52,350 nt of DNA from Comamonadaceae bacterium. GTDB taxonomy: Bacteria > Pseudomonadota > Gammaproteobacteria > Burkholderiales > Burkholderiaceae_C. Where the stretch lies: the NCBI GenBank assembly GCA_947371915.1, contig CANBRM010000008.1, forward strand, positions 1-52,350, given 5' to 3'. Below the pieces are notes generated by a model. It had not been told where the DNA came from. It ran no database searches and saw only the letters and a list, made by a program, of their open reading frames with translations. Positions 1-52,350 of the stretch are shown here, one piece after another. The position numbers and the translations under genes were made by a program. The first letter of the stretch is position 1; the number at the start of each line of letters is the position of its first letter.

Positions 1-296
<296 letters not shown>

Positions 297-356
297 TTAA
301 TCAGTTGAGGACAGAGTGACTGGGCGCTTCGCGCGTCAGTCGGTCTGTCCCGCAAG

Positions 357-644
357 TTATTCCACTACCGCGAACAGGTCTTCTTCTTTCATGACCAACA
401 GTTCGTCGCCAGCGACTTTGACGGTTTGGCCGCTGTATTTGCCGAACAACACGCGGTCGCCGACTTTGACGGTCAGGGCTTTGGTCTCGCCTTTGTCGTT
501 GGTCTTGCCTGGGCCGACGGCCAAGACTTCACCTTGATCAGGCTTTTCAGCAGCTGAATCAGGGATGACGATGCCTGAGGCAGTCTTTGTTTCGCTTTCG
601 ATACGTTTAACGATCACGCGGTCGCCGAGAGGACGAAGTTTCAT
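357..644 (-). CDS. groES: Co-chaperonin GroES
   Basis: Heptameric lid of the GroEL chamber. The 95-residue product has the family's full length. It starts [14 protein letters not shown], contains the mobile-loop region with [19 protein letters not shown], and ends with the [15 protein letters not shown] roof/base strand. It is first in the groESL operon. The 5' region holds a perfect CIRCE inverted repeat at 724-750, so control by the HrcA repressor is expected. Nothing is unusual in the protein itself. Confidence 0.98.
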
Positions 645-723
645 TGCATCTCCAAATAAGAACTAAGGGGTTGAAAGCCAAGCGCCCACAGGGTGTGAGC
701 GCCGTTGATCCACTGGCTGGGTG

Positions 724-750
724 TTAGCACTCCCCGCCATTGAGTGCTAA
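724..750 (-). promoter_or_regulatory. CIRCE operator (HrcA-binding site) of groESL
   Basis: Perfect inverted repeat TTAGCACTC - 9 nt - GAGTGCTAA (724-732 and 742-750), identical to the classical CIRCE consensus. It lies 80 bp upstream of groES and next to the probable -10 region, where HrcA would block transcription and also fold into the mRNA leader. Confidence 0.95.
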
Positions 751-777
751 TTTTAGGGCAAGTCGGGGGATTTCAAG
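750..777 (-). promoter_or_regulatory. Probable groESL promoter
   Basis: On the minus strand TTGAAA (776-771, inside CTTGAAA) is followed after 15 nt by TAAAAT (755-750), which abuts and overlaps the CIRCE arm by one base. CTTGAAA also fits a heat-shock sigma-32 -35 element, and CCCTAAAAT is a partial match to its -10. The exact sigma factor cannot be decided from sequence. Promoter position is inferred from the CIRCE location. Confidence 0.5.
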
Positions 778-1047
778 AGCGCAGCTCGTGTCGATTCAAA
801 TCAAGTTTTGAATTTTTACAGCTAAGTTTTGAACAGAGGCGGTTTGTAACCATTTGATTAATATGAATTTTTTAGCTTAACTCTGAGAACTTGAGAAGGT
901 AAGACTCAAAGTTATTCGAAAATTAACGGAAAAAGCACGTTTGAAATTGCGGTTAAGTTTTGAATTTTTTGTGTGAATTTTTTGCTTTTGACTATGAATC
1001 GTCGCTGAGATTTACCATCAAGAACGTCCGCCACAGGCTGTGACAGG
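751..1047. other. AT-rich intergenic stretch with repeated AAGTTTTGAA motif
   Basis: Much richer in A+T than the surrounding coding DNA. The 15-mer AAGTTTTGAATTTTT occurs identically at 803-817 and 955-969, and its first ten bases occur again at 824-833. Apart from the groES promoter at its left edge no gene can be supported. Short ORFs across it have no recognisable features. Confidence 0.5.
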
Positions 1048-1428
1048 TCACTTGCGGTGGTCAACCTGAATGTCAGGGATCTCACCACTATCGGACATTC
1101 CATGGCTACAGCAGCCACGTAACTTGGTGAGAACTTGCTTTCGCCAGTAGACCTCACCTAGCAGTAGCCTCTTGTATCGATCCAACGGTTCCGAAGCGAT
1201 GGCCGAGGCACTCGTGTTCTGCTCGGACACTTCAAGGATCGGTTGCGACACCAGCTCATAACCCAGACCCAAGTGATCGTGATTGAGCCAAATGTTCGCG
1301 GCTGATCGAACAGCAGCATCTCTAGCGACGAGATCCCAGGCTGCCAATCCGGCACCCCACGCGGCATTTCGTCCTTGTGCACGCCTTGCCAGTCTTGAAT
1401 TTTTGATGTTGGAAGTCTTTGAATTCAT
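1048..1428 (-). CDS. Hypothetical protein, unknown function
   Basis: Possible 126-residue protein starting MNSKTSNIKNSRLARRAQ. I do not recognise a family. It is basic at the N-terminus, has an alanine-rich stretch (AAWGAGLAAWDLVARDAAV) and no signal peptide or membrane segment. A longer reading from 1500 would start inside the terminator hairpin of the upstream gene, so the ATG at 1428 is preferred, though no clear Shine-Dalgarno precedes it. The following DNA is AT-rich and odd for this genome, so it may be a recently acquired or decaying gene. Coding status is uncertain. Confidence 0.35.
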   Translation of the reverse strand: MNSKTSNIKNSRLARRAQGRNAAWGAGLAAWDLVARDAAVRSAANIWLNHDHLGLGYELVSQPILEVSEQNTSASAIASEPLDRYKRLLLGEVYWRKQVLTKLRGCCSHGMSDSGEIPDIQVDHRK

Positions 1429-1482
1429 TAAAGTGCAAATCCCGCACTTAAGTGGAATCGACAGCTCGCATGATTCTTGGGC

Positions 1483-1511
1483 AAAAAAAAGCACCGCCAT
1501 GGCGGTGCTTT
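1483..1511 (-). terminator. Rho-independent terminator of the 1546-1929 gene
   Basis: Near-perfect GC-rich palindrome (AAAGCACCGC, loop CATG, GCGGTGCTTT) followed on the minus strand by a run of T residues (complement of the A-run 1483-1490). It lies 35 bp after the stop codon of the membrane-protein gene. Confidence 0.85.
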
Positions 1512-1545
1512 CAAAGTATGACTGTTCAAGGACTTGTGGTTTCGC

Positions 1546-1929
1546 TCAGTTGTCGCGGCCGATGGCGTATTGCAGATCGGCCACCATGCGGTGATCGCTC
1601 ATCGCTTGTGACCACATGCGGTCTTCGCGATCGGCTTGGATCCAAGCGCGCACGCCTTTGGCCGCATATTTGGCGATGCCCCACATAGGCATCAACGCGG
1701 CAGCCCATAAAACCACCCAAGCACCTAGTTCTTGGCCTTGTTCAGTGTTTTCGACAATGTCGTAAATCGACGCAATCAGGCTCAAAGCACCAAACAGGAC
1801 CAACACCACCGCATAGGTACTTTCTTGCTGCAGACGCTGCACCAACGATTGGCCCGCCTCAATGGCGCGCTCGGCGCGAGCCACACCAGGGTGTGTGGTG
1901 TTGTAATTGATGTTGACGAATGAGGTCAT
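1546..1929 (-). CDS. Small hypothetical membrane protein
   Basis: 127 residues, family not recognised. Two hydrophobic segments (about residues 38-58, YAVVLVLFGALSLIASIYDI, and 70-90, around GAWVVLWAAALMPMWGIA) suggest a two-pass inner-membrane hairpin with a hydrophilic N-terminus (about 35 residues) and a charged C-terminus. An AGGAG ribosome binding site at 1937-1941 supports the ATG at 1929. It has its own promoter-like sequence upstream and a strong terminator downstream, so it is probably monocistronic. Both neighbours are unrelated. Function cannot be inferred. Confidence 0.75.
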   Translation of the reverse strand: MTSFVNINYNTTHPGVARAERAIEAGQSLVQRLQQESTYAVVLVLFGALSLIASIYDIVENTEQGQELGAWVVLWAAALMPMWGIAKYAAKGVRAWIQADREDRMWSQAMSDHRMVADLQYAIGRDN

Positions 1930-1972
1930 GGTGTGGCTCCTTAAATCGTGTTGTCAGACTGAATTAAGGAGA

Positions 1973-2002
1973 AGTATAGGGTTTATACCTATGCCTAGTA
2001 AA
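1973..2002 (-). promoter_or_regulatory. Candidate sigma-70 promoter of the small membrane protein gene
   Basis: Minus strand TTTACT (2002-1997), an 18 nt spacer and TATACT (1978-1973), about 45 nt upstream of the start codon. The -10 is good, the -35 weak. Confidence 0.45.
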
Positions 2003-2033
2003 ACCGAGGGTTATTACCTATTTGTGTGCCGCA

Positions 2034-4088
2034 TCACGGTAGTTCTAAGTTTTCCAAGATGGCATTGACATCACGCGGGCCCACGCGCCCGAGCTTGGCT
2101 TTGAGTGATTGAGGCTCGCCGGTGATGAGCGCGGCGTAGTTGGTGGTGTTGGAAAGCACCTTCTTCACGTAATCGCGTGTTTCGTTGAAGGGCACGTTCT
2201 CGGCCCAGATGGCGGCTTCGAGCATGGGGCCCGAGCCGTCGTTGGGCGCGCGCCAGCGGCGTGAACGGCTGGGGCCTGCGTTGTACGCGGCGGCGGCTAA
2301 GGGCATGGAGCCCTCAAAGCTGTCGAGCACCAGCTTCAAATAGCCCGTGCCAATGGCGATGTTGGTGTCGCGGTCGGTGATTTGATCGGGTGTGAAGCCG
2401 GTCATGCCAATTTTTTTGGCGGTCCATTTGGCGGTGGCTGGCATGACTTGCATCAGGCCGGAGGCGCCTACGCCCGAGCGGGCGTCTGTGACAAAACGGC
2501 TTTCTTGGCGAATCAGGCCATACACATACGCGGGGTCGAGGTTGATTTGGCGGGTGCGCGCAATGACCGCGTCTTTGTGCGGCATAGGAAAGCGCTGCTC
2601 GAAGTCCATCACTTGGCGGGTGCGTTCGCTGGTGTTGATGCAGCGGTCCCACACTTGGTGGTCGCAGGCAAGTTGGGCGGCGGCCAGCAAATCGCGGTCG
2701 CTCATGGGGCCAGCTTGGCCTTGGGCGTTGACGAGGTTGGTGGCGTAGTTCCACTCGCGCACGCCTTCTGGACGTAAGCCCATGGCGATGGCGTATAACG
2801 CGCGCTGCAGTGAGGGGTTGCGGCGAGCGGTTTCGTACTCTTCGGGGGTTGGGAGCAGAGGGCGTGCAGGCACGGTCACTTTACGGCCCAACTCTTCGAG
2901 CGCGAGTTGTTCGTAAAAGCCACGAACGCCGGCGATGCTCTCCAGCATGGCGGTGGCTTCTTGCTGCACTTGCGGGCTGGCTTTTTTCCGAGCTAGCAGG
3001 GCGCGGGCTTCCCAATACACCCAGGTCGGATCGCGCCTGACTTCGGGATTCATGGCTTGAATGGCTGACTCGACCGCTGCCCAATTGGGCGTGTTGCCCG
3101 CACGCAAGGCGGCACGGGCTTTCCACGCCAGCATGTCGTCGTTGAGGTCTTTGTCGCGCGCAACGCGGCCAAAGTGGCTCAATGCATCGTCTTCGAGTTT
3201 CATGGCCGATTGACGGCCAATCACGCCCCACACCCAGTGGCGCTCTTCGGTGGTGAGGTAAGGCTGCCACTTGGTACGCAGCAGTTTGTCTGCGTCATCG
3301 GGGTCGGTGGCGGCTACTTTGACCAAGGCCATCACCACCAACTCTTGCCGCACTTTTTGGGGTGCGGCAATGTGACGTTTCAAAAACAGCGCGGCATTGT
3401 TGTGAATGTCGGCTACGGCGTTGACGGCGTCGGGCGCGACGATTTGTACGGCGTTGCGCGCGGAGCGGGGACGGCTTTGCTCCATCATCAAACGGGCTTT
3501 GCGCCAAATGTCCAGCGTGTTGAACTGTTTGGCGTCGTACAAGCGGTCGGCGGCGAAGGTGCAGCCGTCATCGGCTTCGCGCATGCCCATCCAACTGCGG
3601 CGCACTTCGTCGGCCATGCCAGGGTTGGCTTGCGGGCCTTTTTGCATCAGTTCAACGGCCAAGATGTAGCAGCGCAGCTCGCGGTCATCGCGCATGCGGT
3701 AGTGCGGGTGTTCGTTGGCCAACGTGCTCCAGTCGCGGCGGCTACCCAGCAGCAGCAGCCAGTCGTTGCGCAAACGGTCTTCTTGGTATGAGCTGGGGTA
3801 GGTGGCGAAGAAGCTGCGTATCTCGGCCGTGCTGGCTTCGTCCAAACGTGCGCGCAACTCCCAATACGCGGCCCACGCTTCAAGGGGGTGACCTTTGGCT
3901 TGGGGCATCAACGCGGTCAAACGCTTTTTGTCACCTCGTTTGAAAGCCTGCGCCATCTCGGTGATGACGCCGTCCATTTGTGGGTTGGTGATGACCGTGG
4001 CGGCCTGCGCCGTGGTGACCGAGGGGAGCAAGGGGCTGCAAGCCACAAAGGCGCTTGCAAACAGTGACACAATGACAGAGAACTTCAT
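2034..4088 (-). CDS. Soluble lytic murein transglycosylase (Slt family)
   Basis: Cleaves the beta-1,4 bond between MurNAc and GlcNAc in peptidoglycan, forming 1,6-anhydro-MurNAc, in the periplasm. 684 residues. An N-terminal signal sequence ends near TTAQA; FVAC at residues 14-17 is a weak lipobox-like alternative. A long alpha-helical superhelix region follows, then a C-terminal SLT domain from about residue 520 with IRQESRF (catalytic Glu about 529), GASGLMQVMPATA and AAAAYNAGPSR. The reading frame runs upstream to 4223, but that part overlaps the divergent cyclo-ligase gene and reads as non-protein, so ATG 4088 before the signal peptide is chosen. Its start lies only 13 bp from the divergent start at 4102, with no clear Shine-Dalgarno. 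Confidence 0.92.
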   Translation of the reverse strand: MKFSVIVSLFASAFVACSPLLPSVTTAQAATVITNPQMDGVITEMAQAFKRGDKKRLTALMPQAKGHPLEAWAAYWELRARLDEASTAEIRSFFATYPSSYQEDRLRNDWLLLLGSRRDWSTLANEHPHYRMRDDRELRCYILAVELMQKGPQANPGMADEVRRSWMGMREADDGCTFAADRLYDAKQFNTLDIWRKARLMMEQSRPRSARNAVQIVAPDAVNAVADIHNNAALFLKRHIAAPQKVRQELVVMALVKVAATDPDDADKLLRTKWQPYLTTEERHWVWGVIGRQSAMKLEDDALSHFGRVARDKDLNDDMLAWKARAALRAGNTPNWAAVESAIQAMNPEVRRDPTWVYWEARALLARKKASPQVQQEATAMLESIAGVRGFYEQLALEELGRKVTVPARPLLPTPEEYETARRNPSLQRALYAIAMGLRPEGVREWNYATNLVNAQGQAGPMSDRDLLAAAQLACDHQVWDRCINTSERTRQVMDFEQRFPMPHKDAVIARTRQINLDPAYVYGLIRQESRFVTDARSGVGASGLMQVMPATAKWTAKKIGMTGFTPDQITDRDTNIAIGTGYLKLVLDSFEGSMPLAAAAYNAGPSRSRRWRAPNDGSGPMLEAAIWAENVPFNETRDYVKKVLSNTTNYAALITGEPQSLKAKLGRVGPRDVNAILENLELP

Positions 4089-4101
4089 GCACTGATTATC
4101 T

Positions 4102-4677
4102 GTGGACAAAAAAACTTTGCGCCAGCAGCTCATAGAAGAGCGTTTGAACATGCCCGATCGTCTGGCACGGGCCGATAGCTTGCAGCGCGTGATGCGCATT
4201 TGGCTGTTCGATCGCCCCGACACGGTGATCGGTGCCTATTGGCCTATCAAAGGCGAGTTTGACCCGCTGCCCGCCCTGCACCGCTGGAAAGAAGACGGCG
4301 AGCTGTCTGACCAACCCCAGCGCCGGCGCATTGGTCTGCCCGTGGTCGACAAAGCGCACAAAACCCTTACCTTTCATGCGTGGTACCCCGGTTGCCCGAT
4401 GGAAGAAGACGCCTACGGCATTCCTAAACCCAAAGACACCGAAGTGATCGTGCCCACCTTGTTGTTCGTGCCTTGCGTGGGCTACGGCGCAGGTGGATTC
4501 CGTTTGGGCTACGGCGGTGGTTTTTATGACCGCACCTTGGCCACCTTACAACCCAAACCCTTCACCGCAGGTTTGGGCTTCACCCACGGCTTCTTGCCTG
4601 ACCTGATGCCCGAGCCGCACGACATGCCACTGGACGCGCTGTTGAACGACAACGGTGTGGTTTGGCCCATGCGCTGA
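4102..4677 (+). CDS. 5-formyltetrahydrofolate cyclo-ligase
   Basis: Converts 5-formyl-THF to 5,10-methenyl-THF with ATP, in one-carbon metabolism (YgfA/Fau family). 191 residues, normal family length. The N-terminus DKKTLRQQLIEERL matches the family's basic first helix. The C-terminal signature GYGAGGFRLGYGGGFYDRTL carries the ATP/folate-binding loop. The start must be GTG at 4102, because an in-frame stop lies at 4093-4095. There is no leader space with a ribosome binding site; the divergent slt start is 13 bp away, so its promoter must lie within the slt gene or the message is nearly leaderless. A TetR gene follows 26 bp downstream. Confidence 0.93.
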   Translation: MDKKTLRQQLIEERLNMPDRLARADSLQRVMRIWLFDRPDTVIGAYWPIKGEFDPLPALHRWKEDGELSDQPQRRRIGLPVVDKAHKTLTFHAWYPGCPMEEDAYGIPKPKDTEVIVPTLLFVPCVGYGAGGFRLGYGGGFYDRTLATLQPKPFTAGLGFTHGFLPDLMPEPHDMPLDALLNDNGVVWPMR

Positions 4678-4703
4678 GCAGCAGGCTCTGCTGAATCTTT
4701 GAC

Positions 4704-5300
4704 ATGGCCCGCCCCAAATCTGCCACTCACGACCTCAAGCGCGACGAAATCTTAGACATCGCCGCGCAGTGCTTTGCCGATGGCAGCTACCCCGCCACCA
4801 GCATGAACACCATCGCGGCCGCGGGCGGCACCTCCAAAGCGCGGCTGTATCACTATTACGACAGCAAAGAGGCCATCCTGTTTGACCTGCTCGACCGCTA
4901 CACCCAACGCTTGTTGGCGTTGATCGGCGAGTCGCAAGCCGTGGCTCAGCGCGGCAATTTGGACGACCGTGCCTCGCTGCACGAGTTGATTCGCCGCTTC
5001 TTACAAGAGTACGAAAACTCAGCCACCCGCCATGTGGCGTTGGTGAGTGACACCCAGTTTTTAGGCCCCGAGCAACGCGCCTTGATCGTCGGCCGTCAGC
5101 GCGATGTGGTGGCCGCCTTCACGCTTTTCTTGAAACGCGCCTATCCAGAGCGCTTGACCGCCACCAACCAAACTGCGGTGACGATGATGCTGTTTGGCAT
5201 GATCAACTGGACCTTCACTTGGCTGCGACCTGATGGGCCTATGAGTTACACGGCGTTTGCGGATGAGGTGATTGGGATGTTGGAGCGGGGGTTGGTTTGA
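4704..5300 (+). CDS. TetR/AcrR family transcriptional regulator
   Basis: 198-residue repressor-type protein. The N-terminal helix-turn-helix is clear (about residues 13-60: DEILDIAAQCFADGSY, AAAGGTSKARLYHYY, SKEAILFDLLDRY), matching the TetR family core. The C-terminal ligand-binding domain is all-helical with a WTFTWL stretch near the end and cannot be assigned to a ligand. It follows the cyclo-ligase on the same strand by 26 bp and precedes a 435 bp intergenic space with two large hairpins. Possible targets are the downstream MBL-fold gene or itself; no operator was identified. Confidence 0.9.
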   Translation: MARPKSATHDLKRDEILDIAAQCFADGSYPATSMNTIAAAGGTSKARLYHYYDSKEAILFDLLDRYTQRLLALIGESQAVAQRGNLDDRASLHELIRRFLQEYENSATRHVALVSDTQFLGPEQRALIVGRQRDVVAAFTLFLKRAYPERLTATNQTAVTMMLFGMINWTFTWLRPDGPMSYTAFADEVIGMLERGLV

Positions 5301-5340
5301 GTTCTTTGTCCTTGTCCTGATTGCTTTTGCTTTCGCTTCG

Positions 5341-5423
5341 ACAGGGTGAGCGGGCGGGGCGCTTGGCGGTTCCTTCGCTTCGCTCTTAACGTCACCGCCA
5401 AGCGCCCCGCCCACTTACCCTGT
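5341..5423 (-). repeat. Large hairpin element, copy 1
   Basis: A 30-base arm at 5341-5370 (ends in GGCGCTTGGCGGT) pairs with 5394-5423 (begins ACCGCCAAGCGCC); 28 of 30 positions are Watson-Crick. The 23-base loop 5371-5393 reads, on the minus strand, GACGTTAAGAGCGAAGC followed by GAAGGA. The same loop occurs inside copy 2 in the opposite orientation, while the arms are unrelated. There is no T-tract, so it is not a typical terminator, though it could affect transcripts of tetR. Confidence 0.85.
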
Positions 5424-5546
5424 CTACGGATTTGTGGGGGGATCAGGGGCAGAGATTGCGCTTGTGGTTTTGTTGCAATGTTCGTGGCCGTTTAGTGTGA
5501 GAACTATTCAGAACTTCATGTTTGGACTGTTGCGCACGCCCACACT

Positions 5547-5625
5547 GCAAGGGATGAGGCACAGGCCCCACGGCGACGTTAAGAGCGCAGCGAAGGAGTC
5601 GTGGGGCCTGTGCCTCAGCCCTTGC
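5547..5625 (+). repeat. Large hairpin element, copy 2
   Basis: A 26-base arm at 5547-5572 (contains GAGGCACAGGCCCCACG) pairs with 5600-5625 (CGTGGGGCCTGTGCCTC onwards), 25 of 26 matching. The loop 5573-5599 contains GACGTTAAGAGCGCAGC then GAAGGA on the plus strand, 22 of 23 identical to the loop of copy 1. Same core, different stem and opposite orientation point to a family of dispersed elements. Confidence 0.85.
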
Positions 5626-5735
5626 CCCCAAGAAGTGCCTTAAACACCAAGCCATAAGTAATTCACCATTAAATAACCAATTTCGTTTAGTTAAACTTCT
5701 AGCAGCAAACAAACCCCAACAAGGAGACACAAAAC

Positions 5736-6728
5736 ATGTCCACCGCACCCACCAAAGCCTTTGCCAGTCAAGCCGACTTGACCGAGAAAAAAATCAAGTT
5801 TGAGCAGCTCAGCGCCCACTGCTGGGCCTACACCGCCGAGGGCGACCCCAACTCTGGCGTCATCATTGGTGACAAATTCATCATGGTCAGCGACGCCACG
5901 GCCACACCTGCTTTGGCTCGTGACTTAATCGCCAAAATCCGCACCGTCAGCGACAAGCCCATCAAATACGTCTTGCTCACCCACTACCACGCGGTGCGCG
6001 TGTTGGGTGCCAGCGCTTATGCCGCCGAAGGCGCGACCGAGATCATTGCCAGCCGTGGCACGTATGAGCTCATCGTCGAGCGCGGTGCGCAAGACATGCA
6101 AAGCGAGATCGAGCGCTTTCCCCGTTTGTTCCAAGGTGTCGAGAGCATCCCCGGTTTGACTTGGCCCACCATGGTCATCGGCGACGGCAAGCCCGGTCGC
6201 CAAGGTTCGTTGACGATTGACCTCGGTGGTGTGAAGGTTGAGATTTGGCACCCCGGTTCAGGCCACACCCGTGGCGACACCATTGCTTGGATCGAAGAAG
6301 AAAAAGTGCTGTTCAGCGGCGACTTGGTGGAGTACGAAGCCGGTGTTTACACCGGTGACGCCCAACTCGAAGAGTGGCCCGCCACGTTGGAAGCGTTGAA
6401 AGCCTTGAAAGCCGAGGCCATCGTGCCCGGACGCGGCGAAGCCATGAAGGGCAACGCCGATGTGAACAAAGCGTTGGATTACACCCAGCGCTGGGTGGAA
6501 ACTTTGTTCCGTTGTGGCAAAGAAGCCGCCGCACAAGGCCTCGATTTGAAAGCCTCCATGGAACTCACGCGCAAAAGCATGGACCCCATTTTTGGCCATG
6601 TGTTCATCTACGAACACTGTTTGCCTTTTGACGTGAGCCGCGCTTACGACGAAGCGCAAGGTATCAAAAACCCACGCATTTGGACTGCACAGCGCGACAA
6701 AGAAATGTGGGCTGCGCTGCAGGCGTAA
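5736..6728 (+). CDS. MBL-fold hydrolase-like protein with altered metal motif
   Basis: 330-residue metallo-beta-lactamase-fold protein, probably cytoplasmic (no signal peptide). Family landmarks are LLTHYHAVRVLGA at 81-93, GHTRGD at 176-181 and FSGDLVE at 193-199. The usual HxHxDH is here H83-Y-H85-A-V87-R88: the Asp and third His that bind the second metal are replaced. H177 and D196 are kept, so a mono-metal enzyme or a changed activity is possible. The C-terminal roughly 100 residues after VPGRGEA are helical. A GGAG ribosome binding site precedes the ATG. It stands alone between two hairpins and a terminator-like stem-loop. Substrate unknown. Confidence 0.85.
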   Translation: MSTAPTKAFASQADLTEKKIKFEQLSAHCWAYTAEGDPNSGVIIGDKFIMVSDATATPALARDLIAKIRTVSDKPIKYVLLTHYHAVRVLGASAYAAEGATEIIASRGTYELIVERGAQDMQSEIERFPRLFQGVESIPGLTWPTMVIGDGKPGRQGSLTIDLGGVKVEIWHPGSGHTRGDTIAWIEEEKVLFSGDLVEYEAGVYTGDAQLEEWPATLEALKALKAEAIVPGRGEAMKGNADVNKALDYTQRWVETLFRCGKEAAAQGLDLKASMELTRKSMDPIFGHVFIYEHCLPFDVSRAYDEAQGIKNPRIWTAQRDKEMWAALQA

Positions 6729-6762
6729 AGCCGAGGTCCAAGCCTCATAGCTCAACCTTTCG

Positions 6763-6790
6763 CGTGCTGGCATGTCCAGCACGTTTTACT
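6763..6790 (+). terminator. Probable terminator of the MBL-fold gene
   Basis: Stem CGTGCTGG (6763-6770), loop CATGT, CCAGCACG (6776-6783), followed by TTTTACTTTT. It lies between two convergent genes and overlaps the last bases of the DUF6279 gene on the other strand. Confidence 0.7.
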
Positions 6791-7676
6791 TTTGGGCCAT
6801 CAAAATTCGAAAGTCGTTTTCATAACCCTGCAGGCTTTCCACCAGGCGCTTGCGTTGCGCGGGCGTGGTGCTGTTGTGCAGCTTGGCAAAGCCTTCGCAG
6901 TTCTCTTGCCACAACTCGCGGTTGTAAGCGCGGTAACGTTCGTTCGGTGAGTTCAGCGCACGTTCCATCAGCCCATGCCACAGCGCTTGCGCCTGCGCGG
7001 TGGCGCTGCCTTCTTGCACCATGCGTTGCAGGGTTTGCATCGTGTCGGCTTGACGGCGTTCGCGCTCGGCGTAGCTCAGCACAGGGTCAAACACCGACTC
7101 GCTCAGCCAGCGGCGCAGCACCTCGCGTTGCGGGGTGTCGAGACGTCCATAGAAATCTTCCAAGCGATTGAGCGCTTGTTTGTTGCGGTACTGCAGACGG
7201 TCCTCGGCATCTGGGTCTAGCCAGTCTTTGCGCCAGTCTTTGTTGGTTTTGTCAAAGCGCTTGCGCACGCTGCGCAGTTGCTCGGGTTTGAATTGCACGG
7301 CCAAGCGCGTGCTGGCGGGCTCGACAAAACGCAGCACCGTGGTGAAGCTGGTTTTGCCTTCTTCGGTGACGGCGCAGACTTGCGCGGGCGTGATGTCGTT
7401 GGGGGCCATGGCGCGCAGTTTTTGCAGCAGGGCGATGTACTCGGGCAGTTGCTGATGGCGGTGCCAGCGTTGCAGCTCGGTCAGCGTGTCGCGGGTGAGT
7501 TGCTTTTGGCCGTCTTGCAAATCGGCATAGCTGTCGACCCACCAGTACAACAAGTCGTCGCTGTTGTTGTAGACCACTTTGATGGTGCTGCAGCCTGTCA
7601 GTCCCACCAGCATAAGCACGCTCAGCCAGAGGGAGGCATGGCGGATAATTCTGCGCAAGATAAGGATGAATGACAT
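6786..7676 (-). CDS. DUF6279 family lipoprotein
   Basis: 296-residue predicted lipoprotein of unknown role. The start at 7676 gives a short basic n-region (ILRRIIRH), a hydrophobic core and the lipobox LTGC with Cys29 as the lipidation site, so it is exported and membrane-anchored. The mature part is helical and charged, with the pattern VVYNNSDDLLYWWVDSYADL after the lipobox, which I recognise from DUF6279 proteins of betaproteobacteria. Longer in-frame starts would run into glmU. Its ATG overlaps the divergent glmU ATG by two bases. The stop is convergent with the MBL-fold gene. Confidence 0.85.
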   Translation of the reverse strand: MSFILILRRIIRHASLWLSVLMLVGLTGCSTIKVVYNNSDDLLYWWVDSYADLQDGQKQLTRDTLTELQRWHRHQQLPEYIALLQKLRAMAPNDITPAQVCAVTEEGKTSFTTVLRFVEPASTRLAVQFKPEQLRSVRKRFDKTNKDWRKDWLDPDAEDRLQYRNKQALNRLEDFYGRLDTPQREVLRRWLSESVFDPVLSYAERERRQADTMQTLQRMVQEGSATAQAQALWHGLMERALNSPNERYRAYNRELWQENCEGFAKLHNSTTPAQRKRLVESLQGYENDFRILMAQK

Positions 7677-9072
7677 GAAGGCTTTGGATGTGGTGATCAT
7701 GGCTGCCGGCAAAGGCACCCGTATGAAGAGCAGTATGCCTAAGGTTCTGCACCGACTCGCCGGCAAGGCTTTGGTGCAGCACGTGATTGACACGGCTCGC
7801 TCCCTCAAGGCGCGCCAAACCATCGTCATCACCGGTCATGGTGCGGAGCAAGTCGAGCCCGCTTTGTTGGCGGCCAACGCCACCGACAACTTGCAATTCG
7901 CCCGTCAAATGCCCCAGCTCGGCACGGGCCACGCGGTGCAACAAGCCGTGCCTTTGTTAGCCGACGATGGCGTGGTGGTGGTGTTGTCAGGTGATGTGCC
8001 TTTGACGCAAGCCGACACACTGCAAGCCTTGCTCGACTTGTGCGATGGCAAACAACTGGCGCTTCTCACCATCGACTTTGCTGACCCCACAGGCTATGGC
8101 CGCATCGTGCGTAGCCCCAGCGGCCAAGTGCACGCCATCGTCGAACACAAAGATGCCAACGAACAACAACGCGCCATCAACGAGGTGTACAGCGGCATCA
8201 TGGCTGTGCCTGCCAAGTTGCTCAAACCTTGGCTGGCGCGCTTGGACAACAACAACGCGCAACAAGAGTTTTATTTGACCGATGTGGTCAAGTTTGCCGA
8301 GGCTGATGGTGTGCCTGTTGTGGCCCACAAAATCAGCGATGCCGCGCAAGTAGCGGGCGTCAACAGCCCCACACAATTGGCCGAGTTAGAGCGTGCGTTT
8401 CAACTGCGCCAAGCGCAAGCGTTCATGGCTGACGGTGTGCGCATCATCGACCCCGCGCGCTTTGATGTGCGCGGCACGCTGGCCTGCGGCCAAGACGTTG
8501 AGATTGATGTGAACTGCATCTTTCAAGGCAACGTGTCATTGGGCCAAGGCGTGAAGATTGGCGCGAATTGCGTCATTGCCAACTGCACCATCGACGCTGG
8601 CGCAGTCATTCACCCCTTCACCCATATCGACGGCGAAAAGCTGGGTGTGACCGTGGGCGAGGGTGCATTGATTGGCCCATTCGCCCGCTTGCGCCCAGGC
8701 GCACAACTGGCAGCCGAGGTACACATTGGCAACTTTGTGGAAGTCAAAAACTCGACCTTAGCCAAAGGCGCAAAGGCCAACCACTTGGCCTACTTGGGCG
8801 ACGCCACCGTGGGCGAGCGCGTCAACTACGGCGCAGGCAGCATCACCGCCAACTACGACGGCGCGAACAAACACCGCACCGTCATCGAAGCCGATGTGCA
8901 TGTAGGCAGCAACTGCGTGTTGGTGGCCCCTGTCACCATTGGTGCGGGCGGCACAGTGGGCGGTGGCTCGACGATTACCAAGAGCACCGAAGCGGGTGCG
9001 CTGAGTGTGGCGCGTGGCAAACAGATCAGCATTGCCAATTACAAGCGGCCTGAGAAAAAGCCGAAGGCTTAA
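7675..9072 (+). CDS. glmU: Bifunctional GlmU: glucosamine-1-P acetyltransferase / GlcNAc-1-P uridyltransferase
   Basis: Catalyses the last two steps to UDP-GlcNAc, the precursor of peptidoglycan and LPS, in the cytoplasm. 465 residues, family-typical. The N-terminal pyrophosphorylase domain has the nucleotide loop MAAGKGTRMKS (9-19) and LSGDVPL. The C-terminal left-handed beta-helix is marked by hexapeptide repeats (VSLGQGVKIGANCVIANC) and the acetyl-CoA/active-site segment NYGAGSITANYDG. ATG 7675 is preferred over the in-frame ATG 7666, because AAGGA at 7662-7666 has correct spacing only for 7675. Its start codon overlaps the divergent lipoprotein start. A strong terminator follows. Confidence 0.97.
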   Translation: MKALDVVIMAAGKGTRMKSSMPKVLHRLAGKALVQHVIDTARSLKARQTIVITGHGAEQVEPALLAANATDNLQFARQMPQLGTGHAVQQAVPLLADDGVVVVLSGDVPLTQADTLQALLDLCDGKQLALLTIDFADPTGYGRIVRSPSGQVHAIVEHKDANEQQRAINEVYSGIMAVPAKLLKPWLARLDNNNAQQEFYLTDVVKFAEADGVPVVAHKISDAAQVAGVNSPTQLAELERAFQLRQAQAFMADGVRIIDPARFDVRGTLACGQDVEIDVNCIFQGNVSLGQGVKIGANCVIANCTIDAGAVIHPFTHIDGEKLGVTVGEGALIGPFARLRPGAQLAAEVHIGNFVEVKNSTLAKGAKANHLAYLGDATVGERVNYGAGSITANYDGANKHRTVIEADVHVGSNCVLVAPVTIGAGGTVGGGSTITKSTEAGALSVARGKQISIANYKRPEKKPKA

Positions 9073-9075
9073 AAA

Positions 9076-9105
9076 CGAAAAAGGCAGCTTAGGCTGCCTT
9101 TTTTA
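9076..9105 (+). terminator. Terminator of glmU
   Basis: AAGGCAGC (9081-9088), loop TTAG, GCTGCCTT (9093-9100), then a T-run (TTTTTTATT). A-rich bases on the left make it usable from the opposite strand for the Lrp-type gene as well. Confidence 0.9.
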
Positions 9106-9156
9106 TTGATGCGCAATGGTGGCTGCCGCTAGCCTCGCCTTGACGTGCGCATTAAC

Positions 9157-9648
9157 TTATGACGAACGCAGCACCGGCCATGTACTCGTGAACTTTGCCC
9201 GCTTGGTCGCAAAAAACGCCTTCACATTCCGCACATTCGCATCCTGCGTGAGCAGGCGTTGCGTGATGGCTAGATAGTCAGGCATGTCGGCCGCTTGCAC
9301 CACCAAGACAAAGTCAGGCCCGGGCGATACACGCCAACATTGCTGCACGGCGTCGTCGGCGCAGGCGCGTTGCTCGAAGGCGTCTAGGTGTTCAGTTCCC
9401 TGCGCGTCTAGCGTCACCTCCACCAAAGCGGTCAGGCCGTGGCCAAGTGCAGCGCCCAACTTGTCGGAACTCAGCACCGCAATTTGCCGCTCAATCCAAC
9501 CTTCTTCGGTCAGCCGCTTGACGCGGCGAAGGCAGGTAGGGGGCGAGATTTTGAAACGCTCGGCCAAAGCCACGTTGCTGAGCGTGGCGTCGTGCTGCAA
9601 GGCGTCGAGCAGCTTTAAATCAGTCTCATCTAGAAATTCTTGTTTCAT
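9157..9648 (-). CDS. Lrp/AsnC family transcriptional regulator
   Basis: 163-residue feast/famine regulator. An N-terminal winged helix (LDETDLKLLDALQHDATLSN, ISPPTCLRRVKRL) is followed by the RAM ligand-binding domain (LTALVEVTLDAQ, VSPGPDFVLVVQAADMPDYL). ATG 9648 (MKQEFLDETD) is chosen since the family starts close to the first helix; ATGs at 9654 and 9678 are also possible. It is divergent from glmS, with a perfect 17-bp palindrome at 9662-9678 in between as a likely operator. Lrp-type proteins usually autoregulate; control of glmS is only suggested by position. Confidence 0.92.
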   Translation of the reverse strand: MKQEFLDETDLKLLDALQHDATLSNVALAERFKISPPTCLRRVKRLTEEGWIERQIAVLSSDKLGAALGHGLTALVEVTLDAQGTEHLDAFEQRACADDAVQQCWRVSPGPDFVLVVQAADMPDYLAITQRLLTQDANVRNVKAFFATKRAKFTSTWPVLRSS

Positions 9649-9661
9649 ATGCATAAGTAAA

Positions 9662-9678
9662 TTGAAATTAAATTTCAA
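9662..9678. promoter_or_regulatory. Perfect palindrome, candidate Lrp-type operator
   Basis: TTGAAATT-A-AATTTCAA, 8-bp arms around one central base, just upstream of the Lrp-type start and in the AT-rich space before glmS. The AT-rich symmetric form fits Lrp-family sites; function is inferred. Confidence 0.5.
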
Positions 9679-9783
9679 ATTAAGTTAATGGTGGAATTTT
9701 CGTTCAAATATAAGAAAAAATAAACAAGAAATTTCTATTCGGGGTGCTTAATATCTAGGCAACCCAATTTAGGAGTGTTCTTT

Positions 9784-11676
9784 ATGTGTGGCATCGTCGG
9801 CGCCGTTTCTACCCGCAACATCGTTCCCATCCTCGTGCAAGGCTTGCAGCGACTGGAATACCGTGGCTATGACTCTTGCGGTGTGGCGGTGCACTCGGCC
9901 AGTTTGGGCGCCAAGCAGGGCGGCCTGCAACGTGCGCGCAGCACGGCACGTGTGTCTGAGCTGATGGACCAAGTCAAGGCCGACCACATCGAAGGCGGCA
10001 TCGGCATTGCGCACACACGCTGGGCCACGCATGGTGCGCCTGCAGTGCACAACGCGCATCCGCACTTCAGCCACGGCACGGGTGCTGGCGCTGGTGTGTA
10101 CACAGGCGATGTGCCTAACAAGGCTGGCCGCGTAGCCCTGGTGCACAATGGCATCATCGAAAACCACGATGAATTGCGCGCTGCACTGCAAGCCAAGGGC
10201 TACGAGTTCTTGAGCCAAACCGACACCGAGGTCATTGCCCACTTGGTGGACAGCCTCTACAACGGCGATTTGTTTGAAGCGGTCAAAGCTGCCATCGTTC
10301 AGTTGCATGGCGCATACGCCATTGCCGTGTTCCACAAAGACGAACCGCACCGCGTCATTGGTGCACGCGCAGGCTCGCCGCTCATCTTGGGTGTGGGCAA
10401 AGAGCACAGCGAAACTTTCCTGGCCAGCGACGCCATGGCCTTGGCTGGCGTGACCGACCAAATCGTTTACCTCGAAGAGGGCGATGTGGTCGACATTCAA
10501 ATCGGCAAATACTGGGTGCAAGACCGCAACCACAAAGCCGTGACACGCGAAGTCAAAACCGTGCAGGCGCACAGCGGTGCAGCCGAGTTGGGGCCTTACC
10601 GCCATTACATGCAAAAAGAAATTTTCGAGCAGCCGCGCGCCATTGCCGACACGCTTGAAGGCATTGAGGGCATCACGCCCGAGTTGTTTGGCGACGGTGC
10701 TTATTCGGTGTTCAAAGCCGTCGACAACGTGCTCATCCTCGCTTGCGGCACCAGCTACTACAGCGGCTGCGTGGCCAAATATTGGATTGAAGCGATTGCC
10801 AAAATCCCTTGCCAAGTGGAAATTGCCAGCGAGTACCGCTACCGCGAATCGGTGCCCAACCCCAACAGCTTGGTGGTCACCATCAGCCAGTCGGGCGAGA
10901 CGGCCGACACCTTGGCCGCGCTGCGCCACGCGCAAAGTTTGGGCATGGACAAAACGCTCACCATTTGCAACGTGTCCACCAGCGCCATGGTGCGCGAGTG
11001 CAAGCTGGCCTACGTCACACGCGCCGGCGCAGAGATTGGCGTGGCTTCCACCAAAGCTTTCACCACACAGCTGGCCGGTTTGTTCTTGCTCACCTTGGCC
11101 TTGGCACAAACCAAAGGCCGTTTGAGCGACGAAGAAGAAGCCAAGCACATCAAAGACATGCGCCACTTGCCCGCTGCTTTGCAAGCCGTGCTGGCGCTAG
11201 AGCCGCAACTCATCGCTTGGTCACAAGACTTTGCCAGCAAAGAAAACGCCTTGTTCTTGGGCCGTGGCACGCATTACCCCATCGCGCTAGAAGGCGCGTT
11301 GAAGCTCAAAGAAATCACTTACATCCACGCCGAGGCCTATGCTGCTGGCGAGTTGAAGCACGGGCCCTTGGCCTTGGTCACCAGCGCCATGCCCGTGGTG
11401 ACGGTAGCGCCCAACGACGCCTTGCTGGAAAAGCTCAAGAGCAACATGCAAGAAGTCCGCGCCCGTGGCGGCGTGTTGTACGTGCTGGCCGATGGCGACA
11501 CAAAGATTGAAAGCAGCGAAGGCGTGAACGTCATTCGCATGCCTGAGCACTATGGCGTGCTCTCACCCATCTTGCATGTGGTGCCCTTGCAGTTGCTCAG
11601 CTATCACACGGCTTGTGCGCGGGGGACGGATGTGGATAAGCCGCGTAACTTGGCTAAGTCGGTCACTGTGGAGTAG
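9784..11676 (+). CDS. glmS: Glutamine-fructose-6-phosphate aminotransferase GlmS
   Basis: Makes glucosamine-6-phosphate from fructose-6-P and glutamine, the first step towards UDP-GlcNAc. 630 residues. The start at ATG 9784 gives MCGIVGAV with the Cys2 nucleophile of the class II glutaminase domain. [15 protein letters not shown] and [10 protein letters not shown] follow. Two SIS sugar-isomerase domains carry [18 protein letters not shown] and [18 protein letters not shown]. It ends with the conserved tail [14 protein letters not shown] at 9771-9775 supports this start over ATG 9775. A partial repeat of its 3' end lies at 11725-11740. GlmU is encoded nearby; glmM is not in the window. Confidence 0.97.
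11661..11676 (+). repeat. glmS 3' end, copy A of a 16-bp direct repeat
   Basis: GGTCACTGTGGAGTAG contains the last codons and stop of glmS (VTVE-stop). Copy B, GGTCACAGTGGAGTAA at 11725-11740, differs at two bases and again spells VTVE-stop. See the matching finding. Confidence 0.8.
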
Positions 11677-11680
11677 TCAC

Positions 11681-11714
11681 GCAAGTGAGTACAGAAAATC
11701 ACTCACTCACTTGC
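11681..11714 (+). other. Stem-loop after glmS
   Basis: Perfect 10-bp stem GCAAGTGAGT (11681-11690) / ACTCACTTGC (11705-11714) with a 14-nt loop, five bases after the glmS stop. No T-tract follows, so it may be an mRNA 3'-end stabiliser or part of an inserted element rather than an intrinsic terminator. Confidence 0.6.
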
Positions 11715-11724
11715 ATCGCATGTT

Positions 11725-11740
11725 GGTCACAGTGGAGTAA
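11725..11740 (+). repeat. glmS 3' end, copy B
   Basis: GGTCACAGTGGAGTAA, 14 of 16 identical to the true glmS end at 11661-11676, placed 64 bp further on, just beyond the stem-loop. Confidence 0.8.
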
Positions 11741-11892
11741 CTGACGCTTTTGGATCAGTCGCTGTTAGCTTTATCAAAGAACAAACGTCCATCTCTTAAT
11801 AAAATTTTTCGATCATTTTTTTAATAAAGAAAAGAAAGATTACGCTTATTAAAGAAAACGGTTGGTGTGGTTTCGTGATGAGATTTGCTCAA
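11741..11892. other. AT-rich non-coding stretch downstream of glmS
   Basis: Markedly AT-rich against the flanking genes, with three TTAATAAA-like motifs (about 11795-11855). No gene is supported; a 21-codon ORF at about 11878 has no recognisable character. Confidence 0.5.
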
Positions 11893-12071
11893 TTAGAGGA
11901 CGATAAAGCTTTGTTTATGCCCGAGCACGATGGCTTGTCCTGATCCATCTTGCAAGCCCAAGCGGTTCAGCGGGTGTCGATCGACGCCGGCCATGGGGGG
12001 CTTTCCAAGCCTTGGGTGTCCGTAACTGCTTTGAGGGTGAAATCGGCGTTGACGTTCATGGATTCTTCCAT
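11893..12071 (-). pseudogene. Remnant of a ChrR-like cupin gene (frameshifted, truncated)
   Basis: On the minus strand the reading from ATG 12071/12059 gives MNVNADFTLKAVTDTQGLES, close to the N-terminus of ChrR-type cupin proteins (pattern MNxNADFxxxVVxxxxLxWxPSPxxGVxRxxLDR). That frame stops at 11967. The continuation is found in another frame, PPMAGVDRHPLNRLG, ending at 11893. So the gene has a frameshift near the SPPMAG segment and lacks the whole beta-barrel with its metal-binding histidines. The match is from memory of the family. Non-functional remnant beside the catabolic island. Confidence 0.6.
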
Positions 12072-12120
12072 CACAAGTTGCTCGGACGAGCAGAGCTTGC
12101 GATGGCGAGACCCATGTTTT

Positions 12121-14544
12121 TTAAATATGCCCCAAAGCTTTCAGAATTTTTTCAGGCGTGACCGGCTGTGACCACACTTGCGCATGCAGCGGCCGCAAGG
12201 CATCGTTGATGGCATTCACCACAGCAGCCGGGGCCCCTGCTGTCCCAGCCTCGCCAGCGCCCTTGGCACCCAAGATCGAGCTGCGCGTGGGTGTTTCAAC
12301 GTGGGCCACCATAATGTCTGGCATCTCGCCCGCCATGGGTACCAAGTAGTCAGCCATTGAGCCGTTTTGCATGAGACCTTGATCGTCATACAGGCACTCT
12401 TCAAACAACGCGCCGCCAATGCCTTGAACAATTGCGCCGCGAATTTGCTCATCCACCAACTTGGGGTTGATGACGCGGCCACAGTCTTCCACCGCCCAGT
12501 GTTTGAGTAGTTTGACAAAGCCAGTTTCCACGTCCACCTCAACATACGAAGCTTGCACCCCATTGGTAAAGATGAAGGGGTAGTCGCGTTGTGCGTAATG
12601 GCGTGTCACCATCAATTCAGACGTGAAGCCTGCGGGCAGCGTGTCTGGGCGGTAGTAGGCCACGCGTCCCAGTTCAACCAGCGGCAACAACGCTGCGCCA
12701 GTGACGGCATGTTTGACCACACCGTCTTCAAGCTTGAGCTCTTCCAATGGTTGATTGAGGATGGCTTGCGCCACCTTCAAGATGTTGGCGCGCAAAGCCA
12801 AGCCAGCTAACAAAACCGCTTCGCCGCCAATGCCGGCACCACGCGATGCCCATGTGCCACCTCCGTAAGGCACAGCATCGGTGTCGCCAGTGAGCAAGCG
12901 CACTTGCGCCATTGGCACTCCTACGGCGTCGGCAGCGATTTGCGCATAAATGGCTTCGGTGCCCTGGCCTTGTTCGCCCACACTCACCATCACCGCCACA
13001 CCGCCAGCGGGCTCTAAGCGAAGCGTCGCACCGTCTTGCGAGGAAATGCGTGCACCGCCCACGCCATAAAAGGCAGCGCTGGGGTTGGTCAATTCAATCA
13101 ACGCGGCAAAACCAATGCCGCGATATATGCCTTTTTGACGCAAAGCGGCTTGCTCAGCCAGCAAGGCGGGGTAGTCCATCAGCGACTCAATTTTGCGCAG
13201 GCATGCCTCGTGCGACAGCACTTCCAGTTTGATGCCTGAGGCGCCTGTGGCAGGGTAGGCATTGTCTGGAATGACATTGCGTTTGCGCATGGCCAGTGGG
13301 TCCATGCCCAACTTGGCGGCAGCTAAATCGACCAAGCCTTCGGTTACTGCGCAGGCGATGGGGTGGCCCACGCCGCGGTATTGGCAAGTGGGTGTTTTGT
13401 TCAAAAACACCACGTCGAGTTTGGCGCGATACGCTTTGTGTTTGTAGGGGCCTCCCGTGAGGTTGACCACTTGGTTGCCTTCAATGCCGCTGGTGCGCGG
13501 GAACATGGAGAACGGACCAATACCCGTGGTGTCTTTGATTTCAAACGCCAGAATATCGCCCTCAGCCGAGGCTGCAATGCGTCCTTCAATGCGGTGTTCA
13601 CGCGCATGAATGTCGCTGGTGAACGACTCAAGTCGGTCTGCCACAAACTTGACGGGGCGTTTCAGCAAGATGGAAATCGCCACAGTGGCAAAGTCATCCG
13701 GGTACGCATGCACCTTGATGCCAAAAGAACCGCCCACGTCTTTGCAAATCACACGAATATTGGCTTCGGTTAAATCGAATTGACGCGCATACAGGTCTTG
13801 CATCATGTGCGGTGCCTGTTGCGAGTGGTAGACCGTGAGTTGGGTGCTGGCAGGGTTGTAGTCTGCAATTTGACAACGGGGCTCAAGCGTGACGCCCGTG
13901 TGCCGACCAAAGTCAAACGTGGCTTCGGCCACCACAGCTGCGTTGGCAAAAGCCTCGTCCACGCCACCTGTGTCAAGGCTGCGTGTGAAGCACAGGTTGT
14001 CGCCCAGCTCGGGATGTATGACGGCTGTATTCGGGTCGAGTGCCGTGTTCATGTCCAGTGCAGCAGGCAAGTCTTCCCATTCCACTTGGATGTACTGCAA
14101 CGCGTCTTCAGCTTCTGCGCGGGTTTTGCCCACCACGGCTACCACCGGCTCGCCTTGCCAATGCATACGGTCAATGGCCATCGGGTATTGCGGTGCTGAT
14201 TTGATACCAGCCAAATGCGTGAGGGTGCCCACCCAAGGTTTGCAAACGGCCGCCAAGTCGTGGCCTGTGTAGACAGCCAAGACGCCAGGCATCATGCGTG
14301 CATAAGCGCTCTCAATGTGAACGATGCGCGCATGCGCCACAGGCGAGCGCCAATACACCACATGCGCCATGCGCGGCAATTCGATATCGTCCACATACTG
14401 GCCGCGACCTTCGACCAAGCGCTCGAGGTTGGGGCGTGGAATGGCTTGACCAATGTGTTTGGCACCTGCCATCTCGCCTGTGAAAGGTGCCGCGTGCGGC
14501 ACGTCAGGGCTGGCGTGAAGAAATTTATTTTCTGGGGCGTTCAT
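12121..14544 (-). CDS. Molybdenum hydroxylase large subunit (xanthine oxidase family)
   Basis: Molybdopterin-binding catalytic subunit of a three-part hydroxylase that adds water-derived oxygen to a substrate C-H. 807 residues. The N-terminal aldehyde oxidase/xanthine dehydrogenase a/b hammerhead begins around GRGQYVDDIELPRMAHVVY. KDVGGSFGIK and YRGVGHPIACAVTEGL follow, and the C-terminal GAKGAGEAGTAGAPAAV carries the catalytic Glu (E765). The active-site loop YRGVG resembles the AYRGAGR of form II/aldehyde-type enzymes, not the Cys-containing loop of true CO dehydrogenase. The start at 14544 overlaps the small-subunit stop (ATGA). Transcribed with the two genes upstream. Substrate unknown. 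Confidence 0.9.
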   Translation of the reverse strand: MNAPENKFLHASPDVPHAAPFTGEMAGAKHIGQAIPRPNLERLVEGRGQYVDDIELPRMAHVVYWRSPVAHARIVHIESAYARMMPGVLAVYTGHDLAAVCKPWVGTLTHLAGIKSAPQYPMAIDRMHWQGEPVVAVVGKTRAEAEDALQYIQVEWEDLPAALDMNTALDPNTAVIHPELGDNLCFTRSLDTGGVDEAFANAAVVAEATFDFGRHTGVTLEPRCQIADYNPASTQLTVYHSQQAPHMMQDLYARQFDLTEANIRVICKDVGGSFGIKVHAYPDDFATVAISILLKRPVKFVADRLESFTSDIHAREHRIEGRIAASAEGDILAFEIKDTTGIGPFSMFPRTSGIEGNQVVNLTGGPYKHKAYRAKLDVVFLNKTPTCQYRGVGHPIACAVTEGLVDLAAAKLGMDPLAMRKRNVIPDNAYPATGASGIKLEVLSHEACLRKIESLMDYPALLAEQAALRQKGIYRGIGFAALIELTNPSAAFYGVGGARISSQDGATLRLEPAGGVAVMVSVGEQGQGTEAIYAQIAADAVGVPMAQVRLLTGDTDAVPYGGGTWASRGAGIGGEAVLLAGLALRANILKVAQAILNQPLEELKLEDGVVKHAVTGAALLPLVELGRVAYYRPDTLPAGFTSELMVTRHYAQRDYPFIFTNGVQASYVEVDVETGFVKLLKHWAVEDCGRVINPKLVDEQIRGAIVQGIGGALFEECLYDDQGLMQNGSMADYLVPMAGEMPDIMVAHVETPTRSSILGAKGAGEAGTAGAPAAVVNAINDALRPLHAQVWSQPVTPEKILKALGHI

Positions 14545-15035
14545 GCACTCACTCCTTGACGACGTGCAGCCAAAACTTCGCATACCGCATCCACGATGGC
14601 TTGGTAGCCTGTGCAGCGGCAGTAATTGCCAGACATCCATTCGCGCACTTGTTCGCGGTTGGCGTTGGGCTGCTGGGTGAGCAATTCGCTTGCAGCCATC
14701 AACATGCCCGAGGTGCAAAAGCCACACTGCAATGCATTGTGGCGAATGAAGGCCGCTTGCAGATCTTTGATTTCACCCGTTTCGCTCAAACCTTCAATCG
14801 TGTCGACTCGACCGCCATCTGCTTGCACAGCGAGAGTCAAACAGCCACGCACGATTTGGCCGTTGACCCGCACCGTGCAAGCGCCGCAGACACCATGCTC
14901 GCAACCGAGGTGAGAGCCTTTGAGTCCTAACTCATCACGTAAAAAATCAATCAAGTGCGTGCGTGGTTGAACCGCGCAGGATTGGGTTTGGCCATTGACC
15001 GTGATGTTCACGGTGTGTGCATTTGGGGCAGTCAT
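14541..15035 (-). CDS. Molybdenum hydroxylase [2Fe-2S] small subunit
   Basis: 164-residue electron-transfer subunit of the same complex. It carries two iron-sulfur clusters. The plant-ferredoxin type is bound by C45, C50, C53 and C65 (GCEHGVCGACTV). The second, C-terminal all-helical cluster is bound by C104, C107, C139 and C141 (QCGFCTSGM, NYCRCTGY). It passes electrons from the molybdenum site to FAD in the medium subunit. It lies 13 bp after the FAD subunit and overlaps the large subunit by 4 bp, indicating translational coupling. Complete and ordinary in length. Confidence 0.95.
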   Translation of the reverse strand: MTAPNAHTVNITVNGQTQSCAVQPRTHLIDFLRDELGLKGSHLGCEHGVCGACTVRVNGQIVRGCLTLAVQADGGRVDTIEGLSETGEIKDLQAAFIRHNALQCGFCTSGMLMAASELLTQQPNANREQVREWMSGNYCRCTGYQAIVDAVCEVLAARRQGVSA

Positions 15036-15048
15036 GGTCGATTCCTGT

Positions 15049-15918
15049 TCAAGCCGCGGTGGCCGTCTGGTTCAAGGTGTGGAGTGCGCGTTTGAGCATG
15101 ACACCTGCTAGGTGTGATTTGGCAGCGGCGCTGTGGGTCAAATCGGCTTCCGTGGGCATTTCGTCCTTCAGGCATTGCATCGCTTGCTTGATCAACGCAT
15201 CGTTGATCACTTGACCTTCCAGCAATGCCTCGGTTTTCGTGCTGCGGTAGGGCTGACTGACTGCACCTAGCCAAGCGAGGCGCACCTGCTGAACGCCCGA
15301 GGCTTTGACGTTGGCGGTCGCTGCAAGCCCAACCACAGCATAGTCACCATGGCGGCGTGCGAGCTCGTCAAATGCAAAGGCGTGTGTGCCCGTGCGCAAA
15401 GGAAGCTCGCACGCGACGATGAGTTCATCCTCTTGCAAGTCGGTGCTGTACAGGCCCGTGAAAAAATCGTGTGCCGCAATGCGTCGCTCACCCTGTGGGC
15501 CAACAGCCACCACCACACCATCGAGTGCCAGCAGGCACGCGGGCCACTCAGCCGCTGGATCGCCATAGGCAATGGAGCCACCAAAGGTGCCGAGATTGCG
15601 AATGGCACGGTGCGCAATGTGCGGAACCGCTGCGCTGAGCAAGGGCAGGTGCTGAGCCACTACTGGAGAGTTTTCAATGTCAGTGTGCGTCACCATGGCG
15701 CCGATGCGCACGACATTGCCCGCGAGCTCAATGCCTTTGAGTTCATGGACAGCTTGCAGATCAATCAGGATGCCTGGTTCGGACAGTCGCATGTTGAGCG
15801 TGGCGTGCAGAGTTTGTCCGCCAGCCAACAGCCTGGCCTCTTCGCCGTATTCGGCCATGAGCGACATGACTTCACCCAAATTGCTGGGGCGAGCGTAGGA
15901 AAAAGCGGGCGCTTTCAT
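15049..15918 (-). CDS. Molybdenum hydroxylase FAD-binding medium subunit
   Basis: 289 residues, CoxM/xanthine dehydrogenase medium-chain family. FAD contacts are seen in LLAGGQTLHATLNMRL (about 31-46) and AIRNLGTFGGSIAYGDPAAEWPA (about 105-127), followed by the CO-dehydrogenase flavoprotein C-terminal domain. Electrons would leave from here to an acceptor such as quinone or oxygen. First of the three enzyme genes, nine bases after the CoxG-like gene. No XdhC- or CoxD/F-type maturation gene is found in the window, so cofactor maturation must be provided elsewhere. Confidence 0.93.
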   Translation of the reverse strand: MKAPAFSYARPSNLGEVMSLMAEYGEEARLLAGGQTLHATLNMRLSEPGILIDLQAVHELKGIELAGNVVRIGAMVTHTDIENSPVVAQHLPLLSAAVPHIAHRAIRNLGTFGGSIAYGDPAAEWPACLLALDGVVVAVGPQGERRIAAHDFFTGLYSTDLQEDELIVACELPLRTGTHAFAFDELARRHGDYAVVGLAATANVKASGVQQVRLAWLGAVSQPYRSTKTEALLEGQVINDALIKQAMQCLKDEMPTEADLTHSAAAKSHLAGVMLKRALHTLNQTATAA

Positions 15919-15927
15919 GGGGATCCT

Positions 15928-16599
15928 TTATTTCAACAAGCCTGCGCCAAGCCACACGCCAATCGAGGTGGACGCCACACCGGCCACAAACCAGAGCATG
16001 CGAATTTTTTCGAGTGTCAACGCGTCAGAAGGCGTGGTTGAAGCCTGTGTGTGTGCTGGCGCGCTGTGCAAGCTAGGTAATTGCGACATGGGTTGGCGTT
16101 CGGCCGTTTTGTCATGGGGCGCGTTAGCAACTGGGCGGGTGTTGCTGTCGACAGGACCACCATGCGCGATGTGATTTTTGAGCGCCGTGAAAAACTTTTC
16201 AGACAGTTGACGTGCGGAAGCATCGATCATGCGACCACCAATTTGCCCGAGTTTTCCAGCAATCGATGCTTTGGCTGTGTAGGTAAGCAGCGTGCCTTCA
16301 GGGGCATCAGCCAGCGTGATGACGGAACTGCCTTTGGCAAAACCAGCGCTGCCACCCGAGCCTTCAAAGTTCAGGGTGTAGCCCTGCATCGGCACGATGT
16401 TAGTCATGCTCACCTTGCCCACAAACGTGGCGCGCACAGGCCCCATTTTGATGACCACGCGCGCCTGCATTTCGCTGGGCGAAAGGGCTGTAATTTCTTC
16501 GCATCCAGGGATGCAAACACGCAGCACGTGTGGGTTGTTGAGTGCTTGCCAAACCACACTGGGTGATGCGGCTAAGGTCACGTTGCCTTGTAAGTCCAT
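15928..16599 (-). CDS. CoxG-like SRPBCC protein with C-terminal membrane anchor
   Basis: 223 residues. The N-terminal 150 residues form the SRPBCC fold of CoxG/CO-dehydrogenase subunit G proteins (GNVTLAASPSVVWQALNNP, CIPGCEEI, KMGPVRATFVGKV, GKLGQIGGRMID). A polar, proline-rich linker follows and a final hydrophobic segment (about 202-221) ends at the C-terminus. In known systems CoxG helps recruit the hydroxylase to the membrane; the tail anchor here fits that role. First gene of the leftward operon. The AAAGGA ribosome binding site precedes ATG 16599, and the start faces the divergent TetR gene. Confidence 0.88.
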   Translation of the reverse strand: MDLQGNVTLAASPSVVWQALNNPHVLRVCIPGCEEITALSPSEMQARVVIKMGPVRATFVGKVSMTNIVPMQGYTLNFEGSGGSAGFAKGSSVITLADAPEGTLLTYTAKASIAGKLGQIGGRMIDASARQLSEKFFTALKNHIAHGGPVDSNTRPVANAPHDKTAERQPMSQLPSLHSAPAHTQASTTPSDALTLEKIRMLWFVAGVASTSIGVWLGAGLLK

Positions 16600-16610
16600 G
16601 GGGGTCCTTT

Positions 16611-16683
16611 GTGTTTTAACAAGCTCTGCGGGTTTGTCCCGATTTGTGGCTTATTGACCAAGCGTTAAATTAAACACGAATAT
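16611..16683. promoter_or_regulatory. Divergent promoter/operator region between coxG-like and tetR genes
   Basis: 98 bp separate the starts. Rightwards TTGACC (16654-16659), 18 nt, GAATAT (16678-16683) is a plausible promoter. GTGTTTTAAC (16611-16620) and the inverted GTTAAATTAAACAC (16664-16677) form an imperfect inverted pair that could bind the TetR protein. Inference only. Confidence 0.35.
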
Positions 16684-16697
16684 CAATCAATGTCGTG

Positions 16698-17381
16698 ATG
16701 CCTTCCATTCGGAAAAACCCTAGCGCCCAACAAGCCCCAGCGCCTGTTCGCCGCCGCATGCCAGCTGCGCAGCGTGAGCAGCAGTTGGTGGAAGGTGCGA
16801 TTCGGTTTTTCTCACGTCACGGCTTGGACGGTCAGTTGCGTGACTTGGCGCGTGAATTGGGCATCACCCACACGCTGCTGTATCACTACTTTCCCACCAA
16901 GCAAGCTTTGCTAGAGCGTGTTTACAAAGACATCTTTGAGGGACGCTGGCGTAACGAATGGGAGACCCTGCTGGACGACAAAAGCATTGAGCTGCCTGAA
17001 AAATTAACGCGGTTTTATGTGTCCTATGCCCGCGTCATTATTGAGCCAGAGTGGGTGAGGGTGTTTGTGTATTCGGGCTTGAGTGACCGCTACATTACCG
17101 ACCGTTACTTTGCGTTGCTGCATGAAAAACTGTTTCCCCGCATCCACCGCGAAACGCTGAAGTTTTTGGGAAGTCGCTCACGTAAGCCGCCCACCGAACG
17201 CGAGATGGAACGCATTTTGGGCCTGCATGGCAGCATTTTTTACATGGGCATGCGCCGTTGGGTGTATGGCTTTGATCCCAATCAAGACATCTCTGCACTC
17301 AGCGAGATGGATGCGATTTACATAGAAGACCGTGTGATGGCCTACCTGGTCAGTTTGCAACCTAAGAAAGTGAAAACATGA
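16698..17381 (+). CDS. TetR family regulator of the catabolic island
   Basis: 227 residues. The helix-turn-helix follows a basic, proline-rich N-terminus: EQQLVEGAIRFFSRHGLDGQ, LARELGITHTLLYHYFPTKQ. The C-terminal domain is long and probably ligand-binding. GTG at 16695 is directly before ATG 16698; ATG is taken. It heads the rightward operon and overlaps the next gene by ATGA, so it is co-transcribed with the VOC and monooxygenase genes. It is divergent from the molybdenum hydroxylase operon and is the natural candidate for control of both. Confidence 0.9.
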   Translation: MPSIRKNPSAQQAPAPVRRRMPAAQREQQLVEGAIRFFSRHGLDGQLRDLARELGITHTLLYHYFPTKQALLERVYKDIFEGRWRNEWETLLDDKSIELPEKLTRFYVSYARVIIEPEWVRVFVYSGLSDRYITDRYFALLHEKLFPRIHRETLKFLGSRSRKPPTEREMERILGLHGSIFYMGMRRWVYGFDPNQDISALSEMDAIYIEDRVMAYLVSLQPKKVKT

Positions 17382-17860
17382 CACTCGCGTTGAATCATTT
17401 CTCCATCCGAACCACGGACATGGACAGCACCCGTATTTTTTACGAAGCCGCACTGGGTTTGACGGTAGGACCTCGACCTGCTTTTCCATTCCCCGGTATT
17501 TGGCTTTACAACGGATCGCATGCAGATGTGGCCAATGCCATGGTGCATGTGATCGGAATGGATCTGAACGATCCTGAAGGACTCAAACAATATTTGGGTG
17601 ATCGCGATATCAGCAGCCTCAAAGGTTCGGGGGCTGTAGACCACATCGCGCTCTTCGACACGGGCTTGCAAGCTAAATTGGCGCATTTGGCCAAGCTCGG
17701 TATTGCGGTGCGCGAGCGCACCGTGCCCTCCATTGGATTGCATCAACTCTTTTTGGATGATCCCAATGGGGTGGTGATTGAGCTCAATTACCCTGCGGAC
17801 GAAAAAGCGGCGCTTGACGCAAGTCGTGGCGCGAAATCCACGCCTTCGCAGGGAGGCTGA
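17378..17860 (+). CDS. VOC family protein (glyoxalase/extradiol dioxygenase fold)
   Basis: 160 residues, two beta-alpha-beta-beta-beta modules of the vicinal oxygen chelate superfamily. Likely metal ligands are H7 (LNHFSIRTTDM), H89 (VDHIALFD) and E135 (VVIELNYP), the usual first-strand His, third-module His and final Glu. Family members isomerise, epimerise or cleave substrates; the reaction here cannot be told. The short length is closer to glyoxalase-like proteins than to full-size ring-cleavage dioxygenases. It overlaps tetR by 4 bp and is followed 4 bp later by the FAD monooxygenase. Confidence 0.85.
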   Translation: MTLALNHFSIRTTDMDSTRIFYEAALGLTVGPRPAFPFPGIWLYNGSHADVANAMVHVIGMDLNDPEGLKQYLGDRDISSLKGSGAVDHIALFDTGLQAKLAHLAKLGIAVRERTVPSIGLHQLFLDDPNGVVIELNYPADEKAALDASRGAKSTPSQGG

Positions 17861-17864
17861 TTCG

Positions 17865-19061
17865 ATGTCGCGTGTCCTGATCGTCGGCGGTTCTTTGGGA
17901 GGCTTGATGGCCGCCAATGTGTTGCTGCGTGCAGGCTTTGAAGTGACGGTCCTGGAGAAGGCCACTTCTTCTCTGGATGGTCGTGGTGCTGGCATCGTGA
18001 CACACCGCCCACTGCTAGATGCATTGGCGCTTTGTGGCGTTCCCGCTGACGCGTCGCTGGGCGTTGCCATCGACCGACGGGTGACGTTGGATCTGCAGGG
18101 GCAAGCAGTGGCTAAAACCCACATGCCTCAAGTGCTGACTTCTTGGAGCCGTCTGTATGCATTGCTGCTCGAGGCCTTGCCCGCAGCGATGTATGTGCGC
18201 GGTGCCACTTTGGCCTCGTTCACGCAAGACGATCAAGGTGTTCAGGCCGTGTGCGAAGACGGTCGAACATTTGAGGGCGATGTGTTGATTGCCTCTGATG
18301 GCATTCGGTCTGTTGTTCGCGCAGCCGTGGCACCTGAGGTGAGAGCGCAATATGCAGGCTATGTCGCTTGGCGGGGCGTGTGTGATGAGGCGGTGTTGTC
18401 ACAACACACGTTGAGCACGGTATTTGAAACGTTTGGTTTTGGCTTACCTCCAGGCGAGCAAATCATTGGCTACCCAGTGGCTGGTTTAGAAAATTCAGTG
18501 ACAAATGGCCGTCGTCGTTACAACTTTGTTTGGTATCGACCCGCACCTGAAGGCGAAGCCTTGCAAAGTTTGATGACCGATGCCGATGGCGTACATCACC
18601 CACTGGGCCTGCCACCCAACAAAGTGTCATGGCGACATCTGGCTGACGCACGTCTCGCAGCGCGCGAGAAGCTAGCCCCTCAGTTTGCTGAAATTATGGA
18701 AAAAACAGCGCAACCCTTTTTGCAACCCATTTACGACTGCTACAGCACACGCTTGGCATTCGGCAGAGTAGCTCTGATGGGGGATGCTGCCTTTGTGGCG
18801 CGCCCTCACGTGGGCATGGGAGTGACGAAAGCAGCGCAAGATGCCGTGGCTTTGTGCGATGCCTTGAAGCAGCATGGTGCTCAGCCTGCCGCGTTGAACG
18901 CTTATGAATCACAGCGCTTGATGGATGGTCAAGCGGTGGTGGAGAGAGGTCGTCGTTTGGGGGCTTACATGCAGGCTACGGCCGGTGGGCATGAGGCTCT
19001 TCGCGACGCAAAAGCCGTGATGGAGCAAACGGCGATTGATTTATCAACTAAACCAACCTGA
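17865..19061 (+). CDS. FAD-dependent aromatic-type monooxygenase
   Basis: 398 residues, group A flavoprotein monooxygenase. The Rossmann dinucleotide loop is VLIVGGSLGGLMAANVLLRAG (starts at residue 4). The second FAD/NAD(P)H motif is DVLIASDGIRSVVR, and the GD motif is LMGDAAFVARPHVGMG. The overall layout resembles 2,6-dihydroxypyridine 3-hydroxylase and salicylate-hydroxylase-like enzymes that hydroxylate activated rings using NAD(P)H and O2. ATG 17865 with GGGAGG at 17851-17856 is preferred over the upstream frame start inside the VOC gene. It lies between the VOC gene and the transporter binding protein, with 10 bp to the latter. Confidence 0.88.
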   Translation: MSRVLIVGGSLGGLMAANVLLRAGFEVTVLEKATSSLDGRGAGIVTHRPLLDALALCGVPADASLGVAIDRRVTLDLQGQAVAKTHMPQVLTSWSRLYALLLEALPAAMYVRGATLASFTQDDQGVQAVCEDGRTFEGDVLIASDGIRSVVRAAVAPEVRAQYAGYVAWRGVCDEAVLSQHTLSTVFETFGFGLPPGEQIIGYPVAGLENSVTNGRRRYNFVWYRPAPEGEALQSLMTDADGVHHPLGLPPNKVSWRHLADARLAAREKLAPQFAEIMEKTAQPFLQPIYDCYSTRLAFGRVALMGDAAFVARPHVGMGVTKAAQDAVALCDALKQHGAQPAALNAYESQRLMDGQAVVERGRRLGAYMQATAGGHEALRDAKAVMEQTAIDLSTKPT

Positions 19062-19071
19062 GGAGACAAGC

Positions 19072-20310
19072 ATGACACATCCAACCAACCTAGGTCGTCG
19101 GACATTGATCGTGGGTGGCGCTGCGGCCGCAGTGACACCGGCATGGCTGAACCTAGCGCACGCGCAAAACACCCCGATCAAGATCGGCTTCCCAGTCCCA
19201 TTGACGGGCGCGTTTTCTGCTGAAGCGCAAGACCAAGTGCGCGCTGCCGAAATCGCCATCAAAGAGTTCAACGACAGCGGTGGCTTCAACGGCCGCAAAG
19301 CTGAGCTGTTGGTGCGTGACGATAAGCTCAACCCAGGCGAGGCAGCCACACGTACCCTTGAGTTGATTGAAAAAGACAAGGTTGACTTCGTGGTTGGCTC
19401 TTTGTCTGCTGCGACACAACTGTCGATCAACGCCGTGTGCCGCGATCGCAAAATCATCTTCAACTCTATCAGTCAGTCTGACGCCATTAACGAGGCCAAA
19501 GACTGGAGCCTCTACACTTTTCACGAAGCGCTGAACCCTCACCTCACCGCAGGTGCGGTGGGCCGCTACGCTTTCCCGAAGTTTGGCAAAAAGGTGGTGT
19601 ACCTCACTGCCGACTACGCCTATGGCCACGAGATGGTGCGTGGTTTTCAGCGTGCAGGGCAGTCCTTGGGTGCACAAACTTTGGCTGATATTCGTCACCC
19701 GATTGGTGCAGCCGATTACTCCGCTTTCTTGCCTCGTATTCAAGCACTGAAGCCAGATATCTTGGTGTTGTGCAACTTCGGTCGCGATTTGGTGAACTCA
19801 GCCAAACAAGCCACCGACTTTGGCATCAAGGCCAACACCAAAATCATTGCACCTGTGCTGTTGTACACCGCACGCCAAGCTGGCGGTGCGGAGGCCTTTG
19901 AAGGCATCTTGGGTGGTACGTCTTATTACTGGGGCATGGAAGACAAGATTCCAGCAGCCAAGGCGTTCAATGACAAGTTCCGCAAAGCCAACGGCGGAGC
20001 AGTGCCATCAGACTATGGCGCTTTGGGCTATGCCGGTGTGCGTTCAATGCTGCAAGCGGTGCGTGAAGCCAAGTCCACCGAATCACTCAAGGTCAGTATC
20101 GCGCTGCGTCAGCTCCGCTACAACTGGTACAAGGGCGATCAGTTTTACCGCAAGTGCGATCACCAGTCCGTGCAGTCGGTGGTGATCGTCGAGTCGAAAT
20201 CTAAGGATATGAAAGACAAGTACGACGTGTTCAACGTGTTGTCCATCGAAGCCGCAGATGAGAAGAATCTACGTAGCTGTGACGAATTGGGTCACAAGAT
20301 TTCAACTTGA
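19072..20310 (+). CDS. ABC transporter substrate-binding protein (branched-chain amino acid/urea type)
   Basis: 412 residues, periplasmic Leu/Ile/Val-type receptor (Peripla_BP_6). The N-terminus GRRTLIVGGAAAAVTPAWL ends at AHAQ; the twin arginine makes Tat export possible. The mature part begins IKIGFPVPLTGAFSAEAQDQ, then ELLVRDDKLNPGEAATRTLELI, VDFVVGSLSAATQLSI and YLTADYAYGHEMVRG. Members of this family bind amino acids, amides or aromatic acids. GAGGAG at 19060-19065 supports the start. It sits between the monooxygenase and the permease genes, so it probably delivers the pathway substrate. A hairpin follows. Confidence 0.92.
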   Translation: MTHPTNLGRRTLIVGGAAAAVTPAWLNLAHAQNTPIKIGFPVPLTGAFSAEAQDQVRAAEIAIKEFNDSGGFNGRKAELLVRDDKLNPGEAATRTLELIEKDKVDFVVGSLSAATQLSINAVCRDRKIIFNSISQSDAINEAKDWSLYTFHEALNPHLTAGAVGRYAFPKFGKKVVYLTADYAYGHEMVRGFQRAGQSLGAQTLADIRHPIGAADYSAFLPRIQALKPDILVLCNFGRDLVNSAKQATDFGIKANTKIIAPVLLYTARQAGGAEAFEGILGGTSYYWGMEDKIPAAKAFNDKFRKANGGAVPSDYGALGYAGVRSMLQAVREAKSTESLKVSIALRQLRYNWYKGDQFYRKCDHQSVQSVVIVESKSKDMKDKYDVFNVLSIEAADEKNLRSCDELGHKIST

Positions 20311-20330
20311 GTAACTTGACCTAGCCTCTC

Positions 20331-20368
20331 CCCGCAGCCTGAGGCTGCGGGCCTATTTCTGTTTTGTA
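20331..20368 (+). terminator. Intra-operon hairpin after the substrate-binding protein gene
   Basis: CCCGCAGCC (20331-20339), TGA, GGCTGCGGG (20343-20351), followed by CCTATTTCTGTTTT. Probably a leaky terminator or mRNA-stabilising stem that keeps the receptor more abundant than the permease proteins, as in many ABC operons. Confidence 0.75.
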
Positions 20369-20378
20369 AGTGAACTTG

Positions 20379-21263
20379 ATGTTTGACATCTCACCTCAAC
20401 TCTTTGCGTTGCAACTGATGACGGGCATTGCCTTAGGCGCTGTGTATGCGCTGTTGGCCATCGGTTTGTCGTTGATCTTTGGTATGTTGACCGTGGTCAA
20501 CTTCGCCCACGGCGCGTTCTTCATGGTGGGCGCGTTCTTAGGCGTTTACAGCCTGAGTTTGACGGGCAGCTTTTGGTTCAGCTTGTTGCTGGTGCCTTTG
20601 GCGACCGGTGCTATAGGGCTGCTGTGCGAGCGTTTCTTGGTGCGTCCGCTGTACGGCCGTGGGATTGACTATCCGCTGCTGCTGACCTTTGGTTTGTCGT
20701 ACGTGTTGATCGACCTGATGCGCTTTGTCTTTGGCATTGAGGGCTTGCCTAGCTCAACACCTGCCGCATTGCGTGGTGCTGTCGACTTGGGATTTGGTCA
20801 TTTCCCTTTGTACCGTTTGTTCTTGATTGCAGCTACCGCCTTGATTGTGTTGGTCTTGTGGCTTTTCATTGAGAAAACCCGCTACGGTTTGATCATTCGA
20901 GCGGGTTCGCGAGATTCTGAAATTGTCAAAGTCTTAGGCATCGACATCGCCAAGGTGTGGTTGTTGGTGTTCGGCATCGGTACGGCCATTGCGGGGTTGT
21001 CGGGTTTGCTGGCCGCACCCACGCGCGCCGTCAACCCAGAAATGGGAATTCCTATCTTGGCTGAATCGTTCGTGGTCACGGTGGTCGGCGGCATGGGCTC
21101 TTTGCCCGGCGCTGTGGTGGCGGGGTTGTTGGTGGGCGTGGTCTTTGCCATGACGTCGTTGCTGGCACCCGAGTACGCTGAGTTGTCTATTTTTGTGCTC
21201 ATGGCCGTTGTCCTTTTGTGGCGACCCCAGGGCTTTTTCGGCAAAGCCGGTTTGATGAGCTAA
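20379..21263 (+). CDS. LivH-type ABC permease
   Basis: 294 residues, integral inner-membrane permease of the hydrophobic amino acid transporter family. About eight hydrophobic segments are seen, with family stretches LMTGIALGAVYALLAIGLSLIFG rewritten across residues 13-35, GLIIRAGSRDSEIVKVLGID (the EAA-like coupling loop) and SFVVTVVGGMGSLPGAVVAG. ATG 20379 is taken; GTG 20370 in the same frame is an alternative. It follows the hairpin after the receptor gene and is 4 bp from the next permease. Confidence 0.93.
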   Translation: MFDISPQLFALQLMTGIALGAVYALLAIGLSLIFGMLTVVNFAHGAFFMVGAFLGVYSLSLTGSFWFSLLLVPLATGAIGLLCERFLVRPLYGRGIDYPLLLTFGLSYVLIDLMRFVFGIEGLPSSTPAALRGAVDLGFGHFPLYRLFLIAATALIVLVLWLFIEKTRYGLIIRAGSRDSEIVKVLGIDIAKVWLLVFGIGTAIAGLSGLLAAPTRAVNPEMGIPILAESFVVTVVGGMGSLPGAVVAGLLVGVVFAMTSLLAPEYAELSIFVLMAVVLLWRPQGFFGKAGLMS

Positions 21264-21267
21264 CCCT

Positions 21268-22248
21268 ATGAACGCTTTGATTGATCTGGCACGTGCGCAC
21301 CGCGTCGCGGCCGTGCTTTTGTTCTTGTTGGTTTTTCCCTTCTTGATGCCTTATGACGCTTTGTCCGTCAATATTTTGATTTTTGGCTTGTATGCGGTGG
21401 GCTTCAATTTGTTGTTTGGGTACACCGGCATGCTGTCTTTTGGGCACGCGGCGTTTTTAGGCGTGGGCTCATATTTGGCCGGTATTGCCGTGGTCAGTGG
21501 TGGCTGGCCTTGGTGGGCGGCGATATTGACGGGCGTGGTGGGCGCAAGCTTGGTCGGCCTGGTGATGGGCTACATGGCCATTCGCACCCGGGGCATTTAC
21601 TTCAGCATGGTCACGTTGGCGTTAGCGCAAATCATCTATTACGTTTTCTACAAGGCCGATGGTTGGACCGGTGGTGAAAACGGTCTGCGCGGCGTCAAAG
21701 TGGAGACGATCGACCTCATGGGTTTGAGCATCAATTTCATGGACCCGTTGAACAAGTACTACGTGATTTTGGTTTTCGTTGCCCTGGCCTTGTGGTTTGT
21801 CTCCAGGGTATTGAACTCGCCTTTTGGTGCGGTGATTGAGTCAATCCGTGAAAACGAAAAACGTACAGCGGCTTGTGGTTATGACGTAGCACGAGCCAAG
21901 CTGTTGGTGTTTGTGTTGTCTGCTGCCATTTGCGGTTTGGCGGGCGCCTTGCGTGCTTTGCATTTGTCTGTGGTTCCGATCGATTCGTTGCACTATTTGC
22001 AAAGCGGTCAAGCGGTCATGATGTGTTTGCTAGGCGGCATGGGTACTTTCTTTGGGCCGTTTGTGGGCGCCGCCGTATTCTTGTACCTTGAGGATGTGGT
22101 GACCAACCTCACGCGTTACTGGATGGGTGTGGTGGGCTTGGTGTTCATGGTGTTTGTTTTGTTTTTCCCCAAAGGCGTTTGGGGCACATTCTTGGACGGT
22201 GTCGCGCGTTACCAAAAGCGCAGCTTAAATAAGCAGGAGGGCGTATGA
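21268..22248 (+). CDS. LivM-type ABC permease
   Basis: 326 residues, second transmembrane subunit of the transporter. Characteristic stretches are NILIFGLYAVGFNLLFGYTG, LSFGHAAFLGVGSYLAG, GVIESIRENEKRTAACGYDV-like coupling loop (about 185-210) and GGMGTFFGPFVGAA. Strongly hydrophobic with about nine membrane spans. The stop overlaps the start of the ATPase gene by ATGA, so both are translationally coupled. Confidence 0.94.
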   Translation: MNALIDLARAHRVAAVLLFLLVFPFLMPYDALSVNILIFGLYAVGFNLLFGYTGMLSFGHAAFLGVGSYLAGIAVVSGGWPWWAAILTGVVGASLVGLVMGYMAIRTRGIYFSMVTLALAQIIYYVFYKADGWTGGENGLRGVKVETIDLMGLSINFMDPLNKYYVILVFVALALWFVSRVLNSPFGAVIESIRENEKRTAACGYDVARAKLLVFVLSAAICGLAGALRALHLSVVPIDSLHYLQSGQAVMMCLLGGMGTFFGPFVGAAVFLYLEDVVTNLTRYWMGVVGLVFMVFVLFFPKGVWGTFLDGVARYQKRSLNKQEGV

Positions 22249-22991
22249 GCACCAACCCGATACTTGAAGTGCGTCATGCCACCCGTGATTACGGTAAATT
22301 CCGTGCGCTCAACAATGTGAGCGTGAGTTTTCAGCCAGGGGAGTTGACGGCCATCATTGGGCCCAATGGCGCGGGAAAGAGCACGTTCTTCAATGTGATC
22401 AGTGGCGGGGGCCCCCCTAGCTCGGGGCAAATCTTATTTGAGGGGCGTGACATCAGCCATGTGCCAGCGCATGCATTTGCCCGCATGGGAATTGCCAAGA
22501 GTTTTCAAATCACCAATGTCTTCAAGCAACTCAGCGCTCATGAAAACGTGCGCGTGGCGCTACAAATGCAAGAGACCAAATTTGAACTGTGGCGATCGCG
22601 TGCGTCTTATGTTGGGCTGATCGACGAGGCAGATGCTTTGCTTGAGCGTGTGGGCCTTGCCGATGTGCGCAACAAGCTGGCCGCTGATTTGGCGCACGGC
22701 CAACAGCGCAGCTTAGAGGTCGCCATGGCTTTGGCATGCCATCCCAAATTGTTGTTGATGGACGAGCCAACGGCAGGTATGTCGCCCGAAGAAACCACGG
22801 TCATGATGGACCTCATCACGCAACTGGCCCAAGAGCGCACCGTGATTTTGGTGGAGCACAAAATGAAAATGGTCATGGGCCTGTGTAAGCGCTTGATCGT
22901 GTTGCACCACGGCGAGTTATTGGCTGAAGGTACGCCTGATGAGATTCGCCAGAACTCAGAGGTCAAGCGTGTGTATCTGGGCCAGCATTAA
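22245..22991 (+). CDS. LivG-type ABC ATPase
   Basis: 248 residues. Walker A GPNGAGKST (39-47), signature-like DLAHGQQRSLEVAMAL in place of a canonical LSGGQ (typical for LivG), Walker B LLLMDEPTAGMS, and H-loop VEHKM. It ends with the LivG-type VYLGQH tail. It energises the LivH/LivM channel together with the LivF subunit encoded 9 bp downstream. Confidence 0.95.
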   Translation: MSTNPILEVRHATRDYGKFRALNNVSVSFQPGELTAIIGPNGAGKSTFFNVISGGGPPSSGQILFEGRDISHVPAHAFARMGIAKSFQITNVFKQLSAHENVRVALQMQETKFELWRSRASYVGLIDEADALLERVGLADVRNKLAADLAHGQQRSLEVAMALACHPKLLLMDEPTAGMSPEETTVMMDLITQLAQERTVILVEHKMKMVMGLCKRLIVLHHGELLAEGTPDEIRQNSEVKRVYLGQH

Positions 22992-23000
22992 GGAACAAAC

Positions 23001-23705
23001 ATGTTGAAAGTTGAGCAACTTAACGCTTGGTACGACCACAGCCATGTGATTCAGGGATTGGACTTCCATGTGGCGCGTGGCGAAATCGTCACCCTCATGG
23101 GACGTAACGGCGCGGGCAAAACAACCACCTTGCGCAGCATCATGGGCTTGTTATCCAAGACGCGCGGCAAAGTGATGTTTGATGGACATGATCTTTTGAG
23201 CATGCCTTCACATCAGCGTTACCACTTGGGTTTGGCGTATGTGCCAGAGGAGCGGCGCATTGTTCCGGGCTTGACCGTGCTTGAAAACTTGCAGCTGGGA
23301 TTGCTGGCCAGTGCGCAACGCGGCGAGATGAGCGCCATGATTGATGAGATTGCGCAAACCTTTCCGCGTCTCAAAGAGCGGTTGCACCAAGAAGGCACTT
23401 CGCTCTCAGGTGGTGAGCAGCAGATGTTGGCCATCGCGCGCGCCATGATGGCCAAGCCACGGATGATTCTGCTGGATGAGCCATCCGAGGGCATCATGCC
23501 CATCTTGGTGGATGAGATGTTTGAGCTCTTTGCACGCATGAAGCAGCAGGGCATCACCATTTTGTTGGTCGAGCAAAACGTCGAGCGAGCCTTGGGTATT
23601 TCGGACCGCGCCTACATCCTTGATCAAGGACAAATCGTGCACCACGGCAATGCCACCGACTTGTTGGCAGATGCACAGATTCAGGAAAAATACTGCGCAG
23701 TGTAA
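23001..23705 (+). CDS. LivF-type ABC ATPase
   Basis: 234 residues. Walker A GRNGAGKTT (34-42), signature TSLSGGEQQMLAIARAMM, Walker B MILLDEPSEG, and switch region VEQNVERAL. It is the last gene of the rightward catabolic operon (regulator, VOC, monooxygenase, receptor, two permeases, two ATPases). No clear intrinsic terminator follows. Confidence 0.95.
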   Translation: MLKVEQLNAWYDHSHVIQGLDFHVARGEIVTLMGRNGAGKTTTLRSIMGLLSKTRGKVMFDGHDLLSMPSHQRYHLGLAYVPEERRIVPGLTVLENLQLGLLASAQRGEMSAMIDEIAQTFPRLKERLHQEGTSLSGGEQQMLAIARAMMAKPRMILLDEPSEGIMPILVDEMFELFARMKQQGITILLVEQNVERALGISDRAYILDQGQIVHHGNATDLLADAQIQEKYCAV

Positions 23706-23746
23706 AAAAGGCGAGCATCGCATGCCGACCTAGTATGCTTTTGAGC

Positions 23747-24223
23747 ATGCCCAAGACCAAGCCGCATCCTTTAAATTCGAATCAGTCTCAAAGGTTTGAA
23801 GTCCAATCATCTCGCGTTCACGGCCAAGGCGTGTTCGCCCTGTGCCCCATGGCCGCAGGCGAGACGGTCATTGAGTACGTGGGCGAAATCATTTCCATGG
23901 CCGAGGCGCTGCGCCGCCACCCGCACGACCCCAGCAACCCCGAGCACACGTTTTACTTTCACATCGACGACTCGCGTGTCATTGACGGCTTGTACGGCGG
24001 CAACGCGTCGCGGTGGATCAACCACTCGTGCAAACCCAATTGCGAACCGGTCGAAATCAAGGGGCGTGTGTTTATCAAAACGCGCCGCCAAGTGTGGCGT
24101 GGGGAAGAGCTGACGTTCAACTACGGGTTGATCAGCGACGAGCCCTTGACCGAAGCGCTCAAAGCCAAATACGCGTGTCGGTGCGGCGCACAAAAGTGCA
24201 AAGGCACAATGCTGGCTTCATAA
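23747..24223 (+). CDS. SET-domain protein lysine methyltransferase
   Basis: 158 residues, almost entirely one SET domain. SET-N is SSRVHGQGVFAL (21-32). The AdoMet pocket and pseudo-knot are NASRWINHSCKPNCEPV (86-102), with the NHSC core at 92-95. Catalytic-type Tyr is in GEELTFNYG (Y126), and a post-SET CRCGAQKC (C144, C146, C151) can hold a zinc ion together with C95-region cysteines. All core elements are intact, so an active enzyme that methylates lysine on some protein is likely; the target is unknown. ATG 23735 is an alternative start; neither has a clear ribosome binding site. A second ORF follows 9 bp later. Confidence 0.87.
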   Translation: MPKTKPHPLNSNQSQRFEVQSSRVHGQGVFALCPMAAGETVIEYVGEIISMAEALRRHPHDPSNPEHTFYFHIDDSRVIDGLYGGNASRWINHSCKPNCEPVEIKGRVFIKTRRQVWRGEELTFNYGLISDEPLTEALKAKYACRCGAQKCKGTMLAS

Positions 24224-24232
24224 GACATTGAA

Positions 24233-24616
24233 ATGACACACGACATGACAGACCCGCAAACGCAATGGGACACCGCGTGCAAAGCCTTGGACGAGGAGTT
24301 CCAGTTGCGTGCCGATGAGTTGCCAACGATTGACACGGCCAAGGCTTTGTTTTTGCAGCGCGTGGGCCGCCGTGAGATCACGCAAGAGGCGGCCAATGCG
24401 CTGATGTTCAGCTTGTATTTCACGTGTTACCTCAGCATGTTGTTGGCCTTCAAGGTGGAGACGCCAGACTTTGAGGTGCCCGACTACCTGCACACGCATC
24501 CCGTGTTGGAGGCGTCCAACCGTTGGGCGCAAATGGCAAGCGATGGCCATTTGTTAGCCCAGTTGGCCGAGCCCATCATTCGCGATACACAAGACTTGCT
24601 AGACGCCCTGAACTAA
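24233..24616 (+). CDS. Hypothetical protein
   Basis: 127 residues, not recognised. Acidic, mostly helical, no signal peptide; one mildly hydrophobic stretch (LMFSLYFTCYLSMLLAFKV, about 58-76) might be buried or membrane-associated. It lies 9 bp after the SET-domain gene on the same strand, so co-expression is likely, and it is convergent with the cysteine-cluster gene. Codon use looks like that of neighbouring genes, which supports real coding. Confidence 0.65.
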   Translation: MTHDMTDPQTQWDTACKALDEEFQLRADELPTIDTAKALFLQRVGRREITQEAANALMFSLYFTCYLSMLLAFKVETPDFEVPDYLHTHPVLEASNRWAQMASDGHLLAQLAEPIIRDTQDLLDALN

Positions 24617-24625
24617 ATCGGGGGC

Positions 24626-25021
24626 TCAGCGCACCGCTCCATACGGGCAATACCCAGGCCTAGGCCCCACTTGCGGATGCAGTCGGCAGGTGTCGGGGCG
24701 TTTTTCGTACACGTTGCAACGGCGTGTTTTGGCATCGAGGTTTTGACAATCGCCGTTTGAGCGGCGTGACAAGGTGAAGATGCTGTTCTTGAAATTGAAG
24801 TGTTCGATGACGCCCATTTTTTGCAAGCGCTTGGCGATTTGCTTGGGCTCTTCGTGTTCCGCTTCAAATGGGTCGACCAGCTCCAGCCGCACCAAGTCGG
24901 GCAGCTTGACTTCCACGGGCATGGTGCAGCAGTTGGCGGCGCAGGTGCTGCACAGCCCATTGCGGTAGCGGGTCCAGGTGTCGCAGTTGTCGACGTTAAC
25001 GATGGAAATGTGAGAGCGCAT
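24626..25021 (-). CDS. YkgJ family cysteine-cluster protein
   Basis: 131 residues. Metal-chelating cysteine pattern: CSTCAANCC at 24-32 (C24, C27, C31, C32), then a later cluster with NGDCQNL, RRCNVYEKRPDTCRLHP and YCPYG. This is the YkgJ zinc- or iron-chelating domain (formerly UPF0153), whose biochemical role is unsettled. Cytoplasmic. It follows the TauE/SafE transporter gene by 9 bp on the same strand, so the two probably form an operon. Confidence 0.87.
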   Translation of the reverse strand: MRSHISIVNVDNCDTWTRYRNGLCSTCAANCCTMPVEVKLPDLVRLELVDPFEAEHEEPKQIAKRLQKMGVIEHFNFKNSIFTLSRRSNGDCQNLDAKTRRCNVYEKRPDTCRLHPQVGPRPGYCPYGAVR

Positions 25022-25030
25022 GGGCGTTGG

Positions 25031-25771
25031 TCAGAAAGTGGCGAGGGCGTCAGCCACGAGTTTGATGGAGACCATCAGCAGCCCGACTTGTACGAATTTA
25101 AAAAACCAAACATCGTTGATCTTGCGCGTCAAATAAGCGCCGAGCACGGTGCCTAGCAAGGCAAACGGAATCAGCACCGCAGCGCTCATCAAGTCGTCAT
25201 AGGCATAAGGGCGTAGCTGTTGGTAGGGCCAAATTTTGGCGGCGTTGATGACGGCAAACAACAGTGTGGCCGTGCCAGCAAACACCGCCTTGGGTAACTT
25301 TTGCGGCAGCATGTACACCTGAAAAGGTGGCGCGCCCGCGTGTGAAATGAAGCTGGTGAACCCCGCCACTAAGCCCCAAAAGGCCCCTTTTTTTACATCC
25401 GCAGGGCGGGGCGTTTGTTCGGTTTTGCGTTTGAGCCAAGTGTTCAGGCAAAAGCCAATGCCCATCAGCCCCATCAACAACTTCACAGCCACGTCAGACA
25501 CCAGTGAGGCGGTGAGCCAACCGATCACAACGCCGCCAATACCCGCAGGAATGAGAATTTTTAAATTGACGGCGCTGAAGTTTTTGCGATACAGCCAAAT
25601 GCCCACCATGTCGGAGATGACGTAGATGGGCAGTAGCAAAACGGCCGCCTTCACCGGTGACATGAACAACGAAAGAATAGGCACTGAGAGCATGCCCACC
25701 GTTGGCAGACCGCCCTTGGATAAGCCCACCAGCATGGCCGAAAAACCAGCCCAGATTAAATAATTTTCCAT
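25031..25771 (-). CDS. TauE/SafE family membrane transporter
   Basis: 246 residues, about seven to eight membrane spans. Family signs are AMLVGLSKGGLPTVGMLSVP at the N-terminus and the repeated-half pattern with GFTSFISHAGAPPFQVYML in the middle. Members move sulfite, sulfonates or other small anions. Substrate cannot be told; the neighbouring catabolic genes make a sulfonate or organic anion possible. Transcribed towards the YkgJ-type gene. Complete in length for the family. Confidence 0.88.
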   Translation of the reverse strand: MENYLIWAGFSAMLVGLSKGGLPTVGMLSVPILSLFMSPVKAAVLLLPIYVISDMVGIWLYRKNFSAVNLKILIPAGIGGVVIGWLTASLVSDVAVKLLMGLMGIGFCLNTWLKRKTEQTPRPADVKKGAFWGLVAGFTSFISHAGAPPFQVYMLPQKLPKAVFAGTATLLFAVINAAKIWPYQQLRPYAYDDLMSAAVLIPFALLGTVLGAYLTRKINDVWFFKFVQVGLLMVSIKLVADALATF

Positions 25772-25817
25772 AGAAGGTCAGGCCCATGGCCTGACGGTGC
25801 GCAAAGATGAGAAGCGC

Positions 25818-26735
25818 TTATTTTCTCTTCTTTGCGCGGGGTGCTGTTTGTGTCCACCGCTCCAGCACGTCATAGACCGACGCCGTGTCGTCCATGCCGT
25901 GGCCCATGGCCATGGCGGCGTTGTAGATGGGCTGGGTAGCCGCAAACAAGGGCGCGGGGGTGTCGGTGGCTTGCAGCAGCGCTTGAATCAGCGCCATGTC
26001 TTTTTGCCACGTCGACACTTTCATCGTCGCGTCTTCCCACGACCGGTCCACCATCATCGGGCCGCGCACTTGCAGCATGCGTGAGCCGCCTGCACCATCG
26101 GCCACCACTTTCACAATTGTGGCGGGGTCCAGGCCCGCACGCGCGCCCATCAAAATGGCTTCGGCGGACGACACGTTGTGAATCGCCACCAACAAGTTGG
26201 CGACCAGCTTCATGCGCATGCCGTTGCCAAACTCACCCACGTCATAGCGGGCGCGGGCAAAGCCTTCAAACACTGCATGCATGGCGCGAATGGCTTTGGC
26301 GTTGCCGCTGGCGTAGACCGCCAAGTCGCGGGTCAGCGCTTGGGCACCAGTGCCCGACAGGGGACAGTCCAGCAGCGTGATGCGGTGTTGGGCCAATGCG
26401 GTTTTGTTGCGGTTTTTGCAAGCCTCCGGCAAGGTGCTGGTTTCGGCGGCAATCAAGCCCTTGAGGCCTGTGGCCAGCAGATCGGCACACACTTGGTCAA
26501 GTGCAGCTTCGCTGGGCAGCGACAGCAGAAGGTGTGTGGCGTGTTGTGCCACCTCACCTGCGCTTTTGCAGGCGTGGCCGCCTGCTTTTTTTAGGCGCTG
26601 GCGCGAGGCTGCGACGGGGTCGTAGCCAAACACCTCAAACCCAGCTTTCACCAAATTGGCGGCCATCGCTGAGCCCATGATGCCCAGCCCAATGACGCCC
26701 ACGGTGGGGCGATTGGCGTTCGGTGAGGTGCTCAA
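25818..26735 (-). CDS. NAD(P)-dependent beta-hydroxyacid dehydrogenase (3-hydroxyisobutyrate dehydrogenase-like), copy 1
   Basis: 305 residues. Rossmann loop VGVIGLGIMGSAMA (12-25); substrate-binding segment LLDCPLSGTGAQ (121-132), where many relatives have DAPVSGG; catalytic Lys at K176 in GNGMRMKLVANLL. The family oxidises beta-hydroxy acids such as 3-hydroxyisobutyrate, tartronate semialdehyde or 2-(hydroxymethyl)glutarate. It lies 3 bp after the Bug-protein gene on the same strand. A related enzyme is encoded at 30469-31386. Substrate not predictable. Confidence 0.9.
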   Translation of the reverse strand: MSTSPNANRPTVGVIGLGIMGSAMAANLVKAGFEVFGYDPVAASRQRLKKAGGHACKSAGEVAQHATHLLLSLPSEAALDQVCADLLATGLKGLIAAETSTLPEACKNRNKTALAQHRITLLDCPLSGTGAQALTRDLAVYASGNAKAIRAMHAVFEGFARARYDVGEFGNGMRMKLVANLLVAIHNVSSAEAILMGARAGLDPATIVKVVADGAGGSRMLQVRGPMMVDRSWEDATMKVSTWQKDMALIQALLQATDTPAPLFAATQPIYNAAMAMGHGMDDTASVYDVLERWTQTAPRAKKRK

Positions 26736-26738
26736 GCC

Positions 26739-27725
26739 TTACTCCACCTTGATGTCAAACTCTTTGACGATCTTGCCCCAGAACGCGTAGTCCGAGTTGG
26801 CGACTGTGGACAGTGCTTCGGCCGATGTGCCGGTGGGTGTGAGGCCCAAATCGCGCATACGCGATTGAATTTCGGGCATCTTCACGATCTTCACAATCTC
26901 GGTGTTGAGCTTGGCCACGATGTCATCGGGTGTGCCTTTGGGCGCAAAGATGCCATGCCACGAACTGCCGATTTGGCCGTTCACATCCAGCGTGGACCCG
27001 AACTCGGTCATGGTGGGCAGATCGGGCAAGCTCGGGATGCGCTCCGCACCTGAGATGGCCAAGCCCTTGACCTTGCCCGACTTGATCAACGGAATCGCGG
27101 TGGTTGACGCTTCAATCGACAAGCTCACCACGCCACTCATCACATCGGGTGATGGGTTGGTTTTGTAGGGCACGTGGTTGAGCTTGATGCCCAAGCGTTG
27201 CGCCCACGCTTCCATCGCCACGTGCGGCTGCGAGCCCACGCCCAACGAGGCGTAATCGATCTTGCCGGGGTTGCGCTTGGCGTATTCGACCAACTCTTTC
27301 ATGCTGTTGTAAGGCGCATTGGGTGATGCGGTCAACACATGGGGCACGAGCAGCAATTGGCTGATCGCTCTGAAGTCGCGCACCGGGTTGAACTGAGGTT
27401 TTTGATACACATTGGGCGCAATGGCATGCACCGCCTTCACGCTGAAAAACAAGGTGTAGCCATCGGCCGCGCTGGTGCTGGCCGCCTCCGCGCCAATCAT
27501 GCCGCCCGCGCCTGGTCGGTTGTCGATCACCACCGGTTGGCCCAGCGCTTGGCTGAGTTTGTCGCCCACCAAACGCGCGATCACATCAGGCGAAATGCCA
27601 GCGGCAAAGGGCACGATCATCTTGATGGGGCGTGTGGGGTAGCCTGCGTTTTGTGCCCAAGCGGAGGGCATGGCGATCGCGGCTGCACTGGCGGCGGCGG
27701 CGGATAAGAGGTGTCTGCGTTGCAT
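26739..27725 (-). CDS. Bug family (TTT) periplasmic solute-binding protein, 1
   Basis: 328 residues. Signal sequence MQRRHLLSAAAASAAAIAM ends near AWAQ. The mature start YPTRPIKMIVPFAAGISPDV is typical of Bug/TctC receptors, as are VIDNRPGAGGMIGAE and LNHVPYKTNPSPDVMSGVV. Such proteins bind carboxylates; many act outside the tripartite tricarboxylate transporter, and no tctA/tctB lies in this window. GGAG upstream supports the start. Between the BKACE gene and dehydrogenase copy 1, apparently one operon. Confidence 0.92.
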   Translation of the reverse strand: MQRRHLLSAAAASAAAIAMPSAWAQNAGYPTRPIKMIVPFAAGISPDVIARLVGDKLSQALGQPVVIDNRPGAGGMIGAEAASTSAADGYTLFFSVKAVHAIAPNVYQKPQFNPVRDFRAISQLLLVPHVLTASPNAPYNSMKELVEYAKRNPGKIDYASLGVGSQPHVAMEAWAQRLGIKLNHVPYKTNPSPDVMSGVVSLSIEASTTAIPLIKSGKVKGLAISGAERIPSLPDLPTMTEFGSTLDVNGQIGSSWHGIFAPKGTPDDIVAKLNTEIVKIVKMPEIQSRMRDLGLTPTGTSAEALSTVANSDYAFWGKIVKEFDIKVE

Positions 27726-27749
27726 GAGGTTTGTCTCCGTTGGGGTTGA

Positions 27750-28673
27750 TCAAATGTTTGTATTCGCCGAGCCCTTGAGCTGCAGCATGGCGCGGGCTTC
27801 GTCGGGTGTGGCCACTTCCAGCCCCAGCCCTTCGATGATGGCGCGGGCTTGGCGCACTTGCTGCGCGTTGCTCTCGGCGAGCTTGCCTTTGCCAATCCAC
27901 AAGCTGTCTTCGAGGCCCACCCGTACATTGCTGCCCATGCTCGCGCCCATGGCAGCGATGCGCATTTGGTGGCGGCCAGCGCCCAGCACCGACCATTGGT
28001 AGTCTTTGCCAAACAAGCGGTCGGCGGTGCGTTTCATGTGCATCACGTCTTCAGGATGGGTGCCAATGCCGCCCAAAATGCCGAACACCGATTGCACAAA
28101 GAACGGCGCTTTGATCAAGCCTTTGTCGACAAAGTGCGCCAAGTTGTAGAGGTGGCCAATGTCGTAGCACTCAAACTCAAAGCGCGTTTGGTTGGCGTTG
28201 CAGGCCTTCAGCGCAAACTCAATGTCTTTGAAGGTGTTGCGGAAAATTAGGTCGCGGCTGTTTTCTAAATGCTCACGTTCCCAATCGTGTTTCAAGTCGG
28301 TGAAACGCTCCAGCATCGGGAAGAGTGCAAAGTTGAACGAGCCCATATTGAGCGACGCCACCTCGGGCGAAAAGCGCATGGAGGGTTGAATGCGCTCGTC
28401 GATCTTCATGAACGGCGAGCCGCCGCTGGTGAGGTTGATCACCGCATTGGTTTTGGCTTTGATTTGCGGCAAAAACTTGGCAAACGCTTCGGGGCTTTGA
28501 TCGGGCTTGCCGGTGATCGGGTCACGCGCGTGCAAGTGAATGATGGCCGCGCCCGCGTCGGCGGCACCCAACGAAGCCTCGATGATTTCTTCCGGCGTGA
28601 CCGGCAAATGCGGTGACATGGAGGGGGTGTGAATCGCACCCGTGACGGCACAGGTGATGATGACTTTGGACAT
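27750..28673 (-). CDS. BKACE (DUF849) beta-keto acid cleavage enzyme
   Basis: 307 residues, TIM-barrel zinc enzyme of the family typified by 3-keto-5-aminohexanoate cleavage enzyme (Kce). The family condenses a beta-keto acid with acetyl-CoA to give acetoacetate and a CoA ester. N-terminus KVIITCAVTGAIHTPSMSP; zinc ligands H46 and H48 in IIHLHARDP; catalytic-site RVGLEDS (E255, D256). Substrate range of the family is wide (carnitine-derived, lysine-derived and aromatic-chain keto acids), so the substrate is not predictable. First gene of the leftward BKACE-Bug-dehydrogenase operon, divergent from the next Bug gene. Confidence 0.92.
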   Translation of the reverse strand: MSKVIITCAVTGAIHTPSMSPHLPVTPEEIIEASLGAADAGAAIIHLHARDPITGKPDQSPEAFAKFLPQIKAKTNAVINLTSGGSPFMKIDERIQPSMRFSPEVASLNMGSFNFALFPMLERFTDLKHDWEREHLENSRDLIFRNTFKDIEFALKACNANQTRFEFECYDIGHLYNLAHFVDKGLIKAPFFVQSVFGILGGIGTHPEDVMHMKRTADRLFGKDYQWSVLGAGRHQMRIAAMGASMGSNVRVGLEDSLWIGKGKLAESNAQQVRQARAIIEGLGLEVATPDEARAMLQLKGSANTNI

Positions 28674-28893
28674 GACAAACCTTCAAAGATGCACGACAAG
28701 ACGAGGTGTCTTGGATGGTTAGCATGCTACAAATTCAAGCTCTGCATCACACGCTCGTAAACCCTCAAGTCATCGGCGAGATGCCGAAAAACTGTCGCCA
28801 ATGGAACAGTTCAAAAACTTCTTTGTGTGACGATTGCCCGCCTGATGGGTTGCAAATTCTTTGTCACTTGTCATGACCGCAAGGAGTTCATGG

Positions 28894-29871
28894 ATGAGAA
28901 AGTTCGTCGCGATTTCTAAACTGGTGTTGGGCGGTTTGGCCCTCACCTTGGCTGGCCAATTGATGGCGCAGGCGTACCCCAACAAATCGATCCGCTTGAT
29001 CGTGCCGTTCCCACCGGGTGGCGGTAACGATGTGATCGCTCGCGTGATCGCGCAAAAGTTGGGTGAGCGTTTGGGTCAGCAGGTGGTGGTGGATAACAAG
29101 GCTGGTGCCAACGGCATCGTGGGCTTGCAGGCTTTGATGGCCGCACCGGCCGATGGCTACACCTTGGCCGTGGGTGCAGCCGGGCCATTGGCCGTCAACC
29201 CCAGCCTCTACGACAAATTGCCGTACGACCCGACCAAAGATTTTTCGCCCATCACCAACATGGTGAACTACCCGCTGCTGTTGGTCACACACCCATCCGT
29301 GCCCGCCAAGACTACACAAGACGTGATCAACCTCGCCAAGGCCAAGCCCGGCAACTTGTATTTCGCGTCACCTGGCAGCGGCAACTCTGGACATTTAGCA
29401 GGCGAGTTGTTCAACAACTTGGCCCATGTGAAAACGGTGCATGTGCCCTACAAAGGCCAAGGCCCTGCGCTGTCAGACTTGTTGTCGGGTCATGTGCAAA
29501 TGCTCTACAGCAGCATTCCGTCGGTGATCTCGCAGGTCAAACAAGGCCAGCTCAATGCCATCGCGGTGGGCAGTGCCAAACGCTTGCCCTCGTTGCCCGA
29601 TGTGCCCACGATTTCAGAGTCTGGCGTGCCCGGCTATGAAGCGTATTCGTGGGTGGGCATGTTGGCACCTGCCAAAACGCCCAAAGACATCGTGAACAAA
29701 CTCAACGCCGAAATCGTCGACATCTTGAAGCAAAAAGACGTCTCAGAAAAACTCAACCAGCAAGGTGCCTTGCCTGTGGGTGACACGCCGGAGCAGTTTG
29801 GGCAATACATCAAAGCCGAAATCGACAAATGGGGCGCGGTGGTGCGCTCGGCCAACATCAAAGCAGATTGA
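28894..29871 (+). CDS. Bug family (TTT) periplasmic solute-binding protein, 2
   Basis: 325 residues. Signal peptide ends near LMAQA; mature start YPNKSIRLIVPFPPGGGNDV. VVVDNKAGANGIVGLQAL and VHVPYKGQGPALSDLLSGHV are family landmarks. AAGGAG at 28881-28886 sets ATG 28894 rather than the upstream TTG of the same frame. It is followed five bases later by the CMD-like gene, which suggests co-transcription, and is divergent from the BKACE operon across a 220 bp space with no recognised operator. Confidence 0.92.
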   Translation: MRKFVAISKLVLGGLALTLAGQLMAQAYPNKSIRLIVPFPPGGGNDVIARVIAQKLGERLGQQVVVDNKAGANGIVGLQALMAAPADGYTLAVGAAGPLAVNPSLYDKLPYDPTKDFSPITNMVNYPLLLVTHPSVPAKTTQDVINLAKAKPGNLYFASPGSGNSGHLAGELFNNLAHVKTVHVPYKGQGPALSDLLSGHVQMLYSSIPSVISQVKQGQLNAIAVGSAKRLPSLPDVPTISESGVPGYEAYSWVGMLAPAKTPKDIVNKLNAEIVDILKQKDVSEKLNQQGALPVGDTPEQFGQYIKAEIDKWGAVVRSANIKAD

Positions 29872-29876
29872 TTTAC

Positions 29877-30479
29877 ATGACACAAAAAAAATCTCAAGCC
29901 GTTAGCACTTCTGCTGCCAAGACCCTTGCCAAAAGCAAAGCCAAGAAAGCTGCCGTTCCGAAGGTGCGCTCTGCCGCGTACAAGGCGGGCTTGGCCATGC
30001 GCAGCCAAGTGCTGGGCGAAGACTACGTGGCGCGTTCTTTTGAAAACGCGACCGACTTGAACATGCCATTCCAAGAGTTGGCCACCGAGTTCGCCTGGGG
30101 CAGTGTGTGGACGCGCCCAGGCCTGTCGCTGCGTGATCGCAGCTTGGCGACTTTGTCGATGTGCATTGCTTTGAACCGACCAGCTGAAATCAAAATTCAC
30201 TTGCGTGGGGCCATCCGTAATGGCGTCACGCAAGTGGAGTTGCGCGAGCTGATTCTGCATTCGTTTTTGTACTGCGGCGGGCCTGCGGCTTTGGATGCCT
30301 ACAAGGCGGTGCGCGACGAGTTGCCCTTGATCGCAGAAGCCGAAAAGGCGGCTAAAAAATTAGCTGCAGCCAAAAAGTCGTCACCTAAGGCGGCAGCGGT
30401 GAAAAAAGCGGCGACCCCTAAAGTCGCCGCTAAGAAAGTTGCCGCCAAAAAAATGGTTAAAAAAGTGGCTAAAAAATAG
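29877..30479 (+). CDS. Carboxymuconolactone decarboxylase-like protein with lysine/alanine-rich tails
   Basis: 200 residues. The central CMD/AhpD-like domain (about 35-152) has RPGLSLRDRSLATLSMCIAL, IHLRGAIRNGVTQVELREL and ILHSFLYCGGPAALDAY, close to gamma-carboxymuconolactone decarboxylase of the protocatechuate pathway (C96, H108 and C133 visible). Unusually it is flanked by a basic N-terminal arm (KTLAKSKAKKAAVPK) and a C-terminal tail of about 45 residues made of AAKK/VAAKK repeats like histone H1-type bacterial proteins. The gene end overlaps the convergent dehydrogenase gene by 11 bp. Enzyme role in ring-cleavage product breakdown is inferred. Confidence 0.85.
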   Translation: MTQKKSQAVSTSAAKTLAKSKAKKAAVPKVRSAAYKAGLAMRSQVLGEDYVARSFENATDLNMPFQELATEFAWGSVWTRPGLSLRDRSLATLSMCIALNRPAEIKIHLRGAIRNGVTQVELRELILHSFLYCGGPAALDAYKAVRDELPLIAEAEKAAKKLAAAKKSSPKAAAVKKAATPKVAAKKVAAKKMVKKVAKK

Positions 30480-31386
30480 ACTTCAAGCCGGCCATCGCGC
30501 CCATCACCTCAGCGGTGGACGCGGTGTCTTCTTGCGACAAACCTTGCGCCATTGCCGCGGTGTAAACCGAGGCAGCGGCAGAAAACAAGGGCGTAGGGCA
30601 GTCGACCGACTTGGCCATTTCGCCAATCACTTCCATGTCTTTTTGCCACACCTCCACCTTCATGGTGGGCGGTGAGTATTGGCGCTCGAGCATCATGGCC
30701 ATGCGCAAACGCATCACGCCCGTGCCGATGACGGGGCTGTTGCCAAACAGCTTGAGCACCTCGCGTGGGTCCAAGCCCATCTTGCGCGCCAGCGTGACCG
30801 ACTCGGCATAGGCCACGTTGTAAATGGCCACCAAGTGGTTGGCAGCAAACTTCATCTTGGTGCCGCTGCCGTAGGGGCCGACATAGGGCACGTTGTCGGT
30901 GAATACCTGCAACACAGGCCGCACCTTTTTGTACGCGGCTTGTGTGCCACTGACAAACACGGTCCAAGCCCGCTCTTTGATACGAACAGCCGTGCCGCTG
31001 ATGGGGGCGTCTAGTGTGCTCACGCCTACCTTGCGCAGTTGTAGAGAGCAGGCATCTTTGTCGGCCATGGGCAAGGTGCTGGTTTCGATCACGATTTGTT
31101 GCGTGGGTCGTGCCGCTTTGGGCACCGAGGCAATGGCCTCGGTCACCAGCGATAAGGCTTTGGAGGTCGACAGCGAGACGATCAAAACTTGCGCTTGTTC
31201 GGCCACTTCTGCGGCACTGACCAAGGGCTGACCGCCTGCTTTTTTCAAACGCTTCTGAGCTTTGGCGTCCACATCAAAACCGCACACGGTGTAACCCGCT
31301 TTGAGCAATTCTTCGGCCATCGTGCCGCCCATGATGCCTAGGCCAATCACGCCCACGGTGGGGCGCGTTGCAGATGCGGCCGCCAT
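30469..31386 (-). CDS. NAD(P)-dependent beta-hydroxyacid dehydrogenase-like protein, copy 2
   Basis: 305 residues. VGVIGLGIMGGTMAEEL (11-27) is the dinucleotide loop, LDAPISGTAVRIKE (125-138) the substrate loop, and K179 in GTKMKFAANHLVA the catalytic Lys. Shares length and motifs such as TMKVxxWQKDM with copy 1, so the two are paralogues. ATG 31386 is taken; an upstream in-frame start would overlap the GlcG-like gene. It lies 5 bp after that gene on the same strand and is convergent and overlapping with the CMD-like gene. Confidence 0.88.
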   Translation of the reverse strand: MAAASATRPTVGVIGLGIMGGTMAEELLKAGYTVCGFDVDAKAQKRLKKAGGQPLVSAAEVAEQAQVLIVSLSTSKALSLVTEAIASVPKAARPTQQIVIETSTLPMADKDACSLQLRKVGVSTLDAPISGTAVRIKERAWTVFVSGTQAAYKKVRPVLQVFTDNVPYVGPYGSGTKMKFAANHLVAIYNVAYAESVTLARKMGLDPREVLKLFGNSPVIGTGVMRLRMAMMLERQYSPPTMKVEVWQKDMEVIGEMAKSVDCPTPLFSAAASVYTAAMAQGLSQEDTASTAEVMGAMAGLKSIF

Positions 31387-31391
31387 GCTGT

Positions 31392-31814
31392 TTAGCCCAC
31401 CACCAAGCCAGCGGCTTGAATGCCAGCCATGCAAATGGCTTCGTCTTCATCGCCCGTACCACCGCTCGCGCCTGCTGCCCCGATGATGTGGCCTTGTGCG
31501 TCTTTGATCAGCACCGCACCAGGTTGTGCCAAGAATTTACCCTCGGCAGAAGCGGCTAGCGAGATGAAAAACGTGGGATTGTCTTTGGCGCGCTCAGCCA
31601 AGGCGCGACTGGATGAACCCATGCCCACCGCGCCCCATGCTTTGCCGCGTGCGATGTCAAAGCGGAACATGCTGGCACCGTCTTCGCGCGCGAAAGCCAC
31701 CAACTGGCCAGAGGCATCGAGCACCACGATGCCCATGGGTTTGTAGTTGGCAGCGCGTGCGTTTTGAATGGCACCTTGCAAAATTTGATTGGCTTGTGCG
31801 AGGGTGAGAGACAT
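31392..31814 (-). CDS. GlcG/HbpS family protein (DUF336)
   Basis: 140 residues, single heme-degrading/HbpS-like domain: LTLAQANQILQGAIQNAR, MGIVVLDASGQLVAFAREDGA, FRFDIARGKAWGAVGMG, GAAGASGGTGDEDEAICMAGI. Family members bind heme or cobalamin, or accompany organic acid catabolism (glcG of the glycolate operon). No signal peptide, so cytoplasmic. An AAGGA ribosome binding site precedes it. In an operon-like run with the Rieske oxygenase, a Bug protein and dehydrogenase copy 2; its exact role is open. Confidence 0.88.
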   Translation of the reverse strand: MSLTLAQANQILQGAIQNARAANYKPMGIVVLDASGQLVAFAREDGASMFRFDIARGKAWGAVGMGSSSRALAERAKDNPTFFISLAASAEGKFLAQPGAVLIKDAQGHIIGAAGASGGTGDEDEAICMAGIQAAGLVVG

Positions 31815-31871
31815 GAAATTTCCTTGAGAGTCAAAAATAAATAGGGATGCGTTTGTGCTGCTGCTGAAAGC

Positions 31872-32858
31872 TTAGTCGATGGTGACGCCACCGGTCTTGA
31901 TGACCTGACGCCAACGTTCGGTGTCTTCCTTCATCCACTGCGCCATTTCTTCGGGGGTGTTTCCCACGGGCTCGGCACCGACTTCAGCGAAGCGACGTGC
32001 CATGTCGGGTGTGCGCAAAATTTCGCCGATCAGGGAGGACAAGCGGTTCACGATGGCAGCGGGTGTTTTGGGCGGTGCCACCATGGCAAACCACGCCACC
32101 GCCACCACACCCGGCACCACCTCTTGCATAGCCGGAATGTGGGGCATGCTGCTGAGGCGCTTGGCGCTGGTGACAGCCAGCACCTTGAGTTTGCCGCTGC
32201 GCAAATGCGCCGAGGCTTGCGCCACGTTGCCAAACATCACGTTGACGTGGCCTGCCAACAAGTCTGCCACGGCAGGGGCGTCACCTTTGTAGGGCACATG
32301 CACCATCTTCACGCCGGTTTTTTGTTTGAATAGCTCAGCCGTCAAGTGGGCGGTAGAGCCGTTGCCTTGTGAGGCGTAGCTGAGCTTGTCGGGGTTGGCT
32401 TTGGCGTAGGCGATCAGCTCTTGCACGGTGCTCACGGGCACCGACGGATGCACCATCAAGGCATTGGGCACCAGCGACAAAATCGTGATGGGTACAAACT
32501 TGGATGGCTCGTAATTGAGCTTGGGGTAGAGGCTCACATTGATCGACAAAGGCGGCGGTGGGGCGGCCATCAAGGTGTAGCCGTCGGGCTCGGCATTAAA
32601 AACAAACTCGGCAGCGATGTTGCCTGCCGCGCCAGGCTTGTTCTCGATCACGATGCTTTGCCCCAGCTTGGCCATCAAGGCCTCAGAGATCAAACGCGGA
32701 AACAAATCAGCGCTGCCACCGGCTGGGTTGGGCACGATGATCTTGATGGTTTTTTGCGGCCATCCAGTGTTGCTTTGAGCCAGAATGGGCGTGCCAGACA
32801 GGGGCAAGGCGAGCGCGATAGACGTGCTCAAAAATTCACGGCGGTTGGTGTGTGTCAT
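31872..32858 (-). CDS. Bug family (TTT) periplasmic solute-binding protein, 3
   Basis: 328 residues. Tat-like leader NRREFLSTSIALALPLSG with cleavage near ILAQ; mature region WPQKTIKIIVPNPAGGSADL, VIENKPGAAGNIAAEFV, and VHVPYKGDAPAVADLLAGHV. It sits between the Rieske beta subunit (29 bp upstream) and the GlcG-like gene, so it is probably the uptake receptor for the oxygenase pathway, although the permease partner is missing here. Confidence 0.92.
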   Translation of the reverse strand: MTHTNRREFLSTSIALALPLSGTPILAQSNTGWPQKTIKIIVPNPAGGSADLFPRLISEALMAKLGQSIVIENKPGAAGNIAAEFVFNAEPDGYTLMAAPPPPLSINVSLYPKLNYEPSKFVPITILSLVPNALMVHPSVPVSTVQELIAYAKANPDKLSYASQGNGSTAHLTAELFKQKTGVKMVHVPYKGDAPAVADLLAGHVNVMFGNVAQASAHLRSGKLKVLAVTSAKRLSSMPHIPAMQEVVPGVVAVAWFAMVAPPKTPAAIVNRLSSLIGEILRTPDMARRFAEVGAEPVGNTPEEMAQWMKEDTERWRQVIKTGGVTID

Positions 32859-32887
32859 AGGTCGCGTCTTGTCGTGAGCGGGGTGTT

Positions 32888-33370
32888 TTAAATGGGGATA
32901 ACCAGCAAGGTCTCGATGATGCGCGAGTCGTACACAAACAAACGTTGTTTGAATTTAGGACCTTCTGGGGTGATGACCACCTCGTCTTGGCATTGACCTG
33001 TGGAGAAAATTTTCATGTCTCCATCCAAGGCCATGGTGCGTACCACCAAGTAGTTGGAGCGCACCTGCAACACCCCGTTTGCCTCGACCACAATTTGCAC
33101 ACCCGACACGATGTGTCGGTAGTGGTGCGGCTCATAGATGTTGGCAATACGCATGGACTTGATGCGGTCACGCAGTTGCGCGGCGCTTCGGCTGTCGATG
33201 ATGGCCATCGGTAAATCGCGGTCATGGTTGAAGCGCGATTTGACGGTGTAGCGGCCCTCGGGCAGCAGCAGGTCGGCAATGGCTTCGACGCGGTCTTCGT
33301 CAATGGCGCGGGCCCATTCGTAAATCAGGTTTTCGACGGCTCTGAAGTGTGTGTCGTGGTGCGGGGTCAT
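32888..33370 (-). CDS. Aromatic-ring hydroxylating oxygenase, beta subunit
   Basis: 160 residues, cystatin-like fold of the small structural subunit of Rieske oxygenases. Landmarks: AVENLIYEWARAIDEDRVEAIADLL near the N-terminus, then YEPHHYRHIVSGVQ and VRSNYLVVRT, ending in FKQRLFVYDSRIIETLLVIP. ATG 33370 overlaps the alpha-subunit stop (ATGA), showing tight coupling and an alpha/beta stoichiometry. Longer in-frame start at 33403 would lie inside the alpha gene. Confidence 0.9.
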   Translation of the reverse strand: MTPHHDTHFRAVENLIYEWARAIDEDRVEAIADLLLPEGRYTVKSRFNHDRDLPMAIIDSRSAAQLRDRIKSMRIANIYEPHHYRHIVSGVQIVVEANGVLQVRSNYLVVRTMALDGDMKIFSTGQCQDEVVITPEGPKFKQRLFVYDSRIIETLLVIPI

Positions 33371-34662
33371 GCCAGGCCCATATCTAAGCGGTAGTTGTGC
33401 CAAAAGTTGCGAATGGCGCGTTCGGACAGTTTGGTCGTGCCGCCACTTTCCAAGGTTTTGCCGCCCATTTCAATGAACGACGCGCCGCTTTGGCCATCGG
33501 CCATGGCGCGTTGCATCATTTCGCAGACTGCGGCGTCTTCCACTGAAATCATGCCGGCGGAGCCTGCCAAGTTGGCTTGCACCAAACGGGTTTGGGTGGT
33601 GGCTTCGTCGTCGTCTTCAAAACCGAAGTAGGTCCACACCAAGTCAGACTCGCCCACACCGCGTGGAATGAGTTGTCGGGTGGCCAAGCTGTTGGCAATT
33701 TGGTGCAGCACAAACGAGGGATACGTGGTGAGTACCTGCACACTCACGCCATCGCCAAACTCGTCACGCCATTTCAAGATGCTGGGGTCTTCCAGTTTCA
33801 TGTCGTCGTTGACCGAGCGCAAGGCTGAACTGGTTTTATCGAAGTCTTCCGACTTTTTCTCGGTGCCCGCCTTGGTGTAGAAATACACATGACGGCCACT
33901 TTTGTCCAAGGTCATGCCCGACTCTTGCGATTGACGCGACAAACCAAAGGTGCCGTAAAACGTGTGCAAGATGTTGGCGTGGTACGAGTCGCGTGGGTTC
34001 TCGTGGTACGCCTTCCAATTGGCGTGAATGCGTTGGGTGTCATAGCCCAACACCTTGAGTGGCTTGTGCAGCACGCGACGAATGCCTTGCGCCACATCAC
34101 CCAGCCAGTCTTCGAGGGGTTCCACCTCGTCAGAGAAAGTGGCGAACACCAAGCCACAAAATTGGGCCACGCGCAACTTGTGCAGCCCATGCTCTGAGAG
34201 TTGAAAGTCTTTGGGCAGACCGCCTTCGCCGCGCAGGCCGTGGCTGAACGCGGCATGGGTCAGGTCACCTTTGAGGTTGTAGTTCCAAGCGTGGTACACG
34301 CAGTAGAGCTTTTTGACTTTGCCAAACGCGTCGCGGCACAGCATGTTGCCTCGGTGCGCGCAGCGGTTGACCACCACATGCAGTGAGCCATCTTCGGCAC
34401 GCGTCAACACCACCGATTGCTCGCCGATGTAAGTCGTCTTGAAGCTGCCTACGTCGGGCACTTCGGCTTCTAGGCCAACGTAATGCCAAGCTTTGCCTCT
34501 GAAAATTTTGGCCTGTTCTTGGGCGTAAATGTCGGGGTCGGTGTAGACCCAATACGGCGCACGCGTGTAACCCTCGGCGGGCCAAGTGCGGGGCGCTGCT
34601 GCTTTGAGACTCAGGGGGCCGTGCACGACGGCCTCATGGATGGAGGTGTGAGGGGAAGACAT
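33367..34662 (-). CDS. Aromatic-ring hydroxylating oxygenase, Rieske alpha subunit
   Basis: 431 residues. The Rieske [2Fe-2S] site is C101-x-H103 in NRCAHRGNM and C121-x2-H124 in YCVYHAWNY. The mononuclear iron site is in NPRDSYHANILHTF (H228, H233, with D225 as inter-subunit electron bridge). Overall pattern (HWxYVGLEAEVPD-like start, VWTYFGFEDDDE, FIEMGG near the end) recalls salicylate 5-hydroxylase/anthranilate dioxygenase large subunits, so an aromatic carboxylate is a fair guess. No ferredoxin or reductase gene is present in the window. Heads the leftward group alpha-beta-Bug-GlcG-dehydrogenase. Confidence 0.92.
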   Translation of the reverse strand: MSSPHTSIHEAVVHGPLSLKAAAPRTWPAEGYTRAPYWVYTDPDIYAQEQAKIFRGKAWHYVGLEAEVPDVGSFKTTYIGEQSVVLTRAEDGSLHVVVNRCAHRGNMLCRDAFGKVKKLYCVYHAWNYNLKGDLTHAAFSHGLRGEGGLPKDFQLSEHGLHKLRVAQFCGLVFATFSDEVEPLEDWLGDVAQGIRRVLHKPLKVLGYDTQRIHANWKAYHENPRDSYHANILHTFYGTFGLSRQSQESGMTLDKSGRHVYFYTKAGTEKKSEDFDKTSSALRSVNDDMKLEDPSILKWRDEFGDGVSVQVLTTYPSFVLHQIANSLATRQLIPRGVGESDLVWTYFGFEDDDEATTQTRLVQANLAGSAGMISVEDAAVCEMMQRAMADGQSGASFIEMGGKTLESGGTTKLSERAIRNFWHNYRLDMGLA

Positions 34663-34683
34663 GGCGTCAATGAATGAGAGGAC

Positions 34684-35643
34684 TTAGTCGATTGAGATTT
34701 TTTCGTCTTTCACGATCTTGGCCATGGCGGGAATTTCTGTTTTGAGCCATTGCCCAAATTGCTCCGGCGTCATGGGGGACGGTTCAGCGCCCAAGGTACT
34801 CAGGCGTTCCTTGACATCGGGCAGCGCAGTGATGCGCATCAACTCGGCGTTGAGCTTGTCCACGATGGCTTTGGGCGTGCCCGCTGGTGCCAGCAAGCCT
34901 TGCCAACTGCCGGTCAAAAAGCCGGGCAATGATTCGGCCACGGTGGGCACATTGCTCAACTGGGCGTTGCGCTTGGCGCTGGAGACGGCGATGAGTTTGA
35001 TCTTGCCCGACTTGACGTGCGGGTAGGTGGCCACCATGCCGTTGAAGGTCACGTCCACTTGGCCACCGATCAAATCGGTCATGGCTTGTGCGCCGCCTTT
35101 GTAGGGCACGTAGCCCCATTCAATGCCGCTGCGTTGGGCAAACACCACACCCGCCAAATGCGTGGCGCTGCCCATGCCTGCCGCCGCTGCGTAATTGACT
35201 TTGCCTTTTTGCGCCTTGGCGTAAGCGATGAGTTCTGCCGTGGTGTTGGCGGGCACTTTGTCACTCACGACCAACAGGTGTGGCGAGTAACCCACCATGG
35301 CAACGGGCGCGAAGTCCGTCAGCACGTTGAAGGGCAGTTTGTAGAGGGCAGGACTGATGACCAAATTGCCCACATCCATCAACACCAAGGTGTGACCGTC
35401 GGGGGCTGATTTGGCGGCGGCATCGGCGCCCAAGTTGCCGTTGGAGCCCGCACGGTTGTCGATCACCACGGGCTGGCCCCAAGCTTCGGTCATTTTTTGT
35501 CCAACCAAGCGAGCCAACACGTCTGAGGTGCCGCCGGCTGGGAAAGGTACGATGATTTTGATGGGTTTGTCCGGATAGGCGTGCGCCAAAGGCGCAAACA
35601 AGGAGGCCAAGACAAGGGGGAGTGCGGCGATATTTTTGAGCAT
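34684..35643 (-). CDS. Bug family (TTT) periplasmic solute-binding protein, 4
   Basis: 319 residues. Signal peptide MLKNIAALPLVLASLFAPL ends at AHA; mature start YPDKPIKIIVPFPAGGTSDV, VVIDNRAGSNGNLGADAA, and YVPYKGGAQAMTDLIGGQV. ATG 35643 is preferred because the upstream frame extension is not signal-like. It lies 21 bp before the Rieske alpha gene on the same strand, so it may be the first gene of that operon, and is divergent from the enoyl-CoA hydratase gene. Fourth such receptor within 9 kb. Confidence 0.92.
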   Translation of the reverse strand: MLKNIAALPLVLASLFAPLAHAYPDKPIKIIVPFPAGGTSDVLARLVGQKMTEAWGQPVVIDNRAGSNGNLGADAAAKSAPDGHTLVLMDVGNLVISPALYKLPFNVLTDFAPVAMVGYSPHLLVVSDKVPANTTAELIAYAKAQKGKVNYAAAAGMGSATHLAGVVFAQRSGIEWGYVPYKGGAQAMTDLIGGQVDVTFNGMVATYPHVKSGKIKLIAVSSAKRNAQLSNVPTVAESLPGFLTGSWQGLLAPAGTPKAIVDKLNAELMRITALPDVKERLSTLGAEPSPMTPEQFGQWLKTEIPAMAKIVKDEKISID

Positions 35644-35786
35644 CAATGTGGTCCTAAAGCAGGCCTCACTATCGCCGCTCGCAGGGCGTTTTTTAATCAC
35701 CAAGGTGACACCGTAGCAGGGCTTGCCCTCTGGTCAGCGAGCCGCTTCCCACGTACCTTGCGTCATACCCATTGAAGACAGCGCTT

Positions 35787-36608
35787 ATGACTGACACACT
35801 CACCGAAAACAACATCCACCCCGAGGGCAGCATTGATACCGAAGTTCGTGGTCATGTGTTGCTGATCGCCATCAATCGGCCCAACAAACGCAACGGCTTC
35901 ACGCCCAAGATGTTCAGAGAATTGGGCGAGGCCTACACCCGCCTCGATGACGATCCAGCCTTGCGCGTGGGCTTGCTGCACGCCAAGGGCGCACACTTCA
36001 CAGCAGGTTTGGATTTGCCGTCGATCGCGCCACTGATGCGTAGCGGTGAAAAAGCGGTGCCCATGGGGCTGGTCGATCCTTGCGATTTAGGCATTGCGGG
36101 TTATCGGCGTCGAACCAAACCGATGGTGGTGGCGGTGCAAGGCATCACCTACACCTTGGGCATTGAGTTGATGCTGGCCGCTGACATCGTGGTGGCCGCC
36201 GACGATTGCCGGTTCTCTCAACTCGAAGTCAAGCGCGGCATCATGGCCACGGGGGGCGCGACCTTGCGCATGGCGGAGCGCGCGGGCTTGGGCAATGCCA
36301 TGCTGCATTTGCTCACCGGCGATGTGTTTGACGCGGCCGAGGCGCTGCGCCTGAACTTTGTGCAAAAAGTCGTGCCTGCTGGGCAAGAGCTCGAGACCGC
36401 CTTGACCATTGCCAACGCGATTGCCGCGCAAGCCCCTTTGGCGGTGGTGGCCACACGCTTGAATGTGTTGAAGGCAGTGGAGCATGGTCCCGTGGTGGCC
36501 ATGCATGAGTTCATCTCTACGCAGCAAAGCTTGTCCAACAGCGATGACGCCAAAGAAGGCGTGTTGTCGTTTGTTGAGAAGCGGGATGCACGCTTCACCG
36601 GGCGTTGA
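35787..36608 (+). CDS. Enoyl-CoA hydratase/isomerase family protein
   Basis: 273 residues, crotonase fold. VRGHVLLIAINRPNKRNGFTP gives the first strand and the RPxxxN motif. The oxyanion-hole segments are KGAHFTAGLDLPSI and VAVQGITYTLGIELMLAADI; in the second, the usual GxxxGGG is replaced by GITYTLGIE. SQLEVKRGIMATGGATLRM follows. ATG 35787 is preferred over TTG 35772. Role as hydratase, isomerase or ring-opening enzyme in the neighbouring pathway is inferred. Divergent from Bug 4, convergent with the lipocalin gene. Confidence 0.88.
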   Translation: MTDTLTENNIHPEGSIDTEVRGHVLLIAINRPNKRNGFTPKMFRELGEAYTRLDDDPALRVGLLHAKGAHFTAGLDLPSIAPLMRSGEKAVPMGLVDPCDLGIAGYRRRTKPMVVAVQGITYTLGIELMLAADIVVAADDCRFSQLEVKRGIMATGGATLRMAERAGLGNAMLHLLTGDVFDAAEALRLNFVQKVVPAGQELETALTIANAIAAQAPLAVVATRLNVLKAVEHGPVVAMHEFISTQQSLSNSDDAKEGVLSFVEKRDARFTGR

Positions 36609-36675
36609 TGCGTTGGCCAAGCTGGGCTCTGAAACGAGGCTAGGCTGGCCTTGAGCTTTGCCCAAGAAAGCGATC

Positions 36676-37287
36676 TCAAAGCTGCGGAGATCGCTCCAAT
36701 TTACTGAGGTCAAAGCCTTGTGCGCTCAGTCGTTTGAGCAAGGCGTTGTAGGTGGTGGCATCCACCGTGGGTTTGCGTGACAGCACCCACAGGTACTCGC
36801 GCGAAGGTTCGCTGACCGCGGCCAGTTGGTAGTCGTCATCCAAGTCGATCACCCAGTAATCCCCCCACACTTGCGGCAACCAGCTCAGCCAGGCGGGGGC
36901 AAAGCGCACTTTCAATTTGGGCGAGGTGACTGGCCCGATTTGTCGCGCTAAACCGAGTGCGTTGATTTCTTCGCCGCTCTCGGTGAGGCAACGGTTGAGC
37001 ACCTGCACAGTGCCGTCGCCTTGTGCCAAGTATTGGGCGCGCGTGTGGCGAGCGCACTGGCGTTGAAACTTGTTGGGAAATTTGGCAATCTCGTACCAAG
37101 TGCCCATGTAACGGGGCACATCCAAGCTGGCAATGCTGACCACGGCAGGCAGCGATGTGGCAGTTTGTGTGGGCACTGCGATGCGTTCTGGCGTCTGTGC
37201 TTGTGCCAACGACAGAGCGCCGATTGACGCGCCAAGCACGGCCACCCAGCGCCACGACGAAAACCAACGGGTCAAGCTGAGCTTCAT
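36676..37287 (-). CDS. Lipocalin family protein (Blc-like)
   Basis: 203 residues. Signal sequence with cleavage near LAQA-Q, then a linker and the lipocalin barrel: VPRYMGTWYEIAKFPNKFQ (GTWYE at 62-66), ALGLARQIGPVTSPKLKVRF, GDYWVIDLDDDYQLAAVSEP, and YLWVLSRKP. Bacterial Blc proteins bind lysophospholipids or fatty acids at the outer membrane; unlike E. coli Blc, no lipobox cysteine is seen, so a soluble periplasmic form is expected. AAGGAG overlaps the yggT stop, 10 bp upstream, so the pair is probably co-transcribed. Confidence 0.9.
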   Translation of the reverse strand: MKLSLTRWFSSWRWVAVLGASIGALSLAQAQTPERIAVPTQTATSLPAVVSIASLDVPRYMGTWYEIAKFPNKFQRQCARHTRAQYLAQGDGTVQVLNRCLTESGEEINALGLARQIGPVTSPKLKVRFAPAWLSWLPQVWGDYWVIDLDDDYQLAAVSEPSREYLWVLSRKPTVDATTYNALLKRLSAQGFDLSKLERSPQL

Positions 37288-37297
37288 GTCCGACTCC

Positions 37298-37858
37298 TTA
37301 AAAGACAACGCCTGTGCGCAGGGTGTTGAGCACGATTTCTGCAATTTGCAGCAACAGCAGCAAGGCCAATGGCGACAAATCGACACCGCCCATGTGCGGC
37401 AGCACCCGACGCAAGGGGCGCAGCAAAGGCTCCACCAACTGTGCCAAGAAGTAACTGATGTCGGTGCCTGACTTCAGCCACGACAACACGGCGTAGATGA
37501 TGACCAGCCACATCAGGCTGGAGAGGCAGGTGCTCAGCAACTCAAAGCCGGCTTGGGTGAGCAGATTCAACCAATGACCCATCACGCCTGACATCAGGCC
37601 CAGCAAGGTGTATTTCGCCAGTAAAACCGCGTAGGCTGCGACCAAGCTGGCGGTGTCTAAGCGCCCCAAGGCGGGCACATGGCGGCGTACGGGTAACACG
37701 ATCCAATTGGTCACCGCAAAGAAGAAGGGCGCCAAGGGGTTGCCTGAGCGCGCCGAGAGCGGCACGCGCTGCAAATGCATGTACATGCGCAACAAACAGG
37801 TGCTTGCCACCACACCCACCACGACTTGCAAAATGAGAGAGAAAATTTGAAACAGCAT
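37298..37858 (-). CDS. YggT family membrane protein
   Basis: 186 residues, two YggT repeats. The first spans [20 protein letters not shown] and [10 protein letters not shown]; the second spans [16 protein letters not shown]-like positions 115-135, [27 protein letters not shown]. About four to five membrane spans. The family is linked to osmotic tolerance and membrane organisation, with no fixed biochemical role. The open frame extends much further upstream (to 38509), but that part is antisense to the UPF0114 gene; ATG 37858 is the proper start. Divergent from UPF0114 by 57 bp. Confidence 0.92.
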
Positions 37859-37915
37859 GCGGATGAGTTTAGTGGGCTCAGGCAAAATTTGAACCTTGTT
37901 GTAGAAATGGTTTGT

Positions 37916-38491
37916 ATGTCTCAAAAATCTGCGTTGCCTCGTTACATTTTTGCCAGCCGGTGGTTGCAATTGCCTTTGTATTTGGGGCTGATTGCGGCAC
38001 AGGCTGTGTACGTCTTCCATTTTTGGGTGGAGTTGGTGCACCTGCTCGAGGCCGCCATGGGCAGCCGCACGGCCTTGGACGCCTTGGTCAGCAGCATTGG
38101 CTACAAGTCTGATGTGGTGGTCACGCACCTCAATGAGTCGGTCATCATGTTGGTGGTGCTGGGCTTGATTGACGTGGTGATGATCTCGAATTTGCTGATC
38201 ATGGTTATCGTCGGTGGCTACGAAACCTTCGTCTCGCGCATGTATTTGGAAGACCACCCCGACCAGCCTGAGTGGCTCAGCCATGTCAACGCCTCGGTGC
38301 TGAAGGTCAAGTTGGGCACGGCCATCATTGGCATTTCGTCCATCCACCTGCTCAAAACCTTCATCAACGCCGCCAATTACGACGTCAAGGTACTGATGTG
38401 GCAAACCATCATTCACATCACGTTCTTGCTCAGCGCGTTGGCCATTGCGCTGACCGACCGTTTGACGCATTACCCCAAAGACGACCATTGA
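37916..38491 (+). CDS. UPF0114 (YqhA) family membrane protein
   Basis: 191 residues. Starts [20 protein letters not shown] and has three to four membrane spans, with the conserved [21 protein letters not shown] and [20 protein letters not shown] segments, which identify the YqhA/TIGR00645 family. Function unknown in the literature I can recall. ATG 37907 in frame is an alternative start. Followed 10 bp later by the DUF2889 gene on the same strand. Confidence 0.9.
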
Positions 38492-38501
38492 AAGGGGCCG
38501 C

Positions 38502-39065
38502 GTGTCCATCTCCTTGCCCCCAGCTCAGCCGCGCCAATTGGCGCACACCCGACAAGTCACCTTCCATGGCTACCGCCGCGACGATGGCCTGTGGGACATT
38601 GAGGCGCACTTGCGTGACACCAAGCCGCACCCCTTCACCATTCCGAATGAGCGTACGTGGGCGGCCAACGAGCCGCTGCATGACATGAGCATTCGCCTCA
38701 CGGTGGACACCCAGTTGGTCATTCGCGACATTGCGGTGGCCATGCACAAAGTGCCCCATGCGGGCTGTCCAGAAGCTGCACCGCCCATGCACAAAATGAT
38801 TGGCTGCACCTTGGGGGCGGGCTGGCGTCGCGCGATTGAGGAAAATTTGGGCAACGACAAAGGCTGTACCCATTTGCGCGAGTTGCTGTTCAACATGGCT
38901 ACCGCCGCGTTTCAGTCGGTCACCGGCACGTTTGCCACCCAAAACGCGGACAAGCCACCACCCCATCTGGGTCGCTGCATGACCTGGGGCTTCAACAGCC
39001 CGTTGGTCGAACGCCTGCACCCTGTGTTTTTTAAATGGCCTGAGAAGGCGAAGACGCTCAAATGA
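38502..39065 (+). CDS. DUF2889 family protein
   Basis: 187 residues, starting with GTG at 38502 after a GGGG-rich ribosome binding site. Family signs are [40 protein letters not shown] and [18 protein letters not shown]. No signal peptide; biochemical role unknown to me. Its stop overlaps the queC start by ATGA, so translation is coupled to queuosine-precursor synthesis, although a functional link is unproven. Confidence 0.85.
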
Positions 39066-39787
39066 AAAACGTGATCCATCGCAATGCGCTCGTGCTGTTC
39101 TCAGGCGGGCAAGACTCCACCACCTGCTTGGCCCATGCGCTGTCGCAATACGAGCGCGTGGAAACCTTGGCCTTTGATTACCGCCAGCGTCACCATGTGG
39201 AGCTCGAAGCCCGCATTCAAGTGCTGGCGCAAGTGCGTGAACAGTTTCCGCAATGGGCACCGAAGTTGGGCGAAGACCATTTGCTCGACTTGGCCGTGTT
39301 GGGCCAAGTGAGTGAAACGTCACTCACCCGGGACATGAGTTTCAAGATGGAAGCCTCGGGCCTGCCCAACACCTTTGTGCCAGGCCGCAATTTGTTGTTC
39401 TTGACCTTGGCGGCTGCCTTGGCCTACCGCCGTGATTTAGACGTCATCGTCACGGGCGTGTGCGAAACCGATTTTTCGGGCTACCCCGATTGCCGCGACG
39501 ACACCATGAAGGCCATGCAAATTGCGTTGTCTTTGGGCATGGACCGACGCTTGCTGATCGAAACACCGTTGATGTGGATCGACAAAGCGCAGACGTGGCA
39601 GTTGGCCTACGACCTAGGCCAACGCGACCACCCTCAAGGCGGCCAGCAGTTGGTGGACCTTATCGTGGAGCACACCCACACCTGCTATTTGGGCGACCGC
39701 GAACATCGCCACGATTGGGGCTACGGCTGCGGCACTTGCCCCGCTTGTGATCTGCGGGCCAAAGGCTGGCAGCGCTGGAAGGCTTGA
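39062..39787 (+). CDS. queC: 7-cyano-7-deazaguanine synthase QueC
   Basis: 241 residues. ATP-dependent conversion of 7-carboxy-7-deazaguanine to preQ0 in queuosine biosynthesis. PP-loop SGGQDST at 14-20, substrate region [18 protein letters not shown] (93-110), [16 protein letters not shown], and four zinc cysteines C208, C223, C226, C229 ([12 protein letters not shown]). Complete. It overlaps DUF2889 by 4 bp. The other que genes are not in the window. An 8-bp stem (AAGGCTTG/CAAGCCTT, 39779-39801) spans its stop codon but lacks a T-tract. Confidence 0.96.
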
Positions 39788-39816
39788 ATTTTCCAAGCCT
39801 TAGGGCGCGCTAAGCG

Positions 39817-41757
39817 TTAAGCGCCATCACGGCATGTGAGGGTGAATTGTGCGGAGCCACCGGCTGCAGGCGATGCTGGCCCCGTCGCCTCAAACACCCA
39901 CTGCTGCGTGTGATAAGCCGCTACACCTGGGCGATGCGCGATGGACACCAACGCGCCGCCTTGGGCCTGCACCATCGCTTTTAATTTTTCGTACAAAACC
40001 TGCTCAGCCGCTTCGTCGAGTGCGCTGGTGACCTCGTCGGCAAACACCCAGCGTGGGCGCTTGAGCAGCACGCGCGCCATGGCCAAACGCTGTTGTTCGC
40101 CACCTGAGAGTTGCTGCGTCCAATGGCCTTCGACGTCCAGTTGCGACGCCAAGTGCGGCAACAACGCGTCTTCCAAAGCCTGTTGCAGTTGGGCATCGCT
40201 GTAAGGCTCAGCGCTGTCGGGGTAGGCCAAGGCTTGGCGCAAACTGCCTTCAGGGAAGTACGGCCGTTGTGGCATGAACACGCTGCCTTCGGGCAGGGTG
40301 ATCAAGGGTGCCGTTGCGATGGCATGTGCAGAGGCTTCAGCGCTTGTGTCGCGAGATGTTTCTCCAAGCGCGTTCTCCACAGAGGCTTGTGAGGCATAAG
40401 GCCAAATGCCCGCCAACACCCGAAGCAAGGTTGATTTGCCACAACCTGAGGGGCCGCGAATCAGCACGCTGTCGCCTGCATTCACGGTGAGTGTTGTGTT
40501 GGCTAATAGCACTTGGCCGTTGGGCAGCCACACGGTGAGTGGGGCGGTGTGCAAGTTGTTCACGCCCTCGCTGGGTACGTTGGGCAGAGCGCTAATTTCG
40601 GTCTGGGTTGATACCTCATTCGCCGTGCTTCGCTTTGAAACGGCATACGCTGTAGGCCCCGAAATGCCTTGCATCTGCTCCTGAAAACTCGTCAACCGCA
40701 GCGTTGTGGCTTGCCACGAGGCTAAGCGGCTGTAGTTGCTGATGAACCAACTCAGCGACTCTTGCACTTGCCCAAAGGCCGACGAAATCTGCATCAACTC
40801 GCCCAGTTGAATGGCGCCGCTGAAGTAGCGCGGCGCGGCCACCAACATGGGGAACACCACCGCCGCTTGGCCGTAGCCGGAGTTGAACCAGGTGTAGCGT
40901 TTTTGCACACGCAGCAAGCGCATGAAGTTGTCCAGCACTTGGGCGAACCGCGCTTGCAGCGATTGACGCTCCACGAGGTTGCCGCGGTCTAGCGCAACCG
41001 CTTCGCTGTACTCGCGCACACGCATCAGGTGGTGACGGAAATCAGCTTCTAGGCGCTGCTGGGCAAAGTTCAACGAGGCCATGGACTTGCCAATCCAGTG
41101 CCCAATCAAGCTGCCGCTCAAGGCGTAGGCCAAGGCCATCCACACCATGAAGCCCGGAATTTCGTAGGTCGAGCCTTGCCATTGAAAGCTGAAGCCGCCA
41201 GACAAGGCCCACAAAATGCCGACGAAGCTGAGCAGCGTCACGGTGGCATCGAGCAAACCCAGCGATAGCCCTACCGTGTCGGCGGTGAACTGTTGCACGT
41301 CTTCTTGAATGCGTTGGTCGGGGTTGTCGGTGCCGCCGTTTTGCGACTGCAGTTCGAGTCGGTAAAACACGTTTTTTGACAGCCAGCGCTCCAAGTAGTC
41401 ACGCGTCATCCAAGCGCGCCAACGCACTTCCAGCAATTGCGTGAGGTAAAAGCGGTACACGGCCACGATGATGAAGCAGGTGGCCAAGCCGGCGAACACG
41501 CCCAGCTGCTGCCAAAACACCTCGGCATCGCGGTTTTGCAGCGCATCGTAAAACACGCGGTTCCAATCGTTGAGCAGCACCATCATGTAGACCATGCCCA
41601 GGTTCAGGCCCACACAGGCCGCCAGCAGCAAGCGGGCACGCCACTTTTCTTCCGACTGAAAGTAGGGCAGCGACAAAGCCCAGACTCGGCTGAGTTGCAA
41701 ACGGCTTTTTTGCCAATGGCTGGCCACGTGGTGCACGACCGTGCGGAAGGCGTTCAT
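39817..41757 (-). CDS. ABC transporter, fused permease/ATPase (SbmA/BacA-YddA type)
   Basis: 646 residues. The N-terminal membrane domain (about 40-350, six spans) has the family landmark EVRWRAWMTRDYLERWL preceding NPDQRIQEDV (about 146-154) and a NFAQQRLEADFRHHLMR helix. The C-terminal ATPase has Walker A GPSGCGKST (435-443), LSGGEQQRLAMARVLL and FADEVTSALDE. Between the two lies a variable linker. Relatives handle antimicrobial peptides, cobalamin or very-long-chain lipids; cargo unknown. ATG 41757 is used, a TTG 9 bp upstream is possible. It begins 5 bp after the 5'-nucleotidase stop. Confidence 0.9.
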   Translation of the reverse strand: MNAFRTVVHHVASHWQKSRLQLSRVWALSLPYFQSEEKWRARLLLAACVGLNLGMVYMMVLLNDWNRVFYDALQNRDAEVFWQQLGVFAGLATCFIIVAVYRFYLTQLLEVRWRAWMTRDYLERWLSKNVFYRLELQSQNGGTDNPDQRIQEDVQQFTADTVGLSLGLLDATVTLLSFVGILWALSGGFSFQWQGSTYEIPGFMVWMALAYALSGSLIGHWIGKSMASLNFAQQRLEADFRHHLMRVREYSEAVALDRGNLVERQSLQARFAQVLDNFMRLLRVQKRYTWFNSGYGQAAVVFPMLVAAPRYFSGAIQLGELMQISSAFGQVQESLSWFISNYSRLASWQATTLRLTSFQEQMQGISGPTAYAVSKRSTANEVSTQTEISALPNVPSEGVNNLHTAPLTVWLPNGQVLLANTTLTVNAGDSVLIRGPSGCGKSTLLRVLAGIWPYASQASVENALGETSRDTSAEASAHAIATAPLITLPEGSVFMPQRPYFPEGSLRQALAYPDSAEPYSDAQLQQALEDALLPHLASQLDVEGHWTQQLSGGEQQRLAMARVLLKRPRWVFADEVTSALDEAAEQVLYEKLKAMVQAQGGALVSIAHRPGVAAYHTQQWVFEATGPASPAAGGSAQFTLTCRDGA

Positions 41758-41762
41758 GTGAC

Positions 41763-42665
41763 TCAAACCTCGGTGTTGCGCACGCCGCTGGCCACATGGC
41801 CGGCGGGGACGTGGCGAGCGGCCGATTCGATGTGGCCGGTTTGGTCGTCAAAGAAAAAGTCGGGTTCAAACTCGCGCAAGAACTCGCCTTTTTCCAAGCC
41901 GCCCAAGAACATGGCTTGGTCCACATCGATGTTCCAGTTCATCAGCGTGCGAATGGCGCGTTCATGCGCAGGGGCGCTGCGTGCCGTGACCAGTGCGGTG
42001 CGGATGCGCATGTGCGGCGTGCCCGCTTGTTGCAACACTTGTAAGGCGGCGAGCAAGGGTTTGAACGGGCCTGCGGGCAAGGGATGGGCCGCATTGGTTT
42101 TTTCGTGTTGCTGGAAGGCGTCCAAGCCTTGGGCTTGAAACACACGCTCAGCCTCGTCGCTGAACAGCACGGCGTCGCCGTCAAACGCAATGCGCACCTC
42201 GTGGGGGTTGGCTTCGGACGCGTGGGCCGAGTGCGGGTACACCTGTGCAGCAGGCACGCCGGCATCGAGCGCTGAACGTACGTCTGACAAATGGGTGGAC
42301 AAAAACAAGTTGGCGTTGAGCGGACGCAGGTAGCGCCAAGGCGATTCGCCGCGCGTGAAGGTGCAGCGGATGATGGGCAACGCATAGTGGGCGGCCGACT
42401 TCATGACGCGCAACCCGCTCACCGGGTCGTTGCGCGAGAGGATGACCACCTCCACGCGTTGGGCCTCAGACGTGTTGAAGGCCAGCAGTTTTTGCACCAA
42501 CGAAAACGCCACACCCGGCTTGGCGGGTGATTCGATTCGATCGAGCTGCAGCTTCATGTAGGCCCGGTCATCGCCTTGTTCGAAGATTTGGTTTTCTTCT
42601 TCGAAGTCGAACAGGGCTCTTGAAGAGATGGCAACGACTAACTTACCGTCGAGAGAGACGCTCAT
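41763..42665 (-). CDS. 5'-nucleotidase (PF06189 family)
   Basis: 300 residues, cytosolic. Starts LDGKLVVAISSRALFDFEEE and contains VEVVILSRNDPVSGLRVMKS, CTFTRGESPWRYL, RIAFDGDAVLFSDEAERVF and PDFFFDDQTGHIESAA, the pattern of the bacterial 5'-nucleotidase family related to cytosolic nucleotidase I; the DGDAVLFSD segment holds the HAD-like acidic pair. It dephosphorylates nucleoside monophosphates. GGAG precedes ATG 42665. Between gspF and the ABC exporter on the same strand, but functionally separate from secretion. Confidence 0.88.
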   Translation of the reverse strand: MSVSLDGKLVVAISSRALFDFEEENQIFEQGDDRAYMKLQLDRIESPAKPGVAFSLVQKLLAFNTSEAQRVEVVILSRNDPVSGLRVMKSAAHYALPIIRCTFTRGESPWRYLRPLNANLFLSTHLSDVRSALDAGVPAAQVYPHSAHASEANPHEVRIAFDGDAVLFSDEAERVFQAQGLDAFQQHEKTNAAHPLPAGPFKPLLAALQVLQQAGTPHMRIRTALVTARSAPAHERAIRTLMNWNIDVDQAMFLGGLEKGEFLREFEPDFFFDDQTGHIESAARHVPAGHVASGVRNTEV

Positions 42666-42717
42666 ATGTATTCTCCAAGCAAGGTTCGCCGTTGGGCCAC
42701 CCCTAAGGCGTAGCGGT

Positions 42718-43935
42718 TTATTTGACCCATTGGTTGAGCTGGATGATGGGCAACATCACCGCCAACACAATGAGCATCACCATGCCGCCCATGGCCACAA
42801 TCAGCAACGGCTCCAAGATGGTGGCCAGTTGCATGGCGCGGCGTTGTACTTCTTCACTGAGTTGCTGCGCGGCGCGCTGCAACATGGTGGGCAAGGTGCC
42901 GGTTTGTTCGCCCAAGCGCGAGAACATCACCAACAAACGCGGAAAGCGCTCTTTCTGCGCCAAGGCCGAGGCCAGCGGTGCGCCTTCGCGCACCAACACC
43001 AAAGCCTCTTGCGCATCGTGGCGCAAGGCGGTGTTGGACAGCGTGTCGGCAGCGGCTTGCAGCGCTTTCAAAATCGGCACGCCCGCCGTGGCCAGCATGG
43101 CCAACGTGCTGGCAAAACGGGCGGCGTTGTAGCCACGGGCCAAGCGGCCGATGACGGGTAGTTGCAGCCATGCGGCGTCAAACTGGCGGCGTAAGGCGGG
43201 TTGTTTCAAAGCGGTTCGCGCTGCCAAGATGCATGTGGCCACGAGCAGCAAGCCCCACAACCAAAACGTTTGCACCAGCTCGCTCAAGCCCAGCATGAAG
43301 CTGGTGAGAAAGGGTAATTTCTGTTGGTTGCTGCCAAACACTTGCGCCACTTGTGGCACTACAAAAGCCAGCAAGAACAGCACGATGGCCAGCGCCACCA
43401 CACACACGATGGCTGGGTACAAGCCCGCAGCCAGCAGCTTCCCGCGCAGGTTTTGTTGCTCCTGTTGGTCGTCGGCCAAACGCTCCAGCACCAGCCCCAA
43501 ATGCCCACTTTGCTCGCCCGCGCCGATCACCGCCACATAGATGTTTGAGAACTCACGCGGATGCTGAGCCAGCGCTTTCGCAAACGGCGCACCGGCGTTG
43601 ACTTCGGTGCGCAAGGCGGACACCAAGTCACGCTGGCGCGGTGTTTCGGCCTCGTCGCTGAGCGCGCTCAGCGCACGCTCTAACGGCAAGCCGGCCGCTA
43701 CCAAGCCTGCGAGCTGGCGTGTCCACACGGTGAGCGCGGTGCGGCTGAAGACTTTGCTTTCCCAAATGACCGTGTTCATACCCGTGTTTTGGCTGCGCTG
43801 CACAGGCTCAACCTTGAGCGGCACCAAATCTTGCGCCCGCAACTGGCTGCGCGCCGTGCGCGCGCTGTCGGCCTCCAACACGCCACGGCGGGTTTGGCCT
43901 TGGGGGTCTAGGGCTTCGAACGCGTAGGCGGGCAT
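42718..43935 (-). CDS. gspF: Type II secretion inner-membrane protein GspF
   Basis: 405 residues, normal for GspF. N-terminal cytoplasmic start MPAYAFEALDPQGQTRRGVL, two tandem T2SSF domains (about 70-190 and 270-395), with KALAQHPREFSNIYVAVIGAGEQSGHLG in the first and ERFPRLLVMFSRLGEQTGTL in the second, and three membrane spans. It anchors the assembly platform and contacts the GspE ATPase. Last gene of the gsp operon, 22 bp after gspE. Confidence 0.96.
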   Translation of the reverse strand: MPAYAFEALDPQGQTRRGVLEADSARTARSQLRAQDLVPLKVEPVQRSQNTGMNTVIWESKVFSRTALTVWTRQLAGLVAAGLPLERALSALSDEAETPRQRDLVSALRTEVNAGAPFAKALAQHPREFSNIYVAVIGAGEQSGHLGLVLERLADDQQEQQNLRGKLLAAGLYPAIVCVVALAIVLFLLAFVVPQVAQVFGSNQQKLPFLTSFMLGLSELVQTFWLWGLLLVATCILAARTALKQPALRRQFDAAWLQLPVIGRLARGYNAARFASTLAMLATAGVPILKALQAAADTLSNTALRHDAQEALVLVREGAPLASALAQKERFPRLLVMFSRLGEQTGTLPTMLQRAAQQLSEEVQRRAMQLATILEPLLIVAMGGMVMLIVLAVMLPIIQLNQWVK

Positions 43936-43957
43936 GGGGTGTTGTGGCGGGGCTGCG

Positions 43958-45346
43958 TTAATCGCGGGTTACACGCACCAGCTCTTCGCGGGTGGAAATG
44001 CCCAAACGCACCAAGCGTTCACCGTCGTCACGCATCAGCGCCATGCCGTTTTGCAAGGCGGCCTCGCGCAGCTGTGCTTCGCTGGCTTGGTTGTGGATGA
44101 GCGCACGCATGTCGTCGTTGGTGGTGAGCAATTCAAAAATGCCGGTGCGGCCTTGGTAGCCGCTGTGGCCGCACACCTCACAGCCCTTGCCTTGGCAATG
44201 TGTGCAGGTTTTGCGCAACAGGCGCTGGGCCAACACGCCCAACAGCGATGAGCTGAGCAAGAAGGGCTCCACGCCCATGTCGGTCAAACGCGTCACGGCA
44301 CTGGCCGCATCGTTGGTGTGCAGCGTGGCAAGCACCAAGTGACCGGTGAGCGAGGCTTGGATGGCGATTTGCGCGGTCTCAAAGTCGCGAATCTCGCCAA
44401 TCATGATGATGTCGGGGTCTTGGCGCAGAATAGCGCGCAGGGCTTTGGCAAAGTCCAAATCAATCTTGGCGTTCACCTGGGTTTGGCCCACGCCCGCCAA
44501 CTCATACTCAATCGGGTCTTCCACCGTCATGATGTTGTTGCGCGTGGCGTCCAGCCCTTGCAGCGCGGCATACAGCGTGGTGGTTTTGCCCGAGCCCGTG
44601 GGTCCGGTGACCAAGATGATGCCGTGAGGCTGGTGCACCAAAGCTTCAAAGCGGCGCAGCGTGTCGCCTTCCATACCCACGGCTTGCAGGGTGAGTTTGC
44701 TTTCTGACTTGTCGAGCAAGCGCAGCACGGCGCGTTCGCCATGTGCGCTGGGCAAGGTGGACACCCGCACGTCAATGGCGCGTTGACCGAGGCGCAGCGA
44801 AATGCGTCCGTCTTGCGGCAAACGCTTTTCGGCAATGTCCAGCTCGGCCATGATTTTCAAGCGCGAAATCAGCGCGGCATGCAAGGCGCGGTTGGGCTGC
44901 ACCACTTCGCGCAGCGTGCCGTCGACGCGAAAGCGCACACTGCTGTGGCGCTCGTAGGGTTCGATGTGAATGTCGCTCGCGCCATCGCGTGCGGCTTGTG
45001 TCAGCAGTGCGTTGAGCATGCGGATGATGGGTGCGTCGTCGGCGGCTTCGAGCAAGTCTTCCACGGCAGGCAGTTCTTGCATCATGCGCGTCAGGTCGGC
45101 GTCGCTCTCGACCTCGCTCACCACGGCGGCGGCATTGCTGTCGGCTTGGGCGTAGGCCTCGCTGATGCGTTTGGCCAGCGTGGCTTTGTCGGTGTACTCA
45201 AACGACTGCACGGCGTGGCGGCGTGTGATCTCGCTCCAAGCGCTCAGGTCAGGCGCATCGCTGTGCCACAGCGTGAGCGTGTGGCCATCGTCCTCCAGCA
45301 AGAGCTGGTGGGTGCGGGCAAAGGCGTAGGGCAGCGGGCGGCGCAT
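43958..45346 (-). CDS. gspE: Type II secretion ATPase GspE
   Basis: 462 residues, cytoplasmic hexameric ATPase that drives pseudopilus assembly. SDIHIEPYE (125-133), Walker A GPTGSGKTT (248-256), Asp-box VEDPIEY, Walker B IIMIGEIRD, His-box LATLHTNDA. The zinc module is compact: C381-x2-C384-x4-C389-x2-C392 (CTHCQGKGCEVC), where GspE proteins generally carry a much longer insert between the two pairs. The N1E domain is also short. Three bases follow the gspD stop region, so expression is coupled. Confidence 0.96.
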   Translation of the reverse strand: MRRPLPYAFARTHQLLLEDDGHTLTLWHSDAPDLSAWSEITRRHAVQSFEYTDKATLAKRISEAYAQADSNAAAVVSEVESDADLTRMMQELPAVEDLLEAADDAPIIRMLNALLTQAARDGASDIHIEPYERHSSVRFRVDGTLREVVQPNRALHAALISRLKIMAELDIAEKRLPQDGRISLRLGQRAIDVRVSTLPSAHGERAVLRLLDKSESKLTLQAVGMEGDTLRRFEALVHQPHGIILVTGPTGSGKTTTLYAALQGLDATRNNIMTVEDPIEYELAGVGQTQVNAKIDLDFAKALRAILRQDPDIIMIGEIRDFETAQIAIQASLTGHLVLATLHTNDAASAVTRLTDMGVEPFLLSSSLLGVLAQRLLRKTCTHCQGKGCEVCGHSGYQGRTGIFELLTTNDDMRALIHNQASEAQLREAALQNGMALMRDDGERLVRLGISTREELVRVTRD

Positions 45347-45349
45347 GGT

Positions 45350-47473
45350 TTAGCGGGTGGCAGGCGCGGTGGCGGGCATCGTCGCTGCGGGTTGGCTCGG
45401 TGGCGTGAGTGGTGGCAACGTAGGTGCGGGGCCCGTGTCCAGCAAGGGGTTGAACGAAGGTACAGCGTTGCGTTGCAAGCCCATCATTTGTTCGTAACGG
45501 TTGGTGCTCAAAGCGTCAGACGCTTTGGCGTCCCGAACCACCACGGGGCGCAAGAACACCATCAGGTTTTTCTTGCTGCGTGTGCGGCTTTCGCTTTTGA
45601 ACAACCAGCCAAAACCGGGGATGTCACCCAGGCCTGGCACTTTGCTGGCATTGCCCGAGTATTCGTCGGACAACAGACCACCTAACACGATGATGGCGCC
45701 ATCGTCCACCAGCACGTTGGACTCGATGCTGCGTTTGTTTGTGATCAAGCCAATGCTGGCGGCCTTGGAATAGTCCACGCTGGAGACTTCTTGAAACACG
45801 GTCATCTTGACGGTGCCCGTCTCGCTGATTTGCGGTTTGACTTTGAGCGTCAAGCCCACGTCTTTGCGTTCCACGGTTTGAAACGGGTTGACCGCCGCAC
45901 CGGTGGTGGCGTTGGTGTATTGGCCGGTGACAAACGGCACATTTTGGCCCACCACGATCTTGGCTTCTTCGTTGTCGAGGGTCAGCAAATTGGGTGTGGA
46001 GAGGATGTTGGCGTCGCCATTGGTCTCCAGAAAATTGGCCAAGCTGCTCAAAATGGTGGTGCCATTGACGTTGCGAATGGTGCCAATGTTCAAGCCGCCG
46101 CCAATGCCTGCCGTGGCCGCGGCAGTGCCGCCTTGTGACAAGCCCACGATGTTGCCTGTGGACCCAAAGTTGGTGCCCGCCACGCCGCTGCTGCCCAGTG
46201 CGCCCTGCCATTGAATGCCCATTTGCAGGGCTTTGTCGGCATTCACCTCGGCAATCAAACTCTCCACCATCACCTGTGCGCGGCGTTGGTCGAGCAAGTC
46301 GATCACAGCCCGCAGTTGGCGGTACTGGGGTTCGGGCGCGGTGATGATGAGCGAGTTGGTGGCCGTGTCGGCCTGAATTTGTCCGCCCGTGGTCGGGCCG
46401 CTGGCGGTGTTGGTGCCGCCCAAGGTGGTGCCCGATGTAGCGCCGCCCAGCGGCGTGTTGGCCGTCGACGACATGCCCGTGCTGACCGCGCCTGCGGCAT
46501 TGCCGCGCACCTCGCCACTGACAGCGGCACGCAAGGTGGCCGCCAGTTTGGTGGCATCGGCATTTTTCAAATACACCACATGGATGTTGCCGCTGGGGCT
46601 GCTGCTGCCGGGCTGGTCGAGCTTGTCGACCAAGGCGCGTACCAGCGCCACGCGAGCGGGGTTGGCGGCACGCAAGATGAGGGTGTTGCTGCGCGGCTCG
46701 GCCACCAAGGTGGTTTTGAACTCTGCACCGGTTTGTCCAGGTGTCGCGGAGACGGCAGCCGCGCCACCCGATTCGATCAAGCGCAGTAACAAGGGTGCCA
46801 AGTCGATGGCAATGGCGTTTTTGAGTTGAATCACCTCGATGTCGCTGGCGTTGGACACATCGAGTGCCGCAATGATGCGTGCCATGCGCTGCAAGTTATC
46901 GGCGTAGTCGGTGATGATGAGAGAGTTGTTGCCGGGGTTGACGTTGATGGTGTTGTTGGGGCTGATGAGTGGACGCAGCACCGGCAACACGTTGTTGGCT
47001 TGCTCAAAATTGAGCTTGAAAATGTGGGTGACGATTTGGCCGTTGGCCGCCCCCGAGCCCGCGTTGTCGATTTGTTGCACGCTGCCGCCTTGCAACTTTG
47101 CATCGGCTTCGGGCACGATTTTGTAGAGCCCTTTGGTTTCGACCATCGCAAAACCTTGCAAGCGCAGGGCTGCCAAAAACTGGGTCCAAGCCTCGTTGGG
47201 TGAGACGGGCAGCTCGGTGCTGAGGTTGATCGTGCCTTTCACGCGGGGGTCCACCACCAAGTTGCGGTTGGACAGTGTGGCCAAGGTGCGCGCGACTGAC
47301 TCGATGTCGGCGTTCACAAAGTTCAGCGTGATGGGCTCTGCCGCATTGGCTTTTTTGACCAGCGGCGCGGCGTGTGTGAGCGACAAGCCGCTGAGCGCAG
47401 GAAGCAGGCCCAGACAGAGGCCCAAGGCCAGCGTCAGCGCGGTGGGTTTGAAAAATGTGTGTTGCTTTGGCAT
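45350..47473 (-). CDS. gspD: Type II secretion secretin GspD
   Basis: 707 residues. Signal sequence ends near SLTHA. N0-N3 domains (FVNADIESVARTLATLSNRN, VIPLxNA-type VIQLKNAIAIDLAPLL, VYLKNADATKLAATLRA), a Gly/Ser/Thr-rich insert in N3 (about 320-370), and the secretin C-domain with VPLLGDIPxxGxLF-type motif VPGLGDIPGFGWLFKSE. It ends in a long proline/alanine-rich tail. Forms the outer-membrane gate. Located between gspN and gspE, 5 bp after gspN. Confidence 0.96.
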   Translation of the reverse strand: MPKQHTFFKPTALTLALGLCLGLLPALSGLSLTHAAPLVKKANAAEPITLNFVNADIESVARTLATLSNRNLVVDPRVKGTINLSTELPVSPNEAWTQFLAALRLQGFAMVETKGLYKIVPEADAKLQGGSVQQIDNAGSGAANGQIVTHIFKLNFEQANNVLPVLRPLISPNNTINVNPGNNSLIITDYADNLQRMARIIAALDVSNASDIEVIQLKNAIAIDLAPLLLRLIESGGAAAVSATPGQTGAEFKTTLVAEPRSNTLILRAANPARVALVRALVDKLDQPGSSSPSGNIHVVYLKNADATKLAATLRAAVSGEVRGNAAGAVSTGMSSTANTPLGGATSGTTLGGTNTASGPTTGGQIQADTATNSLIITAPEPQYRQLRAVIDLLDQRRAQVMVESLIAEVNADKALQMGIQWQGALGSSGVAGTNFGSTGNIVGLSQGGTAAATAGIGGGLNIGTIRNVNGTTILSSLANFLETNGDANILSTPNLLTLDNEEAKIVVGQNVPFVTGQYTNATTGAAVNPFQTVERKDVGLTLKVKPQISETGTVKMTVFQEVSSVDYSKAASIGLITNKRSIESNVLVDDGAIIVLGGLLSDEYSGNASKVPGLGDIPGFGWLFKSESRTRSKKNLMVFLRPVVVRDAKASDALSTNRYEQMMGLQRNAVPSFNPLLDTGPAPTLPPLTPPSQPAATMPATAPATR

Positions 47474-47478
47474 ACGCG

Positions 47479-48294
47479 TTAACCCAGTTTCAAGATCGAC
47501 TTGGCACCTCGGCGTTGGCCGAGGATGTTCAACAAATTAGAGAGTGCGGCTTCGGCATCGGGTTCGCTCGACGCCTCGCCATTGAATTGCAAATGTCCGT
47601 TGCGCCATTGACCTTGGCCCTGCAACTTCAAGCTGCCTTCCACGGTGTCGAGGTTGAGACGCATTGTGTCACTCGCCTCAGCGCCCGTTGTCACATCGCC
47701 TGTGCCCTGCAGCACCACGCGGTAGCTGCCTAAGGGTTTGAGGGTGGACAGGCGGGTGGAGATTTGCTGCAGGTGCAACTGGGCTTGGCCTTGCAACTGC
47801 GTTTGGCCAGCGATGTGTTGCCAGGCCAATTGCTGGGTGCTGAGTTGCAGCGCGCCTTCGGGTTGCATGGTGTTCCAAGGCGCGCCCAAACCGGTCAACC
47901 ATGACGCGGGCCAGGTCGAGTGTTGGTCGTTGACCTGCACCCGCACACCCCGCCATTGCGGCATGACATCGACGGATATAGCCTGGGTTGTGCAGCACGC
48001 CGATGACAGGCTGAGGCGCAGCCCAAATTGCGCGGCCGCCACGTCAAGCTGCGGCCCCAGTTGCCACAGCAAGCGGGTGGGCAGGGCCGTGTTGGAGGCG
48101 TTGGCTTGGGGGCCGGCGCTGAGTACGGCCTGTGCCGAGCCTTGCCACACGGTGCCTTGGGCGTCTTGCAGCAACACGCGTTGCCCGCTGACTTGGGCCA
48201 CGAGCTGGGCTACCCAATAGGCGGGCGCTTGGGTGAGCAAAGCCAGCACCGCGCCGAGGGCAGCACCTGTCCATGCCCAGCGGCGGGTGCTCAC
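47479..48294 (-). CDS. gspN: Type II secretion protein GspN
   Basis: 271 residues. GTG start at 48294 overlapping the gspM stop (GTGA). One N-terminal membrane anchor (AWTGAALGAVLALLTQAPAYWVAQL) and a periplasmic domain with repeating beta strands (GTVWQGSAQAVL, LLWQLGPQLD, GALQLSTQQLAW), as in GspN of betaproteobacteria. Accessory T2SS component of the inner membrane; an earlier ATG at 48345 is inside gspM and is rejected. Confidence 0.9.
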   Translation of the reverse strand: MSTRRWAWTGAALGAVLALLTQAPAYWVAQLVAQVSGQRVLLQDAQGTVWQGSAQAVLSAGPQANASNTALPTRLLWQLGPQLDVAAAQFGLRLSLSSACCTTQAISVDVMPQWRGVRVQVNDQHSTWPASWLTGLGAPWNTMQPEGALQLSTQQLAWQHIAGQTQLQGQAQLHLQQISTRLSTLKPLGSYRVVLQGTGDVTTGAEASDTMRLNLDTVEGSLKLQGQGQWRNGHLQFNGEASSEPDAEAALSNLLNILGQRRGAKSILKLG

Positions 48295-48818
48295 TGCGCC
48301 CTCGCGGTGTTGTCGGGCAGACGCAGGACCAAGCTGCCGTTCCATGTGGCGCTGTTTTTGTCGGCTTCATTGCCGCTGCCACTGCCGCGCGTCAAGTGCG
48401 CTTCAACAGGCAGCACTTGCGCTTGGCTGCGCACTTGGGCCAGCCAAGTGGCCAAGGTGGAGGCGGGCATAGCTTTGAGTTGCACCGACACGCGCTCACC
48501 TTGCACCGTCAGTTGCAGGCTGGGGTTGGTGCTGAGGCTTTGCAAGGTGCGCAGCGCTTCGTCGCGTGAGAGCGGTGTGCGTTGTTGCAGCGCTTGGGCC
48601 TGCGCTTGCAAGGCCAGCATGTGGGCTTGTTGCGTGCTGATGTGGGCGCGGCGAGTGTGGCTGTCGCGCAAAGTGTCTAGCGCTGGCGCGATGGCCACGG
48701 TCCAGATCAGCACGGCTGCCAGCAGCAGGCCCAGCCAAGTTAAGCTGCGTTGCTCGCGGGTGGACAGAGCTTGCCAGCGCGTGGCTAACGTGGCTTTGAA
48801 CCGGTTGAGCGTGCTCAT
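48291..48818 (-). CDS. gspM: Type II secretion protein GspM
   Basis: 175 residues. Short cytoplasmic start, membrane anchor (LTWLGLLLAAVLIWTVAIAPAL, about residues 26-47), and a periplasmic ferredoxin-like domain at about 100-150 with LQLTVQGERVSVQLKAMP. The GspL-GspM pair forms the inner-membrane platform. The start overlaps the gspL stop by ATGA and the stop overlaps gspN. Confidence 0.92.
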   Translation of the reverse strand: MSTLNRFKATLATRWQALSTREQRSLTWLGLLLAAVLIWTVAIAPALDTLRDSHTRRAHISTQQAHMLALQAQAQALQQRTPLSRDEALRTLQSLSTNPSLQLTVQGERVSVQLKAMPASTLATWLAQVRSQAQVLPVEAHLTRGSGSGNEADKNSATWNGSLVLRLPDNTARAQ

Positions 48819-50053
48819 GGGCGAGCCTCCGCTTGCAATACCCAGATGTTGTTGGCTTCTTGACGCCAGCTAAGGCTTTGGGCCTTGAGCGCTGCTTGAG
48901 CGCTCTGAGTGGCTTTGTCGTCCAGCGTGAGGCCTTGTATGCGCAACGCGGCGTTGGCGAAGTGCAGCTGCGTGGGCACTTGACCCGCAGGCAGCACGCC
49001 AGCGAGGGCGGCCAACAACGGCTCTAAATCGGTGCGGCTGACATGGCCTGACTTCTGTTGCAAGGCATCGACTTCGCGTTGCATTTGCAAGGGCGCGTCG
49101 ATGACCAAACTGACCGCTGGGAAGCTGGTTTTCAAAATGCGTTGCAGCGCCAGTTGCTGTTGATCGAGGGCTGATTTTTCGCGCCACGCCAAAGCATTCA
49201 AGCCCACGATTTGCAGCAGCACCAAGGCGGCAATGCCAACACGTACAGCACGCCAAGCGGGAGCATGCGCCAAGGTTTGCCACGCACTTTGCAGGCCACG
49301 TTGCAGGCGTTGGCTGCGGCCTTGGGCCCATTCGCCCTGCGCCAAATCCCAGGCGGATTGGCTGGCGGCGACCCAACGTTGCGCCGCACTTTGCAGCACG
49401 GGTTGGCGCTGCAACAGGCTTTCTACGCGCGCCACCATGGCGGGTTCGGCATAAATTTGCAAAGCGGTGTCGTTCTGGGCGTCTGTGTTGGCCTCATTCA
49501 GCGCGCCAAAAGCGCGCCAAGATGCGGCGTTGGTCGGCATCACGCTGACGCCTTCGGGCTGTGTCAACACGCTGACCGATTGGTCAGGTTCACCCATGAC
49601 GTGCAGCACCGGTGCGTCGGTGGGCTGTAATTCGGGCACCAAGCGTTGCACGGTCAAGCCAGCGGCTTGCAGGGGTGCCAGCGCTTCGCGCAGCCAGGTT
49701 TTGTCGCACACCGCTACCCAGGTGGTGCCGCCTGCGCGGGCCAAAGCTTGGCTGTTGGGGGGCAGCACCAAGTGCAGCTGTTGCGGGTCGTCCAGCAAAC
49801 GGTCTTCCAACAACCCGTGCAGCACGCTCATCAAACGGGGGCCGTGGCTGGCGGGGGGCAGTTGCACGCTGAGCCACGACATGCGGCTGTGTGGCACTAC
49901 GGCCACTACCTCGCCGGCATGGGCTGACAACGTGGCGGCTGCGCCTGTGGCACTGCGCGTCACGCTGTGGCCGTCGGAATGCACATGGGCATAACCGGTG
50001 GCGGCGTGGGCAGAGGTGTGAGGCAGGGCAATCATCAGCATGAGAACGGTCAT
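48815..50053 (-). CDS. gspL: Type II secretion protein GspL
   Basis: 412 residues. Cytoplasmic actin-like domain (VVAVVPHSRMSWLSVQLPP, LEDRLLDDPQQLHLVLPP), a single membrane span (about 262-282, GIAALVLLQIVGLNALAW), and a periplasmic GspL-type domain (VDALQQKSGHVSRTDLEPLL). It links GspE to the membrane platform. The start at 50053 overlaps the gspK stop. Complete. Confidence 0.92.
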   Translation of the reverse strand: MTVLMLMIALPHTSAHAATGYAHVHSDGHSVTRSATGAAATLSAHAGEVVAVVPHSRMSWLSVQLPPASHGPRLMSVLHGLLEDRLLDDPQQLHLVLPPNSQALARAGGTTWVAVCDKTWLREALAPLQAAGLTVQRLVPELQPTDAPVLHVMGEPDQSVSVLTQPEGVSVMPTNAASWRAFGALNEANTDAQNDTALQIYAEPAMVARVESLLQRQPVLQSAAQRWVAASQSAWDLAQGEWAQGRSQRLQRGLQSAWQTLAHAPAWRAVRVGIAALVLLQIVGLNALAWREKSALDQQQLALQRILKTSFPAVSLVIDAPLQMQREVDALQQKSGHVSRTDLEPLLAALAGVLPAGQVPTQLHFANAALRIQGLTLDDKATQSAQAALKAQSLSWRQEANNIWVLQAEARP

Positions 50054-51024
50054 TGTAGAGAGCCAAACTCACGCCACATGACGGTTTGGTTACTGGTTTC
50101 ACGCTTGACCAAGGAGCGCTCTTGCAGCGTGGTTTGCGACATGCGCAGGCGGCCCAACACTTCAAAAAACTGGGTGTTCACGCTGTGGCTGTTTTGCAGC
50201 TCGACGGGGCGGCCTACCGCTTTGACAAAGTCCTCCAGCGTGGACCACGGCGTGCGTTCGCGTTGCTGCACCAAGCGCTGTGCGTCGCTCATGCTCAAGC
50301 CGGGCACGCTGGCGTAAAGCACCTGCTGGCTGGCGGTGTTTACATTGACAGGGGTGGCTGTCGGCAACAGCGTGAGGTGAGGGGCCAAGGTTTTCAGTGA
50401 GTCGGGCGAGAGGCCCAGCCACGTCAGTTGTGTCACGCGTTGGGGCATCAGTGGCGTGCTGGTGTCCCCGCCGTTGGACGACTTGCGCTGCGCGGCTTGC
50501 AAGCCTTGCACCAAGAGGCTGAGCTGGAGTGGCGGCACACCCAAAGCGTCAAACAAACGCGTCAACGCAGCGAGGGCTGCGGGGTCGGGCTGTTCGCCCT
50601 TCATCAAATTGGTGACGTTGAGGCGACCTTGTAAATCTGTGATTTGGCCCGACAAAAATACGTTTTGCGCGAGGTTGTCGTCTTCGCTGCTATTGCCGGT
50701 GGTGACGCTGCCATCCGGCATGGCGGCTAAAAAGCTGGACAAACGCGCCTCTTGCAGCGGCACGGCCCAAGGCTCGGTCAAGCTGTCGGTGGGGTTGTTG
50801 GCGTTGTCGGCGCGGGCGTCTTCTCGCAAGATGACACGGGCCCAATCGAGCGCGCCCGTCAGCAGCCAGCGTGCTTGCGAGCGTTGGCGTTCTGCACTTT
50901 CCACTTCGATGGAGCGCCATTGCTGCCACATCGCGCCCGCCGCCAAAGTGGCCACCAACGCGACGGTGAGCATGGCGGCCAGCAAGGCGGCACCGCGCTG
51001 CGAACGTTGGGTTTTGCGCATCAT
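50050..51024 (-). CDS. gspK: Type II secretion minor pseudopilin GspK
   Basis: 324 residues. Starts with a basic leader QRSQRGAALLAAMLTVALVA with the prepilin cleavage site after the glycine, lacking the usual E5, as is normal for GspK, which caps the pseudopilus. The periplasmic part contains LQGRLNVTNLM and the SAM-like helical insert (ARWLLTGALDWARVILRED and VNVNTASQQVLYASVPGLS). The start overlaps gspJ's stop by 4 bp. Confidence 0.95.
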   Translation of the reverse strand: MMRKTQRSQRGAALLAAMLTVALVATLAAGAMWQQWRSIEVESAERQRSQARWLLTGALDWARVILREDARADNANNPTDSLTEPWAVPLQEARLSSFLAAMPDGSVTTGNSSEDDNLAQNVFLSGQITDLQGRLNVTNLMKGEQPDPAALAALTRLFDALGVPPLQLSLLVQGLQAAQRKSSNGGDTSTPLMPQRVTQLTWLGLSPDSLKTLAPHLTLLPTATPVNVNTASQQVLYASVPGLSMSDAQRLVQQRERTPWSTLEDFVKAVGRPVELQNSHSVNTQFFEVLGRLRMSQTTLQERSLVKRETSNQTVMWREFGSLQ

Positions 51025-51767
51025 GTTTTGGTGTTGCTGAAATTGGGCCGCACCCAGTCGAGGGTGAGGCGACCGCGCAGGCCAGTTTGGGCGGGTAGCT
51101 CCAACAGCAGGCGAATGGCGTCGGGGGTGACCGGTGTGGCGCTGGTATTGGGCAGGGCTCCGCCGTTGGCGGAAGCGCCACCGTTTGTGGATGCGCTGCC
51201 ACTGGTGTTGTCACCGCTGGACAGCGGGTTGCTCCACGCGTTGCCCCTGAAGTAGCTGATTTGCCACAGGTTCAGCGGCAGCAAGGTGGTCTCGAAGGCT
51301 TGGTCTTCGCTGCTGGGGTTTTGGCCCCAGCGTTCGGCTTGGGTCCATGCCTGTTGCAGGCTGGCGCGGCTTTGCAAGGCGGGGGATTGCCAACGCACCC
51401 AAACACCTTGGTTGTTGCCGGCTTGCGGGGTGTTGCGGCGTGTCCAAGCCACGACCCACAGGCCCGCGTCGCTGCCGTCGGCGCGCCACGTGCTGGCGCG
51501 GCGGGTGAGGCGCAGGGTTTGGCCGTCCCAAGCAACCCCCGCGTCATTCAAGCTTGGCACGGGCTGCATGGCGTCGAGGTCGGCTTGCCATTGGGCGAGC
51601 ACCGTTTGCACGATGGCAATTTGGTCGACATGGGTTTGGGTGGCATTGCGGGTGCGCATGAGCCCATCGAGGCCGCGCCAACTCATGCCCGCCATGACGG
51701 CCATCAAAGTGATGGCGATCAGCAGCTCGATCAGCGTGAAGCCGCGTTGCGGGTTGTGGCGCGCCAT
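51021..51767 (-). CDS. gspJ: Type II secretion minor pseudopilin GspJ
   Basis: 248 residues. Prepilin leader MARHNPQRGFTLIELLIAI with cleavage at G9-F10 and Glu at position +5. The usual GspJ core continues with MAGMSWRGLDGLMRTR and DLDAMQPVPSLN. A Ser/Gly/Asn/Thr-rich low-complexity stretch at about 181-213 (NTSGSASTNGGASANGG) is inserted shortly before the C-terminal LLLELPAQTGLRGRL strand. Its ATG shares one base with the gspI stop (TGATG). Confidence 0.94.
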   Translation of the reverse strand: MARHNPQRGFTLIELLIAITLMAVMAGMSWRGLDGLMRTRNATQTHVDQIAIVQTVLAQWQADLDAMQPVPSLNDAGVAWDGQTLRLTRRASTWRADGSDAGLWVVAWTRRNTPQAGNNQGVWVRWQSPALQSRASLQQAWTQAERWGQNPSSEDQAFETTLLPLNLWQISYFRGNAWSNPLSSGDNTSGSASTNGGASANGGALPNTSATPVTPDAIRLLLELPAQTGLRGRLTLDWVRPNFSNTKT

Positions 51768-52126
51768 CAGTAGCGCCCCAACACGGTGGTGACCCGAAGG
51801 ATGGGCGAGTTGTTGCTGAACACTTGGGCGTCTACTCGGCGAAACGCGGGGTTGGGCGTGGTGCGCACGGTCAGCGCCACGTCGAAGTTGCGCTCGGCTT
51901 GTACGCAGGGTACGCGCGAGTCGCCTACACCTGGCATTTGTTGGGCCAAGCGGAGTTGCTGAATGGCGTTGTCGGCGCAGATTTGCCCGAGCAGCACATC
52001 GGTTTGGCGCTGTGCGTTGTGGGTCAGCGCACCGCTGACTTTGGTGCCGGTCATCAACGCCAGCGCGACGATGGCGAGGGCGACCAAAACTTCAATCAGC
52101 GTGAAACCTTGTTGGCTTTGTTTCAT
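51767..52126 (-). CDS. gspI: Type II secretion minor pseudopilin GspI
   Basis: 119 residues, standard for GspI. Leader MKQSQQGFTLIEVLVALAI, cleaved after the glycine with Glu at +5. Then LGQICADNAIQQLRL, and the C-terminal FDVALTVRTTPNPAFRRVDA. It forms the tip complex with GspJ and GspK. ATG 52126 overlaps the gspH stop (ATGA); a longer frame to 52300 lies inside gspH and is rejected. Confidence 0.95.
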   Translation of the reverse strand: MKQSQQGFTLIEVLVALAIVALALMTGTKVSGALTHNAQRQTDVLLGQICADNAIQQLRLAQQMPGVGDSRVPCVQAERNFDVALTVRTTPNPAFRRVDAQVFSNNSPILRVTTVLGRY

Positions 52127-52350
52127 GGCATCACCTGAAAGGGGCGTAGCCCGTCGGTGGCTATTCGTAATTGCTGCAATTGCTGTAATTGCCGCTGCTG
52201 TGTGACATTGTTTGCGTTGACCGTGTTGCCAGGCTCGGCGGTTACCGTCAGCGTGATGCTGGCGGGGGCGATGATGGGTTCTGGCCCCAGTACCACCCAA
52301 TTTGTGGCGGTTGCTGTGGCATTGATGTTGGAGGCGTTGGGGTTAGGGTT
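52123..52350 (-). CDS. gspH: Type II secretion minor pseudopilin GspH, C-terminal part (cut by window edge)
   Basis: 75 residues of the C-terminus, not covered by an ATG-started frame. NWVVLGPEPIIAPASITLTV and RIATDGLRPFQVMP-stop are the typical C-terminal strands of GspH. A Gln/Leu repeat (QQRQLQQLQQLR) and an Asn/Ala/Thr-rich stretch (NPNPNASNINATATAT) lie before them. The stop overlaps gspI by 4 bp. The leader and gspG presumably lie beyond the right edge. Confidence 0.88.
   Translation of the reverse strand, partial: NPNPNASNINATATATNWVVLGPEPIIAPASITLTVTAEPGNTVNANNVTQQRQLQQLQQLRIATDGLRPFQVMP

Follow-up and report, generated by a model that had tools for sequence, protein, structure and literature searches.

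A bacterial palindrome family with a conserved tip and a freely changing paired stem in Comamonadaceae genomes

Two large hairpins lie between a TetR-family regulator gene and a metallo-beta-lactamase-fold hydrolase gene in the window, the whole 52-kb stretch of DNA that was analysed (Table 1). The arms of hairpin 1 are 31 nt long and 94% complementary around a 23-nt loop; those of hairpin 2 are 26 nt long and 96% complementary, with 27 nt in between, of which 5575-5597 form the core. They are the two longest inverted repeats of the window (arms up to 120 nt apart). When folded as DNA, hairpin 1 scored z = -9.7 and -9.6 on its two strands and hairpin 2 scored z = -7.9 and -7.8, and no shuffled sequence was equally stable in either case. 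The cores at 5371-5393 (+) and 5575-5597 (-) differ at 1 of 23 positions, being reverse complements otherwise, and the core pattern with up to 3 mismatches matched the window twice, against 0.00 times expected from 100 shuffles. These results bear out the first-pass annotation, which had described two large hairpins here with loops alike at 22 of 23 positions in opposite orientation. Its statement that the arms are unrelated holds for hairpins 1 and 2, which are alike at 7 of 28 positions, but not across 18 representative hairpins hand-picked from a larger set, whose arms agree at 42.5% of positions versus 27.7% when shuffled and include some subfamilies.

Table 1 Features at the hairpin locus of the window, with coordinates counted from its first nucleotide.
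Feature	Position	Strand	Details
TetR-family regulator gene	4704..5300	(+)	Upstream neighbour
Segment missing in relatives	5301..5660	.	Both hairpins and linker, from tetR stop codon to hydrolase promoter region (boundaries set by eye, approximate); aligned with 7 hairpin-free relatives
Hairpin 1	5340..5424	(-), strand read as folded	Arms 5340-5370 and 5394-5424, head 5371-5393; from inverted repeats, DNA folding, matches of covariance models R1 and R2, and polarity rule
Head of hairpin 1	5371..5393	(-)	GACGTTAAGAGCGAAGCGAAGGA on minus strand
Hairpin 2	5544..5628 (span of R1 match)	(+), folded strand	Arms 5547-5572 and 5600-5625; pairing reaches head via one G.T
Head of hairpin 2	5575..5597	(+)	GACGTTAAGAGCGCAGCGAAGGA
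Metallo-beta-lactamase-fold hydrolase gene	5736..6728	(+)	Downstream neighbour

GC-rich hairpins after genes would suit chance pairing or plain intrinsic terminators, an explanation that we find scarcely credible. A rule that takes loops of 3-8 nt only found no terminator-like site in 5250-5780, no T-run adjoining the arms of either hairpin was evident by eye, and the fold z-scores stand against chance. The explanation was refuted by the recurrence and pairing of core matches elsewhere.

The exact core is present in three copies in the genome of the window (G000, contig C8), which form hairpins with separate stems, and in four copies in the relative G011, where three of the four stems are the same as those of window-genome copies. 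It was found in 2 of 61 near genomes, with one more genome at 3 mismatches, and a contig scan gave a named match only in Limnohabitans sp. B9-3. Limnohabitans is a member of the Comamonadaceae. A relaxed core matched 34 places in 17 of the 84 genomes of the genus. With a hairpin called when at least 15 of the 20 innermost arm positions were Watson-Crick paired, 29 of these places were hairpins, three (none paired in this way, all with one core mismatch) were not, and two could not be judged owing to a contig end or Ns. Twenty-six hairpins aligned without stem gaps as 31 pairs around a 22-23-nt loop, and covariance model R1 was built from this alignment, in the orientation complementary to the strand now taken as folded. 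R1 matched at least 30 of the 84 Limnohabitans-genus genomes, a minimum since 54 candidates were scored per genome, with up to 18 matches each, a number that may be too high where palindromes match both strands (e.g. G496:C1:79366-79450). Its matches led to further head classes.

Of 394 family genomes, a broader covariance model, R2, matched at least 45; when 394 genomes from across the order were sampled, it matched at least four, all of the same family as the window (12 candidates scored per genome in both scans, so that presence counts are minima). Since conservation lies in the tip and not in the stem, identity searches see little beyond the tip, and the covariance model finds the palindromes in at least 24 of the 141 genera sampled. 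When 399 family genomes were scanned for the core, allowing up to 3 mismatches, 11 places lay outside the genus, each of them with the full 3 mismatches, versus 18 for a reversed control. Viral contigs gave no match to three head patterns or to one arm pattern, the latter also a trial, on a single arm, of whether arms are spacer-like. Plasmid records matched in 33 cases, and the 30 matches listed all have E of at least 1. These results indicate that the window hairpins are members of a bacterial palindrome family with a conserved tip and a freely changing paired stem. Whereas a conserved stem is the usual basis for sorting bacterial palindromic repeats, here the conservation is reversed. Many copies with differing paired stems, named in the first-pass annotation as what would support a mobile element, were found, and the notion of private stems survives in part: stems do differ between copies, but they are diverged relatives with subfamilies and a weak positional consensus. 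We also considered that the core might be confined to Limnohabitans, which holds for the exact core only, as the covariance models match other genera. In G011, two hairpins lie about 11 and 46 bases from the ends of contigs C20 and C21, as if hairpins broke the assembly, and copy numbers from draft genomes may be too low.

Read along the folded strand, each copy runs from a variable stem through (G)GC, GAC or GAT with a few bases, a small hairpin, GGA or TGA, and GC(C) into the other arm. The design of the head is thus GAC..small hairpin, often C(GNA)G..GGA, closed by GGC/GCC, on a hypervariable stem of about 30 bp. Arms measure 20-47 nt with a median of 30, and 143 of 147 fall in 24-36. Four of 150 loop candidates had no assigned head, and among the others a few heads are misassigned (the aataaacgagc class, L062, L219, L189 and L162 at 2185). 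In 148 hairpins, the small apical hairpin can be read as C(GNA)G 76 times (GAA 40, GCA 32, GTA 4) and as C(AAA)G 7 times. Other apical readings comprise 24 of one head class, alternatively C(GCA)G, and tips such as CTGG-TACC-CCAG. Among DNA loops, those of the form C(GNA)G stand out by their stability. Short DNA hairpins of this sort are termed extraordinarily stable in the available part of a published paper.

Pairing of the stem was examined in the 26 core-selected and orthologous copies, where 90.9% of cells were paired versus 57.8% when shuffled and 282 cells were double-changed versus 85; this covariation vanished when the pairing partner was slid. In a wider alignment of 28 hairpins 95.9% of cells were paired, a value that is no independent proof since these hairpins were chosen for good pairing. 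Ortholog pairs showed 357 double versus 214 single changes in stem pairs overall, and 42 versus 55 with one pair for each of 20 groups; ortholog and pair counts here take in related loci, and the 20 groups partly share ancestry. These results showed that the sequence of the stem is free while its pairing is kept. Recognition of the loop, as had been proposed from the window alone, would lead one to expect such conservation of the head alongside varying stems.

The mismatches left in the stems have a polarity. In the first 26 hairpins the TCCT strand carried 40 A.C, 8 G.T and 33 other mismatches, hence 40 G.T and 8 A.C on the opposite strand. Over 145 hairpins the folded strand had 268 G.T and 62 A.C (271:68 over 148 before three non-members, L119, L189 at 292 and L219 at 2679, were dropped). 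Split by detection orientation, the ratios were 147:29 and 121:33; the hairpin finder is kinder to G.T than to A.C, but the second value comes from opposite-strand copies, where this effect reverses. Selection by R1 also works against the G.T result, because that model was built on the strand opposite to the folded one. One-sided changes in 20 stem groups comprised 41 G.T, 3 A.C and 11 other (p 1.6e-9), or 39:2 without the one group that consists of a pair of adjacent hairpins from one genome (L193).

Polarity was then compared across gene contexts, which came from a simple ORF finder whose intragenic class includes ORFs that may not be genes. With codirectional neighbours, G.T:A.C was 42:5 where the folded strand was antisense (n = 24) and 23:4 where it was sense (n = 15); the intragenic values were 21:4 (antisense, n = 6) and 20:4 (sense, n = 12). 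Between convergent genes the ratio was 108:35 (n = 54), and in other contexts 57:16 (n = 37). The two members of inverted pairs gave 50:18 and 54:12. A mutation bias linked to transcription or to the replication fork should reverse between pair members, which it does not, and we therefore read the polarity as selection on one folded DNA strand. These results showed that pairing is kept on one fixed strand per head and that polarity tracks the head, not transcription. The polarity points to folding of single-stranded DNA; antisense RNA is a possible basis too, as tolerance of G.T also fits RNA. A fixed-strand G.T signature independent of transcription offers a way to test from sequence if a hairpin is under selection as single-stranded DNA or as RNA, and REPs raise the same question.

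Placement brings in an RNA-based explanation, in which the hairpin is a structured element of mRNA 3' ends whose head is bound by an RNA-binding protein, so that the message is protected or ended and spread is secondary. Many of the hairpins are no more than about 100 nt away from an ORF end. Among 30 close pairs, orthologs included, 26 are (-)(+), 3 (+)(-) and 1 (-)(-), so that 29 of 30 are inverted; the main (-)(+) pairs have gaps of 26-203 nt, and convergent genes flank 12 of the 22 (-)(+) clusters for which both neighbours were resolved. For single hairpins, no orientation is clearly preferred. Closeness to ORF ends and the convergent pairs would fit an RNA element, as would the G.T pairs, which are typical of RNA helices and which Di Nocera et al., in the part of their paper available to us, read in this way for REP stems. 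However, relative to codirectional neighbours the paired strand is no less often antisense than sense (24 and 15 copies), inverted pairs place heads on opposite strands at one site, and one intragenic copy, in uvrA of G496, has an antisense head with 4 G.T and 0 A.C. Moreover, Rfam 15 gave no match above the gathering score for the whole window or for 12 loci of other genera, and 13 loci of the genus gave 14 weak matches, all below gathering and mostly to miRNA models. We consider an RNA element unlikely.

Gain and loss were followed at the window locus. A head-blind search for inverted repeats found hairpins there in 7 of 30 genomes, on two branches of the hydrolase gene tree. The best tree, and the bootstrap range, have two gains or losses, and the well-supported branches alone force only one. 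In 7 hairpin-free relatives the tetR end is followed by the hydrolase promoter region with no such segment in between. An extra hairpin of about 120 nt is present in G010 and missing in four relatives (G477, G460, G004 and G488), and since G010 is nested among these, gain is likelier than repeated loss. The empty sites of the four relatives have neither the core nor either arm. At this clearest gain, the unit inserted whole, with both arms and head. No target-site duplication was evident by eye at this one site, and no close donor copy was found in the G010 genome (89% complete), so that the movement was not caught together with its source. The nearest stem relative, 85% identical over 66 nt, is in G460.

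Hairpins also lie in frame inside uvrA and valS; one locus of each gene was identified by NCBIfam, and the others by shared flanks, by eye. The uvrA site was compared in 15 genomes, six from the matches and nine chosen from the genus. The head is in sense in ten, of which G003 and G490 have hairpins that look partly decayed by eye, and inverted in one (G496); the centre is deleted in one (G381), two have no hairpin (G006, G439), and one has a different palindrome (G477). Both arms are missing in G006 and G439. G381 retains one arm in full and the outer end of the second, with no core, and its two flanking pieces match those of G470 at 96% and 99% identity; we read this allele, from the alignment, as a probable deletion. 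All five valS hairpins are in sense. They lie at about the same position in five genomes, which belong to three genera (g141, g111 and g67; loci L149, L266, L148, L282 and L290), and their coding arms differ but stay paired. In uvrA of G477 (L299), the different palindrome is of the GGGGTCAG type and lies in frame at the site that holds the hairpin in relatives, so this site is an insertion spot common to two palindrome families. A second uvrA hairpin with a different head is apparently present in G000 (the window genome), G011 and G496 (L162:2185-2262, L169:820-907 and L222:765-852).

Inversion in place was seen at three checked loci: uvrA of G496, L080 versus L081, and L201 versus L214. In the last two comparisons the flanks align and the stem type is the same, with the head inverted; further loci are candidate inversions, some of which are pair partners instead. 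The flipping could be ordinary recombination between the arms. Filled, flipped, centre-deleted and empty alleles of a single uvrA site, and one holding another palindrome, make these dynamics directly testable.

The idea of a mobile element, raised from the window alone, agrees with the presence or absence of whole units at alignable sites. The mechanism suggested with it, in which an inserted core is joined by an inverted-repeat copy of its flank while template switching keeps the arms alike, fared worse. Template switching that equalises arms is known as quasipalindrome correction. Such copying would explain stems that differ between copies yet are near perfect, and concerted change of the arms would mimic covariation. 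It predicts empty sites that lack the core and one arm; at the hydrolase locus both arms are gone, as they are in uvrA of G006 and G439, and one allele has the predicted look, that of G381, whose single arm without a core could be compatible with a copied flank. The copying model does not fit the best-resolved gain, that of G010. Separate loci also have an arm consensus in common, and the G.T bias of one-sided changes on one strand (41:3) is not predicted by copying alone. Self-templating is in our view improbable.

Among known systems, the REP/BIME/REPIN palindromes (GTAG and CGTC super-families) are similar in many respects. In the published descriptions available to us, these too are small intergenic palindromes with inverted dimers, convergent or codirectional neighbours, intragenic copies including uvrA, and G-T pairs in the stem. 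According to the same material, REP stems are 5-13 bp long and define the family, and a GTAG or CGTC foot is present. The hairpins here resemble REPs in their inverted dimers (29 of 30 close pairs), whereas their stem is about 30 bp and variable, their head is conserved and they have no foot tag. Arms of 20-47 nt that are 42.5% alike across 18 loci are not the short conserved stem of a REP, and at the 5' base GTAG was found in 8 of 140 and CGTC in 6 of 140 (1 and 5 at the 3' base; at least one hairpin in this set, L119, lies outside the family). The hairpin family is therefore not a GTAG/CGTC REP by the defining features of that group.

These results bear on the proposal that the hairpins are REPs of a resident RAYT (TnpA-REP) transposase, an ordinary REPtron with lengthened stems. 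A RAYT-like gene (NF047646, E up to 0.001) is present in 69 of the 84 genus genomes, in 34 of them above the curated cut-off; it occurs in 28 of 30 R1-positive and 41 of 54 R1-negative genomes (p 0.07). A hairpin lies about 1 kb away at 2 of 30 fetched RAYT loci, with a third case (G031) known from coordinates, and the inverted pairs and intragenic copies are REP-like. On the other side, 28 of the 30 loci have no such hairpin in the fetched stretch, a different palindrome, GGGGTCAG, lies near RAYT in three of the 30 (L119, L132 and L140), and the GTAG foot is rare. RAYT as a partner is widespread and weakly linked to the hairpins, and we regard this proposal as quite unlikely.

Rickettsia palindromic elements (RPE), compared by their description in the sources available, also lie within coding genes, like the in-frame insertions in uvrA and valS; the family here is mostly intergenic, has a conserved head and variable stem, and belongs to another bacterial family. 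The beta-proteobacterial repeat element BRE (Hot et al. 2011, PMC3110155) is, in the available part of that paper, about 90 bp long, intergenic with some intragenic copies, found by >70% identity, often tandem, and reported in Comamonadaceae genomes, with copy numbers of 8-22 for Bordetella genomes and of 29 for one Polaromonas. Its size, placement and occurrence in Comamonadaceae are like those of the hairpin family, from which BRE is set apart by description only. In IS200/IS605 and TnpA-REP systems, as far as the available accounts go, a folded single-stranded DNA palindrome is read by an HUH enzyme; by analogy, the hairpin family may work alike, with a linked enzyme that is putative only. 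The literature searched, including the RepRanger paper, contained in its available parts no description of a hairpin family with conserved head and variable stem. This agrees with the earlier remark that no named family has this design, although REP/BIME and RPE palindromes are close kinds. Variable stem and conserved head appear to set the family apart from REP, while the small mobile palindrome as such is already known.

The hairpins are best read as a REP/RPE-like mobile palindrome whose head would be recognised as single-stranded DNA by a putative enzyme. We lean, with modest confidence, towards a non-autonomous mobile palindrome family that works as folded single-stranded DNA. A strand exposed in replication or repair would snap into the hairpin, and a putative DNA-binding recombinase or nuclease would read the head, that is, the GAC/GGA internal loop and the small apical hairpin. 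This enzyme would need the stem only as a duplex, and stems could then drift via G.T intermediates; insertion and flipping of the units may be due to this enzyme as well, or to recombination between the arms. A further-reaching reading is tentative, and we would sooner doubt than accept it: a distinct class of single-stranded DNA mobile palindromes in many genera of one family, with a putative recombinase that reads only the tip, whole-unit insertion, switch-like flipping, in-frame entry into housekeeping genes and a stem selected for duplex alone.

Two further motifs were noted at the stem bases and flanks. A AGGGGAGT motif is common to the 3' flanks of L106, L109, L160, L184, L188, L197, L210 and L218, and in another subset of hairpins GGAGCGA or GAAGCGA adjoins the stem base; each is a possible subfamily foot.
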